Of a stretch of DNA of 64,000 nucleotides, positions 1 through 64,000 are shown one piece after another. The translations under genes and the position numbers were made by a program. Within the stretch, counting starts at the first letter, position 1. Every line of letters begins with the position of its first letter. The stretch covers positions 2,418,001 to 2,482,000 of the forward strand of contig NZ_AP019309.1 of the NCBI RefSeq assembly GCF_003925875.1, in the 5' to 3' direction. The notes under the pieces are model-generated. The model saw only the letters and a program-made list of their open reading frames with translations, did no database searches and was not told the DNA's origin. This stretch comes from Intestinibaculum porci (GTDB lineage: Bacteria; Bacillota_I; Bacilli_A; Erysipelotrichales; Coprobacillaceae).

Positions 1-1486
1 TTTCTTCTTCAACACTGTAAGTATAGTCTTTTCCTGTGCTATCAGTTTTACGTAAATCTTTAAATGTACCATGCCATCCAGTATTTGCATTTAATGTAAT
101 GTAGTCACCTGTGCGTGTTCCGTTTCTCAACAAATAAATTGTGGCTGATTTTCCAGTTTCACCTTTCCATATTTTCTTCACAGGAATACTCACTTTTTGT
201 GGTGTATCCTCAATTGTAAGGGAAGTTTTACTATCTGCCACCACTGTAACAGTTTTTATAGTTGAATTCGGGGTATAACCTGCAGGTGCTTTTGTTTCTT
301 TGACTTCATATTCCCCTGGACTTAACTTTTCTGAAATCGCTTGTCCTTCTGCATCAGTAGTAATCTCATATGTTTTCCCTGATGATTTATTGGTAATGAC
401 AAAGGTCGCTCCAGCTAATTTTTTATCATTATTTTCACTATCAACTTTGGAAATGATAATCTTAGAATTCAAATCACCGTCACCCGTTCCTGATGAAGAT
501 GCTTCTCTATAGGTTGCGTCATATTGCTTTTTCACATCATCCGCTTTGAGCGTCATTGTATTATCAATCGTCTTTCCTTTCACATATGTAGTTTCATATT
601 GAAAGGTGTATTGTTTAGTTCCGACATTACCAAGTTTAATTGTCATGGTCCGATCATCATTTGAATATTCAACAGTATAAGCACTTTCTGGAACCGGCTT
701 GTTTTTGAGTACATTTCCGCTTTCTCCAAATTCTACTTCTTCCAGCTTTAATGACCCTTTAATAAATCGGATTCCTGTTGTATCGCCATCTTTGGTGGTT
801 AATGTATCTGTTATAACAGCATTTTGTAAATCTTTTTTCATCCAGTTAATACGTCCACTCCATAACGTTTCAGTATCACTTGATTCATTCATATCAGCCC
901 ATTTACTTAATATTTCATCTCTAAGTCCAACAGATTCCTTAATTGGAACATTAATCGTCTTTGTTTCTCCTTCCACTGTAACTGTAAATGAATTTGTCTC
1001 ATTCTTTTTCACGTTATAAAAAGAGGCCGATAATTTTACTGTTCCCTTAATATTTGAACGATCATTTACATAATCTGTGAAGGTGACTTTAATTGTTCCC
1101 CCACCAGAAGTATTTGGTGAAACAACTGCCTTTGCCATAACACTTCCATTTGGGGCATAAAGATCAAAATTACAAGCTTCACTTGTTGTTGGAAATTTAA
1201 AATTGTTAGGCAGGGTTATTGTGAAATAATCCCCTTCTTTTAATGAATTACCATAAGCACTCGCATCCCAAGCGATTGCGAGCTGCACACGATTATAGCT
1301 ATAAAAGCCATCTTCTGGTGTTTTACCGTCAGTTGTTGTTAAATTAAAGTCTGTGACTTTAATGTTAGTAAGTTCAGTAGCATCTTCAGCTTTGACAAAT
1401 CCTGTATTGTCCATGAGAGCTAAGGCCAATACAAAAAGAATAGCTAAGCTATTAACGGAGATACGTTTTAAATTACTTCGCGTCAT
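1..1486 (-). CDS. MSCRAMM/SpaA-type cell-wall adhesin, C-terminus beyond the window
   Basis: The reading frame is open from an ATG at 1486 to the left edge, giving 495 visible residues. A GGAGG ribosome binding site lies just upstream. Residues 1-33 look like a signal peptide. Residues 40-330 resemble the Ig-like adhesive A region of SdrG/Cna-type adhesins. Residues 338-420 form a SpaA/prealbumin-like domain with the typical KVD lysine strand and a YEVKETKAPAGY glutamate strand, the residues that usually form an intramolecular isopeptide bond. A Cna_B-like domain starts near 421 (IPVKKIWKG) and is cut by the edge. An LPXTG anchor would be expected beyond the window but cannot be seen. Such proteins are sortase-anchored and bind host or plant matrix ligands. 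The family is clear; the ligand is unknown. Confidence 0.85.
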   Translation of the reverse strand, partial: MTRSNLKRISVNSLAILFVLALALMDNTGFVKAEDATELTNIKVTDFNLTTTDGKTPEDGFYSYNRVQLAIAWDASAYGNSLKEGDYFTITLPNNFKFPTTSEACNFDLYAPNGSVMAKAVVSPNTSGGGTIKVTFTDYVNDRSNIKGTVKLSASFYNVKKNETNSFTVTVEGETKTINVPIKESVGLRDEILSKWADMNESSDTETLWSGRINWMKKDLQNAVITDTLTTKDGDTTGIRFIKGSLKLEEVEFGESGNVLKNKPVPESAYTVEYSNDDRTMTIKLGNVGTKQYTFQYETTYVKGKTIDNTMTLKADDVKKQYDATYREASSSGTGDGDLNSKIIISKVDSENNDKKLAGATFVITNKSSGKTYEITTDAEGQAISEKLSPGEYEVKETKAPAGYTPNSTIKTVTVVADSKTSLTIEDTPQKVSIPVKKIWKGETGKSATIYLLRNGTRTGDYITLNANTGWHGTFKDLRKTDSTGKDYTYSVEEE

Positions 1487-1912
1487 AAATATCCTCCATT
1501 TTCATGAAAGTTTCCACACAAAATTCATCTCCTTTCGAGTGTAAAAGGAAACTTTCATTATCACTTTCAGCTTATATCACATTATTAATGATCTCAAATT
1601 ATTTTTTTAATTTCAAATAGGAGCTTTAACATATTTTCATATTTTAAAATTATTTTTATACGATTTCATAGGATCTTTTGCAATATTCTTGAACTATTAT
1701 TGATTTTTCTATTATATTGTGACTCAAACTATTTATGGATATTTCTCCGCTTTTTTAAAATTGATATAACTTCTTATTCCTTTATTTAGTTCTTAAAAAC
1801 GCAAAAAAAGAAGTGCATCAGTTGCACTTCTCTGGTAGTAGTACGTAGAAGTATGATTTGTGACTACCGTAGATATTATACAATAAAAATTATATAAATT
1901 TAATATATTATA
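1487..1912. other. Intergenic region between the adhesin and the polysaccharide locus
   Basis: About 425 AT-rich bases without a convincing gene. It holds the terminator of the upstream locus (1803-1831) and presumably the minus-strand promoter of the adhesin. I could not pick a confident -35/-10 pair. Confidence 0.6.
1803..1831 (-). terminator. Intrinsic terminator of the DUF5722/polysaccharide locus
   Basis: An 8-bp perfect stem (GAAGTGCA / TGCACTTC, 1810-1817 with 1823-1830) has a 5-nt loop and is followed on the minus strand by seven U residues. It lies about 80 nt after the stop of the 1913-3670 gene. Confidence 0.85.
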
Positions 1913-3670
1913 CTATTTTTTTAAATAAATCTTATTCAAATCCCATTGCTTATTCCAGTCAAAGCTACTGGTATAAACAGTCATAGTATCTTTCCAAGAT
2001 TTAACAGTCCCTTTGGCAACACTCATTTCTGTCTTGCCATCTTTATTGAAATTAATATATTTCAAATAAGGATTAGCGTATTTAGTGGAATCTTTGGTAT
2101 CAATGTACTTATAAACCGTATAAGCTGGTTTCTTTTTATTTTTTGTATCTAATAAGCCACAAGCTAAACCATTCTTGGCTTCTTCTGGATGATCATTTAA
2201 GCGATAATAGTTGAAGCTTTTCACAAATGGCATTTGTGCAACTTTATAATAAACCTGAGCTAAAGTGGCTGCTTGTTCGTTTAACCCTTGCGTAGTGCCT
2301 TTTGAGGAAGAAGCACCACTTTCAGTTAAATAAACACTGCGCTGTTTACCCTTATATAGGAGATCAGGCTGTGATAAATACTGATTCCATAATTCAAAGT
2401 TGGAGAAAGTAATCTGTGGTGATGTTTTATAGTTACCTGTTAAAGCTTTATAATTGACATCACTAGCAGCTAGATTACTTTTCGTATTCACTGTTCCATA
2501 ACAGTGTGGTCCGATTGCCCAGTCATAGGCTCCTCTAGCATTAGTATAAGAAGCTAACCAGTTAACCATATCTTTAGGAGCTAAGGAAGCACCAGGACAT
2601 TCTTTAAACATTTCGCCGGCACTCTTGGCCCAGTAATGCGTAAATGGAACAGCAACATTCACATCAGCTGCATATTTCTTAATAGCTAAGTTAGATAAAC
2701 GTAAAGCACGAGAGTATTCTTCCATGAAGGTATTTAAATCATCACAATCATAGAAGTAATGCGTAAAGTCAATCTCATTAGAAATGACATATGTCGAAAT
2801 TAATCCAGTCGCCGCTGACTGAGAATAACGATGAGCTAAGAATTCCATCATGGCAATATACTGATCTCTGCCAGTATCATTAGATGTATTCGTCCCCATT
2901 AAAATAGTACTCTTCGGCGAGTTATAACGTAATGACTGAGAGAATAAGTTCATATCATTATTTTTCCAGGCATTACATACAGCGATCACGTTCATACCTG
3001 CCTGACTAGATGCTTTTACAACGCTATCAATACTATCTACATTAGCTTTATTGAAATAATATGTTTTACCATTTACTTTCATTGAATAAGCATCGGCTGG
3101 ATGCGTATTCGCATAAAGTAATGTTCCTAAATCTAGATTCATTGTAACTGAATTAGCACCTAAATCTTTCGCATAATTTAAGTTAGTACTGTTTTCATTA
3201 AATAAGCCTTTAATAGACTTTTGTTTTAAAGCTATATTCTGCTTTTCGGATGCAATATTTGTAGCATAGAATGGACCATACAATAATTTATTTTTTTGAA
3301 TGACATAATACTTGTTATATAAACCATCATAACCATGCGTATTATATCTTTTGACTGTTAATGTTTCACTTTTACCACAGTTATAATCACCTACCAGAGT
3401 ACCAGTAGACTTCACCTCTTTACTAATACCTCTGATGTGATCATCATTGCAATACTGATTGGCTCCATAAGCATAGACTTTCGCCTTTCCGCCACTGCCA
3501 ATCCCCTTTAACTGTATGATAACCTGATCTTTTGAAACGGTAGCGGTGGCTTGTCCTAATTGCTTTAACGGTGTGGTGTTCACTTGTTTTTTATCCCTTG
3601 GATAAAAACAAGCCAAAGCAACGGCAATGACAATAACGACCCCTACGACTGCAAATACTTTCTTTTTCAT
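1913..3670 (-). CDS. Exported GH-A-like protein of the DUF5722 type (third paralogue)
   Basis: 585 residues. The N-terminus has a lysine-rich start and one hydrophobic helix (about 5-21) ending in ALAC. This could be a weak lipobox or a plain membrane anchor. Residues 50-140 form a beta-rich N-domain, followed by a TIM-barrel-like region. An Asn-Glu pair (SNEIDF, E299) and a later TESG (E450) sit where clan GH-A glycosidases carry the acid/base and the nucleophile. The same two motifs are kept in the paralogues at 3747 and 7068. I recognise the family as DUF5722 from memory; its activity is uncharacterised. Being last in a capsule-type locus suggests it trims or processes the exported polysaccharide, as GH enzymes do in other exopolysaccharide operons. 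It has its own promoter at 3704-3733. Confidence 0.75.
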   Translation of the reverse strand: MKKKVFAVVGVVIVIAVALACFYPRDKKQVNTTPLKQLGQATATVSKDQVIIQLKGIGSGGKAKVYAYGANQYCNDDHIRGISKEVKSTGTLVGDYNCGKSETLTVKRYNTHGYDGLYNKYYVIQKNKLLYGPFYATNIASEKQNIALKQKSIKGLFNENSTNLNYAKDLGANSVTMNLDLGTLLYANTHPADAYSMKVNGKTYYFNKANVDSIDSVVKASSQAGMNVIAVCNAWKNNDMNLFSQSLRYNSPKSTILMGTNTSNDTGRDQYIAMMEFLAHRYSQSAATGLISTYVISNEIDFTHYFYDCDDLNTFMEEYSRALRLSNLAIKKYAADVNVAVPFTHYWAKSAGEMFKECPGASLAPKDMVNWLASYTNARGAYDWAIGPHCYGTVNTKSNLAASDVNYKALTGNYKTSPQITFSNFELWNQYLSQPDLLYKGKQRSVYLTESGASSSKGTTQGLNEQAATLAQVYYKVAQMPFVKSFNYYRLNDHPEEAKNGLACGLLDTKNKKKPAYTVYKYIDTKDSTKYANPYLKYINFNKDGKTEMSVAKGTVKSWKDTMTVYTSSFDWNKQWDLNKIYLKK

Positions 3671-3703
3671 AGTGTTCTCCTATCTTCATAAAATATCATT
3701 ACT

Positions 3704-3733
3704 AGTATAAAAAAGCGGGGGATCTTATGTCAA
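3704..3733 (-). promoter_or_regulatory. Promoter of the 1913-3670 gene, overlapping a terminator
   Basis: On the minus strand there is TTGACA (3728-3733), an 18-nt spacer, then TATACT (3704-3709). The start codon is 34 nt downstream with an AGGAG site between. The -35 box lies in the loop of the preceding gene's terminator hairpin. Confidence 0.65.
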
Positions 3734-3739
3734 TCCCCC
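3709..3739 (-). terminator. Intrinsic terminator after the 3747-5480 gene
   Basis: A 7-bp GC-rich stem (GGGGGAT / ATCCCCC, 3717-3723 with 3733-3739), a 9-nt loop, then GC and a U run on the minus strand. It begins 8 nt after the stop codon. Confidence 0.85.
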
Positions 3740-3746
3740 ACCTGCA

Positions 3747-5480
3747 CTATTTACGATAAATATTGGACCATTTCCATTTTTTATTCCAGTTGACTTTTGT
3801 TTTATAAACTCCCATAGCATCTTTCCATGATTTCAGTTTCTTTCCCGATACTTTGGTTTTGCCATTCTTATAGTAGCTTACATATTTCAGATATTTCTTA
3901 GTCTTACTATTAGATGATTTAGTATCAATAGCTTTATAAATATTGTAAACTGGCTTCTTTGATCCATTAGGCTTTAATAAGCCACATGTTAAACTATTTT
4001 TAGCTTCTTCTTCGTTATCCTGTAAACGATAATAGTTATAAGACTTGACAAACTTTAAGTTAGCCACCTTATAGTATGCCTGAATAAGGGAAGCAGCTTG
4101 TTCATTAAAACGTGCAGTAGCTTTCATATTTCCTGAAGAAGCACCACTTTCCGTCAGGTACACACTTCTTTGCTTTCCTTTATATTTTAATGCACTTGTA
4201 GATAAGTACTGATCTAAGATTTCAAAGTTGGTGAAGGTTAATTCTTTTGAGGTCTTATAGTTTCCATTGATCGCACCTGTTTTGGTATCATAGTAAGCCT
4301 GATTAGACTTCGTATTAATAACACCATATGGATGTGGTGCAATTGCCCAATCAAAAGCACCTCTGGCATTGGTATATTTAGCTAACCAGTCTAACATCTT
4401 TTTCGGTGCAAATGATGGACTTGGACATTCTTTATAAACCTGTCCGGCACTTTTTGCCCAGTAATGAGTGAATGGAACAGCGACGTTGGCATTTGACGCA
4501 TATTTTTTGATTGCTAAGTTGGATAATCGTAATGAACGTGCATATTCTTCCATATATTTATTAAAGTTGCTTGTTGAATAGAAGTAATGCGTAAAGTCAA
4601 TTTCATTACCAATCACATAAGTACTGATCTGACCTTGTGCTTTTGACTGTGAATATCTGTTAGCTAAGAATTCCACCATCGCAATATAATAATCTCGACC
4701 TTTTCCATTTGATGTATTCGTTCCCCATGTTGTTTTACTAGCAGATGAATTGTATCTCAATTCTGCCGGATAGTTTGCATTGCTTTCTACCCATGGAATT
4801 AATACAGCAATAACATTCATACCGCGACGATTAGCATCTTGAATTTTTTGATCATATTCATCCACAACACTTTTATTAAAATAATAAGTTTGACCATTAC
4901 TTTCAAAGGAAATAGCATCACTTGGTGCAGTTCCTGAATCCTGAGAATAAATCAAATTTTGTAAACCTAAGTTATAAGTAATTGAAGTTGCTTTTAAATC
5001 ACTAGCATAGGTTGCTTTTGACAAATCATCTTCAGTATAAATCCCTTTAATAGACTTCTGAGTGTATCCCACTTTACCATATTTTGCTGCTACACTCGTT
5101 GCATAAATAGGCCCTTTGACAATTTTATTGCCACTTAAGATATAGTACTTATTATAGAGATGATCTCTTCCATCATTTCCATAACGTTCCCAAGACAATG
5201 TCTGAGATTTTCCCTTTGTAATAGAGCCAAGGTCAACCCCTTTTTCTAATACATTTGTACTGATCCCACGCATTTTATCCCCATTAGGATATTCATTAGC
5301 ATTGTACGCATAAAGGTGTCCACTAGATGTTGGCTTCGTCACTTTAATAGATATTATATCAGCGCCAGCACTAACACTTAAACCTGTGGTCGCTTTTGCT
5401 TTAGCGTAGCTTTGACTTGTACTTACGGTTGCCATCATACTCATAGAAAGTAATCCAGCTAAAATAATTTTTTTCTTCAT
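3747..5480 (-). CDS. Secreted GH-A-like protein of the DUF5722 type (second paralogue)
   Basis: 577 residues with a classical signal peptide (MKKK, hydrophobic core, cleavage probably after SYA near residue 26). No membrane anchor follows, so it is probably released or held non-covalently. The order matches its neighbours: beta-rich N-domain (about 32-130) with a YAYNANEY motif, then a barrel-like region with GNEIDF (E293) and TESG (E444), the putative GH-A acid/base and nucleophile. The C-terminus ends in a repeated tail pattern also present in both paralogues (YLKYVSYYKNGKTK, then a WNKKW motif). It has its own promoter and terminator, so it can be expressed apart from the upstream flippase. 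Function is inferred as polysaccharide processing; no substrate can be read from the sequence. Confidence 0.75.
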   Translation of the reverse strand: MKKKIILAGLLSMSMMATVSTSQSYAKAKATTGLSVSAGADIISIKVTKPTSSGHLYAYNANEYPNGDKMRGISTNVLEKGVDLGSITKGKSQTLSWERYGNDGRDHLYNKYYILSGNKIVKGPIYATSVAAKYGKVGYTQKSIKGIYTEDDLSKATYASDLKATSITYNLGLQNLIYSQDSGTAPSDAISFESNGQTYYFNKSVVDEYDQKIQDANRRGMNVIAVLIPWVESNANYPAELRYNSSASKTTWGTNTSNGKGRDYYIAMVEFLANRYSQSKAQGQISTYVIGNEIDFTHYFYSTSNFNKYMEEYARSLRLSNLAIKKYASNANVAVPFTHYWAKSAGQVYKECPSPSFAPKKMLDWLAKYTNARGAFDWAIAPHPYGVINTKSNQAYYDTKTGAINGNYKTSKELTFTNFEILDQYLSTSALKYKGKQRSVYLTESGASSGNMKATARFNEQAASLIQAYYKVANLKFVKSYNYYRLQDNEEEAKNSLTCGLLKPNGSKKPVYNIYKAIDTKSSNSKTKKYLKYVSYYKNGKTKVSGKKLKSWKDAMGVYKTKVNWNKKWKWSNIYRK

Positions 5481-5503
5481 GTTATTTTTTCCTCCATATT
5501 ATT

Positions 5504-5532
5504 AGTATAAATGACCCTATTTTTTCATTCAA
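5504..5532 (-). promoter_or_regulatory. Probable promoter of the 3747-5480 gene
   Basis: On the minus strand TTGAAT (5527-5532) is separated by exactly 17 nt from TATACT (5504-5509), 24 nt before the start codon. The TATACT and its flanks resemble the promoter of the next paralogue at 3704, which suggests copied regulation. Confidence 0.55.
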
Positions 5533-5545
5533 GAACTATCCCATA

Positions 5546-7006
5546 TTATCTCAAAAATTTCAGTTTCAGGCGATCGATCAGACTTAGCAATAAAGGATTT
5601 TTAAACAGTGCTAAAACGATCATATAAACAATAACGCCTATGCCAAAAGTAGCTAATAATTGTAATAAGATATTATGAAATGCGGAATGAACAATTATCC
5701 CTGTAATTAAGATCAGCCCTGAACCACAAATTGATGAAATGAAAACATGATCATGGGTCAAGAAATCTTTGAGATGTAAATGATCTTTGAAGCTGTAATA
5801 AACACTGATCAAAAACATGATCATTTCCGCCATCAGCGTTGTCAGAGCAGCCCCATTATATCCCCATAAAGGAATCATGATGAAGTTAGAGCCGACATTG
5901 ACTAAACAGCTGATCACAGTTGCCATGAGATATACATTATCTCGCTTATAGAGCAGAAGTACACCTGAAGAAAATAAGCAGGCAAGAGACGCAAATAATA
6001 ATGCAACACTTAATATTGATAAAGGTATAGCCCCTTTACCGTACTCACTGCCACCTACGATTAACATAATCGGATGGGCAAGAATAAGCAGACCGCAAAC
6101 AACCGGTAAAAGACAGGTTAAAAGGTAATCTAAAACCTTTTGGATCAAATGTTTATACTCATCCTGCAGCTGATGTCCTAAATAAAAGGATAAACGGGGA
6201 ATTGCCACCATAATCACTGCGTTGATCACATTCTTGATCGTACTATAGATTTTACTTGCGAGTGAATATATTCCTACTGTCTTAGAATCTTTGAAATATC
6301 CTAAGATCGTAATATCTGAACTGATGTAAAGCACCATGGCAAGATTGACAAAGAATAATTTAAAGACTGGCTTCAAATGTTCTTTACATTGCGCTATGGG
6401 AACAAAATGAAGATGTACATAACGTTTGATATAAAAGATATTAAAGAGATTGCCACCAGCAGCAGCCATCACCATAATGAACGCATAGATAATATAATCA
6501 TGAGGCGTTCTCACAAATATAAAGAGACAAGCTAAAGCGATGAGTTCAACCACAATATAGCGGACTGTCATATAGTAATAGTCTTCATAAATCTGGTTGA
6601 TCCAGTCCGCTCCAATAGTCGTTAAGATGATAATCACTGACTGAACGAGAATAAGCATCCGATAATTTCGCAATTTCACACTGAAGACTAACAGAAATGC
6701 CATCACCATATACGAAATCACAGTTGCGATGACATTAACAGTGAACAGCTGTGAGGCAAAGGCATTGATCTTATCATGATCATCACGAAATCTCGGGCCT
6801 TCTCTTTGTGCGTAATTAGAAATACCAAGCATAGCAAGTAAAGCAAGATATTGAATAATACTATTCGCATAACTGACCTTGCCATAATGGGAAGCTCCTA
6901 ATACTCTAGAAGCATATGGAATTGTAATCAAATGAATACCAATACTTATTACTGTTTTCATGATATTAAGTATCACATTCACTTTAATAGAACGAACCTT
7001 CTTCAT
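5546..7006 (-). CDS. wzx: Wzx-type polysaccharide flippase (MOP superfamily), paralogue 3
   Basis: 486 residues with about 12-14 hydrophobic segments and no signal peptide. The N-terminal pattern TIPYASRVLGASHYGKVSYA is characteristic of polysaccharide biosynthesis/oligosaccharide flippases. It closely resembles the protein at 9071-10531 along its whole length (both 486 residues, shared YAQREGPQFRD-like and SSDITILG motifs), so the two arose by duplication. These proteins move lipid-linked repeat units across the membrane before Wzy polymerisation. It follows the DUF5722 gene at 7068, with a hairpin in the 61-nt gap. The substrate cannot be read from sequence. Confidence 0.9.
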   Translation of the reverse strand: MKKVRSIKVNVILNIMKTVISIGIHLITIPYASRVLGASHYGKVSYANSIIQYLALLAMLGISNYAQREGPRFRDDHDKINAFASQLFTVNVIATVISYMVMAFLLVFSVKLRNYRMLILVQSVIIILTTIGADWINQIYEDYYYMTVRYIVVELIALACLFIFVRTPHDYIIYAFIMVMAAAGGNLFNIFYIKRYVHLHFVPIAQCKEHLKPVFKLFFVNLAMVLYISSDITILGYFKDSKTVGIYSLASKIYSTIKNVINAVIMVAIPRLSFYLGHQLQDEYKHLIQKVLDYLLTCLLPVVCGLLILAHPIMLIVGGSEYGKGAIPLSILSVALLFASLACLFSSGVLLLYKRDNVYLMATVISCLVNVGSNFIMIPLWGYNGAALTTLMAEMIMFLISVYYSFKDHLHLKDFLTHDHVFISSICGSGLILITGIIVHSAFHNILLQLLATFGIGVIVYMIVLALFKNPLLLSLIDRLKLKFLR

Positions 7007-7027
7007 TGATGTTTCCTCTTCAAAACA

Positions 7028-7054
7028 GGAGTTATCCTGTCATAGAATAACTCC
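7028..7054 (-). terminator. Hairpin between duplicated modules, possible attenuator
   Basis: An 8-bp stem (GGAGTTAT / ATAACTCC) with an 11-nt loop, followed on the minus strand by TGTTTTG. The U tract is weak, so it may only reduce read-through or mark an RNA-processing site between the 7068 and 5546 genes. Confidence 0.5.
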
Positions 7055-7067
7055 TCCGTATTTTTCA

Positions 7068-9056
7068 TTATCTTGTTGTAACTATCTTCTTCTGGCTATA
7101 TCCATAATACTTCTTACCACCTACTTTATGATACGAAATAACATGTAGGATATATTTCTTTTTATGTTTTAATCCCGTAACAGTATAACTTCTTGATGAT
7201 GTTGTTTTACGCTTTGAACCGTTGACATAGACTTCATAACCAGATGTTTTAGATGATTTACCCCAGGCAATTCTAATTGAATTTCTTTTAATGCGGGTAG
7301 CTCTTAAGCTTTTTACATTACCTGCTTTTTTACTTTTCAAATCTGAACGAATGACCTTATTCATGTTCCAAGCTTTATTCCAATTAAATGATGAAGTATA
7401 AATAGTCATTGCTTTTTTCCATGATGTAAAGTTCTTAAGAGAAGTTTTCCCGTTTTTCTTAAAAGATAAATATTTTAAATACTGATCTGCATATATTGAA
7501 CCTTTATACGTATCAATGTACTTAAAGGCATTGTAAGATAGTTTCTTCTTTCCTTTTAAATCAATAAGCCCTAAACGTAAATCATGTTTTGCTTCTGATG
7601 GTTCATCTTTAAGACGATAATAGTTAAAAGCTTTGATAAAAGATAAATGAGCTACTTTATAATATCCCTGTGCTAAAGACATTGCCTGATGCTGACGAGA
7701 TTTTTTAGTATCCGTAGAAGATGACATACCCGCTTCCGTTAAATACACAGAACGTAATTTACCTTGGTATTTTAATTGAGATTGAGAAAGATAAGCCTGT
7801 AAGATTTCCACATTACTGAAAGTAATGTACTTAGATGTCTTATAATTACCATTAATGCCTTTAGACATAACGTCTTTTTTAGCCATCTGACTAGACGTAT
7901 TCCATACACCATAAATATGAGGTGCTAACCCCCAGTCATAGGCACCACGTGCATTTGTGTATTTTGCTAGCCAGTTAACCATATCATAAGGTTTTAAAGC
8001 ACCGCCTTTGTTTTCTTTACCAAGCTTTTTCACATCACCTTTCCAGTAGTGGGTGAATGGGGCAACCACCTGAATCTGTGATGAATATTTCTTGACAGCA
8101 AGATTAGATAATCGTAAAGCACGTGAATATTCTTCCATAAATTTATTCAGGTTACCACAATCAAAGAAATAAGGTGTAAAATCCACTTCATTGCCAATAA
8201 CATAAGTCTGAATAAGTCCTTGTTCTTTACTTTGAGAATATCTTTGAGCCAAAAATTCCATTGCGGCAATGTAATAATCTCTACCTACATCGTTTGATGT
8301 ATTAGTCCCCATAAATGAACCTGAGTTACCTGCATCATATCTTAATGAAGAAGGAATATTATTCATACTTGCATGTGCAGAAACCAACACAATACCAATA
8401 ACGTTCATATTTCTAGATGTTGCTCCCTGTACTAGAGAATCATAATGAGCCATTGCCTCTATATTAAAATAATACTTTTGGCCATTTGAAGTAAACTCAG
8501 TAGCACTATCCGGTGCTTTTCCATCAGCATAGAGCATACTGCTTAAATCAAAATTAATAGTAATTGATGAAACCCCTAAATCTTTCGCATACTTCATATT
8601 TGTGCTATTTTCATTAAATAGTCCTTTAATAGAAGATTGCTTAAATTTAATATTCTCTTCATTTTCAGGTGTGATTGATGTAGCATAGATCGGCCCTTTG
8701 ATAATTTCATCATCTTGTACTAAATAGTATTTATCATAGAGACTATCACGCCCATTAGCATCATATCGATCTCTTGTAAATGTTTCGTTTGTCCCACAGT
8801 CATACTCACCAACTAAAGTACCAGTTGATTTAACATCTTTACTGATACCTCTGATTTTATCCGCTGTATAGTATTCATTAGCCCCGTAAGCATAGAGTTC
8901 AGCCGTGCCCTCATCACCGCAGTTATTCACTTGGATAGTAGTCTCTGTATCATCCACACTGACAGTGATCTTATTGCTTGCTGCTTTAATTGGTTTGATG
9001 CTCAGTAGAGAGAAAACCATCAGTAATGATAATACATACGCTATTTTCTTCTTCAT
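7068..9056 (-). CDS. Secreted GH-A-like DUF5722-type protein with C-terminal fibronectin type III domain
   Basis: 662 residues from the ATG at 9056. An ATG at 9071 is also in frame, but AAGGAG lies 7 nt before 9056 and the later start yields a clean signal peptide (MKKK, hydrophobic core, cleavage near PIKA). The beta-rich N-domain carries YAYGANEY. The barrel-like region has GNEVDF (E290) and TEAG (E441), the putative GH-A acid/base and nucleophile. Residues 578-662 form an extra fibronectin type III domain (IAWGKSSKTSGYEVYVNG, then YTVTGL), absent from the two shorter paralogues. FN3 modules are common spacers or ligand-binding parts in secreted carbohydrate enzymes. The gene is translationally coupled to the flippase upstream, supporting a shared polysaccharide substrate. 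Confidence 0.8.
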   Translation of the reverse strand: MKKKIAYVLSLLMVFSLLSIKPIKAASNKITVSVDDTETTIQVNNCGDEGTAELYAYGANEYYTADKIRGISKDVKSTGTLVGEYDCGTNETFTRDRYDANGRDSLYDKYYLVQDDEIIKGPIYATSITPENEENIKFKQSSIKGLFNENSTNMKYAKDLGVSSITINFDLSSMLYADGKAPDSATEFTSNGQKYYFNIEAMAHYDSLVQGATSRNMNVIGIVLVSAHASMNNIPSSLRYDAGNSGSFMGTNTSNDVGRDYYIAAMEFLAQRYSQSKEQGLIQTYVIGNEVDFTPYFFDCGNLNKFMEEYSRALRLSNLAVKKYSSQIQVVAPFTHYWKGDVKKLGKENKGGALKPYDMVNWLAKYTNARGAYDWGLAPHIYGVWNTSSQMAKKDVMSKGINGNYKTSKYITFSNVEILQAYLSQSQLKYQGKLRSVYLTEAGMSSSTDTKKSRQHQAMSLAQGYYKVAHLSFIKAFNYYRLKDEPSEAKHDLRLGLIDLKGKKKLSYNAFKYIDTYKGSIYADQYLKYLSFKKNGKTSLKNFTSWKKAMTIYTSSFNWNKAWNMNKVIRSDLKSKKAGNVKSLRATRIKRNSIRIAWGKSSKTSGYEVYVNGSKRKTTSSRSYTVTGLKHKKKYILHVISYHKVGGKKYYGYSQKKIVTTR

Positions 9057-9070
9057 AAAATTCTCCTTCA

Positions 9071-10531
9071 TTATTTCAATAATTTAGACTTTAGTGCACT
9101 AATTACATAATCATAAATAGGATTATGTAAAATCTTAAGTATACAAGCATATACTACTACACTTACTATAACTGAAGCTATAATAATCAGTATTTGCGAA
9201 GAAATAAACATCTTCACGCTTAAACATGAGATTACAATTCCTAACGTTCCTAATACAGAGGAAAACACGACTCTTGTATTACCAAATATTTCTCTTTTAT
9301 GTTTTTTGATATTAGGTATTTGTAATGAATAATAGGCAGTGATACCCATCATAATCATTTCCGCTAATAATGTTGTGAATGCAGCTCCATTATAGCCCAT
9401 ATAAGGAATTAATACGAAATTAAGAACGATATTTGTCATGGAACTGACAATCGTCGCCATCAGGTACACATTATCCATTTTATACAAAAGAATAATACCG
9501 GTCGCAAAAAAACATGCTAAAACGGCAAAGAATAAAGAAACACTAAGGATCTGTAATGAAATATACCCTTGGACATATTCACTGCCGCCTAGTAAATACA
9601 TAATAGGACTAGCCAGCATAAAAAGGCCACAAATGACTGGTAAGACAAAAGTAATTAAGTAATCAAAGATATTATGAATCAGTGCATTAAACTGTTTTTC
9701 ATCCTGATGTCCTAAATAAAAGGCTAGACGTGGCATGGCCACTGTCATAACTGCATTTAATACTGTTTTAATGGTACTATCCACTCTTGAAGCAATCGTA
9801 TAAATTCCAACATCCTTATTGCCTCTAAAGATCCCTAATATAGTAATATCTGAAGAAACATAGATCACTGAAGCCAATGAGACTGCAAAAAGCTTGATCG
9901 TAGGCCCCATGTGCTTCTTACATTGGCATAATGGCACTAAATGAACAATTGTATATCTTCTGACATAGAAGATGTTGAGGAGATTTCCACCCGCATTGGC
10001 TATAACCATAATCAAGGCATACGCTAAATAGTCCTGACTGTTTCTCACAAAAAGAAACAGCCCTGCTAAACATACTAACTGAATAATGATGTATCTTAGA
10101 GTGATATAGAAATAATCTTCATAAACCGCGTTGATCCAGTCCACCCCTAAGGTTGTTAAAATAATCATTAATGACTGAACTAAAATGACAACTTTATAAT
10201 TACGCATTTTTGCGAAGATGAAGAAACAAGCAAATAATGCAAGATAAGAGACTATTGTGGCAACCACATTAATAGTAAATACTTCCGACGCAAAATTTTG
10301 AAACTTTTGTTTTTGATCTCTGAACTGTGGTCCTTCTCTTTGGGCATAAGTGACAACTCCTAGTGTGGCAAATAAAGCAAAATATTGAATGATACTGTTA
10401 CACCAGCTGACAATTCCATAATTGGCTGCATGTAAGACACGTGAAGCATAAGGAATCGTAATCAGCGGAAATATGATACTGCATATGGTTTTAAGTGTAT
10501 TGAGTATTGCATTGATTTTTACAGATTTCAT
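9071..10531 (-). CDS. wzx: Wzx-type polysaccharide flippase (MOP superfamily), paralogue 2
   Basis: 486 residues, polytopic, with the N-terminal signature TIPYASRVLHAANYG. It closely matches the flippase at 5546-7006. Its stop codon touches the region of the next gene's upstream ATG at 9071, and the SD of that gene lies in the junction, so flippase and DUF5722 gene are coupled. The pair is repeated downstream as a second pair, so this is the first copy of a duplicated Wzx-hydrolase module. It probably flips undecaprenyl-linked repeat units. A third, more distant flippase lies at 20276. Confidence 0.9.
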   Translation of the reverse strand: MKSVKINAILNTLKTICSIIFPLITIPYASRVLHAANYGIVSWCNSIIQYFALFATLGVVTYAQREGPQFRDQKQKFQNFASEVFTINVVATIVSYLALFACFFIFAKMRNYKVVILVQSLMIILTTLGVDWINAVYEDYFYITLRYIIIQLVCLAGLFLFVRNSQDYLAYALIMVIANAGGNLLNIFYVRRYTIVHLVPLCQCKKHMGPTIKLFAVSLASVIYVSSDITILGIFRGNKDVGIYTIASRVDSTIKTVLNAVMTVAMPRLAFYLGHQDEKQFNALIHNIFDYLITFVLPVICGLFMLASPIMYLLGGSEYVQGYISLQILSVSLFFAVLACFFATGIILLYKMDNVYLMATIVSSMTNIVLNFVLIPYMGYNGAAFTTLLAEMIMMGITAYYSLQIPNIKKHKREIFGNTRVVFSSVLGTLGIVISCLSVKMFISSQILIIIASVIVSVVVYACILKILHNPIYDYVISALKSKLLK

Positions 10532-10563
10532 AATACTTCACTTTCTTAAATATCTCTCATCGA

Positions 10564-12561
10564 CTAATAAACAAATTTTTTATCAATTTTAATCGTACTT
10601 GTATCTTTGTACATCAGCCAGTAGTCTTTCCCTGAAATTTTAGTTATCCATCCATGACTTTTTAAATCATTTTTTATATTTATTCGAGTTGTAAGGATAT
10701 AATTACATTTTGATACCTTCAATATGCCTAGAATATCATTATAATTTTTCTTTCCTGCTAAATAATTAGCTATACTTTCAGTATTTTGTTTGGATAAGAA
10801 ATAATACAATTCGATTCTATTAGAGCTATAAAGTAAACAATGGCTGTCAATATACGTATGCTCATAAGGAATACTATATTCTGACATTAAACGATATTGT
10901 CCATATTTTAAAGTGTTAAAATATAATCCAGTCTGAGCAATAGGCGTTGGCAACATATACTGATTAGCTATTACAGGCTTTAATGAATAACCAACTGAAG
11001 TCATATTATCTTCAACAAGATTATATTTTTTTAATGTATCATTATTGATATATATGCCTGTGATCGTAGCGAATACAATAACAAAAGATAACATTCCACA
11101 TAATCTTTTTGCTCTATTTTTATAGGTTATCAATTTGACCAAAATCATACCGCAGTATAACATGCACATCATAAGTAATGAAGTCAACATTCGTGCACCA
11201 CCGTATGAATTAAATGATAACAAAGTCAAAAGATAAGAATTTGTATCAAGTCTAAAAATTAAGTAGATCAGTAATAAAGAAAATGAAAGTAAACGATATT
11301 TTCCATGATCTAAATACATCATATAAGTTATTGACGCAAATCCCGTTAAAGCAAAGAAATCATAAATAAAAGCATTCGCATAATAAAGCTCATATGTTTG
11401 CGCATTATTATCAATATTTTTAGCAATCCAATCAAACGAAGATAAGATCGTATTGCTAATAATGAGAACAATGAAAGCTAGGGAAAGAAATATAATAGAA
11501 TAATAGACTTTCTTTTTTCGTGTATCGAACTTATAAAGAATCATTCTTTCAATCTTCGCCACAATCAGTACTAAAGAAACAATTATAAAATAGCTAAGTG
11601 CATTGGTTTGAAATGATAATAAGGCAAGCAATATAAATATATAGGTCAGAATATAATTTTTAGATATCTTTTTTACCCAAAAACTGCCGAAGTACAAAAA
11701 GAGCGACAACGAAAATACACGTGTAACAGATCCGCCATAGAAAATAGCAGTTTGAAAGCGCCAATTTTCATACATTCTAATTTTAATCGGTAAATTTCCT
11801 CGTGATGCATAGCCCGATGGTATCATCAAAAAAGCAAATACCATTAATGAATACTGTGAAATCGACTCCTTCAAGAATAATCCAGCAAACATTGTATAAA
11901 GCAAGAATGTTAAATAGTAGTTATGAATCACCATAACGAAACGGCAGAAGAACACTGGGGAAATATGGAAATAAGAGCATAAAGCACTATATACAAGTTC
12001 ATATGTATTAAACATCCGATGTCCTTGTGCTAAAGCATTAGCAAGGTGACCTGATGTAGAGATCACATTGCCATAAAAGTAGTTTTGATTTAATAAATGT
12101 GGGGTCTGAATTAAATGAACCACTTTCGCAATATAATAGTCATCATTATAATTATTAAGATAATAAGGCTGTGTGTTTGTTACTGACAAAAGAGTAAATA
12201 AACAAGTCAATAAATAGACAAACCAGTATTTCTTGAAATGACATTTTAACGTTTTCTTTGAAAGCTTACTTTTGTCAAAAGTCATATGATAGTGACGAAT
12301 TGTAAACACCAGACACAAAATAAGAACAAGGGCATAAACAATTGCAAATAAAATCCATGACAATGACAATAATTGCATTGGAAAACCAATAATAAAGCCA
12401 ATAAAGAAGACAGTAAGAAATCCTGTTAATATACGAAAGGCATACTGATGCTTTTGTACATGGAACATTTCCATAAGATGACGGCCTAAAATATAATATA
12501 TAATTGTAATGATAATAAGAAATATTGGCATTAATACATAGTTCATAACGGGTACCACCAC
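10564..12561 (-). CDS. Large polytopic membrane protein, possible GT-C-type glycosyltransferase
   Basis: 665 residues (GTG at 12561; an in-frame ATG at 12546 gives 660). An AGGAA motif precedes the GTG, while only GGTGG precedes the ATG, so the choice is open. There are about 12 membrane helices over residues 1-530, then a soluble domain of about 130 residues. After the early helices a loop carries NNYNDDYY; acidic pairs in the first outer loop are typical catalytic residues of GT-C enzymes that use lipid-linked sugars. It may belong to an uncharacterised family such as DUF6077, which I cannot confirm. Its place between the Wzz-like gene and a flippase fits a role in adding a side sugar outside the membrane. 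Function is inferred. Confidence 0.6.
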   Translation of the reverse strand: MVVPVMNYVLMPIFLIIITIIYYILGRHLMEMFHVQKHQYAFRILTGFLTVFFIGFIIGFPMQLLSLSWILFAIVYALVLILCLVFTIRHYHMTFDKSKLSKKTLKCHFKKYWFVYLLTCLFTLLSVTNTQPYYLNNYNDDYYIAKVVHLIQTPHLLNQNYFYGNVISTSGHLANALAQGHRMFNTYELVYSALCSYFHISPVFFCRFVMVIHNYYLTFLLYTMFAGLFLKESISQYSLMVFAFLMIPSGYASRGNLPIKIRMYENWRFQTAIFYGGSVTRVFSLSLFLYFGSFWVKKISKNYILTYIFILLALLSFQTNALSYFIIVSLVLIVAKIERMILYKFDTRKKKVYYSIIFLSLAFIVLIISNTILSSFDWIAKNIDNNAQTYELYYANAFIYDFFALTGFASITYMMYLDHGKYRLLSFSLLLIYLIFRLDTNSYLLTLLSFNSYGGARMLTSLLMMCMLYCGMILVKLITYKNRAKRLCGMLSFVIVFATITGIYINNDTLKKYNLVEDNMTSVGYSLKPVIANQYMLPTPIAQTGLYFNTLKYGQYRLMSEYSIPYEHTYIDSHCLLYSSNRIELYYFLSKQNTESIANYLAGKKNYNDILGILKVSKCNYILTTRINIKNDLKSHGWITKISGKDYWLMYKDTSTIKIDKKFVY

Positions 12562-12578
12562 TTACTGAGTTCCTGAAA

Positions 12579-13913
12579 TTATTTTATTACAATAAATCCT
12601 TCAATAACTTTTCCTTTTTGAGCATAATAGGAAATTGTATCATAAAGTTTTTTCATATCAGATGACTCATTTTTTTCTAATAAAATAACACGATCTACTG
12701 ATAAAAGCTGTGAAAATTCTTCTTTTTTCATCGGCTTATGAGCAAAAACTATTATATTATTATCTTTCGCTAAACGTTTTAATTCATCAAGATTTTCGTT
12801 AGATGTCGTTAAAGCGATAGACTGATCTTTGAATCTTTCTTTGACATACTGTAATTCATTACTAATAATAGATTCATCAAATTCTCCATCATATAGAATT
12901 GGCAAATTAAAGGCATTTTCAATTTCTTTAGCGTTATGCAGTTTACTTGAAGAAATATACTTGATAATAAGGATACAAATATAGAACACAGTTAAAACTG
13001 CTCCTACTAAAACCATAAACTTCACAAAAGCAGTAACTGAGAATACTTTTTTCCCTGTTTTCACTTTTGCAAGTTTGTTCAAATAGCCAAAGTAAGTTTG
13101 TTGATCAGCAGATAATGTATTGTTTAATAGACCAATCGCATTAGTAACCGTTGATAACTGATTCGTATATGTGTTTTTATCACCATTGATTTGCGAGTCT
13201 GTAACTTTACTATAGCTCTTATCTCCTAATGAATAACTAAAATTCCCATAATTCTTCTTTAATGTATTACAAATTTGACTGAATCTTTGTTTTACATATT
13301 TACCAATAGTATCAACCTGATTCTTATTCTGATCGCTGATATAAATGATGATATTAGCCGCATTTTGCTGTTCACCATTGTTTACCTGAATACTAGAAGA
13401 GTTATTCAAATCATTCCCTACTAACACATTTACAAGAGAATTAAACTGTGTAAAAGAAAGATTCTGATTAAGTTCTTTTTTACATGCATTATATAATGAT
13501 TCATCAACTAATAATGATTTGATACTTGTCGCAATATCATTAGCTTTAGTAGAATTTGAAATTAAATAAACTAAAGATAATTTTTGCGAATTATTTTCTG
13601 TTAAATTTAAATAAACAGAATCATCCATAAATTTTTGAATACTGTTTTTCTGATTCATTAAGCTTGTATAAGTTTTAAACGCACTTTCGGCCTGATCAGC
13701 CTGGGCATCACCAATTTGCAGTCGCATAGCTGCAATACGACTTTCTAGCTGATCCCTTTCTGTAGATGATACATAAGCTTTTTTTGTTGCAGCACAAAAC
13801 CCAGCCCCAATAAGCATACCCACAATTAATACAATCAGAATCTGCTTATATTGTTTTACAATATATGTCAGCATATCTTTTGGACTGAATGACTTTTCAT
13901 AGTTATAATTCAT
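12579..13913 (-). CDS. wzz: Wzz-like chain-length regulator with a relic kinase-like C-terminal domain
   Basis: 444 residues. Two membrane helices (about 24-44 and 297-318) enclose a roughly 250-residue extracytoplasmic region, the layout of polysaccharide co-polymerases. About 120 cytoplasmic residues follow the second helix. Their end (DRVILLEKNESSDMKKLYD, then GKVIEGFIVIK) resembles the last strand-helix-strand of BY-kinases such as CpsD. No Walker A, Walker B or tyrosine cluster is present, so kinase activity is unlikely. No separate CpsB or CpsD gene is in the window. It overlaps the Wzy gene by 11 nt, a usual partner; together they should set polymer length. Start is supported by AAAGGAG. 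Confidence 0.8.
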   Translation of the reverse strand: MNYNYEKSFSPKDMLTYIVKQYKQILIVLIVGMLIGAGFCAATKKAYVSSTERDQLESRIAAMRLQIGDAQADQAESAFKTYTSLMNQKNSIQKFMDDSVYLNLTENNSQKLSLVYLISNSTKANDIATSIKSLLVDESLYNACKKELNQNLSFTQFNSLVNVLVGNDLNNSSSIQVNNGEQQNAANIIIYISDQNKNQVDTIGKYVKQRFSQICNTLKKNYGNFSYSLGDKSYSKVTDSQINGDKNTYTNQLSTVTNAIGLLNNTLSADQQTYFGYLNKLAKVKTGKKVFSVTAFVKFMVLVGAVLTVFYICILIIKYISSSKLHNAKEIENAFNLPILYDGEFDESIISNELQYVKERFKDQSIALTTSNENLDELKRLAKDNNIIVFAHKPMKKEEFSQLLSVDRVILLEKNESSDMKKLYDTISYYAQKGKVIEGFIVIK

Positions 13914-15102
13914 ATTCTTCTCCTTTTACATTGCTTCGATTTATTTGAGGCAACGGTTTCTCTGCTTGACTTTCAAAGAAAGTTAAATACATATAAATAT
14001 AAATAATAGATGCGGTCGTTGAATAAAGTAATGGATTTGTCGCCGCAATAAACAAATATCCAATAAATGTCAGTTTGACTAAAATACTGTAATGTCCTTT
14101 AAGTGGATATAAGATACCACCGACAAAGAGCACTGTATATATAATACCAATCTGACGTACTAATTCAATAAATGACATCTCGGCTGAAGCTTCAAAATCA
14201 CTTCTTCCTAAATTGTAGAACTCACTTCCCATGCCAGTGCCAAATAGGATATTATGTGCATGTGAGAACAAATGTTTGTAAGATTCCATCGTACCAATTC
14301 GAATACTATCAGAATAAGTTGCACCTTTAGAGCTCATCATCGATGTCAGTTTTTCTATAATTAATGAGCTGCCAAAAAGCAAAATAAGAGCAAGCATAAA
14401 GATCGCTAAACATTTAACAATCATTGCTGGCTTTGTCATTCCTTGCTGTTTAAAGATAAAAATGACGACTAACGCTAAGGCAATAAGCACATTTGCTCTA
14501 GTTCCGGAAAAAACTAATCCTAATACACTTAATAGCGTAATTGCGAATTGCTGTCTTTTTAGACTTTCGTAAAGCAATATGACAAATAACGGTGATGTTT
14601 TAAAGAATACTTTATAATAGAAAGCATATTCAGGAGATTTCCCCATAACCCCCATATCCGTATTATAAACAAAGTTACGAATTGCATTATTGCCATTCAC
14701 ATTAAAGACGCCAGCTTTATCTGCTAGTACAAGTAAAACGGTAATGCCAGCTAAACCCATTAATAAATAATAAAGAATATCCTTAAATTTATAGTTTTTT
14801 TCATAAATAGGAATCACCAGCATGACAAGTACCGGCGTATAACTTGCCCGTAAACTTGTTATTGGATCCTGCGAGACCAATGTAGAATGCAAAATTATAG
14901 CTATTGGTAAAAAGAACGCAAAATAAAGAAGTGATCGATATTTTGGATTGGTAAAGATTTTAAAAATAGTCTTTCTTTCAATAAAACAAATCAAAAGAAA
15001 GGATAGTGGAACGATTTGAAAACGATCCACTGGGAAATAAATACAAAAGAACAAAAATAAAAATAATAAAAAGTTAACTATTCGATCTCGATATCTTTGC
15101 AT
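13903..15102 (-). CDS. wzy: Wzy-type polysaccharide polymerase (O-antigen ligase/polymerase family)
   Basis: 399 residues with about 10-11 membrane helices. Family features include a large outer loop containing SIRIGTMESYKHL and then FGTGMGSEFY, a Wzy/WaaL-type motif carrying the conserved Arg and Gly-rich turn. Wzy joins flipped repeat units into polymer at the outer face of the membrane. The gene lies between the GT2 gene (8 nt gap) and the Wzz-like gene (11 nt overlap), which is standard Wzx/Wzy-locus order. Linkage specificity cannot be read from the sequence. Confidence 0.85.
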   Translation of the reverse strand: MQRYRDRIVNFLLFLFLFFCIYFPVDRFQIVPLSFLLICFIERKTIFKIFTNPKYRSLLYFAFFLPIAIILHSTLVSQDPITSLRASYTPVLVMLVIPIYEKNYKFKDILYYLLMGLAGITVLLVLADKAGVFNVNGNNAIRNFVYNTDMGVMGKSPEYAFYYKVFFKTSPLFVILLYESLKRQQFAITLLSVLGLVFSGTRANVLIALALVVIFIFKQQGMTKPAMIVKCLAIFMLALILLFGSSLIIEKLTSMMSSKGATYSDSIRIGTMESYKHLFSHAHNILFGTGMGSEFYNLGRSDFEASAEMSFIELVRQIGIIYTVLFVGGILYPLKGHYSILVKLTFIGYLFIAATNPLLYSTTASIIYIYMYLTFFESQAEKPLPQINRSNVKGEEYEL

Positions 15103-15110
15103 AACTATGC

Positions 15111-16034
15111 CTATACATATAATAATTGCGCAATAATACGAACGGTATCGCTTTTTAAGTAATGCCCATGAATCAATTGATAAATGCGCTGCACTTTATG
15201 CGGACATTCATATAAATGAATAAAGCCGCTTAATACCGAACGACTTTCCTTAGGCATTGTATCACTATATCTTTCGTACATTGCTTTTGCCTGATTCAAA
15301 TATAAATATTGCATATTTTTTGTTCTTTTGTCGGTAAACTTACTCCAACGATATTTAAAACTTTTTACATCAACAGCACCGACTGTATTATCCCCATGCT
15401 GACGATATAAAATTAATGGTTCACTCAAATGTGAAATACGTCCACAACTGCTTGCTAATAAGGCTAGCCACCAGTCATGCATTAAAATTCTTGAATCATA
15501 GTCCCCCATCATTTGACAAAGAACACGATTGATCATCATTGTGCAGCCAGTTACATAATTTTGTACAAGCAAGTTGGAAAAGTCTAGCTTATATTTAGCA
15601 ATCTGATTGTGTGCTTCATTAAAGTCTAAATCCTGAAGATTTCCATCAACAGCTTTATAATCACAAAATACCAAGATCGGAATATCCTTGCCACTTTGTG
15701 CTTCAATTCTCTTCATTTCATTTAAAGTTTTCTCAACCTTTTCAGGTAACCAAAAATCATCCTGATCACAAAACATCACGTAATCCGCAGTCGAAGATTT
15801 GGTAATGTGCATAAAGTTCTTTTGTGCACTACCACAATGGACCTGATCTTCTAATAAAGTGATTCGATTAGGATATTTTTTGACATATTCCTTTACGACA
15901 GATACTGTCTGATCTTTTGAACAATCATCATGTATTAAAATTCGAATGTCTTTGTACGTTTGGTTTAGAAGTGAATCAAGCTGCTGACCAATATATTCTT
16001 CTCCATTGTAAGTTGCTAATAAAATATCAATCAT
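15111..16034 (-). CDS. GT2-family glycosyltransferase
   Basis: 307 residues. The GT-A fold start is typical (IDILLATYNGEEYIGQQLDS), followed by DDCSKDQT and the FCDQDDFW segment that holds the nucleotide- and metal-binding acidic residues. This combination is common in rhamnosyltransferase-like GT2 enzymes of capsule loci. It would add one sugar from a nucleotide donor to the undecaprenyl-linked acceptor on the cytoplasmic side. It overlaps the GT4-like gene by 8 nt, and an AGAGGAG site precedes the ATG. Rhamnose as donor is only a possibility. Confidence 0.9.
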   Translation of the reverse strand: MIDILLATYNGEEYIGQQLDSLLNQTYKDIRILIHDDCSKDQTVSVVKEYVKKYPNRITLLEDQVHCGSAQKNFMHITKSSTADYVMFCDQDDFWLPEKVEKTLNEMKRIEAQSGKDIPILVFCDYKAVDGNLQDLDFNEAHNQIAKYKLDFSNLLVQNYVTGCTMMINRVLCQMMGDYDSRILMHDWWLALLASSCGRISHLSEPLILYRQHGDNTVGAVDVKSFKYRWSKFTDKRTKNMQYLYLNQAKAMYERYSDTMPKESRSVLSGFIHLYECPHKVQRIYQLIHGHYLKSDTVRIIAQLLYV

Positions 16035-17148
16035 TTTTTACTCCTCTATCAGAAATTTTTGCAATGACTTGATGCATTTGCTTTGAGAAATGTTCATATG
16101 TTAAATGATCATTAAAGAATTTAACAGTATTTTCAATCTGCATAGGATCATATACTAATGAATCGAGCTGATCTATATTATAACCCATCTGATATTTATT
16201 AATAAGATCCCAGGTATCCCCTTTAATGTTATTAATCATTGGTAAACCAGCCTGCATGTAATCCATGCTTTTCATCGTTAATCCCACACAAACACTTTTC
16301 TTCATAATATTTAAACCATAATGGCAACGAGACATGATTTTCATCTTTTCGATTGAATCATACACTTTGCCATGATCATGAACAATCGCACCAGCCTGTT
16401 TACATGTTGCTAATAGAGTTTCTTTATTTTCACCACTGCCAATAAGGTGCATATGCACGTATTTCTTTTGTGCTAAAGTACGAATAATATACCCTATAGT
16501 ATCAATATCTATAATATTGTTCATCGATCCTAAATAAAGTAATGAATAACAATCATTATTTAAATGTTTTTTGGGAATTTGTGCCTGAACATCACGCGCT
16601 AAATAAATAGCTTGATGTGGGCATGCTACTAAAAAACGACCTAGTTTTTGCTCATATAAATGACACTCACAAACAATATAATCAGCATATTGTAATGCCT
16701 GATTACGCATTTTTGCCCAATATTTATAAGGCGGTGTCATTTTTAATTTTGCAAGTGGCATTGTTTCTGGCCATAAATCAATAAGATCAAAGACCAGTTT
16801 ACAAGCAGGGGCTTTCTTTTTGATTTCCACAGCTTCCTTTGCAAAACTATTAGGCGGTACTAATACCCACAGCAAATCAACTGTATTGATTTCCTGTGAA
16901 ATTACCATAAAGATATCTTTGCCTAACTGTGCATGTGAGCGCATGCGAGCAACAGAAATATTCTTATAATAAGGCTCCGCATGAAACATGCGGTAGCCTT
17001 CCTTTTGCTCTGTATTTTGCGTTTTCTCAATATGTTTAAAATCAGAAGTATAAACTTCTACCTCATAGCCATTTTCTTCCAAGCTTCTTTTCACCTGAGA
17101 TACACGTTCATGATATGTATCAAAGCAATTAACGATGATGCCTCTCAT
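16027..17148 (-). CDS. GT4-like (GT-B fold) glycosyltransferase
   Basis: 373 residues. The N-terminal half begins with MRGIIVNCFDTYHERV and contains a KLVFDLIDLWPETMP segment; the C-terminal half has LLYLGSMNNIIDIDTI and HLIGSGENKE, the donor-binding region of GT-B enzymes. Near 285-300 comes a glutamate-poor version of the usual EX7E region (KKSVCVGLTMKSMDYMQAG). Such enzymes transfer sugars in the cytoplasm to the growing lipid-linked repeat unit. It starts with an ATGA overlap on the upstream fusion gene (17145-17148). Donor and linkage are unknown. Confidence 0.8.
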   Translation of the reverse strand: MRGIIVNCFDTYHERVSQVKRSLEENGYEVEVYTSDFKHIEKTQNTEQKEGYRMFHAEPYYKNISVARMRSHAQLGKDIFMVISQEINTVDLLWVLVPPNSFAKEAVEIKKKAPACKLVFDLIDLWPETMPLAKLKMTPPYKYWAKMRNQALQYADYIVCECHLYEQKLGRFLVACPHQAIYLARDVQAQIPKKHLNNDCYSLLYLGSMNNIIDIDTIGYIIRTLAQKKYVHMHLIGSGENKETLLATCKQAGAIVHDHGKVYDSIEKMKIMSRCHYGLNIMKKSVCVGLTMKSMDYMQAGLPMINNIKGDTWDLINKYQMGYNIDQLDSLVYDPMQIENTVKFFNDHLTYEHFSKQMHQVIAKISDRGVKND

Positions 17149-18914
17149 AAACTTTCTCCTTCAGTGGCTTCAATTGTTTCCTGAAAATTTGAAACCTGAT
17201 AATCTAAGCCTTCATAAACAGATAACTTCATATCATAAGTCATATTACCAAAAGCTTTGTTAACTAATCCACTCACTTTACCTGGGACATGTGATGCTAA
17301 AGATACAAATGGATTGAGTAAACCTGTTACAGCCATATTATGACCTGATACTGAGGCAATTTCTTTTACCATTTCCGCAGTCTTTGTATAAGAGCTATTT
17401 TGAGGCATAAAGATGCCGCCTTCACTCGTTAACATTAACTGACACAAGAACTCGCATAAGTTATCAATGTGTAACATGCTGCGTTTATTATTCACATTTG
17501 GGAAGACATGTAATTTCTTAGCGAGTTTCGCTAAAACAGGATAGTTCCCTTTTGAACCTTTACCATAGATCATTGGTGGACGAATCACGGCTACCTTGAA
17601 TGTATCATCGGCTAAAGCGCGGACAGCTTTATCAGCCTGCCATTTACTATCACCATAGAAGTTTGCTGGTGTAGGGATGGTATTTTCATCAACCATTTTT
17701 TCCTTACCGAATGGTGCAGATTCACCATAAACAATCATTGAAGACATAAAGATAAACTGTTTAACACCAGCCGCTTTCGCTTTTTTAGCGACTTCGATCG
17801 TTAAGTCGGTATTAACTTTATAATACTTTTCTTTCACTTCATCACTGACATGTCCTACATCGGCATGTGCTAAACCAGCGACATGATAAACAATATCATA
17901 CTGTGAGAAATCAGTATCTCTCCACTTTGGAGAAATCATATCAACAGTATCAATATCTAAGTTATCTCCATAATGTTTAGAAGCATAGTCTTTAAATGAT
18001 TCACCAATATAAGAACCGGCACCAGTAATCAGCACTTTTTTATGAGCGGAATGATCAACGGTATAAGATTTACGGTAGGCGAAGTCCTCTTCAGGATCTT
18101 CTTCAGGTACATCTTCTCTTAAAGCTTTATGCATTTCACCTGTGCCGCCTTCGACAACACCTTCGCTTTTAGCGACAGAGGAAATCGTCCCAAAGAAGCA
18201 TTTGATATCCATCAATAAGCCTTTCAGGCTATTTGATTTGACAGCTTTAACGTAATCCCCATCTAATTTGGCTTTCACTGGGATTTCTAATTCATCACGG
18301 CCATTGATTTGAGCCCAGCCAGTTAAACCAGGTGTCACATCATTAGCGCCATATTTATCACGTTCTTCCACTAAATCTTTTTGATTCCATAAAGCAGGAC
18401 GTGGACCGATAATAGACATATTACCAACAAAGATATCCCAGATCTGTGGTAATTCATCTAATGAACTCTTTCTTAAGAACTTGCCAACTCTGGTAATATA
18501 CTGATCTGGATTTTCTAACATATGCGTTGGCATATCATGTGGCGTATTCATCTTCATACTTCTGAATTTATGAAGTTTGAAGAACTTCTTATTCTTCCCA
18601 ACTCTCTTTTGTGTAAAGAGCACTGGTCCGGGATCATCAATCTTTATCGCTAAGGTAATGATTAAATATAATGGTGATAATAAAACTAGTCCAAAGAATG
18701 ATAAAATCACATCAATTGCTCTTTTAGAGTGTGCTTCATAGAAGGTATCATCTTCTTTCGTTTCTTCATTGATGGTATAAGCATCAGGATCATTTTTGAA
18801 ACTTTCTTCGTCTTCTTTAACTTTCTTTTTACCAATGGTACGTAAGATTACATAAGTGCCCGCTAAAGCTGCAATGACACCAATAATGGTACCGGTTTTC
18901 TTCTTGTTTGCCAT
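17145..18914 (-). CDS. Fused initiating phosphoglycosyltransferase and SDR epimerase/4-ketoreductase
   Basis: 589 residues in two parts. An extra N-terminal helix (8-27) precedes a monotopic phosphoglycosyltransferase (about 60-250) with the re-entrant hydrophobic segment, KFRSM, the catalytic DE pair (SLDELPQ, D153/E154), IGPRPAL and PGLTGWAQINGRD. This enzyme class moves sugar-1-phosphate from UDP-sugar to undecaprenyl phosphate and starts each repeat unit. A short acidic linker leads to an SDR domain (about 292-589) with GAGSYIG (298-304), Ser391/392, and YGDSK (Y420, K424), the full SDR triad. In WbpL/WbpV- or WbpK-type pathways a separate SDR reduces the 4-keto sugar made by a WbpM-like dehydratase. 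Here the dehydratase is the first gene of the locus, so the fused SDR may make the very sugar its partner domain transfers. That pairing is inferred. Confidence 0.9.
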   Translation of the reverse strand: MANKKKTGTIIGVIAALAGTYVILRTIGKKKVKEDEESFKNDPDAYTINEETKEDDTFYEAHSKRAIDVILSFFGLVLLSPLYLIITLAIKIDDPGPVLFTQKRVGKNKKFFKLHKFRSMKMNTPHDMPTHMLENPDQYITRVGKFLRKSSLDELPQIWDIFVGNMSIIGPRPALWNQKDLVEERDKYGANDVTPGLTGWAQINGRDELEIPVKAKLDGDYVKAVKSNSLKGLLMDIKCFFGTISSVAKSEGVVEGGTGEMHKALREDVPEEDPEEDFAYRKSYTVDHSAHKKVLITGAGSYIGESFKDYASKHYGDNLDIDTVDMISPKWRDTDFSQYDIVYHVAGLAHADVGHVSDEVKEKYYKVNTDLTIEVAKKAKAAGVKQFIFMSSMIVYGESAPFGKEKMVDENTIPTPANFYGDSKWQADKAVRALADDTFKVAVIRPPMIYGKGSKGNYPVLAKLAKKLHVFPNVNNKRSMLHIDNLCEFLCQLMLTSEGGIFMPQNSSYTKTAEMVKEIASVSGHNMAVTGLLNPFVSLASHVPGKVSGLVNKAFGNMTYDMKLSVYEGLDYQVSNFQETIEATEGESL

Positions 18915-18923
18915 AAATCCTCC

Positions 18924-19418
18924 CTAGTAACCTTTAATAACTTCACCAGCATCAACCTTTGTATAAGCCTGAACATGACTGCCTGCTTTACAAATTGCGC
19001 CAGCATTAATGTGACAATAATTTTCAATAACCGCATTATGATCAATAATAGTCCCTACAGAAATAATCGTACCATCACCAATCACAGTATTGGCATTGAC
19101 AATTGCGTTTGGTTCAATAAGAACGCCTTCACCTAACTTTGCACTTTCACTCACATAGCTTGAGGGATCAATGAGGTTTATGCAGGTATAGCCTAATTCT
19201 TTGGCTTTCTTATAGAGTTCATCACGCAAAGTATTATTGCCTATTGACACGTGTATTGTATCATAGTTTGTCCTTAATTGCTTTAAATCTTGCATAGTTC
19301 CTAATGCTTTTTCATTGTGGTCATCAATAAAATTGATTTTATTGAATATATGCATATGTTTAGCGACTTCCTGACAGACATAACCATGTCCACCCATACC
19401 GATAATTAATAAGTTCAT
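18924..19418 (-). CDS. PglD/NeuD-like sugar O- or N-acetyltransferase
   Basis: 164 residues from ATG 19418, chosen because AGGTG lies 6-7 nt upstream; an in-frame GTG at 19427 has no good site. The N-terminal Rossmann-like part (LLIIGMGGHGYVCQEVAKH) and the left-handed beta-helix of hexapeptide repeats (LGEGVLIEPNAIVNANTVIG) match PglD/NeuD enzymes. The His in IIDHNAVIE is at the usual catalytic position. At 164 residues it is shorter than the usual 195-210, so the last helix turns are reduced. It probably uses acetyl-CoA to acetylate an amino or hydroxy group of a nucleotide sugar. No matching DegT aminotransferase lies in the window, so a bacillosamine route is not complete here. Confidence 0.8.
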   Translation of the reverse strand: MNLLIIGMGGHGYVCQEVAKHMHIFNKINFIDDHNEKALGTMQDLKQLRTNYDTIHVSIGNNTLRDELYKKAKELGYTCINLIDPSSYVSESAKLGEGVLIEPNAIVNANTVIGDGTIISVGTIIDHNAVIENYCHINAGAICKAGSHVQAYTKVDAGEVIKGY

Positions 19419-19430
19419 ATTTTGCACCTA

Positions 19431-20255
19431 TTATTTCTTTCTTCTCGTAATATAGTAATCGTGCGTCGATACACGCTGCTCTTCAGGTGGTAACTGCATA
19501 TAGTCACCATATTCTGTTGTAAGAAGTTCATGATAATGTTCAGGTGCATTTAACATATGTCCAGCAAATTCAATTTTAACTGGTTTGCCAAACCACTCTC
19601 TTCGATATTGAGTAAATTCTTCTGTCCACGCTGGACACCCAATATAAGTATCTGTATCTTTTGAATACTGTTTTAGAACTGCATCAACTTCCTGATTGAC
19701 ATGCTGAGGATAATCTTTACCCTTTTTAACTTTAAGCATTACATGCTTTGGAAATTTACCTAATGTTTTATACCACTGACTACTGCTTTTACCAGATAAA
19801 TACATACTATAGTTTCTGTTGATACTGATAATTTTATTAAATACAGACTCCCACGAGCGATCATTGCCTTCACCATCTAATGGATAGATATCTACAAATA
19901 CACCGATATCAAATGGTTTCTTTCCTTTTTTAGTTGTATGATAGGCAAAATCCATATTAGATATACGAGGAATATAATATTCGTAGTTCTTAGTATTTTC
20001 ACGACAGCAGTATTTAAATGGTTTGAGTTCTTCTTCATGTTCTAAGAAATATTTTTTGAAAGCTTCATAATCTTTACGTGGCATCCAAATATCCACATCA
20101 TCATCCCAAGGAATATAACCATGATGTCTCACCGCGCCAATTAATGTTCCATAAGCTAAATAATAGACAAGACCTTCTTTTTCACAAATTTCGTCAATTT
20201 TTAATAAAACTTTTAAAGATTCTTTTTGAATCTCACTCATTGTTAATTTTTCCAT
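19431..20255 (-). CDS. licD: LicD-family phosphotransferase
   Basis: 274 residues. The signature YGTLIGAVRHHGYIPWDDDV followed by DIWMPRKDYE is the core of the LicD nucleotidyltransferase fold, with Asp residues for metal binding. LicD proteins transfer phosphocholine, and some relatives other phospho-groups, from a CDP carrier to a sugar of a surface polymer. It is the only LicD in the window, while the divergent operon at 23995-30025 encodes CDP-choline-type supply. The two operons therefore fit together as supply and transfer. It lies between a flippase (20 nt) and the acetyltransferase. The acceptor sugar is unknown. Confidence 0.9.
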   Translation of the reverse strand: MEKLTMSEIQKESLKVLLKIDEICEKEGLVYYLAYGTLIGAVRHHGYIPWDDDVDIWMPRKDYEAFKKYFLEHEEELKPFKYCCRENTKNYEYYIPRISNMDFAYHTTKKGKKPFDIGVFVDIYPLDGEGNDRSWESVFNKIISINRNYSMYLSGKSSSQWYKTLGKFPKHVMLKVKKGKDYPQHVNQEVDAVLKQYSKDTDTYIGCPAWTEEFTQYRREWFGKPVKIEFAGHMLNAPEHYHELLTTEYGDYMQLPPEEQRVSTHDYYITRRKK

Positions 20256-20275
20256 ACTCTTTTTTCACCTCAAAT

Positions 20276-21721
20276 TTATCTATGTAATTTACTCTTTACA
20301 AAACGTCCGGCAATACCAAATCTTTTTTCTTCATAAAGTAAATATACGCCAAACAAAACAATTGCCATGATCCATCTCACAATAATAAGTTTCACTAAAA
20401 AAATCGTTAAGAAGTCTAACGCTAATAAAGCAATAATCGTTGAGAAAATAACTTTATTGTTAAACAAATGGAAACCTTGAATCTTTCTGGCAAATGCGAA
20501 GTGAAACATAAAGTATAAGAAATAAGTTACTAATGTGGTATACGCCGCTGCAATATAGCCGAATTTTTTAATAAAAATATAATTTAAAATAATATTTAAT
20601 ACCGCTGCTGATACGCTTCCGATTGCAATGTATTTCGTTTTCTCATAATAATATTCAACACCAGAAGGAATCAAATAGAGAAATGAGCAAAATCCCCCAA
20701 CGATAATCGGAATCGCACAATAAATGGAATTATAGTACTTCGCTGATCCTAAGATGAGAATTAACTCTGGACAGACTAATAAGACACAGGCAGTAAAAAT
20801 AAATAATGTAAGAACATATAAGCCACTGATTTTCTTAATAGCAGTATAATTCTTCTCATTCATACGTTCATAGAACCACTGTGCCCAAACATTATCTAAT
20901 GACTGATAAGTAACTAATAAAATAGTAAAGATATTATACGCAAAGCTATATATACCAGCACTGGCAGAATTGATCATTTTATTGATCATAATACGGTCAA
21001 ACTGTGATAAAATGACCTGACTTAATCCATGAGGTACAAGTGGTAATGAATAATTAACACCCCACTGTAAATATTCCTTCACATGATTTGGACGCTTTTG
21101 ACGTAAAAAGCTGATCACAATCATGACAGAAATGACAAAGATTGTTAAAGTAGTTCCTAACATTCTTCCCATGTAACGATTATTTTTAAACATGAAGAAG
21201 ATAAAAATCAATGATAAACCAATATTACCAACAGCATTTATAAATGATACTTTTAAGAAGCTTTGATATTTATAATTGAGGGCTGCGTTAGAATTAAAGC
21301 ACTGTACAACCGCGGCTCCAAATGAATACATCACAAGTAATATGAGTTCAATGCGATCTAAGCTAAGTATGTTGTGAAAAAACGGATAAAAAGCATTAAG
21401 AATTACAAAAGCAAGCAGTGCGTTCACGACGATCATAATCATCGTTGAAGAAACATAACTTTCAAAGTTATATTCACTATTTTCTGCTTCGCTTTCATAT
21501 TTATATTTGAATCGCGCATTCTTATAACTTGTATGAATGGCTATGCCAATAATAATGAATAATACACTTTCATAAGCTGCAAATGTATTATAAATCCCAT
21601 AATCAGCTGTCGTTAGCAAACGAGCAAAAATTGGGATGGTTAGGAAATTTAGTCCCTGAATCAGATAGTTACCGATTGTATAGCCAAGGCCAGCCTTTAC
21701 AACCTTTCCATTTTGTGACAT
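20276..21721 (-). CDS. wzx: Wzx-type polysaccharide flippase, divergent first copy
   Basis: 481 residues from ATG 21721. The frame extends to 21802, but that extension overlaps the dehydratase gene, and AAGGAG sits 7 nt before 21721. About 14 membrane segments; signature NFLTIPIFARLLTTADYGIY. It is clearly different from the two paralogous flippases at 5546 and 9071 and groups by eye with Wzx/TagF-type exporters of Firmicute capsule loci. It probably flips the lipid-linked repeat unit built by the glycosyltransferases below. Three flippases in one locus is unusual. Confidence 0.9.
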   Translation of the reverse strand: MSQNGKVVKAGLGYTIGNYLIQGLNFLTIPIFARLLTTADYGIYNTFAAYESVLFIIIGIAIHTSYKNARFKYKYESEAENSEYNFESYVSSTMIMIVVNALLAFVILNAFYPFFHNILSLDRIELILLVMYSFGAAVVQCFNSNAALNYKYQSFLKVSFINAVGNIGLSLIFIFFMFKNNRYMGRMLGTTLTIFVISVMIVISFLRQKRPNHVKEYLQWGVNYSLPLVPHGLSQVILSQFDRIMINKMINSASAGIYSFAYNIFTILLVTYQSLDNVWAQWFYERMNEKNYTAIKKISGLYVLTLFIFTACVLLVCPELILILGSAKYYNSIYCAIPIIVGGFCSFLYLIPSGVEYYYEKTKYIAIGSVSAAVLNIILNYIFIKKFGYIAAAYTTLVTYFLYFMFHFAFARKIQGFHLFNNKVIFSTIIALLALDFLTIFLVKLIIVRWIMAIVLFGVYLLYEEKRFGIAGRFVKSKLHR

Positions 21722-21761
21722 ATTGTTCTCCTTTTCATGCACAAAAGAGAAATAGGTATGC

Positions 21762-23639
21762 CTATTTCTCTTTCTTAAGATCAGGATGGTAAGTTGGTAC
21801 AACTTTTGCGACCAATTTTTTCATTTCATTACCATCACCGTTTTCATTAGCGACCTTATCTAAAGTGGCTAATTCCTGTTTGAATTCATCATCATCAAAG
21901 ATGATTGGCTGCCCAATATGAATCAGCTTATTAGGGGTATCTTTCATCCCTTCTTCTTTCATCAGCATTTCTTCATACAGTTTTTCACCTGGTCTTAAGC
22001 CAGTATAGACAATCTTGATATCTTTATCAGGTTCATACCCCGAAAGTTTTATTAAGTTTCTGGCCATATCATCAATCTTAACTGGGTCCCCCATATCAAG
22101 AATGAAGATTTCTCCCCCATGGGCATAAGCCCCAGCCTGTAAAACGAGTGAAACAGCTTCTGGAATCGTCATAAAGAAACGAATAATACGTTTATCCGTA
22201 ACAGTGACTGGTCCACCAGCGGCAATCTGTTTCTTGAATAATGGAATGACCGAACCATTCGAACCTAAGACATTCCCAAAACGAACAGCTACAAAATCTG
22301 TTTTCGAATGACGAGACATCATCTGAACAACCATTTCGCATAAACGTTTCGAAGCACCCATAATATTGGTTGGGTTCACCGCTTTATCGGTAGAGATCAA
22401 AACGAACTTCTCAGCCCCATATTCATCGGCTTTCTTCGCTGTCTTATATGTCCCCATGACATTATTTTTAATTGCTTCAGTTGGTGAATCTTCCATTAAT
22501 GGCACATGCTTATGGGCTGCCGCATGGAATACAATCTGTGGTTTATAAGTTCTAAAGATGTAGTCTAATCGACCGGTGTTACGCACCGAACCAATTAAGT
22601 ATTCCGCATTTAATTCAGGATGAGTCACTTTTAATTCCTGCTGGATATCGTAAACATTATTTTCATAAATATCAAAGACAACTAATTTTTTGGGATGCTG
22701 TTTGGCAATCTGACGACATAATTCAGAGCCAATAGATCCTCCCCCGCCAGTGACTAAGACAACTTTATCAGTAATATAAGAGCCCACTTCTTTTAAATTG
22801 ACTTTCACTGGATCTCTTCCTAGTAAGTCAAGTAAATCTACATTTCTTAATTTAGAAACTGTTACTGTCCCGTCGACTAACTGATAGATGCCTGGTAAAA
22901 CCTTAATATCTTTAATACCTGCTTTTTGCGCAATTTCAATAATCCCTTTACGTTCTTCTGGTGAAGAAGAAGCCATAGCTAAAATAACTCTCTTCACATC
23001 ATATTTTTTTATAAGTTCAGGTAAATTATAACGTGTCCCTTCAACGCGTACACCATGCACTGTTTTGCCAATCTTATTGGTATCATCATCAACAATACAG
23101 CAGACATGAACATTAGCCTTATCAGTAGAATGAATTTCACGAATGATCTTTTCTCCTGCCTCACCGGCGCCAACGATAATCGTATTGACAGTATCGCTAT
23201 TAATTTTATCTTTGAACACAATGGTCCGATAAATACGATAGGAGAATCTAAAAATCATAGTAAATACTGTTAAGATTATAAAGAAGAATACAAAATAGCT
23301 TCGTGGTAATGAGTGAATCAATAGTACACTTTCAGCTACCTGTACCAAAGCAGCAACTAAACAAGCTAAAACAATCTTGATAGCTTCTCGAATAGAAGCT
23401 AATGACCAAATTGTGAAATAAAGATTAAAGATCATAAAGACAATAATCGTACTGATCGCTGTAAATGGCATTAAAGCTTTTGCCTCAGTTAAAAATCGAA
23501 TTGGTATATTAGCTGGATTCAAATCAAATCTCAGCAATAACGATAAGTAGCATGTCAAACAAATAATAGCGGCATCGACAATAATCATGAGCAACATTCT
23601 CACTTTTTTGTCTGCTGGTATTCTTTTTAGATAATCCAT
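21762..23639 (-). CDS. Membrane-bound UDP-N-acetylhexosamine 4,6-dehydratase (CapD/PglF/WbpM type)
   Basis: 625 residues. Four N-terminal membrane helices (about 15-135), a first nucleotide-binding domain (VGAGEAGEKI, near 156) and a catalytic SDR domain starting with TGGGGSIG (297-304). The active-site segment LISTDKAVNPTNIMGASK carries T417-D418-K419, and methionine (M427) replaces the usual SDR tyrosine, as is normal for WbpM/PglF enzymes. These convert UDP-GlcNAc to the 4-keto-6-deoxy sugar, the precursor of QuiNAc, FucNAc or bacillosamine. As first gene of the minus-strand locus it likely commits the initiating sugar, with the SDR fused to the phosphoglycosyltransferase doing the next step. 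Start is supported by AAGGAG. Confidence 0.92.
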   Translation of the reverse strand: MDYLKRIPADKKVRMLLMIIVDAAIICLTCYLSLLLRFDLNPANIPIRFLTEAKALMPFTAISTIIVFMIFNLYFTIWSLASIREAIKIVLACLVAALVQVAESVLLIHSLPRSYFVFFFIILTVFTMIFRFSYRIYRTIVFKDKINSDTVNTIIVGAGEAGEKIIREIHSTDKANVHVCCIVDDDTNKIGKTVHGVRVEGTRYNLPELIKKYDVKRVILAMASSSPEERKGIIEIAQKAGIKDIKVLPGIYQLVDGTVTVSKLRNVDLLDLLGRDPVKVNLKEVGSYITDKVVLVTGGGGSIGSELCRQIAKQHPKKLVVFDIYENNVYDIQQELKVTHPELNAEYLIGSVRNTGRLDYIFRTYKPQIVFHAAAHKHVPLMEDSPTEAIKNNVMGTYKTAKKADEYGAEKFVLISTDKAVNPTNIMGASKRLCEMVVQMMSRHSKTDFVAVRFGNVLGSNGSVIPLFKKQIAAGGPVTVTDKRIIRFFMTIPEAVSLVLQAGAYAHGGEIFILDMGDPVKIDDMARNLIKLSGYEPDKDIKIVYTGLRPGEKLYEEMLMKEEGMKDTPNKLIHIGQPIIFDDDEFKQELATLDKVANENGDGNEMKKLVAKVVPTYHPDLKKEK

Positions 23640-23994
23640 TTTAATTTCTCCTTCAAATAAAAATCATATTCTTGTATTCCACTTTATTCTTCATATTTCA
23701 TCGAAAGAATATCCTGTTAATTAAATATAAAATTAACATTTAGCGTACTTAAAAGTAACACAAAAGAGTATTAATTACAAGACTCGCTTAAAAAATATAG
23801 AGGAAAATTGTTCCAATATACAATTATAGTTTAACAAATCAACTTTTAGTATAACTTAAGAATAACCTAAAATAGACTATTTTAATTTAATTATCATAAA
23901 AGAATAAACTATTATTGACATCACTTCAAATAAACTTATAATGAGATTTGTTCAATATCTTTATTTTTATTTTATTTTTGAACAGGAGGATTTT
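23640..23994. other. Divergent control region between the polysaccharide and Lic operons
   Basis: About 355 very AT-rich bases. The plus-strand promoter at 23915-23942 is clear. The minus-strand promoter of the polysaccharide operon must also lie here and would leave a long leader, but I found no convincing -35/-10 pair. Confidence 0.6.
23915..23942 (+). promoter_or_regulatory. Consensus sigma-A promoter of the Lic operon
   Basis: TTGACA (23915-23920), 16-nt spacer, TATAAT (23937-23942). Both boxes match the consensus perfectly. The expected transcript start is near 23949, leaving a leader of about 45 nt before the ATG at 23995. Confidence 0.85.
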
Positions 23995-25755
23995 ATGAAC
24001 AGAAAATACTATCAAATACTTACATATTTAAATACACATAAAGAAGAAAACTTCTCACAGCGTGATTTAGCAAATGCTCTAAGCATGTCTTTAGGCAGTG
24101 TTAACAGCTATATCAATCAGCTCACTGCTGAATCCTATCTTGATACTGACGGAAAGTTAACAGAAAAAGCGCTGGATTTATTTATAAAGGCTAAACCTGA
24201 CAATGCCATTATTCTTGCGGCTGGTTATGGTATGCGGATGGTTCCCATCAATACCCTTAAACCTAAGGGATTACTGACGATTCATGGCAAGCCATTAATC
24301 GAAAAGACAATTGAGGATCTCCAGGCAGCTGGTATTCATAAGATTTATATTGTCGTTGGCTTCCTTAAAGAAATGTATGAATATCTTATTGATCGATACA
24401 ACGTTACCCTTATTTATAATGAAGATTATGCGAGTAAAAATAATCTTGCTTCTCTAAATAAAGCTTATAAGTATATTCATAACTCTTATATCATCCCTTG
24501 CGATGTGTATACAACTTTTAATCCCTACTCATCTTCAGAAATTTGCAGCTGGTATATGATGGCAGATCAGCCAGAAGATAAAAACGGTCATTATACTGTT
24601 AATAAGCAATTACATATTGTAAAAACAAACTCCTCACCATTAAAAATGGTCGGTATTTCTTATGTGACTGGTGTATCTGAAGAAATTTTAAAACATAACT
24701 TACAATTAATGAGCCAGGATGAACAGTATGATTCTGTTTACTGGGAAAAAGCGCTATTCACTAACAATAACCATATCATTGGTAAAATTGTCAAACCAGG
24801 AACATGCTATGAAATTGATACCTATGAACAGTTGAGAAATATTGATAACCAGGCAGATGAACTGCAAAATGATGCAATTTCGACAATTGTCTATACCTTT
24901 AACGTAAAACCTTCAGATATCAAGAATATCTCAGTTTTAAAGAAAGGTATGACCAACCGTTCTTTCTTATTTGAATGTAACAATCAAAAATATATTATGA
25001 GAATTCCTGGGGAAGGCACCGATCAGTTAGTCAATCGCCAAGAGGAATATGATGTCTATATGGCCATTAAAGGCAAAGGTCTCTGTGATGATAATATTTA
25101 TATCAATCCAACCAGTGGCTATAAGATCACTAAGTTTATTAATAATTCTCGTAACTGTGATCCAGATAACATTGATGATTTAAAAAAATGCATGAAGAAA
25201 CTCAAAGACTTCCATAACATGAAACTCCAGGTTAATCATACCTTTGATATTTTCAAACACATGGAATTCTATGAAACTCTGTGGGAAGGCAATCCTTCAA
25301 TCTTCAATGATTATGAAGATACCAAAAAGAAAGTTTATGAACTAAAGGAATATATCGATGCCCATCCATCCGAATACTGCCTTACACATATTGATGCCGT
25401 CTGTGATAACTTTATGATTTCAACAGACGAAAATGGTCAGGAAAAGATTGACCTGATCGACTGGGAATATGCCGGTATGCAGGATCCTCATGTTGATATT
25501 GCCATGTTCTGTATTTATGCAATGTATGATCGTGCTCATGTTGATCAGCTGATTGATATCTATTTTGAGAATAACTGTCCACAGGAAACCCGATTAAAGA
25601 TCTACTGCTATATTGCCTGCTGTGGCCTGTTATGGAGCAACTGGTGTGAATTCAAACGTAATAAAGGTGTTGAATTTGGTGAATATTCTTTAGCCCAGTA
25701 TCGCTATGCGAAAGATTACTACAAGATCTTCAAGGAGGAAATCAAAAATGTATAA
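23995..25755 (+). CDS. HTH-LicC-LicA fusion: cytidylyltransferase plus choline kinase
   Basis: 586 residues from ATG 23995, with AGGAGG 5 nt upstream. A further in-frame ATG at 23941 lies inside the -10 box and cannot be the start. Residues 1-65 are a winged helix (FSQRDLANALSMSLGSVNSY). Residues 70-300 are a nucleotidyltransferase with AAGYGMRM (75-82) and KPKGLL, as in CTP:phosphocholine cytidylyltransferase. Residues 303-586 are a choline/aminoglycoside-kinase fold with GMTNRSFLF, the HxDxxxxN loop (H465, D467, N472) and IDWEY (D489). One chain could phosphorylate choline and activate it to CDP-choline, and the winged helix may let it sense or regulate its own operon. It overlaps the next gene by 8 nt. 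Confidence 0.9.
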   Translation: MNRKYYQILTYLNTHKEENFSQRDLANALSMSLGSVNSYINQLTAESYLDTDGKLTEKALDLFIKAKPDNAIILAAGYGMRMVPINTLKPKGLLTIHGKPLIEKTIEDLQAAGIHKIYIVVGFLKEMYEYLIDRYNVTLIYNEDYASKNNLASLNKAYKYIHNSYIIPCDVYTTFNPYSSSEICSWYMMADQPEDKNGHYTVNKQLHIVKTNSSPLKMVGISYVTGVSEEILKHNLQLMSQDEQYDSVYWEKALFTNNNHIIGKIVKPGTCYEIDTYEQLRNIDNQADELQNDAISTIVYTFNVKPSDIKNISVLKKGMTNRSFLFECNNQKYIMRIPGEGTDQLVNRQEEYDVYMAIKGKGLCDDNIYINPTSGYKITKFINNSRNCDPDNIDDLKKCMKKLKDFHNMKLQVNHTFDIFKHMEFYETLWEGNPSIFNDYEDTKKKVYELKEYIDAHPSEYCLTHIDAVCDNFMISTDENGQEKIDLIDWEYAGMQDPHVDIAMFCIYAMYDRAHVDQLIDIYFENNCPQETRLKIYCYIACCGLLWSNWCEFKRNKGVEFGEYSLAQYRYAKDYYKIFKEEIKNV

Positions 25756-26620
25756 AACAGCTCATGCCGTTATTATGGCAGCTGGCACATCAAGCCGGTT
25801 TGCTCCATTATCATACGAATTTCCAAAAGCATTAATTACGGTTAAAGGAGAAGTCCTCATTGAACGTCAGATTCGTCAGCTGAAAGAAGCGGGCATCAAT
25901 GATATTTATGTTGTCACAGGCTATAAACATGAAGATTTTAATTACTTAGAAAAGAAATGCGGTGTTAAACTCCTTTATAACAAGGACTACAATACCCGTA
26001 ATAACAATGCCAGTATTTATACGGCTAGAGATGTCTTAGCTAATTCTTACATTTGCTCAGCTGATAACTATTTTACCAAAAATCCATTCACTTTAGAAAA
26101 TGAAGATAGTTATTATGCGGCTATTTATGCGGACGGTCCTACTAAAGAATGGTGTTTAGAAGAAGATGAGAAAGGTTATATCAGTCATGTCACCATTGGC
26201 GGTGAAAACGCCTGGTACATGCTCGGTCATACGTTCTGGGGTGAAGAATTCAGTAAAAACTTCTTGGATATCTTAGATAAAGAATATGATCTGCCCGAAA
26301 CAGCAGATAAGCTCTGGGAAGATATTTATATGGAGCATCTTGATGTTCTCAAAATGAAGATCAAAAAATACCCAAATGACTTTATCTTTGAATTTGACAG
26401 TCTTGATGAATTGCGAACATTTGATACAAGCTATGTGAATGATACACGTTCTCCCATCATCAAATCGATTGCAAAAGCATTACAGATTTCTGAATCAGCG
26501 ATTCATCAGTTTAAAACAATCAAATCTGATACCAATGAAGCTATTGGATTTATCTTTCATGTTAATGATCAAGTTTACCATTATCTCTATGAAGAAAAAG
26601 AAATCAAGGAAGGTGAATAA
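25748..26620 (+). CDS. Second LicC-like cytidylyltransferase with a truncated kinase-like tail
   Basis: 290 residues from ATG 25748, preceded by AAGGAGG. The nucleotidyltransferase domain (1-230) has AAGTSSRFAP and FPKALI, and a YNTRNNNASIY segment like LicC. The last 50 residues (SESAIHQFKTIKSDTNEAIG, then VNDQVYHYLYE) resemble the first strands of the choline-kinase lobe in the neighbouring fusion protein, but no catalytic loop follows, so this part looks like a relic or a regulatory stub. It probably makes a CDP-activated alcohol phosphate. Why the operon keeps two LicC domains is not clear; they may use different substrates. Confidence 0.8.
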   Translation: MYKTAHAVIMAAGTSSRFAPLSYEFPKALITVKGEVLIERQIRQLKEAGINDIYVVTGYKHEDFNYLEKKCGVKLLYNKDYNTRNNNASIYTARDVLANSYICSADNYFTKNPFTLENEDSYYAAIYADGPTKEWCLEEDEKGYISHVTIGGENAWYMLGHTFWGEEFSKNFLDILDKEYDLPETADKLWEDIYMEHLDVLKMKIKKYPNDFIFEFDSLDELRTFDTSYVNDTRSPIIKSIAKALQISESAIHQFKTIKSDTNEAIGFIFHVNDQVYHYLYEEKEIKEGE

Positions 26621-26622
26621 CA

Positions 26623-27567
26623 ATGATTTACGGTGTAATTGCCGGTGTCACCTGGGCTATAGAAACAATTGTATTAGGTATTGCCCTTTCAATGACACCA
26701 TTTGTATCCACTAAAGAAGCCATCTTTTTAGCTCCTTTTGTCAGCACATTCTTACATGATGCCTGCTCAGCGATCTGGGCTACCTTATTCAATATTTTCC
26801 GTGGCAACATCAAAAATGTTTTTAATGCTTTAAAAACAAAAAGCGGCCGCTTCGTCGCTTTAGCTGCCATCATTGGTGGTCCGGTTGGTATGACTGGTTA
26901 CGTCTTAGCCGTGAAATACATGGGGGCTTCCATCGGCGCTGTTGCTAGTGCGATCTTCCCAGCCATCGGCGCGATCTTAGCTTATTTCTTCCTCAAGGAA
27001 GAAATGCAGTGGTATCGCTGGATTTTGTTAATCATCACCTTATTAGGTGTTTATGGTCTAAGTTATTCCCCTGACCTTAATATCACAAACTTCTGGCTTG
27101 GCATCTTAGGGACCCTGATGTGTTCCTTTGGCTGGGGGATTGAAGCTGTTGTGCTCGCCAAATGTATGCAGGATGATGCTGTCAAAGATGAATACGCCCT
27201 GCAGATCAGACAGACAACCTCAGCATTATTCTATGGTATTGTTATTTTACCTATTATGCACGGCTGGCATTTTACGACTACATTATTTACCGCGAAAGGC
27301 GGGATGCTGCTGCCAACAATCGCGATCGCAGCTTTCTTTGCGACAACATCTTATCTTTGTTACTATCGTGCCATTTCCAAGATCGGTGCTTCTAAAGCCA
27401 TGGCTTTAGACGTTTCCTATGCAGCCTGGGCTGTCGTTTTCTCAGTCATCTTTATGCATGACTACTCACTGCTTAAACCATTAACCATTACTTGCACATT
27501 AATCGTTATTATTTGTGGTATTTTGGCAGCCGCAGACTTTAAAGAACTGTTTAGCAAAGCATCATAG
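26623..27567 (+). CDS. licB: LicB-like DMT-superfamily transporter
   Basis: 314 residues with ten membrane helices in two EamA-type halves (first near 3-140, second near 150-310). The position directly after LicC-type genes is that of LicB, the choline permease of lic1 loci. It would import choline or a related amino-alcohol for the kinase domain at 23995. AAGGTG precedes the ATG, and only 2 nt separate it from the upstream stop. Substrate is inferred from context alone. Confidence 0.8.
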   Translation: MIYGVIAGVTWAIETIVLGIALSMTPFVSTKEAIFLAPFVSTFLHDACSAIWATLFNIFRGNIKNVFNALKTKSGRFVALAAIIGGPVGMTGYVLAVKYMGASIGAVASAIFPAIGAILAYFFLKEEMQWYRWILLIITLLGVYGLSYSPDLNITNFWLGILGTLMCSFGWGIEAVVLAKCMQDDAVKDEYALQIRQTTSALFYGIVILPIMHGWHFTTTLFTAKGGMLLPTIAIAAFFATTSYLCYYRAISKIGASKAMALDVSYAAWAVVFSVIFMHDYSLLKPLTITCTLIVIICGILAAADFKELFSKAS

Positions 27568-27584
27568 AATAGGATGGTGATTTT

Positions 27585-28658
27585 ATGCTTAATTTTACAG
27601 TTGGTCCCGTTACATCTCCTCAGGAAGTATGCGAAATTGGTAGTCAACAGGTACCTTATTTTAGAACACCTGAATTTTCTCAGATTATGAAAGAAAATGA
27701 ACAGCTTATTCTAGAATTCGCACACGCCCCTAAATATTCTCGCGCAGTTTTTATGACCTGCTCTAGTACTGGTTCTATGGAAGCTTCGGTTATGAATTTC
27801 TTCACAAAAGATGATCATATTCTTGTCATAAACGGTGGCAGCTTCGGTGCACGTTTTGCAAAGATTTGTGAAATCCACGAGTTAAACTATACTTGTCTCA
27901 ACTTAAAACATGGTCAAAAACTAACTCAGGAAATGTTAGATACCTACAATCCTGCTGATTTTACAGGATTGCTTGTCAACATGGATGAAACATCTACCGG
28001 TGTTCTCTATGATGTGGAAATGATTGGTAACTTCTGTAAGAAGAATCATATTTTCTATGTTATTGATTGTGTTTCTTCGTTCTTAGCAGATCCTTTTGAT
28101 ATGCGCCGTTGTCATGCTGATGTTATGATTACAGGATCTCAAAAAGCGTTAGCCTGCCCGCCTGGCGTGTCTATTATTGTCATGTCGCCACGAGCTATTA
28201 GAATAGCGCAAAATACCCATGTCAGATCATTGTACTTTGATTTGAATGACTGCTTATTAAACGGTGAACGTGGTCAAACCCCATTTACTCCAGCTGTAGG
28301 CATTCTCTTACAAATAAACGCTCGCCTTAAAGCGATTAAAAAGGCTGGTGGCGCAGAGACTGAAATTGCCCGTGTAGCTGAGCAAGCTGCTGACTTTAGA
28401 GAAAAAATCAAAGCCTTGCCTTTTGAATTTGTCTCTGAATCACCGGCTAATGCGGTTACTCCTGTTCACCCATTATATGGTGATGCCTATACCATCTTTA
28501 CGATGTTAAAAAACGACTATCATATTTGGATTTGTCCTAATGGCGGAGACATGAAACATGATATTTTCCGCGTTGGACATATTGGTGATTTAACTTCAGA
28601 AGATAATACAACATTAATAAATGCCTTAACCGATATTCGTCGTAAAGGCTACTTATAA
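27585..28658 (+). CDS. Class V PLP-dependent aminotransferase (PhnW/serine-pyruvate type)
   Basis: 357 residues. The start [14 protein letters not shown] is typical of the alanine-glyoxylate/2-aminoethylphosphonate transaminase branch. D161 (VIDCVSSF) and K187 ([13 protein letters not shown]) are the PLP ring-nitrogen partner and the Schiff-base lysine. Enzymes of this branch move an amino group to or from small aldehydes and keto acids. No PEP mutase or phosphonopyruvate decarboxylase lies nearby, so aminoethylphosphonate synthesis is not supported. In this operon it could make an amino-alcohol precursor or modify a CDP-activated one. That role is speculative. A terminator hairpin starts within its stop codon. 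Confidence 0.85.
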
Positions 28659-28680
28659 GAGTGGTTCACCACTCTTTTTT
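28657..28680 (+). terminator. Intrinsic terminator inside the Lic operon
   Basis: An 8-bp perfect stem (AAGAGTGG / CCACTCTT), TTCA loop, then six U. It begins in the stop codon of the aminotransferase gene and precedes the TagD-like gene by 20 nt, so expression of the last gene is probably reduced or regulated. Confidence 0.8.
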
Positions 28681-28699
28681 GAAAAGGAAAGGAGCTTAT

Positions 28700-30025
28700 A
28701 TGATTAAAGTCATTACCTATGGAACATTCGATCACCTACATCAGGGTCATATTAATTTACTACGCCGCGCTAAAGCATTAGGCGATTATCTAATCGTTGG
28801 CGTAACATCTGATGATTTTGATAAGCAAAGAGGAAAAATCAATGTTAGTGAACCTTTAGAAAAGCGCATCGAAAATGTTAAACAAACCGGTTATGCCGAT
28901 ATGATCATTGTCGAAGAATATGAAGGGCAGAAAATTGATGATGTCAAAAGATTTCAGGCTGATATTTTCGCTATTGGCTCTGACTGGGAAGGACATTTCG
29001 ATTACCTGAAAGAGTATTGCGAAGTTAACTATTTACCCCGTACTCAAGGTATTTCCAGTACTCAAATTAGATCGCAGGAGCAATCTATCAGAATTGGGAT
29101 TACTGGAATGGATCATTACATTGAAAAAGTTATTGATAAAGCAAAATCCGTTAATGGTTTATCCATTGAAGGCGTTTATACGACAAACGAAAAAGCAAAT
29201 TACCAGAATATTTCGTGTTATCATGATTATACAGCTTTCTTAAACGATATCGATGCAGTATATGTTTATTCTCATCCTACCCTTCACTATAAACAAGTCT
29301 TTTCTGCTTTAAAAGCAGGTAAGCATGTTATGTGTGAAGCTCCCTTAACGCTAAATAAGGAAGAAAGTCAGACTTTATTTGCCTATGCAAAACAGCATCA
29401 TCTCATTTTATTAGAAGTGCTGAGAACTGCTTATTCTACAGCTTTCGCCCGTATGCTTTTATTAGTTAAAAGCGGTAAAATCGGTGAAGTAAAATCTATT
29501 GATGCAACATGTACAAGTTTGGAAAGTATTTCTCATGAAGAAGTTTTTGGTAAATGGGCCAGTTTTACAGCTTGGGGACCGACTGCACTTTTGCCGCTTT
29601 TTGAAATACTAGGTACAAATTATCATACAAAAACAATTACCACCCAGTTGCTTAAAGATATTCCTGCTCTATATGATACATTCACAAAAGTCTCGTTTAT
29701 CTACCCTTCAGCAGTTGCCTCTATAAAAGTTGGTAATGGTGTAAAATCGGAAGGTGAACTCATTATTTCTGGTACCAAAGGTTATGTCTACATTCCTGCA
29801 CCTTGGTGGAAAACAGACTATTTTGAAATACGATATGAAAATCCTGCTCAAAATAAACGCTATTTTTATCAATTAGATGATGAAGGTATCTCTAATGAAT
29901 TTATTACCTTTATCAAAGCAATTAAAACAGGGCAGTATTTACCAAATATCGATCTTTCTACAACCCTTGAAACGTCTAATATAATGAATGAATTCTATCA
30001 TTGTAAACACTTTATCGAAATATAA
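28700..30025 (+). CDS. TagD-like cytidylyltransferase fused to a degenerate Gfo/Idh/MocA domain
   Basis: 441 residues from ATG 28700 (AAAGGAG upstream; an earlier in-frame ATG at 28661 lies in the terminator). Residues 1-127 match glycerol-3-phosphate cytidylyltransferase: GTFDHLHQGH with the HxGH motif, and ISSTQIR (118-124). Residues 130-441 have the Gfo/Idh/MocA layout (VYVYSHPTLHYKQVFSALKAG, then GKHVMCEAP), but the canonical EKP lysine is alanine, and the first Gly-rich loop (GITGMDHY) is not a good GxGxxG. The catalytic Tyr/His site is not obvious either. The oxidoreductase half may be non-redox or changed in chemistry. The cytidylyltransferase half should make CDP-glycerol or a similar CDP-alcohol. 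Confidence 0.85.
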   Translation: MIKVITYGTFDHLHQGHINLLRRAKALGDYLIVGVTSDDFDKQRGKINVSEPLEKRIENVKQTGYADMIIVEEYEGQKIDDVKRFQADIFAIGSDWEGHFDYLKEYCEVNYLPRTQGISSTQIRSQEQSIRIGITGMDHYIEKVIDKAKSVNGLSIEGVYTTNEKANYQNISCYHDYTAFLNDIDAVYVYSHPTLHYKQVFSALKAGKHVMCEAPLTLNKEESQTLFAYAKQHHLILLEVLRTAYSTAFARMLLLVKSGKIGEVKSIDATCTSLESISHEEVFGKWASFTAWGPTALLPLFEILGTNYHTKTITTQLLKDIPALYDTFTKVSFIYPSAVASIKVGNGVKSEGELIISGTKGYVYIPAPWWKTDYFEIRYENPAQNKRYFYQLDDEGISNEFITFIKAIKTGQYLPNIDLSTTLETSNIMNEFYHCKHFIEI

Positions 30026-30036
30026 TAGCGCTATCG

Positions 30037-30066
30037 AAAAAGTAAGAGTTCGCTCTTACTTTTCTT
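30037..30066. terminator. Bidirectional terminator between convergent genes
   Basis: AGTAAGAG (30041-30048), TTCG tetraloop, CTCTTACT (30053-30060), with A and U tracts on both sides. It serves the Lic operon (plus) and the hydrolase gene (minus), whose stop codon lies inside the stem. Confidence 0.9.
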
Positions 30067-31855
30067 TAGCTGCAATATACAATTCCACGCCTTCTTTAGA
30101 TCTAAATGTAGAGATCATATAAGTCCCATAATCCCATAACCCATCATCACCATCACCAAAACAGCTTGTGGAATACTGTTTGGCAAGTGGCTGTCCAATT
30201 AATTTTGTGAGATATTTGACTTCATTTTGCGAAGTTGCAGCATCTCTAAGTTTGTAGGTACGTCTCTGATCTAAATTACCTGTTTGATCAAATGCATAGA
30301 ACTCTCCCTGATAAACAACAGTTCCCGTCACATATTGACCGTTACTATAATATAGTTGTCTTAAAACTGGATCATAAGTTGTCACTGCACCTTTATTAGA
30401 AGAGTATTTCACTTTAACTGCCTTCATGGTATTATAAGGCACTTTTTGCTTATACTTCTTTTTCAGTTTTCTATAAGTCTTATAAGTAACATTATAGTTC
30501 TTCTTTTTATCATTATTACTTGGATCATAGACTTTTCCATTGATTTCCACAAAACATTTTATTGTTTTTTTGGTATCTTTACGATCTGTCACAACATAAA
30601 TCTTCTTATATCCTAGAGCCTTCGCTAAATAAGCAAAGCATGAAGCAGCCTGTAAACTATTTTTAATAGGTTTTCTCTTTACAAAGTAATCATAAGCATA
30701 TAATGATGGATAACCCTTCTTTAACACAGCCTTTGGTATGTTTTTATATTTTTTCTTATGAATGGCTTTAAAAGCTTTTTCTAGTTTCTTTTTCCCTTTA
30801 TATTTCGAAGCATTCTTTTGAACATAAGAGAGTAATTCATATTCCCGACCATCTTCCAAGGATACCTGACGATTATGGCTATTAAAGTAGGTATTATTCA
30901 CTTTCTTCATCAATAGTTTCCCTTGATTATCTAAGAAATAAGTAACTTTACCCTTTCTTACGCGCCCCTTTTGTAATATGCCTGCATCATTAAAATAATA
31001 GTAATTCTTGTTAATAAGAGTTAACCCTTTTGCTTTATGACCATCAAAATAATAGGACTGATTCTGCCAGCCATCGATCTTTACAACATCTCCTGTTGGC
31101 GACTGGGTCGTTGCCATGGTATTGAGATCATCAAAATCATGACCAACATCAAAAGAAATGCCTAATTGTTCTAAGACTTTATAAGCAATATATTCCATAC
31201 CTTTATCATTAGGATGTCTGGCAATGGTCCAGTTCATAACCTTATGCTCCTGACCATCTTCACCATAAACCGTTGCCCCAATGGCACTGCGATATGCTAA
31301 GTTTTTGCTGATCGCTGTAAGATCAACAAATTTGCAGCCATAGGTTGTGGCAACACGCTGTTGCACCTCATCAACTCTTTTTTCGATATCTGAATTCTTT
31401 TGGAAGTTACCTATAATAACAATTGTCGCATTCGGATTTGCGTTTCTAACGACATTAACTAATCTCGTTAAGTTTTCTTCATACCCTGTGAATAAGTCTT
31501 CAGAACCAATATTATCGCCCTGTTCAATAGTCACTAAATCATAAGGTGTCTGTGATTTTTCTTGAATTTCTTTTTCATAGGTCTCTTGTTCATCTTTAGC
31601 GGTAGTCCATTCGTTTGCCATAATATCCGTTTGAACATTTCCGTATTGCTGCTGAAGGCGGGCATTCACCCGATGAACCCAATCCAAATCAGTATGCGAA
31701 GCAGCCATGCCACATTCACTCCACCAAATATTATCTTTGAAATGAACAGTTAAACTATTACCAAAGGCTAAAAAGCGAAATGGTTCCTGCGCATGCACCT
31801 GTGTAGGAAATACACACATGCATACAGTTATCATAATCATACATAATTTCTTCAT
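30056..31855 (-). CDS. Secreted SGNH hydrolase with choline-binding-like repeats and a transglutaminase-like domain
   Basis: 599 residues with a signal peptide (cleavage near VHA, residue 22). Residues 26-235 are SGNH/GDSL-like: GNSLT (S34), a GDN segment near 113, and HPNDKG (H214), giving a plausible Ser/Asn/His set for an esterase or acetylhydrolase. Residues 260-320 hold two or three cell-wall-binding repeats (GWQNQSYYFDGHKAKG, NKNYYYFNDAGILQKG), similar to choline-binding modules. Residues 395-450 resemble a transglutaminase-like fold with C406 and D444, but the usual His position reads KCFVEI, so activity is doubtful. It probably acts at the cell wall. Its place next to phosphocholine genes fits binding to a choline-decorated polymer. 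Confidence 0.8.
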   Translation of the reverse strand: MKKLCMIMITVCMCVFPTQVHAQEPFRFLAFGNSLTVHFKDNIWWSECGMAASHTDLDWVHRVNARLQQQYGNVQTDIMANEWTTAKDEQETYEKEIQEKSQTPYDLVTIEQGDNIGSEDLFTGYEENLTRLVNVVRNANPNATIVIIGNFQKNSDIEKRVDEVQQRVATTYGCKFVDLTAISKNLAYRSAIGATVYGEDGQEHKVMNWTIARHPNDKGMEYIAYKVLEQLGISFDVGHDFDDLNTMATTQSPTGDVVKIDGWQNQSYYFDGHKAKGLTLINKNYYYFNDAGILQKGRVRKGKVTYFLDNQGKLLMKKVNNTYFNSHNRQVSLEDGREYELLSYVQKNASKYKGKKKLEKAFKAIHKKKYKNIPKAVLKKGYPSLYAYDYFVKRKPIKNSLQAASCFAYLAKALGYKKIYVVTDRKDTKKTIKCFVEINGKVYDPSNNDKKKNYNVTYKTYRKLKKKYKQKVPYNTMKAVKVKYSSNKGAVTTYDPVLRQLYYSNGQYVTGTVVYQGEFYAFDQTGNLDQRRTYKLRDAATSQNEVKYLTKLIGQPLAKQYSTSCFGDGDDGLWDYGTYMISTFRSKEGVELYIAAKEK

Positions 31856-32017
31856 CCTATTTCCTCCAAATCTTCTTCTATTATAACTTTACTATATTTG
31901 CTTTGTGAATACTTTGTCGCACAACTTGTAACAAACTCCTTTCTTTATTCAATTAGACTATAAGTGTCAAATAAAGATCATGATCATCATCTCAGACAAA
32001 GAAAGGATATGACAATT

Positions 32018-32488
32018 ATGGATAATGTACCAATGACAACAACAACTTATGATAATGATTATTTATGGCCACAGGAAGATAGCGCCGCAACGAATAACGA
32101 ACTGTTAGTAAGACTGTACTTACGTACACGTTTAGCAGTCAACAGCTTAGGCTGTTGCGTATTTGATGAGCAGAAAGTCTTAGAAGACTTGCATTTAACC
32201 CCTGAAGCTTTTGATGAAGCTTTCTCGGCTTTAGAGAAAAGCGGTCAAGTCTTTAAATACGTAAGAGAAACTAATGAATTATTAGTCAAAGACCATGTGA
32301 TCTCCACTAATAAATCCATTAATAAGAAATTAAGATTAGCAATCTTAGAAGATCTCAATCAAATCAAGTCCTCAGAATTAATGGAATACTTCTATAAAAA
32401 CATCAAAGGTTCGACAAAACACTTACGTGGTAAAACAGCTTTATTAAAAGCAATGAAGAAACGTGTCAAAGAAAATGCCTTAAACTAG
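32018..32488 (+). CDS. Small conserved-looking protein with a winged-helix-like core
   Basis: 157 residues from ATG 32018. AAAGGA ends 10 nt before this ATG; an ATG at 32009 is too close to it. The middle (about 30-95: LLVRLYLRTRLAVNSLG, PEAFDEAFSALEKSGQVFKY) looks like a winged helix with a wing, as in replisome organisers or regulators. The end is rich in lysine (KALLKAMKKRVKENALN). I do not recognise a named family. It stands alone, divergent from the hydrolase gene, with its own terminator. DNA binding is a guess from fold and charge. Confidence 0.6.
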   Translation: MDNVPMTTTTYDNDYLWPQEDSAATNNELLVRLYLRTRLAVNSLGCCVFDEQKVLEDLHLTPEAFDEAFSALEKSGQVFKYVRETNELLVKDHVISTNKSINKKLRLAILEDLNQIKSSELMEYFYKNIKGSTKHLRGKTALLKAMKKRVKENALN

Positions 32489-32527
32489 TAAACACCCATC
32501 AGCTATAGCTGATGGATGTTTATTTTT
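32489..32527 (+). terminator. Intrinsic terminator of the small winged-helix-like gene
   Basis: CCATCAGC / GCTGATGG stem with TATA loop, extended by an imperfect AAACA/TGTTT base, then U-rich TATTTTTT. Its core is similar to the hairpin at 33169-33196. Confidence 0.85.
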
Positions 32528-32870
32528 TATTCCAAAACAGTCCATTCATTCTTTCCTGAGTCCTTTTAGTTTTTCCTATTTGTTTTGAAATCTCACCAGA
32601 ATTAGCACTTAATAACACCGATGCAACACTTACACCAAGCATTAGAATATCACCACCAAAGGTTATAATACTTTTTCTTAACTCTTTACCATTAGATGAC
32701 GTTCTCTTATTAATGCTCTCCGTATAAAGATTTAATTTCATTTTTATTTGTTCGTCAGTCAATTTTGGATTTTCAATAATAATTCTAAATAACGCATCAT
32801 ATTCCTTTTCATCAAGGGTTATTCCAATGCGCACTGCTTTATCAAATGTGTCAACTAATTGACACGCCAT
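32520..32870 (-). CDS. Small membrane protein of unknown function
   Basis: 116 residues, one hydrophobic segment (about 68-88: SIITFGGDILMLGVSVASVL) after a mainly helical soluble part and before a basic tail. There is no good SD before the ATG at 32870, and its codons follow closely on the stop of a small broken gene (33038-32880), so it may rely on coupled translation from it. I do not recognise a family. Its neighbour's nonsense codon suggests the pair is decaying or is part of a mobile remnant. Confidence 0.5.
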   Translation of the reverse strand: MACQLVDTFDKAVRIGITLDEKEYDALFRIIIENPKLTDEQIKMKLNLYTESINKRTSSNGKELRKSIITFGGDILMLGVSVASVLLSANSGEISKQIGKTKRTQERMNGLFWNKK

Positions 32871-32879
32871 TCTATTGAT

Positions 32880-33038
32880 CTATGGTGCAGCTTGTTGGAG
32901 CAGTTCAACACGTTTTTGAAAACCATACTTTTGACAGTCAACTAAAAGTTCTACAGTTTTATTAACATCAATTGGTGATATGGCATTTGCAGCAGCAACT
33001 TTCATAACTGTCGCCTTTGCAATTTGAGCCTATTCCAT
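32880..33038 (-). pseudogene. Small gene with a nonsense codon at position 3
   Basis: From an ATG at 33038, with AGAGGG upstream, the frame reads Met-Glu-stop and then continues for 49 residues (AQIAKATVMKVAAANAI, then KTVELLVDCQKYGFQKRVEL) to a TAG at 32880-32882. The frame after the stop has normal protein-like composition, and the SD belongs to the first ATG. Translation could restart at the ATG at 33005 (41 residues). It is most simply a small gene, probably paired with the 32520 gene, broken by one base change. Confidence 0.55.
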
Positions 33039-33168
33039 TTAACATCCCTCTTTCTACATTCAATATACACTTGTAAAAACAAACTTCAACATGAAAACAT
33101 CTTACATATTTAACTAGCAGTCAAATTATTTAAATCATCACTGTTTAATGATCCATAAAAAGTGTAGA

Positions 33169-33196
33169 GCATCTATCAGCGTTAGCTGATAGATGC
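33169..33196 (-). terminator. Terminator of the BspA-like gene
   Basis: A perfect 12-bp stem (GCATCTATCAGC / GCTGATAGATGC) with a 4-nt loop, 15 nt after the stop codon on the minus strand. A U tract follows after about seven bases. Confidence 0.75.
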
Positions 33197-33210
33197 CCTT
33201 CAATTAATGA

Positions 33211-36200
33211 CTATCTCTTTTTATAGACAATCTTAATTTTATATGTTTTTCCTTTTACTTTTACGCTAATAGTCACTTGACCAGGCTTCTTATATTTGAC
33301 CTTACCATTTTTAACTGTTGCAATCTTTTTATTTGAAGATTTCCAAATAGCTTTACCCTTATAATTTAAAAGGCTTAATTTAATTGTTTTACGTTTGCGT
33401 AAAGTGACTTTATTACCTTTCTTCTTAATATTACTACCTTTTGGTACTTTAATACTAATCTTCTTAGCTTTCTTTACTGGTACGGGTTTTGCAGGTAAAG
33501 AATTATTTTCTTCTTTATTAGAAGCCTCAGTATTGACTGGCTTCGCTTCTTCTGTTTTTTTAGAAGTATCTTCAGTACTTGTCGTTTCATTTTGTGTATT
33601 GCTTGGTGAGTCTTCATTTGTTTGTGTCTGCTCATTCGTATCCGGATGAGTAACAATTTTCTCATCAACATCAACTTCTACAGCTTCTGAAGGATTTAAA
33701 AGATGCGTGCCTTTGTAACGTACATAATACGTTCCTTCTTCAACTTCAGTTGTCCCTTGGCTGCAATCATTCCAGTCAATCTGATTACTGCTGTATTCCA
33801 TTTCAGTTGTCGTACCACCAATAAAACCTTCATCACCATAAACACCGCGAGGTTCTTCCTGGTTTTTCTTAGGAATTGCATCGACCGTAACACGTACGCT
33901 AGCGGAAGGACCATACTGATCATTCTCTTTTAATCTAACTTCATAGTTTCCAGCTGGAACTGATGTTGAACCTTCACTACACTGTGTCCAACTATTCTTT
34001 CCAGCTATTGCGTATTCCATTGAAGATGTCGTACCATTAATAACTTCTTGACCGCCTTTTAATCCTGTTGGCTTTTCCTGTGGCATTTTGGTACGCACAA
34101 TACCATCATCTGATATCTTTGCAATATCATTTCCGTTCATAGCATCTAAAGTTTTCACTTCAGTTTTAATTTTACCTAATGCTTTTGCTTTAACACCTTC
34201 GTGGAAACCAGAAGCTTCGATACCTTCATCTGTTAACTTAACAGTGATATCACCTTGAGTCATTCCACTTAACTGGTATGTATGATACTTATTTTTAGCT
34301 TTACTGTTATCTGCCATCACAAGATCACACTGACCATTACTATCTTTAATGACAATTTTGCCGCTTGGAGAGATAGTTATTTGTGAAGCAGAAGCAACTT
34401 TGATTGAATAACAAATATTCAGATATGTGACATTAATATTTATATCACCTTCATTATTTGTTAGAGGTGTAAGCACATAATCATCACTATCACTAGGAAG
34501 ATTATAATCAACAAAATCGTTCTCTAAGTTTCCTTCGCAGCGCGTATACGGAATCCATTTTTCGTCAACACCATCATTGCCTAACTGGGGATTTAATTCT
34601 GTCTTTTCTTCTGTCTGGCTATCTTTAATTTCAAATGCATTTTTAGCTGAAATTTCGATTTCTGGCTTAAAGGCGCTATTATCTTTCTGACTCTTCAAAT
34701 CCATTTCATCTGTATCATCAGTATAAACGATAATCTTAGCCCCATAATCAGTTGAACAATTATATATTGTACGATTATCTTCAGTATATTTATAATAAGG
34801 AATGCACCATTGCCCATCATCATTGTAATAGAGACTCATATCTTCATTATTTTCATTAGTATCGCTGTCAATGAGAACAATTCTATTTGTATAAGTATTT
34901 CCGCCAATCTTTCTTGGCTCCTTTAGGATTTCATACGTATTGCCAATAAAAGAATGACTTACTAAATTCCAGGTCTTATTTCCATTCTGATCAAGGACAA
35001 AGATACCATCCTTTTCTACCGGCTGCCACCAGTTAAACTGTAAGCTCACCGGAGCTCCACCATATTTTACTAGCTTTACACGCGGCTGAATCTCTTTATT
35101 GACAACATCATCATTGTTAGCAGTATATTTATCTTTAAGAACCTTCCAGCTTTGTAAGTACTGCTGACTTTGATAATAGCACATATAGGACTGTAAATTA
35201 TCATCCCTCGTTAAATCATGAATTGATGTTCCCGATTCATCGATATTTTCAGATACATTTATTCGATCCATCTTATTTAAGGTTTCTGTGATACTCATTC
35301 CATAACAATGACCATTATTACTCTTCTCTAAAGATCTAGTCACATTTCTCTGATCAACTGGAGAAAGAGATTTCATTAAAGCCTTTAAATCAGCATTACT
35401 GATATGCTTTGAACATCCATCTTCATGTTTAAAATTTGTAAAGTTATAAAGATCATCTAATGTTAGTGTATTATTCTTCCCATTTAATAGTTTACTATTA
35501 TAGCCAATACATTTATTTCCCCCTACAAAACGGCTAAACCAATATTCTAAATCCGAATCATTATTTTCCCACAAGTCCTTAGGATAGTAAATATCTGTAC
35601 CATTAAGGAACGCATAATCCACGCTAGTAAGCTCTGGCATATTTCCTGTAAAAATAATTTTCTTTAGTTTTGGACAATCATCAAATGTTTTTACCTGACA
35701 TAATTGAGAGACATTTTTAGGGATAATTAATTCTCTCAATTCCTGACAGCCATTGAACGCATCATAGTCAATAGTTTCTAACTGAGAAGGCAACTGAATA
35801 TTCATTAGTGATTCACAGCCTTTAAAAGTACCACCGTAGATAATTTTAATATCATCTGGAAGTATGATGCTTTTAAGACTTTTACAATTATAAAAACAAC
35901 TGCCAAGATCTGTTACATGATCTGGAATATTAATGGTATTGAGTTTAGTACAATCATTAAAAGCACCGCTATCAATTGCTTTTAAACTATGAGGCAAAGT
36001 TAACTGTGTTATTGATTCGCATTTTTCAAAAGCAGAATTTCCGATTTTTTCTAACTTTTTTGATAGAGAGACATTTACCAAGTGATTACATCCTTCAAAT
36101 GCCCGATCCCCAATGCTTGTTACATCATCACTCATCTTTACATCTGTTAACTGAGTACATTCTTCAAACTGCTTATCGGCGATAGACGTTACCCCAGATG

Positions 36201-36411
36201 AGATCACCACTTTTTTGATATCACTACGCTGCTTAAAAGTTTGGTCAGTGTTAGCGGCGATTGTTAAAAGACCATCGTCATCTAAGCTCCATCCTTCACC
36301 ATGCTCAACCACGGTTGCTGCATAGACATGAGTAAACGACAACGGAACAATTAATGAAACACTGGACATTACCATCATTACAGCAACAATTGCAGATAAA
36401 AACTTCTTCAT
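33211..36411 (-). CDS. BspA-like LRR surface protein with an embedded cysteine-peptidase-like region and C-terminal BIG_2 domain
   Basis: 1066 residues with a signal peptide (cleavage near YAA, 32). Residues 60-265 are BspA-type leucine-rich repeats (LRR_5), e.g. VTSIGDRAFEGCNHL. Residues 300-540 form another domain with GHCYGMS (C369), SHSFIG (H487) and LIDSDTN (D515 to N519). The Cys, His and Asp/Asn order is that of papain-like peptidases. Two similar repeats follow (about 785-940, each with MEY and W.DCS/W.QCS motifs), then a Thr/Glu-rich linker and a BIG_2 domain at the end (about 985-1066, WKSSNKKIATVKNGK). No LPXTG is present. The protein is secreted or held by charge. Peptidase activity is inferred from residues only. 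Confidence 0.8.
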   Translation of the reverse strand: MKKFLSAIVAVMMVMSSVSLIVPLSFTHVYAATVVEHGEGWSLDDDGLLTIAANTDQTFKQRSDIKKVVISSGVTSIADKQFEECTQLTDVKMSDDVTSIGDRAFEGCNHLVNVSLSKKLEKIGNSAFEKCESITQLTLPHSLKAIDSGAFNDCTKLNTINIPDHVTDLGSCFYNCKSLKSIILPDDIKIIYGGTFKGCESLMNIQLPSQLETIDYDAFNGCQELRELIIPKNVSQLCQVKTFDDCPKLKKIIFTGNMPELTSVDYAFLNGTDIYYPKDLWENNDSDLEYWFSRFVGGNKCIGYNSKLLNGKNNTLTLDDLYNFTNFKHEDGCSKHISNADLKALMKSLSPVDQRNVTRSLEKSNNGHCYGMSITETLNKMDRINVSENIDESGTSIHDLTRDDNLQSYMCYYQSQQYLQSWKVLKDKYTANNDDVVNKEIQPRVKLVKYGGAPVSLQFNWWQPVEKDGIFVLDQNGNKTWNLVSHSFIGNTYEILKEPRKIGGNTYTNRIVLIDSDTNENNEDMSLYYNDDGQWCIPYYKYTEDNRTIYNCSTDYGAKIIVYTDDTDEMDLKSQKDNSAFKPEIEISAKNAFEIKDSQTEEKTELNPQLGNDGVDEKWIPYTRCEGNLENDFVDYNLPSDSDDYVLTPLTNNEGDININVTYLNICYSIKVASASQITISPSGKIVIKDSNGQCDLVMADNSKAKNKYHTYQLSGMTQGDITVKLTDEGIEASGFHEGVKAKALGKIKTEVKTLDAMNGNDIAKISDDGIVRTKMPQEKPTGLKGGQEVINGTTSSMEYAIAGKNSWTQCSEGSTSVPAGNYEVRLKENDQYGPSASVRVTVDAIPKKNQEEPRGVYGDEGFIGGTTTEMEYSSNQIDWNDCSQGTTEVEEGTYYVRYKGTHLLNPSEAVEVDVDEKIVTHPDTNEQTQTNEDSPSNTQNETTSTEDTSKKTEEAKPVNTEASNKEENNSLPAKPVPVKKAKKISIKVPKGSNIKKKGNKVTLRKRKTIKLSLLNYKGKAIWKSSNKKIATVKNGKVKYKKPGQVTISVKVKGKTYKIKIVYKKR

Positions 36412-36460
36412 TTCTGACTCCTCCTTATTTTATCCCATACTGATAATGTTTATGATTTCT

Positions 36461-37108
36461 TTAAGAATCCTTTTGCATAGACACAATAAGATCAATATTT
36501 TCCTTCTCATACTTATTCAAGACATTATCATCAAATTTTCCTGGCGGAATACTGCCCTGATACCAGGATTTACTGTCAAAATAACGCTGTAATTCCTGAT
36601 CTTTAAATAATAAGCCATGACGCGCATAGATTTCATTTTTGGCGAGTCTTAATTCTTGCGCATCTAATTCTGATAACTCATTTCTTGTATAATAAGCTTT
36701 ATCAGCATCCGGTAAGATATAATCAGATTCAGTATTAGTGCTTACATCAGAATCACTTTCATCTGATGCATCAGATGACTCATAACTTTCCTCTGGTTCA
36801 TTGGTCGTAGATGATACAAGAGATGAATCATCGCTTTTCTCTGACTTCGTGGCATCACTTGTCCTTTTTTGCGATTGTGTTACATAACTTGAAGAATCCG
36901 TTTTCTTCTGATCAGATGGTAAAATACCTGCAGCTTTACTAATTCCCGCAAATATAAAAAAACTAATTCCTAAACCAATAACATAAAATGTCATTTTCTG
37001 TTCAAGAATCCCCTGAACAGTCCCAAAAAGGACAAAATGTTTGGAAATTTTGTGACCAATAATCAGTCCAAAAACAATTGCTAAAAATCCCATTAAACCT
37101 AACAACAT
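36461..37108 (-). CDS. Membrane protein with an extracellular YARHG domain
   Basis: 215 residues from ATG 37108, because GGGAGGAG lies 6-8 nt before it while the ATG at 37123 lacks a site. Two N-terminal helices (about 1-20 and 40-62) precede a Ser/Asp/Glu-rich linker (about 70-130) and a C-terminal YARHG domain (about 145-205) with KNEIYARHGLLF and a YQGSIPPGKFDD segment. YARHG domains are extracellular and probably bind cell-wall or peptide ligands. The gene sits 50 nt upstream of the BspA-like gene on the same strand, so they may be co-expressed. Confidence 0.8.
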   Translation of the reverse strand: MLLGLMGFLAIVFGLIIGHKISKHFVLFGTVQGILEQKMTFYVIGLGISFFIFAGISKAAGILPSDQKKTDSSSYVTQSQKRTSDATKSEKSDDSSLVSSTTNEPEESYESSDASDESDSDVSTNTESDYILPDADKAYYTRNELSELDAQELRLAKNEIYARHGLLFKDQELQRYFDSKSWYQGSIPPGKFDDNVLNKYEKENIDLIVSMQKDS

Positions 37109-37123
37109 ATAAGCTCCTCCCAT

Positions 37124-37385
37124 AATTCACAACATCACAAAACGCTAAATAAAAATATATTTTATTGATTTTGTTATTTTCTTATCATATGTATCATTAT
37201 AATTCTTAAATATCCTTTTTACAATCGTTTTATCAGCATTTTTTTGATTTATTACGCGATATTGTAAGGTAATATTAATATCATAATATTGAACATTAAC
37301 TAATTATTGTGACCGTAATTTTCATTATCTTCTAACGCAAAAGAAAAGGATAACCACCATTTAGTTATCCTTAATCAATGCTTTG
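37124..37385. other. Intergenic region with the amidase terminator
   Basis: AT-rich, about 260 bases. It contains the terminator at 37344-37372 and presumably the promoter of the YARHG gene on the minus strand. No gene is seen. Confidence 0.5.
37344..37372 (-). terminator. Terminator of the amidase gene
   Basis: GGATAAC / GTTATCC stem (37348-37354 with 37364-37370), 9-nt loop, followed on the minus strand by TTTTCTTTTG. Confidence 0.7.
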
Positions 37386-38348
37386 TTATTTAAAATAATC
37401 ATCAATACCATTGGCCATACCAGTAGCCATCTTTTCCTGATAAGCAGGGGTTGATAAAGCATAGTCTTCCTGTTTATTACTCATTTCACCCATTTCTACT
37501 AAAACAGTTGGCACTTTAGACCAGTTGGTCCCCGTTAAATCATCACGATAAGAAATACCTCTATTATTTGCTCCAGTTGCTTTTTGAATAGCTGGTAATA
37601 AACACTTCGTTAACCGTAAAGAGCTATTCACAATCGATGATGATAAGAATCTATTAGATGAAGATGGTGTTAAAATAAAGTAACCATGTAAAGCAGAGTT
37701 CCCAGAACCATCACAGTGAATACGAATCGCTAAATCTGCATTGCTTTTATTGGCAATTTCCGCTCTTTGAATGTTAGAGATATTCACATCCTGCGACTCT
37801 CTTACCATCACGACTTTATAGCCTCTAGAAATGAGAATGCTTTTTAGTTTCTTCGCTGTTTCTAAATTGACTTCTGACTCAGCCTTATGTGTATACTTAC
37901 CTTCAGTACCGCTTGTAACCTTAGGCTTTCGGATACTTGAACCAGGGCCAATCGCTTCTAAAGCATTATTACCATAACGCTGATGACCGGCATCAATACA
38001 GATTGTTCTCCCCGTTTCTTTGGTATTTGTATTACTGTTCGTATTTACTTTGACATTTGTATTTGTATCATTTTTAGCAGCTTCTTTATTTTGTGTTTTT
38101 ACTGTTCTATTTGATGTTGTTTGTTTAGTATCCGTTTTATCCTGCTTATTTGTAGCTGTCTGCTCATCAGCTGTATCTTTTTCCACCGTTTTTGATGAAT
38201 CCGTTTCTTTTGACTTTTGTACAACTGTTTTATCTTGATCATTAGTAGCTGTTTCATGACCTGTCTTACGCTCTACACTGCAACCGCTCATCATCATTGT
38301 ACATAACAATAAGCCACAAATCATTTTCCCAATTTTATTAGTATTCAT
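37386..38348 (-). CDS. N-acetylmuramoyl-L-alanine amidase lipoprotein (Amidase_3)
   Basis: 320 residues. A lipoprotein signal ends in MSGC (C23). A Thr/Asn/Lys-rich linker of about 90 residues leads to an Amidase_3 domain (about 115-320): ICIDAGHQ (zinc His), a SEVNL segment (zinc Glu), RIHCD (zinc His), and VEMGEMSN (catalytic Glu). The enzyme cuts the bond between MurNAc and the stem peptide and acts at the outer face of the membrane. The long linker would let it reach into the wall. It stands alone with its own terminator. Confidence 0.92.
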   Translation of the reverse strand: MNTNKIGKMICGLLLCTMMMSGCSVERKTGHETATNDQDKTVVQKSKETDSSKTVEKDTADEQTATNKQDKTDTKQTTSNRTVKTQNKEAAKNDTNTNVKVNTNSNTNTKETGRTICIDAGHQRYGNNALEAIGPGSSIRKPKVTSGTEGKYTHKAESEVNLETAKKLKSILISRGYKVVMVRESQDVNISNIQRAEIANKSNADLAIRIHCDGSGNSALHGYFILTPSSSNRFLSSSIVNSSLRLTKCLLPAIQKATGANNRGISYRDDLTGTNWSKVPTVLVEMGEMSNKQEDYALSTPAYQEKMATGMANGIDDYFK

Positions 38349-38458
38349 AATCTCCCTCTTTTCTTTGTATTTCCATTCTAACGCAATTCTTATAAAAATA
38401 CAGTGAAAACACGGAATATATACCGTGAGGGAAAAGGTTTAAAGTTTCATTTACCGCC

Positions 38459-38489
38459 AAAAAGGAGCTTTGCCATAGGCAAAGCCCCC
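38459..38489 (-). terminator. Terminator of the diguanylate cyclase operon
   Basis: A 10-11-bp stem (GGAGCTTTGCC / GGCAAAGCCCC, one mismatch) with ATA loop and five U on the minus strand, directly after the 38490 stop. Confidence 0.9.
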
Positions 38490-38672
38490 CTAGGAGTTCT
38501 CCTCCAGTTTCTCTTCATTTTTAAGTGCAGAGTCTAACAGCTTAATAAATTCCAAGGATGATCGGAACGTTTCTTCCTTTCGTTTATTGAGCCAAACAAT
38601 TTCACCCTGCCAGTCATATTGATTTCTTCTCACAGTCACGAAGAAGTTTTGACCTATTTTCTTTGGTCGCAT
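38490..38672 (-). CDS. Small conserved-type protein encoded behind the diguanylate cyclase
   Basis: 60 residues. The pattern FFVTVRRNQYDWQGEIVWL then FRSSLEFIKLLDSAL recalls small unnamed Firmicute proteins with a WQG and FRS.LE motif; I know no function for them. It starts 3 nt after the stop of the GGDEF gene and shares its terminator, so it is co-transcribed. It may act in the same signalling path. Confidence 0.65.
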   Translation of the reverse strand: MRPKKIGQNFFVTVRRNQYDWQGEIVWLNKRKEETFRSSLEFIKLLDSALKNEEKLEENS

Positions 38673-38675
38673 GAT

Positions 38676-39734
38676 TTAGGTTCCTTTCTTATTATGATGA
38701 GAACCCTCTTTTTTATGAACTTTCTTGTATTCATACATCCGTTGATCACTTTCCTTAAGGATTTCTCTTATACTGCGGGAATCCTCTTTATGGACATAAA
38801 CAATCCCATAACTAAAACTACCGGATGTATGATCATGGACAGCTTCTCTAGCCTGTTCTAATAAGCGGGTAGCAATACTTTCACGACATTCTTTGAGGAA
38901 GACCACGAATTCATCCCCGCCCATTCGAAATATGACATCAGTGGTTCGAAACTGTTCACGAATAGCTTCAATAACTTCAATAATATAATGATCACCAGCT
39001 TCATGTCCTTGTTTGTCATTCACTTCTTTGAGGTTATCAATATCAATAAAAACAAGTGAATAATTACAGCCTTCAGACATAACGGGGAAATACTCTTCAA
39101 AGTAACGCTTATTCTTCACTCCAGTCAAAGGATCATCATAAGCGTCACGATTCAGACGCAACATGTTGCGGTAATTAACAATAATGGCACGAGAACGTTC
39201 TAATGATAGTAAAATTAATATCCCTACAACAATTCCAATGGCAACTTCCAGCTTCTTTAAACCCGTTACTATGCCTTCGCCGTAACATTCAGCAATAGAC
39301 ACGGTTTTATCACAGATCTCATAATAGTTATTACTTAAGGTCAGGAGTAATTGTTCATTCTTTCCAGTTGGTGTTTTCCGATACGTGTAAATGGCTTTCT
39401 TTAAGGTTTGCCATTCTCTTTTTTGTTCCATGAGTTCACTTTGGAAGCTAGCGCTATCAAGCTTAATCAGCTTATAACGCGAAGAAGAATGTTGGAGGGC
39501 ATCAATAATTCCATCAAGGTAAGTTAACTGATCATCTACTTTCTTTTGGCTTAATTCCTGTTTAATGGCTCTTTGCGAAGAGCCTCGCACAATCCCAGCA
39601 TAATTCACTACCCGGGATACGCCAGTAATTTCATGCGTCATGAAAAATGCATTACAGAGTAAACAAACTAGAGCCGTAATAAAGACAATCATAATAATTG
39701 TTTCTATACCATCGGTTATAAATTTCCGCTTCAT
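38676..39734 (-). CDS. Membrane diguanylate cyclase (GGDEF) with extracellular helical sensor
   Basis: 352 residues. Two helices (about 10-32 and 163-177) enclose a roughly 130-residue helical outer domain (SRVVNYAGIVRGSSQRAIKQ, like NIT/PilJ-type sensors). The GGDEF domain (about 195-350) has the intact GGDEF site (272-276) and an RxxD inhibitory site (RTTD, 263-266) five residues before it, so it should be active and product-inhibited. It makes cyclic di-GMP from GTP. No EAL or HD-GYP partner is in the window. Its leader holds a long inverted repeat (39777-39868). Confidence 0.93.
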   Translation of the reverse strand: MKRKFITDGIETIIMIVFITALVCLLCNAFFMTHEITGVSRVVNYAGIVRGSSQRAIKQELSQKKVDDQLTYLDGIIDALQHSSSRYKLIKLDSASFQSELMEQKREWQTLKKAIYTYRKTPTGKNEQLLLTLSNNYYEICDKTVSIAECYGEGIVTGLKKLEVAIGIVVGILILLSLERSRAIIVNYRNMLRLNRDAYDDPLTGVKNKRYFEEYFPVMSEGCNYSLVFIDIDNLKEVNDKQGHEAGDHYIIEVIEAIREQFRTTDVIFRMGGDEFVVFLKECRESIATRLLEQAREAVHDHTSGSFSYGIVYVHKEDSRSIREILKESDQRMYEYKKVHKKEGSHHNKKGT

Positions 39735-40515
39735 ATCAATCTCGCCCCCTCACGAAGTGATCATTTAAGGCAAAGAAGAAGGCTTCAGCCATATAACAAT
39801 AAACATCATGATGTTGGTGGAGATGTTATGTAAAAACACTGCTATGGGAGTATACGCTGAAGCCTTCTATGGGATATCGTGTATCATGCATTATGAGGCG
39901 ATCTCATCACTTCTTTAAGCTCTGCCACCAGCCTATGTCAATCAACCGTATACTAATATATTTAGCATAGGTAATAGGATTCGGGAAGCTAGATAATATT
40001 AATTTCATGTGATTTTCAATAGCGACAGTCATGAGCTTTTCGAATGCTAAACAAGCGGCGATGATTACCTGTCTGAGCGCTAAATAAGGATATGACCAAT
40101 ATGTTTGGTATTGACTAGAAAAACGGTCATATTTAAGAGACTTTAGTTTAAACATTAGTTAAGCTTGCCAACTGCTTTTTGATGGCAGAGCCTTATATTG
40201 AATGTGAGATCTTATTTTTATTACCCTTTATTTTATCATCAACCATCCCCTTTAAAAGGCGAGTATACTTTGGTGGAATTTTTGTATACGTTTTGCCATT
40301 CAAACTTCTACGCAAACATTATCATATACACCTGCTACTTTCAAGTAAAATATCAATTATTTCATGAAATAATTAGAATTCTTTAAAATACTGATTTTTC
40401 TCCATTTTATCATTATTTTTATTTACGGAAGATATTCCGTATTATGTTAAATCTTCCGTATTAGGAATCACTCCTATTATTTTGATTTGCAAATTATAGA
40501 AACATGATAATGCAA
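39735..40515. other. Long gene-poor region upstream of the diguanylate cyclase
   Basis: About 780 bases. It holds the structured repeat at 39777-39868 and the region upstream of it. An 82-codon open frame at 39907-40155 lacks a ribosome site and is not accepted as a gene. Nothing else is supported. Confidence 0.5.
39777..39868 (-). ncRNA. Candidate structured RNA or leader element before the GGDEF gene
   Basis: A perfect 13-bp inverted repeat (AGAAGGCTTCAGC at 39777-39789, GCTGAAGCCTTCT at 39856-39868) encloses 66 nt. Inside it are a second stem (ATAACA / TGTTAT) and a CATCATGATG palindrome. It ends about 43 nt before the GGDEF start codon. It does not match the c-di-GMP-I riboswitch core I know. 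It could be a regulatory leader or a remnant of a short mobile repeat. Confidence 0.4.
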
Positions 40516-40543
40516 GCAAAAAAGAAGTACTTACATACTTCTT
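40516..40543 (-). terminator. Terminator of the first VanZ-family gene
   Basis: AAGAAGTA / TACTTCTT stem (40522-40529 with 40536-40543), 6-nt loop containing the stop codon, and a U run on the minus strand. Confidence 0.85.
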
Positions 40544-41142
40544 ACATGATGAATGATATAAAATAAGATACCACCGATGAAACCGCCTAAGGTGTTATAA
40601 GTTAAATCAGAAAACTGAAAAGTTCCTAAGAAAAATAAAGCCTGCATCGATTCAATAAATAATGAGCTTAAGAAAGAAACCTTCAAACTCATCTTCATCA
40701 CCTGTTTAAAAGTATGATTTTCACCAAAGAGTTCCTTTTCAAAGCAGTAAAACATCGTTAAGGTATAAGGAATAAAGAGAATGACATTCTCAACACATTC
40801 CGTAGAATATTGACCATTTTCATTAGTAAAGGTCCAGCCGCCAAATAAATAGCCTAAGGGATTGGGCCATATTGGTCTATTAAGTAAAGTTCTCAATAAG
40901 ATTAAAGCTACCACAAAGAAGAACAAAAAAGCTTTTCTAAACTGACTTTCCCTTTTAAAGGCAGATCCCCAAGTACTTAACGTCTTCTTAATAACATTAT
41001 TCTTATGCCAATGATGCTCTTTTCCATAAAGATAGACAAACATTGACAAAAAAGCAATAAGTACTGCATTAAAGAATGGTAAATATAAAGCAGTCATAAC
41101 ATCATAAATAATTGTCTGTAATATTTGTATCAAAGAATGCAT
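40531..41142 (-). CDS. VanZ-family membrane protein, first copy
   Basis: 203 residues with about five helices. The VanZ core is clear: ECVENVILFIPYT, IESMQALFFLGTFQFSDL and YNTLGGFIGG. The N-terminal 60 residues carry an added helix. VanZ proteins are linked to low-level teicoplanin resistance and cell-envelope changes, but mechanism is unknown. A paralogue lies at 56765-57376 with the same length and N-terminal extension. It stands alone with its own terminator. Confidence 0.85.
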   Translation of the reverse strand: MHSLIQILQTIIYDVMTALYLPFFNAVLIAFLSMFVYLYGKEHHWHKNNVIKKTLSTWGSAFKRESQFRKAFLFFFVVALILLRTLLNRPIWPNPLGYLFGGWTFTNENGQYSTECVENVILFIPYTLTMFYCFEKELFGENHTFKQVMKMSLKVSFLSSLFIESMQALFFLGTFQFSDLTYNTLGGFIGGILFYIIHHVRSM

Positions 41143-41440
41143 AACAAGCCTCCATAAAAATCATATTAGGTGTCCATTCTACCATGATCCTTATAATGAT
41201 GAAAGGATGAAAACTTATACATTTCGTAAAGCAATCATCATACGCAATCAATGATAAAATACATATTAACTCTCCCCAGCCATATCAATAATGCAATTTT
41301 CATCTTCATATAAAGGCTATGCTTATAGACTTATTAAGTCATGATAAAATTACAAAAACATGCTGAAATAGGAAAATCAAATGTCATGAAAAATAACATC
41401 TCAGTCAAAAGAATATAATGTCGATCCTTGACACCTCTTT
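41143..41440. other. Gene-free stretch before the EcsC pseudogene
   Basis: About 300 AT-rich bases between divergent genes. It may include the lost N-terminal part of the EcsC gene, but I could not align any frame with confidence. Confidence 0.4.
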
Positions 41441-41888
41441 ACTAAACATTAAACTTTGAAACAAACTGCCAAAGCCCTTATAAAGATACAGCAAGTGATA
41501 AATAGCTTAGGGAAATTCATTAGCTTACCCATTGCTGTGACGGCGAATATAGCTAGTGTGCTCTATATCCAAATGCGTATGGCCGCTGTCATTGCCTATA
41601 TGGGCGGTTATGATTTGCAGTCAGACAAAGTCCAAACCTTTGTATATGCTTGTTCATTAGGTAATTCTGTAAATGATGTTCGCAAAGGGACTGGTATGAA
41701 TTTTGAACAAAAGTTCTCAGGCAATTCAATTTAAAAATCAATGGTGAAACGATTGGGAAGATCAATCAAAAAACCGGTATGCGATTTATCACTAAGTTCG
41801 GTGAAAAAGAGTCATTTATTGAAGCAAAGCTGTTTTTTTGGTTAGCGGTACGACAGCAACAATCAATTATACAGCTAACAAACTCTTT
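41440..41888 (+). pseudogene. EcsC-family protein remnant
   Basis: A frame from about 41456 reads QTAKALIKIQQVINSLG, then ALVYIQ-like and IAYMGGYDLQSDKVQTFVYA, which is the core of EcsC-family proteins. It stops at 41734. The rest continues in another frame (INGETIGKINQKTGMRFITK, then FGEKESF) and becomes unreadable near 41830. There is no start codon or ribosome site, so the gene has lost its N-terminus and has at least one or two frameshifts. EcsC proteins have an unclear role; the original ones adjoin ABC transporters in Bacillus. Confidence 0.7.
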
Positions 41889-44741
41889 TCATTTTGAAAC
41901 AGATAATGCTAATAACTCACTGGCACTATGGGCATCACTATAGCGCAACATCACTTGGTCCTTTTTCACATTGGATAATAGGTTCATATCCCCATACCAT
42001 ATTAGCTGTGAATCAATAACACAATAACGTACAGGAATAACATCATAGGTATGAACAATAATCCCTGCTTGTTTTAATATTCCTATGTATTGTGATTGTC
42101 TTTCCTGCTGATCTTCGATACATTTATCAGGATCTAAACATAAAACAGTAATAATAACGCCTCTTTCCATCACCGACTTGAATAACTTTGTATAATGCAT
42201 CACTGATGATTTAGATAAAGTTGATGATGAAATGACAATTTCTTTATTGGCATGTAATAAGTCATCATCATATAAAGACTGATACTGATTAGCGTCAAAG
42301 AAAGACTGTTCACTTTTGGTTGGGACGTATAGACTTGAGACAATATGAAAACCATTCTTCTTATAGGTTGTCATACGCTTATGAGACATGCGTTCAAAGA
42401 CAGGGATATGGATATCAATATAATCATAAACAATGGAGCTTTGCTTTCCTTCATAGTCTCTGGTAATACGGCCAATTGCCTGGGCAGTTCTGCCTTCATA
42501 AGAAATCGGTGATGCCAGCATAATGGTATCAGCCCTTGGGAAGTCAAAACCTTCACCAGCTAACTGAATAGTCGCAATCAGAATAACACTTTCTTCATCA
42601 GGAATGGTCTTTAAATAATTGAGGATTTCTTCTTTTTCTTTCTTTGTCTTATTACCAACCAGTAATAAGACATGATCAGCTTCTCCTTTAAGACGATGAT
42701 ATAAATCCTCACACTGATCGACAAACTTCCCTAATACTAATGGTGTATGATGTTTTGATAAAACCTGGATCACATCTTTACAGATCATCTCCTGACGATC
42801 TTTATGCAGTTTAATAAGATCATTGGCTTCATGTAAAGATAGCTCATGATCTGATAAATTCACGACATTGGTAAAACGAGGATAAACATAGTGATTAAAA
42901 GATTGTTCCATCGCTCTTTTAAAACTTGCATAAGTATAACGAATAGGGCCAAAGGTAAACCCAATAATCGGGGTTAATCCATCGCTACGCTTGGGCGTAG
43001 CTGATAAGCCATAAACATAACGTGAGCGAACAACATCGAGAGCATCCCCAATCTGATCACCAGCACAACGGTGACATTCATCCATGATGACCATTCCATA
43101 TTGATCTAATAAGGGATACATGTCTTCTTTTAAGCTTTGCATCATCGCAATATCAATGATGCCAGTTAACTTATTTTGACCACCTTTTAAAGTCCCAATA
43201 CAGCTTTTATAGGTTTTAACGATACCTGTTTTTGTTGTATATGTAGGTAATGGTTCATCAACAGATAAGAAAGTATCTAAACTATCCATCCATTGTGCTA
43301 ATAAGGTCTCTGTCGGCACAATAATAAGGGTAGATACCTTTCTTTCTGCAATCATCGCACACGCAACAACGGTTTTACCAAAACCTGTCGCCGCATTCAG
43401 AATCCCAATATCATGTGCTAACATTTTCTTCATAGCCTCATTTTGCTCATCTCTTAGTTCCCCCTGAAAAGAAACATGAATCATTTTCCCGTTTAAGCGC
43501 TGATCTGAGACTTTATAAGAGATATCTGATAATACACATTCATCAATAAGCTGCTTATAAAGTCCTCTTGGTATCTTAATATAGTTTTGCCCATCTTTAT
43601 GAGTTTGAATGATTCGACTCACATAATACTTACGTTTCCCTTTTCCCATCACACTATTATAATCACTGTTTTTAAAAGCAGCCATTCTTCTGATCCGATT
43701 ACGCATTCTTGGTTTCATATGACTCGTATCAATATAAAGACCATCCGCTAAGACAATGGACATAGATCCTTCGATGTCTTCTTTGTGAAAAGCTTGGATA
43801 CTTTTCTCCCACGGATGATCTTCTAGAACATCACTTGCTAAAACACCGAGTTCATCTTTATTGCCCCAGGCTTTGAGTTTCTCTTTGATCAATGTCTCTG
43901 TAATCTTTGGATAATGCACTAAATGCATCCACTGTTTAGGATAAGGATCCCAGTCTTCATCGACAAAGCAGGTATTACATTCTAAGACCGATTGTCCCTG
44001 TAAAGGTAAAGCAATTAAATTCCCTATTTGTCCTTCATTCAGATGATCCTGCATAGGTAACATCCGATCATAAGTTTTAAATGTCTTCATATCAATATAA
44101 TTAGCCCCAATGGTTAATAATTGACTGCCAAAACGTCTAGCCAAAGACGCTTCAATCGGTTTATCAAAGATAAACCAGACATGGGCACCATGACCAGAAC
44201 GTGATCGTTCTACTAAACAAGGAATCTTCTCTCTTTCACATATCTTACGTAAGGCATTTACTTCTTCTTTCCAGCCATTATCTTTATTAGCGAAATCTTC
44301 ATTTTTATTGTTATGATCATCAAAATCAAAAACCAATAAATATGTTGTATCATCTTCACATAAAGGATAGATCCCATAGACTCCTTCGCCATTTAGATGA
44401 TTCAAATAAACATCTTCATTAATTGGGATATAGTCCTGATACCGACACTCTGTGCAACGCATCTTAACCTTTAAATAACGTGGACAAAAAGGTTTATAAA
44501 AGTTACTGCATTGGGGATAATAGTTTGTTCCATTTTTCCCTTCTACCCTTTTCGCATAAACATCTTTACGTCCTTTAAAGAAACTATTAAGAATTAATGC
44601 CCCTTTCTCATCATAGATTTTCTTTTGTGGTACATATTTCTTTTTCTCATAATCAATATGATACTCTTCTAATAACTTTTTCAATCTTTCATTTTCTTTT
44701 TTAAGTAATTCATTCTCTTCTAATATCTTATTCATATCCAT
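41889..44741 (-). CDS. AEP primase-SF2 helicase-PLD-like protein (TOTE-type conflict-system candidate)
   Basis: 950 residues. A coiled-coil start (1-30) leads to a Cys-rich segment (C78, C86, C96, C99) and an archaeo-eukaryotic primase domain (about 100-290) with VFDFDD (D139, D141, D142) and SGHGAHVWF. An SF2 helicase follows (about 420-790): ATGFGKT (452-458), DECH (554-557), SATPKR, and IGRITRD. The last 140 residues look like a PLD nuclease fold with VIDSQLIWYGDMNLLSN, but the HxK half of the HKD motif is missing. This combination is known from the TOTE group of proposed biological conflict systems and from restriction-like genes. It stands alone, directly downstream of a 21-nt-period array. 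A defence or replication role is inferred. Confidence 0.85.
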   Translation of the reverse strand: MDMNKILEENELLKKENERLKKLLEEYHIDYEKKKYVPQKKIYDEKGALILNSFFKGRKDVYAKRVEGKNGTNYYPQCSNFYKPFCPRYLKVKMRCTECRYQDYIPINEDVYLNHLNGEGVYGIYPLCEDDTTYLLVFDFDDHNNKNEDFANKDNGWKEEVNALRKICEREKIPCLVERSRSGHGAHVWFIFDKPIEASLARRFGSQLLTIGANYIDMKTFKTYDRMLPMQDHLNEGQIGNLIALPLQGQSVLECNTCFVDEDWDPYPKQWMHLVHYPKITETLIKEKLKAWGNKDELGVLASDVLEDHPWEKSIQAFHKEDIEGSMSIVLADGLYIDTSHMKPRMRNRIRRMAAFKNSDYNSVMGKGKRKYYVSRIIQTHKDGQNYIKIPRGLYKQLIDECVLSDISYKVSDQRLNGKMIHVSFQGELRDEQNEAMKKMLAHDIGILNAATGFGKTVVACAMIAERKVSTLIIVPTETLLAQWMDSLDTFLSVDEPLPTYTTKTGIVKTYKSCIGTLKGGQNKLTGIIDIAMMQSLKEDMYPLLDQYGMVIMDECHRCAGDQIGDALDVVRSRYVYGLSATPKRSDGLTPIIGFTFGPIRYTYASFKRAMEQSFNHYVYPRFTNVVNLSDHELSLHEANDLIKLHKDRQEMICKDVIQVLSKHHTPLVLGKFVDQCEDLYHRLKGEADHVLLLVGNKTKKEKEEILNYLKTIPDEESVILIATIQLAGEGFDFPRADTIMLASPISYEGRTAQAIGRITRDYEGKQSSIVYDYIDIHIPVFERMSHKRMTTYKKNGFHIVSSLYVPTKSEQSFFDANQYQSLYDDDLLHANKEIVISSSTLSKSSVMHYTKLFKSVMERGVIITVLCLDPDKCIEDQQERQSQYIGILKQAGIIVHTYDVIPVRYCVIDSQLIWYGDMNLLSNVKKDQVMLRYSDAHSASELLALSVSK

Positions 44742-44764
44742 ATGACATCACCTATTCTTATTGT

Positions 44765-45182
44765 ACCAGATGCATAGAGCAGCGTGTAGCACCAGAAAGT
44801 AAAAAAGCTCAATTTAACATCAAAAATATATAAATACAGGCACACCGATAGACTGATTATGCAAACCGATATACGTCTTAACAAACCGGTTATACTTTTT
44901 GATAAACCAATCTCATGTCTTATATAAACCGGGATGCGTTTTTTATGAACCGATCTATTTAATAAACCGCACTTACGTTTGAGTACACCAGAGTAACGTT
45001 TTATGAAACCGATCGAATGGTTAATATAAACCAATCATTGCGTCTAGAGCACACCGATTAGTCCGACATATGTATACCAGAAAAACTGATGTTCGGATGC
45101 AAATTTTATGTATAACTAATAGTGCTCTTAATGAAATACCTGATGCCTTATAAGTAATCCAGGTATTAGCTTACACAACACC
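44765..45182. repeat. Degenerate 21-nt-period array upstream of the primase-helicase gene
   Basis: A short core (A/C)A(A/C)ACC, often continued as GAT and then TACGTTTTAT, recurs in one orientation. Units start at 44842, 44863, 44883, 44904, 44926, 44947, 44964, 44985, 45006, 45028, 45051 and 45074, spaced 17-23 nt and mostly 21-22. Isolated ACC copies at 44765, 44791, 45138 and 45180 fall near the same or a related spacing. The uneven steps break any reading frame, so a 100-codon open frame on the minus strand here is not a gene. The array begins about 25-100 nt upstream of the start codon at 44741. Confidence 0.75.
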
Positions 45183-45297
45183 AGCTATACACATCAATCG
45201 TATGAATATATTTCCCACTTATTATATTTATACTAACACTTTTTTCATAAAGACTTAAATCATCATGTAATCACTTACAAAAAAGGAAATATTATAT

Positions 45298-47290
45298 CTT
45301 AACTTCCAATAATATTTGCACTAAATAGGTATTAAATCTTTATATGGAGAAATATTTCGCTTTCTACAGTATGATTTGTGCTATCTTCCTTCTTCACCAT
45401 GCAGGATAGCCTCTTTAATACATATTTCATCTTATTTCGATACATGTTCTAGAATTTCGCATAAACTGCGATTTCGTCTTTTCAGAACATTCGCATCAAT
45501 GCCAAAAGACTTCAGAATTGTTTTCTGCGTTTTGGTTGGCGCATGATCAAGAATATAATTGCCCTGATGACATCTCATCAGTTCTATTTTCTCAAGCTCC
45601 CTGATGGCAGCTGGCACATTCATATAATTAAGTCTCTTTTTTAAGGCTTCCTGCTCCTTTTTCAATTTTGTATACATCCTATTCCTTAAAATAAGGGCTA
45701 TAAACTCAACAAACAGTTTTGCACTCATAGACTTACTGCTATGAACTCGTACTGCTGCGCCACCCAGATAAGACTTGTCTCCTCTAAAAAGCTTTTCAGA
45801 AGCATCTCTGCTCTGATAAATTGTTAGTGCTTCTTCTGCAGTCATAGGATCAGACGATATTATGCAGTCATATCCAAAAAGAGAGATTTCTTTCTCTATT
45901 ACTGATGTTTTTTCGCTCGCACAAACAAACGTTCCATCTTTGTGATATTCGATATGAAAATATTTATTATACTTTTCGGCTAGCGTGACCTTCTCACCTG
46001 ACAGAGAATCCAAATATTTCTGCATTTCCTCAATCTGATCCTCGAATACTGCCATTTCAGCTGCCGCCTTCTCATGGGAATAGTACAGATGAAAATACCT
46101 GTCCTTTGAATCTGAAGGATAGAGCTTTCTGGCTACCGTTTTTCCATAGCATCTGTATGGTCTGATCAGGCTTTTTCTGTCACTTTCAAAGCTTCCCTTA
46201 CAATCAAGAATAATCTCTCTGACAAGCTTCTTTTGGCCCTTCACCATAATTATGAATGGATATTCTGCCTTATCCATATCATGGATATTGGTGCGACTGA
46301 AATAACCCCGATCCAGAATAAAGCCAATATTTCTGTATCCATATCCTGATGCCTTCTCTACCATATATCTTAACTGTGAAACATCAACGATACTGCCTGG
46401 GTATTCTTCGTAAAACAGCGGCATTTCATTGTTTATGTCATATGCCATCGCAATGTTTACAATCGGCAGCCCCCTGTCCACCTTAGGATGAACAAATTCG
46501 ACCATATCTATATTCCCTGCCTGACAGTTTTTATTGGTTGAATCATAAGAAATATATATTCTTTCACCATGATCACGATCATGATTCCAGTCATCAAGAA
46601 AACCCTGAATCTGATTATAATCAACTGATGAAAGAAACTCTGAAATCTTAGAATCACTGTAAATCTTCATATCTTCAGTCATCAGCGGATGATTATATGC
46701 ATAATCCGGATAATACTGAGACTGATTTCCTTCCGTAATGATTGAGTAAAAAGCAAGATCCAGAATAAGTGCAGCATCCCTGTCATCAAACCGGTTTTCA
46801 AGTGTCTTCTTAAGATTGAGCTCTCTTGCCAGCTCAGAAAGGACCATGAATGTGCCGCTCCTGAGGCAGCAGCTTCTTTCAGACTGTGATTCCTCAGAGA
46901 ACGCCTCAGGCCCAAAATATCTCACATAGTTTTCATTAGGGAACATCATACCGGGGTCATCAGACAGCTTGCCAATAATCGCAAATTTAGGAATTGCATA
47001 CTTTTTTCAGGTACATATCTGGTCTCCAGAAGATAACGAACATAAGAGCTTTTTCCCTTCTTCATAACATTAATTTTACCTTTTTCATCAGGCACTCTGA
47101 CAGTTTCCTTGTAATACATATTATCACCCCTTTCTTCAAAATATTTAGTGCAACTTTACACTAGTATTATATCATAATTTTAGATGATAATACAGAGGAA
47201 AAAGGACAAAAAATCATGAAATATTCATAATATTTTGTCCTTTGATCATAAAAAATATATTACTTAGTGCAATTTTTTCTGGAAGTTAAG
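45298..47290 (-). mobile_element. IS1634-like insertion sequence with intact target duplication
   Basis: Inverted ends CTTAACTTCC (45298-45307) and GGAAGTTAAG (47281-47290) extend into a longer imperfect repeat including TTAGTGCAA. They are flanked by the 7-bp duplication ATTATAT (45291-45297 and 47291-47297). The element is 1993 bp and carries one DDE transposase on the minus strand. It landed between the SD and the start codon of a PTS gene. Confidence 0.9.
45432..47119 (-). pseudogene. IS1634-like DDE transposase, split at an A6 run
   Basis: A start at 47119 (MYYKETVRVPDEKGKINVMK) follows AAAGGGG. The frame shifts by one at an A6 run (plus strand T6, 47002-47007) and continues in the frame that is open to 45432 (from MMFPNENY, 505 residues). 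Joined, the protein is about 562 residues and has the DDE order of IS4/IS1634 enzymes: SYDSTNKN, LDRGYFS, and ASEKLFRG near the last Glu. The shift could be a mutation, or recoding by slippage on GAAAAAAG, as is used by several IS families. The rest of the frame is intact, which leaves activity possible. Confidence 0.8.
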
Positions 47291-47295
47291 ATTAT

Positions 47296-48624
47296 ATGGA
47301 GAAAATTAAAATCTTCATGAATAGCTTTCAGACTGTCATGGAAAATAAAATTGTTCCTGTCGCCGCAAAGTTTTCTGGAGAAAGACATTTAAGTGCTTTA
47401 CGAGATGGATTAACAATCCTAGTACCATTTACTGTCATTGGAGGGCTTTCTTTAATGATCGTCAATCCACCTGTTGATCTTACCATGATGAAACCCACCA
47501 ATCCTTTATTCGTATTTCTTATTGCCTGGAAAAAATAGGCTAACGCGTATTCGAATCTCTTAACAATTCCTTTTAATCTCACAATTGGTGTTATTTCCAT
47601 TTATACTGTTTTAGGCGTATCCTATCGCTTAGCTAAGTCTTATCAGATGGATGCTTTTCCCAATGCCCTTACCGCCCTGTTTGTTTTCTTTTGTGTAGCA
47701 ACGGTGCCTCAAACCATTAAGAAAGGTTCTTATATTGATGTATCTGGCTTTGGCTCAACATCTATGTTTACAGCCATCATAATCGGTTTGTTAGTCATTG
47801 AAATCAGTCACTTCCTCATTAAGAAAAACATTAAGATTACCATGCCAGCCAGTGTTCCACCAATGGTTGCCGGTCCATTTGAAGTTTTAATTCCTATGCT
47901 TGTTAACATGATTCTCTTCATCGCATTGAATCAGCTTTGTTTAGCAACCACTAAAGCAGGATTAACCAGTTTAGTATTTACAATCTTTTCACCATTAATT
48001 TCAGCCACGGCTTCATTGCCTTCAATGCTCTTTATTGTGACATTAACAGTTGTCTTCTGGTTTTTTGGCATTCATGGTGATAATATGGTCAGTGCCATTA
48101 CTACACCAATCTTTACCAATAACTTAGTTGCCAACCTTGATGCTTATAATAAAGGTCAGCCAATCCCAATTATTATTGCAGGTAACTTTACATTTATTTT
48201 TGGTTTAGCCATTGTTTACCTAGTTTTTCTCTTCAATATGAATGTCTTTTGTAAAAATGAAAAGCTGAAATCATTAGGACGATTAGCTATTCCATCATCT
48301 CTCTTTAACATTAATGAGCCATTAGTTTTTGGGATTCCTACTGTTTTAAACATTTTGACCTTTATTCCAAGTTTCATTTGTACTATTCTTAATGTATCCG
48401 TTGCATATTTAGCAACTTACTTTGGCTTTATGAGCAAAACATGTATGAGTGTCCCATGGACACCTCCCGCTCCATTATATGCTTTTATTTCGACAATGGA
48501 TTACCGTGCACTTATTGTCTGGTTCATTCTCTTTGCTTTAAACGTTATCATCTGTTTACCATTTATGAAGAGTTATGATCACCAGCTAGACTTAGAAGAT
48601 CAAGGTGATATCAATGAAAATTAG
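47296..48624 (+). pseudogene. PTS cellobiose/lactose-type EIIC permease, disrupted
   Basis: The frame starts at ATG 47296 within the IS target duplication and shows the EIIC pattern LSALRDGLTILVPFTVIGGL and later YLATYFGFMSKTCMSVPWTP. A TAG at 47536-47538 (after IAWKK) interrupts the frame, where relatives have tryptophan or another residue before an Ala. The frame stays open beyond it to 48624, so this is one point mutation in an otherwise intact gene of about 442 codons. The IS upstream also removed its SD. EIIC imports and phosphorylates beta-glucosides with EIIA/EIIB, which are not in the window. The gene is probably dead. Confidence 0.85.
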
Positions 48625-49405
48625 TGAAATTATTACATTTTTAGAAAGCAAAGGTGACTTTATTAATTATCAGCATACCCGTGATCATCTCCTTATTGGA
48701 GATGATCATCAGGATGTCAATCAAGTCATTGTTTGCTGGGTAGCATCTCTACCAATCATTAAACAGGCTATTCAAAGCAATTGCCATTTCATCATTTCTC
48801 ATGAAAATCCATTCTATTTAGCCTCAACAAACTTACCCAATATACTATTATCAGCGCAACAAGAAAAAAAGGCATTACTTAAAGAACATGCCATAAGTAT
48901 CTATCGCTGCCATGATTTATGGGATGGTATCCCTGACGTTGGTGTCAGGGATACCTGGGCGAAGATCATGAACATACCTTTTAAACCCTGCCAGCCTCAA
49001 GATTATATTCGTATATCAGAGCCAACAAACCGACCATTAAGCTACTTTATCAATATAATAGCAAAGAGTATTCAGCCTTATGGTGAAACGGGTATTGAGG
49101 TAATTAGTGATCCTGATCACGAAGTTCATACCTTAGGGATTGGCACAGGCGCCTGTACCGATGTTTTTGAAATGGTCGCAAAAGGTGCTGATACCTGTAT
49201 TGTCAGTGATGATGGGATCAATAATTGGAGTTCCATCCAGTGGGCTCACGATCATCACATTCCCTTAATTGTCGTCAGTCATATGGCTTGCGAAGCTCCT
49301 GGAATTAAATCTATGGCTGACTTTCTCAATGATTCAATCCCTGATGTACAATTTAAATTTCTGCCAAATGATTTTCGAATCACTCACTTAAAAAGCAAGT
49401 GCTAG
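48614..49405 (+). CDS. Nif3-family dinuclear-metal protein
   Basis: 263 residues from ATG 48614, with AAGGTG upstream; it overlaps the EIIC frame by 11 nt. N-terminal KISEIITFLESKGDF and central IISHENPF, then GIGTGACTD and IVSDDGINNW, are the metal-site regions of Nif3/YqfO-type proteins, although the first site reads HENP rather than HHP. These toroid proteins bind two metals; biological role is unclear. Some occur next to sugar PTS genes, and this one shares an operon with the broken EIIC. It keeps an open frame although its operon leader is disrupted. Confidence 0.75.
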   Translation: MKISEIITFLESKGDFINYQHTRDHLLIGDDHQDVNQVIVCWVASLPIIKQAIQSNCHFIISHENPFYLASTNLPNILLSAQQEKKALLKEHAISIYRCHDLWDGIPDVGVRDTWAKIMNIPFKPCQPQDYIRISEPTNRPLSYFINIIAKSIQPYGETGIEVISDPDHEVHTLGIGTGACTDVFEMVAKGADTCIVSDDGINNWSSIQWAHDHHIPLIVVSHMACEAPGIKSMADFLNDSIPDVQFKFLPNDFRITHLKSKC

Positions 49406-49422
49406 CCTTCTAGCACTTGCTT
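49393..49422. terminator. Bidirectional terminator between convergent genes
   Basis: A perfect 13-bp stem (AAGCAAGTGCTAG / CTAGCACTTGCTT, 49393-49405 with 49410-49422), CCTT loop, A and U tracts at the sides. Both stop codons lie within it. Confidence 0.92.
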
Positions 49423-50193
49423 TTCTAAATACAGTCCATAATAATAAGAAATCACTTCCGCAAAGAAATGCATGGTGGTACGATTGTCTAACTGCTTGAG
49501 TACTTTTGTATCCTTCAACAAATGCATTGTAGAAGGTAATACAAAAGATGTATTCACGTACTTTTCTAAAGCATTATCTGGATTCATTGTAATCAGCACT
49601 ACTCGAGCTTTCTTTTGTGAAGCAGCTTTAACAAGTTGTCCATATGTATCCAATGCCCCTGACACACTAAAAACAATAATCAAATAATCCTTGGTGATAC
49701 ATTGCGTTAGGCATTTAATTTCTTCGCGATCCGTCGCATCGCCAATATACTTATTATGAGAAAACAATGAATATTTCAATTGTTTTGCACAAAAAGATGA
49801 ATTTCCTATGCCAATAACTTCCACATATTTGTATTGATCAATGTATTCAGCTAACAATGTTAGCTGAATATTATAATCTTGTTTTGAAAGTTCGGTGATT
49901 GTTTGACTATAAGATGTCACAATTTCCTGATAAATATCACCACTTTCCGTATTTTGTTTTTCTTCTTTTATAAATGATTCACCAACAGCATATTTAAATT
50001 CACTATAGCCGCTATATCCTAGCTTTTTAGCGAATCTTAACATTGCAGATTTCGATGTTCCACATAGGGTTGCAGCATCTATAATAGAATGTTCACTCAC
50101 CACTGTTGGATCATCTAGAATCACAGTACATATCTTTCTTTCTGTATTTGTTAACGATGTATAGTATATTGATATCTTTTCTTGTAATTTCAC
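49402..50193 (-). CDS. RpiR/MurR-family transcription regulator
   Basis: 263 residues. HTH_6 domain at 1-77 (LTNTERKICTVILDDPTVVS, then LCGTSKSAMLRFAKKLGYSG). SIS sugar-phosphate-binding domain at about 105-240 (VEVIGIGNSSFCAKQLKYSL, then LIIVFSVSGALDTYGQLVKA). These regulators sense phosphosugars and control nearby uptake genes. Here the partner is probably the convergent PTS/Nif3 operon. As the EIIC gene is broken, the regulator may be left without its target. Confidence 0.88.
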   Translation of the reverse strand: MKLQEKISIYYTSLTNTERKICTVILDDPTVVSEHSIIDAATLCGTSKSAMLRFAKKLGYSGYSEFKYAVGESFIKEEKQNTESGDIYQEIVTSYSQTITELSKQDYNIQLTLLAEYIDQYKYVEVIGIGNSSFCAKQLKYSLFSHNKYIGDATDREEIKCLTQCITKDYLIIVFSVSGALDTYGQLVKAASQKKARVVLITMNPDNALEKYVNTSFVLPSTMHLLKDTKVLKQLDNRTTMHFFAEVISYYYGLYLEKQVLEG

Positions 50194-50413
50194 TTTCTAA
50201 TCCTCTCAAAAACATTTAAAATGATAAACTATTAAACTTGAATTCCCTAGAACAGTTTTTAACTACACTGATTTCTAGATGGATTAATATATAGAATTAT
50301 GTTGTTAACATCACTATAAATTGAATTTTTACATTGAAATAATTAGCACGATATAGTATAATGTAGTTATAAAGAATTAGATTTATAACTACTCATGCAA
50401 AAGAGGTGCTAAT
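50194..50413. other. Gap between the RpiR gene and the second IS transposase
   Basis: About 220 bases holding the presumed RpiR promoter, the duplication copy (50232-50236), the left IS end at 50237, and the IS leader with AGAGGTG before its ATG. No other gene. Confidence 0.6.
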
Positions 50414-51999
50414 ATGAAGCTCAGTTATCAGACAATTAATGGAACACTTTATGCTAAAATCCCTGGCAAATCAGTCCGCAAAAACGGCAAGATCGTTAAG
50501 CAAGGTGCTAAACATTTAGGCAAGGTTATCGATAAGGAAAACAATATCTTTTTCAATAAAGAAAGAGGCATGTTTACCTATGATCCTGAAACTGGTGAAT
50601 TCGGTGAAGCTGATGAATCCTATGTATCTGATGTTCAGCCTGATAAGCGCAAAAGACAGCGTACTATTCTTGATTATGGCGATGCCTACTTCGTAGATCA
50701 GCTTATTCATCATATGGGATATGACAAAGTCATTGATGAAATCAGCTATAAAAACAAAGATACCTTATATGCAATGGTTGCCTACTATGTCATTTCCAAC
50801 GCTGCTAACTGTCATGCCAATACCTGGTATGAAGGGAGCTTTGAAAGCATTCTTTATCCAAAGGCTAATCTCACATCTCAGAGAATAAGTGACTTTATGA
50901 GATCAATTGGCAAATCAGAAAATGTCCTTAAATTCTTTGAAAATCATATGAAGTGGATCAAAGAAAACATTTCGTCTGATAAAGCTATAATCATTGACAG
51001 CACAGGGCTTCCTAACAGTATTCATATGCCATTAACTGCAATCAGTAACCACAATGGGAAGGTTTCCAATGAGGCTAGAATGATTACAACACTTCAGAGA
51101 GATACAGGCTATCCCCTAATGTTTAGAATTATTCCAGGCAATATCGTTGATATGAATACACTGATCAGATCAGTAAATGTACTTGATAATTTAGGCAATA
51201 TTGAAACAGACTATATTCTTAGTGATGCTGGTTATTATACCCTTGAGGATATTAATGAGCTTTATCGAGCTAACATCGATTTCCTGATGAGACTGCCTGA
51301 GAAATATAGACTATATCGTGATTTGATCAATAAATACGGTCCCGAACTAAAGCAGGAAAGAAATATGGTCAAATATAGTGATAGAGTCGTCTATATCAAA
51401 CAGATCGAAGTTAGCATTGGTGATGGACATAAGGCTTATGCTTTTCTAGGATATGATCTAGATCAGGTAGATCATGAAATACATAAGTGTCTGAATAAGA
51501 GCAAAGAAATGTCAACTATGCAGATCCAAAAAAAGCTTGAATCAATGGGATATTTTGTACTGATTTCAAGTCTTCCATTCCCAATTGAAGAAGTGCTTCC
51601 TGCCTACTATACTAGACAGCTGGTTGAGCAGTACTTTGATTTAAGCAAGGGATCATCTAAGCTGACACCACTTCGCGTTCATAGCGAAGAAGCAGTAAGA
51701 GGTCACCTGTTATTATCAATGATTGCGGCAACCATTAACGTGTATATCCAAAAGAAAACAAAGAAAACTGCAACCAACCAGGAAGGCATATTCATGGGAC
51801 TCAGAAATCAGAAGTGCCTCGTCTACAAGACAGTCACTTCAGTTGAAGAGCCACAAAAAAGAGCTAATGATATCTATAATGCGTTTAATATTTCATGCCC
51901 ACTTTCATACACAAAAAGAGGCAGTGATTGGGTACCAAAATTTCACCTAAAAAGGCATGAAGATGAGGTGTAGTTATAAACTATACCCGGGAATTCAAG
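50237..51999 (+). mobile_element. Second IS1634-like insertion sequence, apparently complete
   Basis: Terminal inverted repeats CTTGAATTCCC (50237-50247) and GGGAATTCAAG (51989-51999), and a 5-bp duplication TTAAA (50232-50236 and 52000-52004). Length 1763 bp. The ends and protein differ from the element at 45298, so it is a separate IS lineage. The right duplication includes the stop codon of the KAP gene without changing it. Confidence 0.9.
50414..51973 (+). CDS. IS1634-like DDE transposase, intact
   Basis: 519 residues. The frame is uninterrupted and preceded by AGAGGTG. Catalytic-region landmarks are IIDSTGLPN (first Asp), LSDAGYYTLED (second Asp), and a YYTRQLVEQYFDLSKGSSKL region with the last Glu. 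The N-terminus (LSYQTINGTLYAKIPGK) resembles the IS1634/ISAs1-type start. The element has both ends and a duplication, so it may be active. Confidence 0.9.
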   Translation: MKLSYQTINGTLYAKIPGKSVRKNGKIVKQGAKHLGKVIDKENNIFFNKERGMFTYDPETGEFGEADESYVSDVQPDKRKRQRTILDYGDAYFVDQLIHHMGYDKVIDEISYKNKDTLYAMVAYYVISNAANCHANTWYEGSFESILYPKANLTSQRISDFMRSIGKSENVLKFFENHMKWIKENISSDKAIIIDSTGLPNSIHMPLTAISNHNGKVSNEARMITTLQRDTGYPLMFRIIPGNIVDMNTLIRSVNVLDNLGNIETDYILSDAGYYTLEDINELYRANIDFLMRLPEKYRLYRDLINKYGPELKQERNMVKYSDRVVYIKQIEVSIGDGHKAYAFLGYDLDQVDHEIHKCLNKSKEMSTMQIQKKLESMGYFVLISSLPFPIEEVLPAYYTRQLVEQYFDLSKGSSKLTPLRVHSEEAVRGHLLLSMIAATINVYIQKKTKKTATNQEGIFMGLRNQKCLVYKTVTSVEEPQKRANDIYNAFNISCPLSYTKRGSDWVPKFHLKRHEDEV

Positions 52000-54519
52000 T
52001 TAAAGATCATTGAAATAAAAAGGCTTATTTCGCTTTACAGGATAATCCCCCATAACAATTTTTTCACCATTTTTAAATCTTTGATAAAGGTCTAATATAA
52101 ATTTTTGCGATTCATTTTCAGGTTTAAACTCACTTAAGTATTGATCCATTGTCTCTTGGCTAACGCCCATATCATCAAACAAGCTCTGATCAATTCCATA
52201 ATTATGAGTTGAACCATGACTACTTCCGACACAATCACCTAATATTCTATATACATATTTAGGTCTTATTATATTTCGTATGTATGTGTAAATCATTTCC
52301 CTATAATCTTCTTTAAATCTCTTTAATCCCACAATATTTCCACGTGAATAATATTGATCAGCATATAAATCAATATTATTACTTAGAATATCCTCACACA
52401 TCTTATTATAATAGTTTGTCCAAATATTTATGATATTTTTATTTGCTGATAAACTAGCGGTTGTTAACCAATATTTAATCTCTGATATTGTATTTATATA
52501 TCCATAACAATTTAAATGTGAATTAATAAAATCACCTAATTCTTTTGGTTTCAACTGATTTATTAATTCTGCAATTATAACTTCAGCTCTTCGGTGTGCT
52601 GACAAAGCAAAAAATCCACTAAAATCGCTGCTAAATTCCTCTATATGATTCCAAAAAAACATTATCAAATTCAAACATTGTGATCTTTCAATATTAGTAA
52701 TTCGTTTGTCTATTTCATTCACCATATCAAACTGAATAGATTTATGGGCACTCAATATTTCCAGTTCGCGTGCAGCTGTTTCAATGTTTTCAACAGATTT
52801 AGCATTATTCACACTTTGAATAAATGAATTAACTTTATAATATATCATTAAGAAATTGTTTATTCCATATGAAAAATAGAGATCGAAATATTTTGCCGAT
52901 CGAATAGAAAATATATTTGTCTTTTTTCGTTTTGTGTGTACGTCGTTTCCCCCTAAATCAGGAAATAAAAATAAAACCATATCCAAATCTTCAGAATAAT
53001 TTTCTCTAAGATATTTTAAAAATTCCGACCTTTTATTTTTACAATCTTCCTTATCTAAACGGAACGAAAAAACATCCACTTTCTTTTGAACATCTAACGA
53101 TATGAGTATTTTGTTGTTATTCTTTATTAACTCATAAAGATGCTTGTTCCTGAATCTTATGAGCTCAAGTACTAACAACTCATTTAAATTTAAAAAACTA
53201 TAATAAAAAAATACACGATTAATATTTGAGTTTAATATTCTAGTAAAATTGCGCAAATCACTAACTTTCTTTGTAAGGAAATCAATGTAATCATTTATTT
53301 CTTCTAATTTTATAACCTGTTTTTTAGATAAGATATTAGCAATACATGTAGTGTAAATTTCATCAAGTTTATCTCGATCAGGCTCAGGAATACTAATGAC
53401 CTGATTAATAATTTTTTCTTTATACTTTGGATTTATTTTTAACGATTCGCTAAAGATATCATCTAAACGCTTATCATCATAAGAAAGAACATAGTTAATA
53501 TGCGGAAGATTAAAAATAGTGCCAATGAGTTTAAATAAGAAAAGAACATTTTCACTATTCATACGATCTAGATTATCAAAAACAATAATAACAACTTCAT
53601 TTTCTTTATTTAATATTTCAGTCAGTTCCCTCTTCATTTGTTTAAGATCACTATATCCAAAGTGATCATCAAGCAGCTTGTCGAACCAAGTTTGTTTAGA
53701 TACACTAGCAAGGATCGATGTTAACTTCTTAAGATCATGCCGTAGTTTGAAATTATTATATTTAACACCAACACATTTTAATATTTCTTCGTAGAGGCTC
53801 ACTAAAAGTGCTTCATTAGTACCAAAAATCCAGGGATCAAAATCACTAATTATTTTTATATGAGTGTTATCCTCATTTATGATTTTATCTAAAGTTAAAT
53901 TGATGAGTGTTGTTTTTCCAGCCCCCCATTCACCTTCAACACCTATAGTGAATGCATTTCCACCATGTTCTAAGGTCATAGCATCTTTTAATTCATTAAT
54001 AATTAATCCTCTATTAAGTAAGTCTTGGGTACCTGCCTTTTCCTTAACCACTATATTATGGCCCAGTGTAAAACTATTTTTATAAATATCATAAAGTGTA
54101 ACCAAATCATGATTAGTTCGATTGTTATCTTGTGAAGAGCTAAAACGCTTTAAATGAATTAATCTGATGATTATCACCGGAGTAATGAAGCAAAGGGCAA
54201 TTATCAAAGGAACCATTATATAACCTCTACTTAAAAATAAAAAATGTCCTAGTATTAAATAAATTAAGAGTGAAACTAATAAAGACACTAAAAACACATC
54301 GATTTCATTAAAAGCTTTTGCTCCTATAAAATCTGCAAAGCCATTTCTTAAAACATGAATAACAATCAACAATTCAAAGATAATCAAACATGTTAATATC
54401 ATTATTTTGTTATTGGTTGATATGAATTGTCTTAACATATTATCAATCATTATCAATAGAAAAATTAATGCTAAAATATATTCAGCCATTTTTAACAATT
54501 TATTTTTGTTGATCTTCAT
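52000..54519 (-). CDS. Membrane-anchored KAP-family P-loop NTPase
   Basis: 839 residues. Four N-terminal helices (about 10-30, 38-56, 73-92 and 100-121) place the protein in the membrane with the rest in the cytoplasm. The KAP NTPase has Walker A GEWGAGKT (196-203), a FDPWIF motif, and Walker B VIIVFDNLD (D315, D318). The C-terminal 450 residues are helical and not recognisable. KAP NTPases are patchily distributed and several are part of phage-exclusion systems. Here it lies next to a TIR-like gene, across about 500 bases and a coiled-coil gene. A defence role is inferred from family and setting. Codon use is very AT-rich, unlike the next genes. Confidence 0.88.
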   Translation of the reverse strand: MKINKNKLLKMAEYILALIFLLIMIDNMLRQFISTNNKIMILTCLIIFELLIVIHVLRNGFADFIGAKAFNEIDVFLVSLLVSLLIYLILGHFLFLSRGYIMVPLIIALCFITPVIIIRLIHLKRFSSSQDNNRTNHDLVTLYDIYKNSFTLGHNIVVKEKAGTQDLLNRGLIINELKDAMTLEHGGNAFTIGVEGEWGAGKTTLINLTLDKIINEDNTHIKIISDFDPWIFGTNEALLVSLYEEILKCVGVKYNNFKLRHDLKKLTSILASVSKQTWFDKLLDDHFGYSDLKQMKRELTEILNKENEVVIIVFDNLDRMNSENVLFLFKLIGTIFNLPHINYVLSYDDKRLDDIFSESLKINPKYKEKIINQVISIPEPDRDKLDEIYTTCIANILSKKQVIKLEEINDYIDFLTKKVSDLRNFTRILNSNINRVFFYYSFLNLNELLVLELIRFRNKHLYELIKNNNKILISLDVQKKVDVFSFRLDKEDCKNKRSEFLKYLRENYSEDLDMVLFLFPDLGGNDVHTKRKKTNIFSIRSAKYFDLYFSYGINNFLMIYYKVNSFIQSVNNAKSVENIETAARELEILSAHKSIQFDMVNEIDKRITNIERSQCLNLIMFFWNHIEEFSSDFSGFFALSAHRRAEVIIAELINQLKPKELGDFINSHLNCYGYINTISEIKYWLTTASLSANKNIINIWTNYYNKMCEDILSNNIDLYADQYYSRGNIVGLKRFKEDYREMIYTYIRNIIRPKYVYRILGDCVGSSHGSTHNYGIDQSLFDDMGVSQETMDQYLSEFKPENESQKFILDLYQRFKNGEKIVMGDYPVKRNKPFYFNDL

Positions 54520-54626
54520 TATTCACTCACCCTTTATCACACTTGTTTCTTATTTTACAAAAAATTCCATATATTTAAACCACTCAACATTTCACAATAA
54601 AAACCGTATTGTAATACAATATATCA

Positions 54627-54980
54627 TCAACAATTATTTAATTGGTGATATAGGAGTAATCTGAATAAGCAATTTACAGTATGAAACAAAAATAATAGAG
54701 AGGCCAGCGAACCAACCTCTCTTTGCTTCTTTGCTTCTTCAGCTGCTTTAGCATCTGCCTTTGCCTTCTTCGCTTCCAGCGTTGCCACTTCTTTTTCAGC
54801 CTTCTTCCGAGCAGTCTTCTTCTCTTTCAGGTCAGCCTTTAAAGTGTCAATGTTAGTGGTGATGGATGCAATCTCAGCAGTCAAGGAAACAATAGATTCC
54901 TGTTTCTCCGCGATCTGAGATGCGTAGTCTTTGGTGATATTGATTTTGGGACGGTTTTTGCTGCCTTTCGTTCTGAGCAT
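54627..54980 (-). CDS. Short basic coiled-coil protein, probably with a run-on C-terminus
   Basis: 117 residues. The basic start LRTKGSKNRPKINITKDYAS and the long heptad-like Ala/Lys/Glu-rich helix (about 20-88) match small proteins common on plasmids and conjugative elements of gut Firmicutes. They have no known function. After EEAKKQREV the frame goes through a terminator hairpin and codes a hydrophobic, unrelated tail of about 28 residues, so a stop codon was probably lost near 54720. Base composition is less AT-rich than the KAP gene, in line with a different origin. Confidence 0.65.
   Translation of the reverse strand: MLRTKGSKNRPKINITKDYASQIAEKQESIVSLTAEIASITTNIDTLKADLKEKKTARKKAEKEVATLEAKKAKADAKAAEEAKKQREVGSLASLLFLFHTVNCLFRLLLYHQLNNC
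54697..54722 (-). terminator. Hairpin terminator within the end of the coiled-coil frame
   Basis: AGAGAGG / CCTCTCT stem (54697-54703 with 54716-54722), followed on the minus strand by ATTATTTTTG. It lies inside the last part of the 54627-54980 frame, which suggests the true gene end was here. Confidence 0.7.
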
Positions 54981-55034
54981 TGGTGATAACCTCTTTTCTA
55001 TATATTATGATATTTTTAGAATGGTACAGCAGTA

Positions 55035-56606
55035 TTATGATTCAACCTCTATTTTTCCCTCCAAATCTCCGTTTGTACGATTTGAAATAATAGAATACTT
55101 TAGTTTTACTTTTTCCTCAGCATTTCGTTTTTTTAAGACCATTACCGGTCCCATCCAAATAGTCTCGTTAGCACGAAGAGAGCCAATTTCATATTGATAT
55201 CCATTATCATCTTCCGGTTTTTTTATATAAACTTTTAATTCTTTTTCATAATCTTCTGCACCAGAATCTTCCTGTTGAGATCCAAACGGTGTTATAATCG
55301 GCATCCGAAGTTGTGTTGGATCAAATGGAACATAAAAAGCATTTTCTTCATATCGTATATAACTATCTTCGTTCATTTTCAGGAAATGCTCCACGAGTTT
55401 TTTATCGTATACAATTCCCTCAAGCCCCACACATTCTCCTTCACCACGAATTTCTGGATTGATTAGATTTTTGTCAGGCTGCACACATTCTGCGCTTTCA
55501 TTTTCTATATGTATAGAAATCCTGATACTTGTATCTGTTTCATTTGAGTCATTCCTGACAGCCAACGAAAGGATTAGCATATCATCAAAAGTACGCGCGT
55601 ACAAATCCACCAACTGAAGTGACAATAGTTCATTTTTCAATTTGCCAATCAAATCGAACTTTCTTTTCTCGTCTTCTGTTCCATCATAGTCTTCAGAATG
55701 ATTGTAAATTATTGTTTTCGATTTTAATGCGCCGAGATCAAAGAATTCATCTGAAACTTCTTTTTCAAGATATTCTTTTAACAGTTTTCTAATCGTTTCC
55801 TTATCATCTTCTGCAATGCCCTTTTGAATCCATGCGCCACCTAATGTAAGCCTTAATCGCTCCATTGGATTCTCTGATTGTTCAGTCGTGTCAACTAATT
55901 TGGTTGATTTTGGAATGCTTATCTTCTCAATTTGTTCAAATAAATCCTCGCATTTTCTTAAAGATCTCACTCTATTTTCTGTGTAATACTTTCCAGTATA
56001 AATATTATACGGTATCACATTTTGAGTAATTCTATTACTCTCAAAATCATATCCACCAACTTGATAGTGTGCTCTACCACTTCGATTCACCCCACCCGCA
56101 AATAGAAAGGTGGTCACTGTCTGTGCAATAATTTGTTTAATTCTGGTACATTCTGTTTCTCGCGTTGCTTGTGTGAATCGGAATCCCGTCAACCTTCTAT
56201 GTGATATATCAAACGGATAATCATCAGGATTTCCATACTCTGAATTATACAAGCATATTATACGATCCCATCCGAGAACTTTTGCGGCATAGCCTGTTTC
56301 CAATAGAACATTAGGATTGGGAGTTCGTTTTCTATTGCCTGTTAAATTTCCATTTTCATCAATAGCAGGGAAATCATTTATGATACTTAAATCAGCAATA
56401 AACAAATCACATTCATCGATTTTTCCAAAAATGCTTTTTGTTATATCAGGGCTTCCAGTTGTTCCCTGAGTTGCGCGATCTGGTTTTATGTCTGACACAT
56501 CTCGCAAAATCTCACATACACCAGCGAGACAGTCATCAATAAATCTCGTCGTTTTGTTCGCAGATAAATCAGATTGCCACGAATAAAAAATTTTAAATTC
56601 TGACAT
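55035..56606 (-). CDS. TIR-like/nucleotide-hydrolase-like protein, defence candidate
   Basis: 523 residues. The start FKIFYSWQSDLSANKTTRFI is a hallmark of a TIR-related family often labelled as predicted nucleotide-binding. A Rossmann-like domain follows to about 165, with FIADLS and NPNVLLETGYAAKVLGW. The Glu there sits where TIR and nucleoside-deoxyribosyltransferase-like enzymes carry the catalytic Glu. The remaining 350 residues are mixed alpha/beta and unrecognised; they could be a sensor. TIR-type effectors in bacteria often destroy NAD upon phage infection. That activity here is inferred. It lies about 500 bases from the KAP NTPase on the same strand. Confidence 0.75.
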   Translation of the reverse strand: MSEFKIFYSWQSDLSANKTTRFIDDCLAGVCEILRDVSDIKPDRATQGTTGSPDITKSIFGKIDECDLFIADLSIINDFPAIDENGNLTGNRKRTPNPNVLLETGYAAKVLGWDRIICLYNSEYGNPDDYPFDISHRRLTGFRFTQATRETECTRIKQIIAQTVTTFLFAGGVNRSGRAHYQVGGYDFESNRITQNVIPYNIYTGKYYTENRVRSLRKCEDLFEQIEKISIPKSTKLVDTTEQSENPMERLRLTLGGAWIQKGIAEDDKETIRKLLKEYLEKEVSDEFFDLGALKSKTIIYNHSEDYDGTEDEKRKFDLIGKLKNELLSLQLVDLYARTFDDMLILSLAVRNDSNETDTSIRISIHIENESAECVQPDKNLINPEIRGEGECVGLEGIVYDKKLVEHFLKMNEDSYIRYEENAFYVPFDPTQLRMPIITPFGSQQEDSGAEDYEKELKVYIKKPEDDNGYQYEIGSLRANETIWMGPVMVLKKRNAEEKVKLKYSIISNRTNGDLEGKIEVES

Positions 56607-56764
56607 ATATCCCCCTGACTAAACTATTTATTATCTCACATCTTCGCCAATCATCGAATCTTTGATTCTCAAATTGTTGCCTGCTGCTCACCACGAAGAG
56701 GTGTGTGATTATCAGAGCAGCGTAGGGAGCTACCCCTTCCAGTATATCACAATTTCAACCCTTT

Positions 56765-57376
56765 TTACAGACGTTTTCTTGCCTTCATCATCGCACAATA
56801 CATCAATCCGCCGATCATTCCACCGACTGTGTTATAGAAGATATCTAATAGTTGGAATGTACCCAAGCGAAGCAATAATTGCAACATCTCTATGCTTACT
56901 GAAAAGATAAATGCTATCTTTCCGCTGTACCACAGTATCTTCTTCCAGCCTTTCTCCATCTTCTCTTGGAACGTCCACGCCACTACTGCTGAAAACGGTA
57001 CTATCATGATTACGTTCTCGATGCACTCAGTGGTCAGCTTCTGTTCACCGTTCTCTGTCTCCCAGATGCCCCAACTGCCCATGACATCGGATAAAGGATT
57101 CATCCACAGCTGACGGTTTAACAAGGTTCGGAACAGAATAAGTGAAGTCACAAACGCCAAGAAGAATAGTTTTCTGAAGAACACGTCCTCTTTGAACTTC
57201 TGATACCTTGTCATCATGGCAATCTTCCAGCCTTTTCCGGCTCTAATAGATTCATAGGCATATAGATAGAAAAACATGGCGAGGAAGGAAAGCAGGAGCG
57301 AGAATCCAAACGGCTCGTAGAGAGCTGTCAAAATGTTTGTGAGAATCTTCCCGAGTAAATCAATCGTTTCTTTCAT
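56765..57376 (-). CDS. VanZ-family membrane protein, second copy
   Basis: 203 residues, five helices, with TECIENVIMIVPFSAVVA, IEMLQLLLRLGTFQLLDI and FYNTVGGMIGG as VanZ core. The same length and the same N-terminal extension (ALYEPFGFSLLLSFLAMFFY) as the protein at 40531 show they are paralogues, but base composition is less AT-rich here, so this copy was probably brought in by transfer. It starts 7 nt after the restored end of the broken nucleotidyltransferase gene. Confidence 0.85.
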   Translation of the reverse strand: MKETIDLLGKILTNILTALYEPFGFSLLLSFLAMFFYLYAYESIRAGKGWKIAMMTRYQKFKEDVFFRKLFFLAFVTSLILFRTLLNRQLWMNPLSDVMGSWGIWETENGEQKLTTECIENVIMIVPFSAVVAWTFQEKMEKGWKKILWYSGKIAFIFSVSIEMLQLLLRLGTFQLLDIFYNTVGGMIGGLMYCAMMKARKRL

Positions 57377-57382
57377 CGTCGT

Positions 57383-58280
57383 TTACAGATTACTAAACAA
57401 GTCAGTCTTATACACGTCGTTCTCCAGCATTTTTTGAAGCTGTCCTTTACGGCTGCAACATCCTCGTGATAGGTCATACCGTACCAGGTGTCATTGGTCT
57501 TCAGAACATTCACAGACATCTTGCCCTGCTCCAGCAGTTCACCGATGAAGATAGGGATCAGATACTCTGCTTTCAGAGGATTGCCCGGGACTTCTTTCTC
57601 AAAAAACTCCTTGAAGCCCTCCTCCAACACATCCAAGAACTCTGGTGTCAAGCCCCACATGTTCATGGACACCAGAAAATTCACATCAACAACCACACCG
57701 TCTGTCTCTGCTCCATCTGCAGTCTTCACGATGTTCTTTGTTTCAACAACCTCTGTCAGATTATTCTGGTCGTCCATCTTGCAAATACCACGGGTCACAC
57801 CGCCATTATCAGACAGCGTATTCTTCAGCACAAAGCCAGCCATGCAGAACTTGCCACCATTCACCAGATACTCATGGACTTGAAACCTTCCTTGCCGTAG
57901 TAATCGTCTACATTGATGACGATAAACGGAGTCTTGATGACCTTCTTCGCTGCAAGCACAGCCTGACCGGTTCCCCACGGCTTTATCCGGCCTTCTGGCA
58001 GAGTTTCCGGGATATCATTGATATCTTGGAAAACATAGTCAACAGTTACATTATGAGAAGAGCAAATGGAGGCAATGCGATCACCAATAACCTCTTTAAA
58101 CTCTTTCTCGATATCCTTACGGATGATAAACACTACATGGTTAAAACCTACCTCAATCGCATCATGGATTGAGTAGTCCATAATGATATGTCCAGCATCA
58201 TCCAGCGGCTCCAACTGCTTAATTCCCGTTCCAAAGCTGCTACCGATACCAGCAGCCATGATAAGTAATGTTGTTTTCAT
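57383..58280 (-). pseudogene. Nucleotidyltransferase (sugar/choline-phosphate type), broken by frameshifts
   Basis: From ATG 58280 the frame reads TTLLIMAAGIGSSFGTGIKQ and onward as a nucleotidyltransferase of about 298 codons. A shift near 57880 (after YYGKEGFK) moves it to the frame that continues HEYLVNGGKFCMAG, and a second shift at an A6 run near 57430 restores MLENDVYKTDLFSNL and stop at 57383-57385. The usual GxGSRFGG loop is GIGSSFGTG, so the key Arg is also lost. Relatives occur with Lic-type and capsule genes. This looks like a decayed, transferred supply gene with the VanZ gene as former operon partner. Confidence 0.85.
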
Positions 58281-58777
58281 AGTTTTTTATACCTTTTTTC
58301 TGACAATATTCTTTTACCATAGGTTTCGTCCTTCACATCTCAGCCGATCCTAGTGTAGTGCGTCAGATTGTCATATGCTAGAAAATTTATTTATTTTGGT
58401 TGAGTGAGTCTCACAATATCCCCGCTTTTTTTGGTAGGCCTTCACATTATTCCTAACAGTTCCGCAAATTATTTCAATCCATAATATCAACTCGTAGTAA
58501 ATAATGTATTAATATAAGATATCTGTATATAAAGCTGTTGAACAGCATCAAATTATTCGTAATGCAAGCAGCACTTTCTTTTTGAATTGCAATGCAGATT
58601 AAAAATGACGGTAACCGCAGATTATTTTAGGGATGACCGTCATTTTATAATTGATCCTTAAATCACTTTATTTTACTGTACGTGATGCATGCATTCGCTA
58701 ACAAGCTCATCACTTTATTTTCAATTACAGATGCACATTGTTTTGTTCATGATATCAACTAGCGGGTTGATATACTG
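58281..58777. other. Gene-free region with a palindromic terminator-like hairpin
   Basis: About 500 bases. The only clear feature is AAAATGACGGT (58602-58612) with ACCGTCATTTT (58636-58646), an 11-bp stem around 23 nt with A/U tracts on both sides, suited to act as a terminator in either direction. No gene is supported. Confidence 0.6.
58602..58646. terminator. Possible bidirectional terminator
   Basis: Perfect 11-bp inverted repeat (AAAATGACGGT / ACCGTCATTTT) with a 23-nt loop, about 130 nt after the 58778 gene. It may instead be an end of a lost mobile element. Confidence 0.5.
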
Positions 58778-59074
58778 TCAAAATTGAATATCCGGATCAT
58801 TATATACAATTCTAAGCATCTCTTCTATGATCTCATCTGAAGATGGAGGATAAGTGTATTTGCCGGCTTCATACATTAAGTCAACTTTGTCTGTAAGTCT
58901 TTCGATTTGAGTATTCAGGTCTCTAATTGCAACACAGAGCTCATCAATGTAGCATACTTCATCATGAACAGCGTATGTCATACTCTTAGTTTCTTTGGCA
59001 AGACTGCTAATCTGATCAACACTCTGCTGAAGAGATCTCATCTTTTTATTGATTTCCTTAATTTTATTACTCAC
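58778..59074 (-). CDS. Coiled-coil accessory protein of the ExeA-like transposon module
   Basis: 98 residues from GTG 59074, preceded by AGAGGAG; the longer frame to 59227 overlaps the next gene and is unlikely. Residues 1-70 form a coiled coil (SNKIKEINKKMRSLQQSVDQ, then IRDLNTQIERLTDKVDLMYE) with a short acidic tail. The start lies 1 nt after the stop of the 59076 gene, so they are co-translated. I know no function. Together with the next two frames it resembles the small accessory genes behind ATPase subunits of transposons. Confidence 0.55.
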   Translation of the reverse strand: MSNKIKEINKKMRSLQQSVDQISSLAKETKSMTYAVHDEVCYIDELCVAIRDLNTQIERLTDKVDLMYEAGKYTYPPSSDEIIEEMLRIVYNDPDIQF

Positions 59075-59075
59075 G

Positions 59076-59354
59076 CTATGCTTGCTCCTCTCTTGTTTTT
59101 TTGGTTTCTGAAATAATAGCTTCGAGCATTCTGGTGTTCCTTCTTCCAAGATGTGCTTTGACTGTATTGTGAATTTCATAATCATCACTAAACAGCAGAT
59201 AGGAGAAGTTCTGCACATAATGATCAATTAGAAAGTAAAACTGATCATTAGTCATGCCGTGGCTCTGGTAGAGGCCGATCGCAGAACGAAGCTCCTCAGT
59301 AATGACTTTTCGGGTTGAAGGGTAATAGATAATTTCATCAAGTGTTTTAATCAT
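59076..59354 (-). CDS. Helical accessory protein of the ExeA-like transposon module
   Basis: 92 residues, mostly helical (KTLDEIIYYPSTRKVITEEL, then LGRRNTRMLEAIISETKKT). It begins with ATGA overlapping the stop of the ATPase remnant (59351-59354) and ends just before the coiled-coil gene. No family recognised. The tight overlaps show that the three frames were one operon. Confidence 0.55.
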   Translation of the reverse strand: MIKTLDEIIYYPSTRKVITEELRSAIGLYQSHGMTNDQFYFLIDHYVQNFSYLLFSDDYEIHNTVKAHLGRRNTRMLEAIISETKKTREEQA

Positions 59355-59790
59355 TCCAATTCAACCTCCTGCTGTGCCATCAGAATCGTATCTGTTCCGA
59401 TAGGCTTTTCCTTGCGATTTGCGCCCTCAATAAGGGCCTTTTCAAGAATATTGTTCATCCGTCTTACGGAGCCGTTTCTGATTTCCCAGGCGGCGTTAAT
59501 AGCTTCAGGAGAAAAGACTGGCTCACGGCAGCCGCATTCCTTGAGGCAGTGCTTCACATAGGCTTCGGCCTCCTTTTTCTGAAGCCTCTGCATATCGTAA
59601 TTAATCACAACGCGCTGTCTGAGGGCATCATGCACTCTCTTGCCAAGAATACCGTTAAAACCTGATTACCCAACGAAAATAAGAATCATTCTGTTCTTGG
59701 AGTCAAAGTTAAAATTCAAAAGCATCTTAATGTCATGAAGAATAGCATTGTGTAAATACTGTGCTTCATGAATATTCTCCGGGTTTAGCA
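59351..59790 (-). pseudogene. ExeA/TniB-like AAA ATPase, C-terminal half only
   Basis: Reading from about 59790, the frame shows NPENIHEAQYLHNAILHDIK, a DSKNRMILIFVG strand, then a TAA at 59666-59668 where relatives have Gln, and continues VHDALRQRVVINYDMQRL and GSVRRMNNILEKALIEGANR. These match the second half of ExeA-type AAA ATPases used as target-selection subunits by several transposons. The Walker A half is absent: the frame runs into the repeat array at 59788. It is therefore both truncated and interrupted. Confidence 0.75.
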
Positions 59791-60201
59791 CCATGTATCG
59801 CATGTTGAGCACCAGTGATATTACGGTAAGCACCACTAGCCGGTATCATCAATGACACCATGCATATTGATATCAGCACCACTTATTGCATTCATGACAC
59901 CACCATTATCATGTTTGGCACCATTAGGCTATGTCATCAATAGCACCATACATATTGAAGTCAGCACCACTTGTTTCACACTTGGAACCTGTACTCTCAT
60001 ATTGAGCACCACTGACCTGTATCATCAATAGCACCACATATATTAGATCAGCACCACTAGTTGCATAGACAGCACTACCATTATCATGTTTAGCACCTGC
60101 TATCTATCTCAGTAATAGCACCATCAGTATACTTACTAGCACCTGCTGTTTAATTGGCAGCACCAGCAGTCTTATTTAAAGCACCAGTGAAATCCTTACT
60201 G
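59788..60201. repeat. Ordered 21/25-nt array with an 88-nt higher-order period
   Basis: Nineteen units begin with GCACCA or a one- or two-base variant, all in one orientation, at 59788, 59809, 59830, 59855, 59876, 59897, 59918, 59943, 59964, 59985, 60006, 60031, 60051, 60072, 60093, 60118, 60139, 60160 and 60181. Steps are 21 nt, except every fourth step, which is 25 nt (one step is 20). Units at matching places in the groups of four resemble each other: the 25-nt ones end in ATCATCAATA, the next contain CATATTGA, the next CTTGTTGCAT, the next CCATTATCATGTTT. This is a higher-order repeat of about 88 nt with roughly 4.5 copies. It ends 100 nt before the istA start. Confidence 0.9.
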
Positions 60202-60300
60202 ATGCCTTTTATTTTGCTTTTTTCTCTTACCAAATTGCTTTTCTTTACTATCATATACTTGTGGAATTATCCACATGTATATGAAAGGAGGCATTTCTAA

Positions 60301-61864
60301 ATGTCTAAAAAGATTAATGTGCGTACAGTTCTCAAAAAGCACAGACTGGGTCTCAGCGAAAACAAAATTGCTCAGACATGTCATATGTCAAAGCATTCTG
60401 TTAAGGCGGTTCTTGACAGATTAAGGGATATTGAATTTGATCTCGGCACCATTGATAACTACAGTAATGATGAGCTCTATTCCATGTTTTTCCCAACTAA
60501 GTACGAAAGCGAAAATTTGTATTTTAAAGTCAACTATGATTATGTTCACAACGAGCTCAAAAAGCCTTCGGTTAACCTTAGAATACTATGGGATGAGTAT
60601 AAAGACTCTATTCCAGAGGGCATGTATCCCTATAGCTATCCTTCTTACTGTCGAGGATATTCTGATTTTGTGAATATCAATAATCTTACTAACCATATTG
60701 AACATAAGCCAGGTGAAACTGTGGAAGTAGAATGGAGCGGAGATCATATGCATTATGTGAATGAAAATTGGTGAATTAGTCACTGTGCATATCTTTGTTG
60801 CCTGTCTTCCCTATAGTCGCTATGCCTATGTTGAACCCACCCTTGATGAAAAGATGAACACCTGGATAGCTGTAATGTGAATATGCTGGAGTATTTTCAT
60901 GGAGCGCCTAAACGGATTGTTTGTGACAATCTTAAGACCGCAGTTGTATCCCATCCTAAGGAAGAGGAAATTATTCTTACAGACCAGTATCTTGATTTTG
61001 CTGAATACTACTCTATGGCAATCATGCCGGCAGCCGTAAGAAAACCGAAGCAGAAAGCATCAGTAGAAAATACTGTTGGCAATATTGAGACATTCATTAT
61101 TGCTAGGGCACGTAATATTACATTTACCTCTTTCAATCAACTTAAGCTTTATGTTATGGAGCGGTTCCAGAAATATAATGATCAGCCATTTCAGAAGCGT
61201 GATGGCTCAAGATCATCTGAATTCGAAGAAGAAAAGACTCGCTTCAGCCGCTTCCTAATATTCGCTATGAGATCGCAGAGTGGACTTATGGAAGAAAAGT
61301 TAACTTTAATAGTCATATTCAGTCCCTTATCAATACATTGGTAAATCAGTTGACGTTAAAGCAGGAACTGAAACTCTCTCATTCTTTTATAAAGGGAAGC
61401 GAATTGCTACACATCCTTTATTTCTTGGTAACGTCAAATATAAATACTCTACCCAGGAGCAGCACATGCCTGAAAAGTTTAAAAGAATGAATATGGAATG
61501 GGCTGAAAAGATCGGTCCTAATACTTATGAAGTTATAAATCGAATCTTCCTAAAAACAAAAATCGAAGAACAGGCTTATAATCCAACATTGGCTGTCCTT
61601 CGTTTAGGCGGTTCGTATTCCAATGAACGACTGGAAAATGCCTGTGGAATTGCACTTCGCAGTTTCATTACTCCCCGTCATAAACATATTAGGGATATTT
61701 TGGCTTCTAAGCAAGATCTGGCAGAAAAACAATTAAAAAATAAAACTATTGATGGCGTGGAATCCCATGATGCATCACTTGATGAAAACAAGGGACACTT
61801 AAGAGGCAGCGACTATTTTAAAAACATCGGTCAAAACAGCAATAAAAACGGAGGAAAAGACTAA
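60301..61864 (+). pseudogene. istA: IS21-like IstA transposase with several frameshifts
   Basis: Starts at ATG 60301 after AAAGGAGG. The HTH start (LGLSENKIAQTCHMSKHSVK) and the rve-type core are present in pieces: EVEWSGDHM (first Asp), IVCDNLKTA (second Asp), KASVENTVGN (Glu). Frame changes occur near 60765, 60855, 61240 and 61345. The end, from 61466 (EKFKRMNMEWAEKIGPNTYE, then RLGGSYSNERLENACGIAL), is intact and typical of IstA. The intact protein would be about 510 residues. It cannot work in this state. Confidence 0.85.
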
Positions 61865-61866
61865 TT

Positions 61867-62182
61867 ATGATTAACGAAGAGACAAAAACTAAACTTCAGG
61901 TGATGGGAATGGAAGAATTTGCAGATGGTATTGAAAGTCAGCAGCGTGCTGGTACATTTGATGCAATCCCCTTTGAACAGAGATTTGATAATCTTGTGGA
62001 TTATGTTTATGAAGCCAAATATCAGAAAAAAATTGAAACTCTTAGAAGAAGAGCAAAATTAAGATTTCCTAGCGCAGATGTGCGAGATATCTATTATGAG
62101 GGTCGTGCGATCACTAAAGAATTAATCGCGAACTTAAGCACATGCAACTATATGTTTTCTCATATTGATATTAGTATTGAAG
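61867..62182 (+). pseudogene. istB: IstB helper ATPase, truncated by an IS1595-like insertion
   Basis: Starts 2 nt after istA with GGAGG upstream. It encodes only the N-terminal IstB domain (FEQRFDNLVDYVYEAKYQKK, then LSTCNYMFSHIDISIEG); the AAA core is missing. The last codons before the TAA come from the IS1595-like end that begins at about 62183. The rest of IstB must lie beyond the window, if it survives. Confidence 0.8.
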
Positions 62183-63050
62183 GACGTGTTGTTAACAAAT
62201 AAGTGACTTTCACATATAAGCTCCGTATTTATCCTTTTCAAGCGATGTATTGAACATCAGGATATATGTATATTTGCTAAAATATATAGTACCTGGAGGT
62301 ATTAATATGGAAATTCAAAACATTGCTGCTAACTTATCTAATATTAAACTAGATCAATTTCAAATTGAACAGATTCTTGATATGGTTGAGGAGTATATTG
62401 AAGCTAATGAAACTGCGTCTACACCTATCATAGAGCATTGCCCAAAATGTCCTGAAAAACATCCTAAAATGATCAAAGCAGGACACACAAAAAGTGGCAA
62501 GCAAATGTATAGATGTAAAAGCTGTAATAAACGCTTTGTAGCGGATACCGGTCAATTAACTTTCTATTCACATCAGAGCCTTTCAAAGTGGAAAGTTGTT
62601 CTTAAAGATACACTCAACGGTTTAGCTTTACGCGAAACTGCATTCAAAATCGGTGTGCATTATGTAACTGTATTTAGAATGCGTCATAAGCTACTTCATT
62701 TCATTGAAATGATCCTAGCTAATGATTCTGTAGGTGATGTAGCTGAAATAGATGAGAAGTACATCCTGGCGAGTCATAAAGGGACCAAGCTGGAAGGCGT
62801 TGATCCTCGAAAACATGGATCAATAGCACCGAAACCAGGCATAACTGATATTCTAGTATGTATTATGACCGTAGTTTCCCGAGGCGGAAATACATTTATT
62901 CACACCTATAATACCGGTCGACCTACTGACGTGAATGGCTATGAATTTTGTCAGCATATTGACAAAGAAAGCTACTGCTTTACAGATGGTATCAATATTT
63001 ATGACTGGAGTCTGAAAAAACGAAATTGCGGCGTAAAGCATCTAAAACTC
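62183..63050 (+). mobile_element. IS1595-like element, copy 1, interrupted by copy 2
   Basis: The left end begins GACGTGTTGTTAACAA and reads inward to AGTGACTT. The body carries an ISXO2-type transposase up to codon 248, where the sequence changes to the end of copy 2 at 63051. The remainder is not in the window. Confidence 0.75.
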
Positions 63051-63071
63051 GACGTGTTGTTAACAATTTAG
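62307..63071 (+). pseudogene. IS1595-family (ISXO2-like) transposase, copy 1, 3-prime truncated
   Basis: True start at ATG 62307 with GGAGGT 8 nt upstream; the longer frame from 62250 lacks a site. A zinc ribbon (CPKCPEKHP, then YRCKSCNKRF) at 49-90 and an ISXO2-like DDE domain (AEIDEKYILASHKG, then CFTDGINIYDW). Native sequence ends at KHLKLD; the last residues VLLTI come from the inserted second copy. Relative to copy 2 it lacks about 80 C-terminal residues, including the region with the last catalytic residue. Confidence 0.85.
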
Positions 63072-64000
63072 TGACTTGGTATGATTTTTAGTTGATAGCG
63101 CACAATTTAATATCTCTCTACGAGTCATAAATTCCATTAACTTTATTTTTACAGATCAAATATACTATTGCTAAACTTAAATATACTTTCTTTACTGAGT
63201 TGGCGAATGTAGAAATATTGCTGATGCTGTCTCAGCATCCCTAAAAGCTTTGTAACTTTCTCGCTGATATTGAGTTTTCTGAAATTATATTGGATCATAA
63301 ATAACGAGTTATATCTATTTATATACTTTGTAGATATATTTCTATAATAGATGATTTCTGATTCAATAAATGAATGAAGTCCATTTACAGTATTCAAATG
63401 ATCAGTTTTTGTATACTCATCGAGTTTTAGATGCTTTACGCCGCAATTTCGTTTTTTCAGACTCCAGTCATAAATATTGATACCATCTATAAAGCAGTAG
63501 CTTTCTTTATCAATATGCTGACAAAATTCATAGCCATTCACGTCAGTAGGTCGACCGGTATTATAGGTGTGAATAAATGTATTTCCGCCTCGGGAAACTA
63601 CGGTCATAATACATACTAGAATATCAGTTATGCCTGGTTTCGGTGCTATTGATCCATGTTTTCGAGGATCAACGCCTTCCAGCTTGGTCCCTTTATGACT
63701 CGCCAGGATGTACTTCTCATCTATTTCAGCTACATCACCTACAGAATCATTAGCTAGGATCATTTCAATGAAATGAAGTAGCTTATGACGCATTCTAAAT
63801 ACAGTTACATAATGCACACCGATTTTGAATGCAGTTTCGCGTAAAGCTAAACCGTTGAGTGTATCTTTAAGAACAATTTTCCACTTTGAAAGGCTCTGAT
63901 GTGAATAGAAAGTTAATTGACCGGTATCCGCTACAAAGCGTTTATTACAGCTTTTACATCTATACATTTGCTTGCCACTTTTTGTGTGTCCTGCTTTGAT
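63051..64000 (-). mobile_element. IS1595-like element, copy 2, inserted in copy 1 in inverted orientation
   Basis: Its 3-prime end, read inward on the plus strand, is GACGTGTTGTTAACAA, then AGTGACTTGG, the inverted partner of the left end of copy 1 at 62183. The body runs off the right edge. It interrupts the transposase of copy 1 just after the KLD codons. Confidence 0.8.
63149..64000 (-). CDS. IS1595-family (ISXO2-like) transposase, copy 2, N-terminus beyond the window
   Basis: Open from the right edge to 63149. About 284 residues are visible, starting inside the zinc ribbon (AGHTKSGKQMYRCKSCNKRF). The DDE domain has AEIDEKYILASHKG, CFIDGINIYDW and a TVNGLHSFIESEI segment, then the family's helical end (NRYNSLFMIQYNFRKLNIS). 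It differs from copy 1 over the shared part by only two residues (V/I and T/I), so the duplication is recent. It may be functional. Confidence 0.88.
   Translation of the reverse strand: MKAGHTKSGKQMYRCKSCNKRFVADTGQLTFYSHQSLSKWKIVLKDTLNGLALRETAFKIGVHYVTVFRMRHKLLHFIEMILANDSVGDVAEIDEKYILASHKGTKLEGVDPRKHGSIAPKPGITDILVCIMTVVSRGGNTFIHTYNTGRPTDVNGYEFCQHIDKESYCFIDGINIYDWSLKKRNCGVKHLKLDEYTKTDHLNTVNGLHSFIESEIIYYRNISTKYINRYNSLFMIQYNFRKLNISEKVTKLLGMLRQHQQYFYIRQLSKESIFKFSNSIFDL

What the first reader, a model, noticed from the sequence alone, without database searches (positions are those of the whole stretch)
59788..60201. A 19-unit array with a strict 21-21-21-25 rhythm and an 88-nt higher-order repeat
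Nineteen GCACCA-type units follow one another without spacers. Nearly all steps are 21 nt, close to two turns of B-DNA, and every fourth step is 25 nt. Units in the same phase of the four-unit cycle share extra sequence, so the array grew by duplicating an 88-nt block, as satellite higher-order repeats do. It is not coding (25-nt steps break the frame) and not CRISPR (no spacers). It lies between a truncated ExeA-like ATPase and an IS21-like element. Possible roles: a multimerised binding site at a transposon end, a protein-nucleation or partition-like array, or a selfish short repeat. I know no described element with this layout.
Basis: partly seen in the sequence, partly recalled or inferred. 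Interest (0 to 1): 0.85.

Follow-up and report, generated by a model that had tools for sequence, protein, structure and literature searches.

The report
Overgrown IS21 transposon end, 19 repeats
The 19-unit array is the left end of a decayed jumping gene of the IS21 family, in which the usual cluster of about five presumed transposase-binding repeats was copied over and over; it is an extreme case of a known kind of DNA end, not a new kind of element.

Summary
In detail: 19 AGCACC units at window 59787-60200, nearly all steps 21 nt, every fourth 25, with self-match at 21 and 88 nt that 2000 dinucleotide shuffles never reach. The array is part of an IS21-family insertion sequence: it starts 18 nt inside the left tip (TGAATATT, 59769) and ends about 100 nt before a frameshifted istA. 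The element continues past the window; two IS1595-type copies interrupt istB, and the right end (three units) ends at window-equivalent 65221. Of 37 IS21 relatives tabulated, 36 have the same tip upstream of istA, and most have several units at 21-22 nt in between, many with one longer step. Two of them and a same-genus copy have five units with steps 21-21-25-21, which sum to exactly 88 nt. So the 88-nt 'higher-order repeat' is one ordinary left-end cluster duplicated about three extra times. Tip to istA is 139-217 nt in relatives, 532 nt here. By homology the units are IstA-binding sites. Unit cores diverged less than spacers between in-phase copies, suggesting selection after duplication. 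No similar expansion was found in 316 order and 392 phylum genomes. Interest is modest.

The parts
59769..59786 (+). Left tip of the IS21-family element (TGAATATTCTCCGGGTTT), 18 nt before the first unit
   Evidence: Same tip (TGAATATT or TGATTATT) and, in several relatives, the same 18-nt offset to the first unit; inverted counterpart at the right end, TGATTATTCTCGCGTAAA
59787..60200 (+). 19 subterminal repeat units (core AGCACC): the expanded left end, presumed IstA-binding sites
   Evidence: Unit map and autocorrelation; homologous 5-unit cluster in the same-genus copy L055 and in L085, L093
59829..60116 (+). Region of the 88-nt higher-order repeats (21+21+25+21 or a rotation of it)
   Evidence: TRF period 88 at 59829-60065; four 25-nt units, starting at 59829, 59917, 60005, 60092
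60250..60285 (+). Hairpin just upstream of the istA ribosome-binding site
   Evidence: RNA fold of 60250-60305, z -5.5 against shuffles; hairpins at the same place in the relatives folded
60301..61864 (+). istA (IS21 transposase), broken into at least three frames
   Evidence: NF033546 matches to two fragments, E 4.2e-11 and 5.5e-28; ORF fragments
61867..62202 (+). 5' part of istB (helper ATPase), interrupted by IS1595-type insertions; the rest lies beyond the window at window-equivalent 64656-65090
   Evidence: NF038214 E 6.7e-6 and PF01695 E 4e-4; continuation read in L104

Best explanation
The array is the left end of an IS21-family insertion sequence, now decayed. Each AGCACC unit is a subterminal repeat of the type that the IstA transposase binds. 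The closest relatives by core and rhythm have five units with steps 21-21-25-21 (88 nt over four steps). Here that 88-nt block was tandemly duplicated about three extra times, plus about two single units, by slippage or unequal recombination between the direct repeats. By analogy with IS5376, the outermost two units would serve catalysis in the paired-end complex, and inner units next to the istA promoter could also be bound by IstA and repress istA. Shown here: position, homology of layout, block length, broken istA, interrupted istB, a right end with three units. Inferred: IstA binding, the duplication mechanism, any regulatory effect.
For: (1) Tip, offset, units, istA in the same order as in relatives, several with open istA frames. 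(2) The same-genus copy G001:C239 (L055) has tip TGAATACT and 5 units with steps 21,21,25,21 next to an istA leader 85% identical to the window's; L085 and L093 have the same rhythm. (3) 21+21+25+21 = 88, the observed higher-order period. (4) The spacing persists although the core changes between subgroups (GCACC, GATCC, GATAC, GGAAA), which points to protein sites rather than coding sequence. (5) An inverted right end with three AGCNCC units lies after istB. (6) In-phase copies differ at 15% of core and 43% of spacer positions; Fisher p 5e-4 on departing cells. [quoted passage not shown]).
Against: No binding was measured. No target-site duplication is visible (...TGCTTCA before the left tip, CTGAGCTC... 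after the right tip), and the rest of the ExeA-type gene is not seen on the right flank, so the insertion site looks rearranged. The phase assignment of the outer units is a judgement. The core test assumes that in-phase units are true duplicates, and its cells are not independent.
Confidence: 0.93

Rival explanations
1. The array is a decayed coding region: 21-nt units as seven-residue repeats (G-A-x-x-x-x-x on the minus strand), as in the long heptad-repeat protein gene at 819-823 kb of the same genome.
For: The minus strand of most units reads G-A heptads, and the genome's real heptad gene gives GCACC units at the same spacing.
Against: The 25-nt step recurs at the same place and size in IS21 left ends of other genomes; the frame breaks once per 88 nt; relatives keep the spacing with other cores; the same-genus copy lies at the same place next to istA.
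Confidence: 0.03
2. The array is the IS21 left end, and its expansion was selected: extra left-end sites titrate IstA or tighten repression of istA, lowering transposition (a refinement of the best explanation, not exclusive of it).
For: Cores conserved over spacers after duplication; IstA binding occludes promoter regions in IS5376 (PMC10122671); only the left, promoter-side end is expanded.
Against: The element is broken and no second copy of its istA was found in this genome; no other large expansion was found; core conservation could also reflect copying between units.
Confidence: 0.2
3. A host-used array (partition-like or nucleoid-protein site) that happens to sit at an IS.
For: Direct repeats at two helical turns are seen in such arrays (general knowledge).
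Against: The layout is explained by the IS21 end; among family and order genomes searched the array was found only here and, in short form, next to istA or as an apparent solo end in the same-genus genome.
Confidence: 0.02

Closest known systems
IS21-family terminal inverted repeats with multiple direct repeats (IS21, IS5376: L1-L2, R1-R2)
   Same: Element layout (tip, subterminal direct repeats, istA, istB, inverted right end); repeat spacing of about two helical turns (23 bp in IS5376, 21 here)
   Different: IS5376 has two repeats per end (PMC10122671); relatives read here have roughly 3-6 on the left; this copy has 19, with duplicated 88-nt blocks, and is inactivated
Ends of Mu and Tn7
   Same: Several transposase sites per end; IstA resembles MuA and TnsB (PMC10122671)
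   Different: Other families, far fewer sites, less regular spacing (general knowledge, not tested here)

Membership tests
IS21 family insertion sequence | istA transposase gene | tested here: met
   NF033546 on two fragments, E 4.2e-11 and 5.5e-28, below the curated cut-off because each is only a piece of the broken gene; 52% identity to relatives with open istA frames
IS21 family insertion sequence | istB ATPase gene downstream | tested here: met
   NF038214 E 6.7e-6 and PF01695 E 4e-4 on the 5' part; 3' part read beyond the IS1595-type copies
IS21 family insertion sequence | Terminal inverted repeats with multiple internal direct repeats | tested here: met
   Left TGAATATTCTCC...AGCACC x19; right, reversed, TGATTATTCTCG...AGCTCC, AGCACC, AGCACC
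IS21 family insertion sequence | Short target-site duplication (5 bp in IS5376) | tested here: not met
   No repeat between the two flanks. This is a property of the insertion site that is lost by later rearrangement, and the site looks rearranged, so I still file the element as IS21 on its genes and ends
IS21 family insertion sequence | IstA binds the repeat units | not testable with these tools
   Needs a binding assay
CRISPR array | Conserved repeats separated by unique spacers of near-constant length | tested here: not met
   Contiguous units with sequence shared by phase
Decayed heptad-repeat coding gene | A reading frame that runs through the repeats, or breaks unrelated to the repeat rhythm | tested here: not met
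   The frame is lost at the 25-nt step of each block, a step shared with other IS21 ends

The most novel reading that the evidence does not exclude
The expanded left end was a working regulatory device: extra IstA sites next to the istA promoter acting as a sink and repressor, kept by selection before the element died.
Probability: 0.18. Interest if true: 0.5.

Novelty: new variant of a known kind. Interest (0 to 1): 0.3.

Why it matters
It explains a striking pattern with an ordinary mobile element, and shows that an IS21 end can grow by duplicating a whole cluster of sites. The 21-21-25-21 spacing recurs in relatives from other orders, and the spacing outlasts changes of the core; that is a testable prediction about how IstA subunits pack on DNA beyond the two repeats seen in the IS5376 structure.

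Tried and rejected
Coding heptads: plausible at first, since the genome carries a true G-A heptad gene whose GCACC spacing matches the search pattern; rejected on the frame breaks and the IS21 homologues. Viral contigs: 56 stretches matched a peptide pattern, none encodes a relative. Plasmid collection: IstA relatives are common, but the left end itself has no match. The first autocorrelation used mononucleotide shuffles; repeated with dinucleotide shuffles. The pattern scans use the GCACC core and fixed spacing, so expanded ends with another core or spacing would be missed. Literature searches found no report of such an expansion, in open-licence papers only.

Full report
Observation. The window holds 19 units with core AGCACC at 59787-60200. 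The steps are 21,21,25,21,21,21,25,21,21,21,25,20,21,21,25,21,21,21. Against 2000 dinucleotide shuffles, self-match is in excess at 21 nt (z 6.4), 88 nt (z 10.4) and 175 nt (z 7.5), and no shuffle reaches these values. Tandem Repeats Finder independently reports period 88.

What the neighbours are. To the right is istA of an IS21-family element, broken into at least three frames (60301-61864), followed by the 5' part of istB (61867-62202). Two IS1595-type copies in inverted orientation follow; the second was not scanned against a family library but reads almost the same protein as the first. In L104, taken from the same genome, the rest of istB reads on after them at window-equivalent 64656-65090, and then comes the right end. 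Read inward, the right end is TGATTATTCTCGCGTAAA-AGCTCC with two AGCACC units further in, at steps 21 and 23. The left tip is TGAATATTCTCCGGGTTT-AGCACC, starting at 59769. So the array is the left end of this element.

Relatives. A scan of genome contigs with an IstA alignment gave 46 loci. Of the 37 that I tabulated, 36 have a TGAATATT or TGATTATT tip upstream of istA, 139-217 nt from it. In most of them several units at 21-22 nt lie in between, many with one longer step; in a few my motif list picked up only one or two units, and a few loci are near-copies of each other. The core differs between subgroups (GCACC, GATCC, GATAC, GGAAA and others) while the spacing holds. In L085 and L093 the steps are 21,21,25,21. 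The same-genus genome G001 has a copy with tip TGAATACT and five units with steps 21,21,25,21, next to an istA leader 85% identical to the window's; the contig ends there, so its istA is not seen. Those four steps sum to 88 nt. The 88-nt higher-order repeat in the window therefore has the length of one ordinary left-end cluster, and 19 units are five, plus three further blocks of four, plus about two. Tip to istA is 532 nt here.

How special is 19. A pattern scan with this rhythm and the GCACC core hit only this array (three places) and the G001 copy among 316 genomes of the order, and only this array among 392 genomes of the phylum. The scan cannot see other cores. A second locus in G001 (L017) carries six or seven units with a two-unit, 42-nt pattern and no istA beside it, which looks like a solo or shortened end. 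So repeat growth at these ends may have happened more than once in this genus; I did not settle this.

Selection. I grouped units by phase and compared copies. Core positions differ in 15% of in-phase comparisons and spacer positions in 43%; counting departing cells, Fisher p is 5e-4. This fits sites kept while spacers drifted, but the cells are not independent, and copying between units could contribute.

Mechanism. For IS5376, IstA needs two direct repeats per end for integration, binds them as a tetramer across two ends, and its binding occludes promoter regions of the ends (PMC10122671). By homology the window units are IstA sites. The simplest account of the excess is tandem duplication among direct repeats, tolerated because the outermost units suffice. 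A regulatory benefit is possible and untested.

Rivals. A coding origin was the strongest rival, since minus-strand units read G-A heptads and the same genome has a true heptad-repeat gene with matching spacing. It fails on the frame break at every 25-nt step, a step shared with IS21 ends in other genomes. CRISPR is excluded by the lack of spacers.

Taxonomy.

Verdict. Confirmed observation, ordinary class, unusual size. Interest 0.3.

Noticed in passing
window 60250-60300 and the same place in L063, L065, L068, L085, L091, L101: A hairpin sits between the array and istA. In some relatives its stem takes in bases of the ribosome-binding site, and its 5' strand holds a -10-like TGTAAAAT or TGTATAAT. 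This would suit protection from transcription reading in from outside, as known for IS10 (general knowledge); not tested.
   Followed up: partly
L017 1380-1640 (G001:C310): A solo array of six or seven GGTGCT units with a 42-nt two-unit pattern, preceded by three GCACC-type units in the other orientation, between two unrelated genes and without istA: possibly a shortened, non-autonomous relative.
   Followed up: partly
G000:C1:819358-821811 (L002-L010): A long heptad-repeat (G-A) protein gene gives GCACC units at 21-nt steps by coding alone, a false friend for this pattern.
   Followed up: yes
window 62220-64253: Two nearly identical IS1595-type transposase genes in inverted orientation inside istB, the second running past the window's end.
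   Followed up: no
window 59351-59768: ExeA-type ATPase remnant on the minus strand, ending near the left tip of the IS21 element; the missing part is not seen on the right flank.
   Followed up: partly
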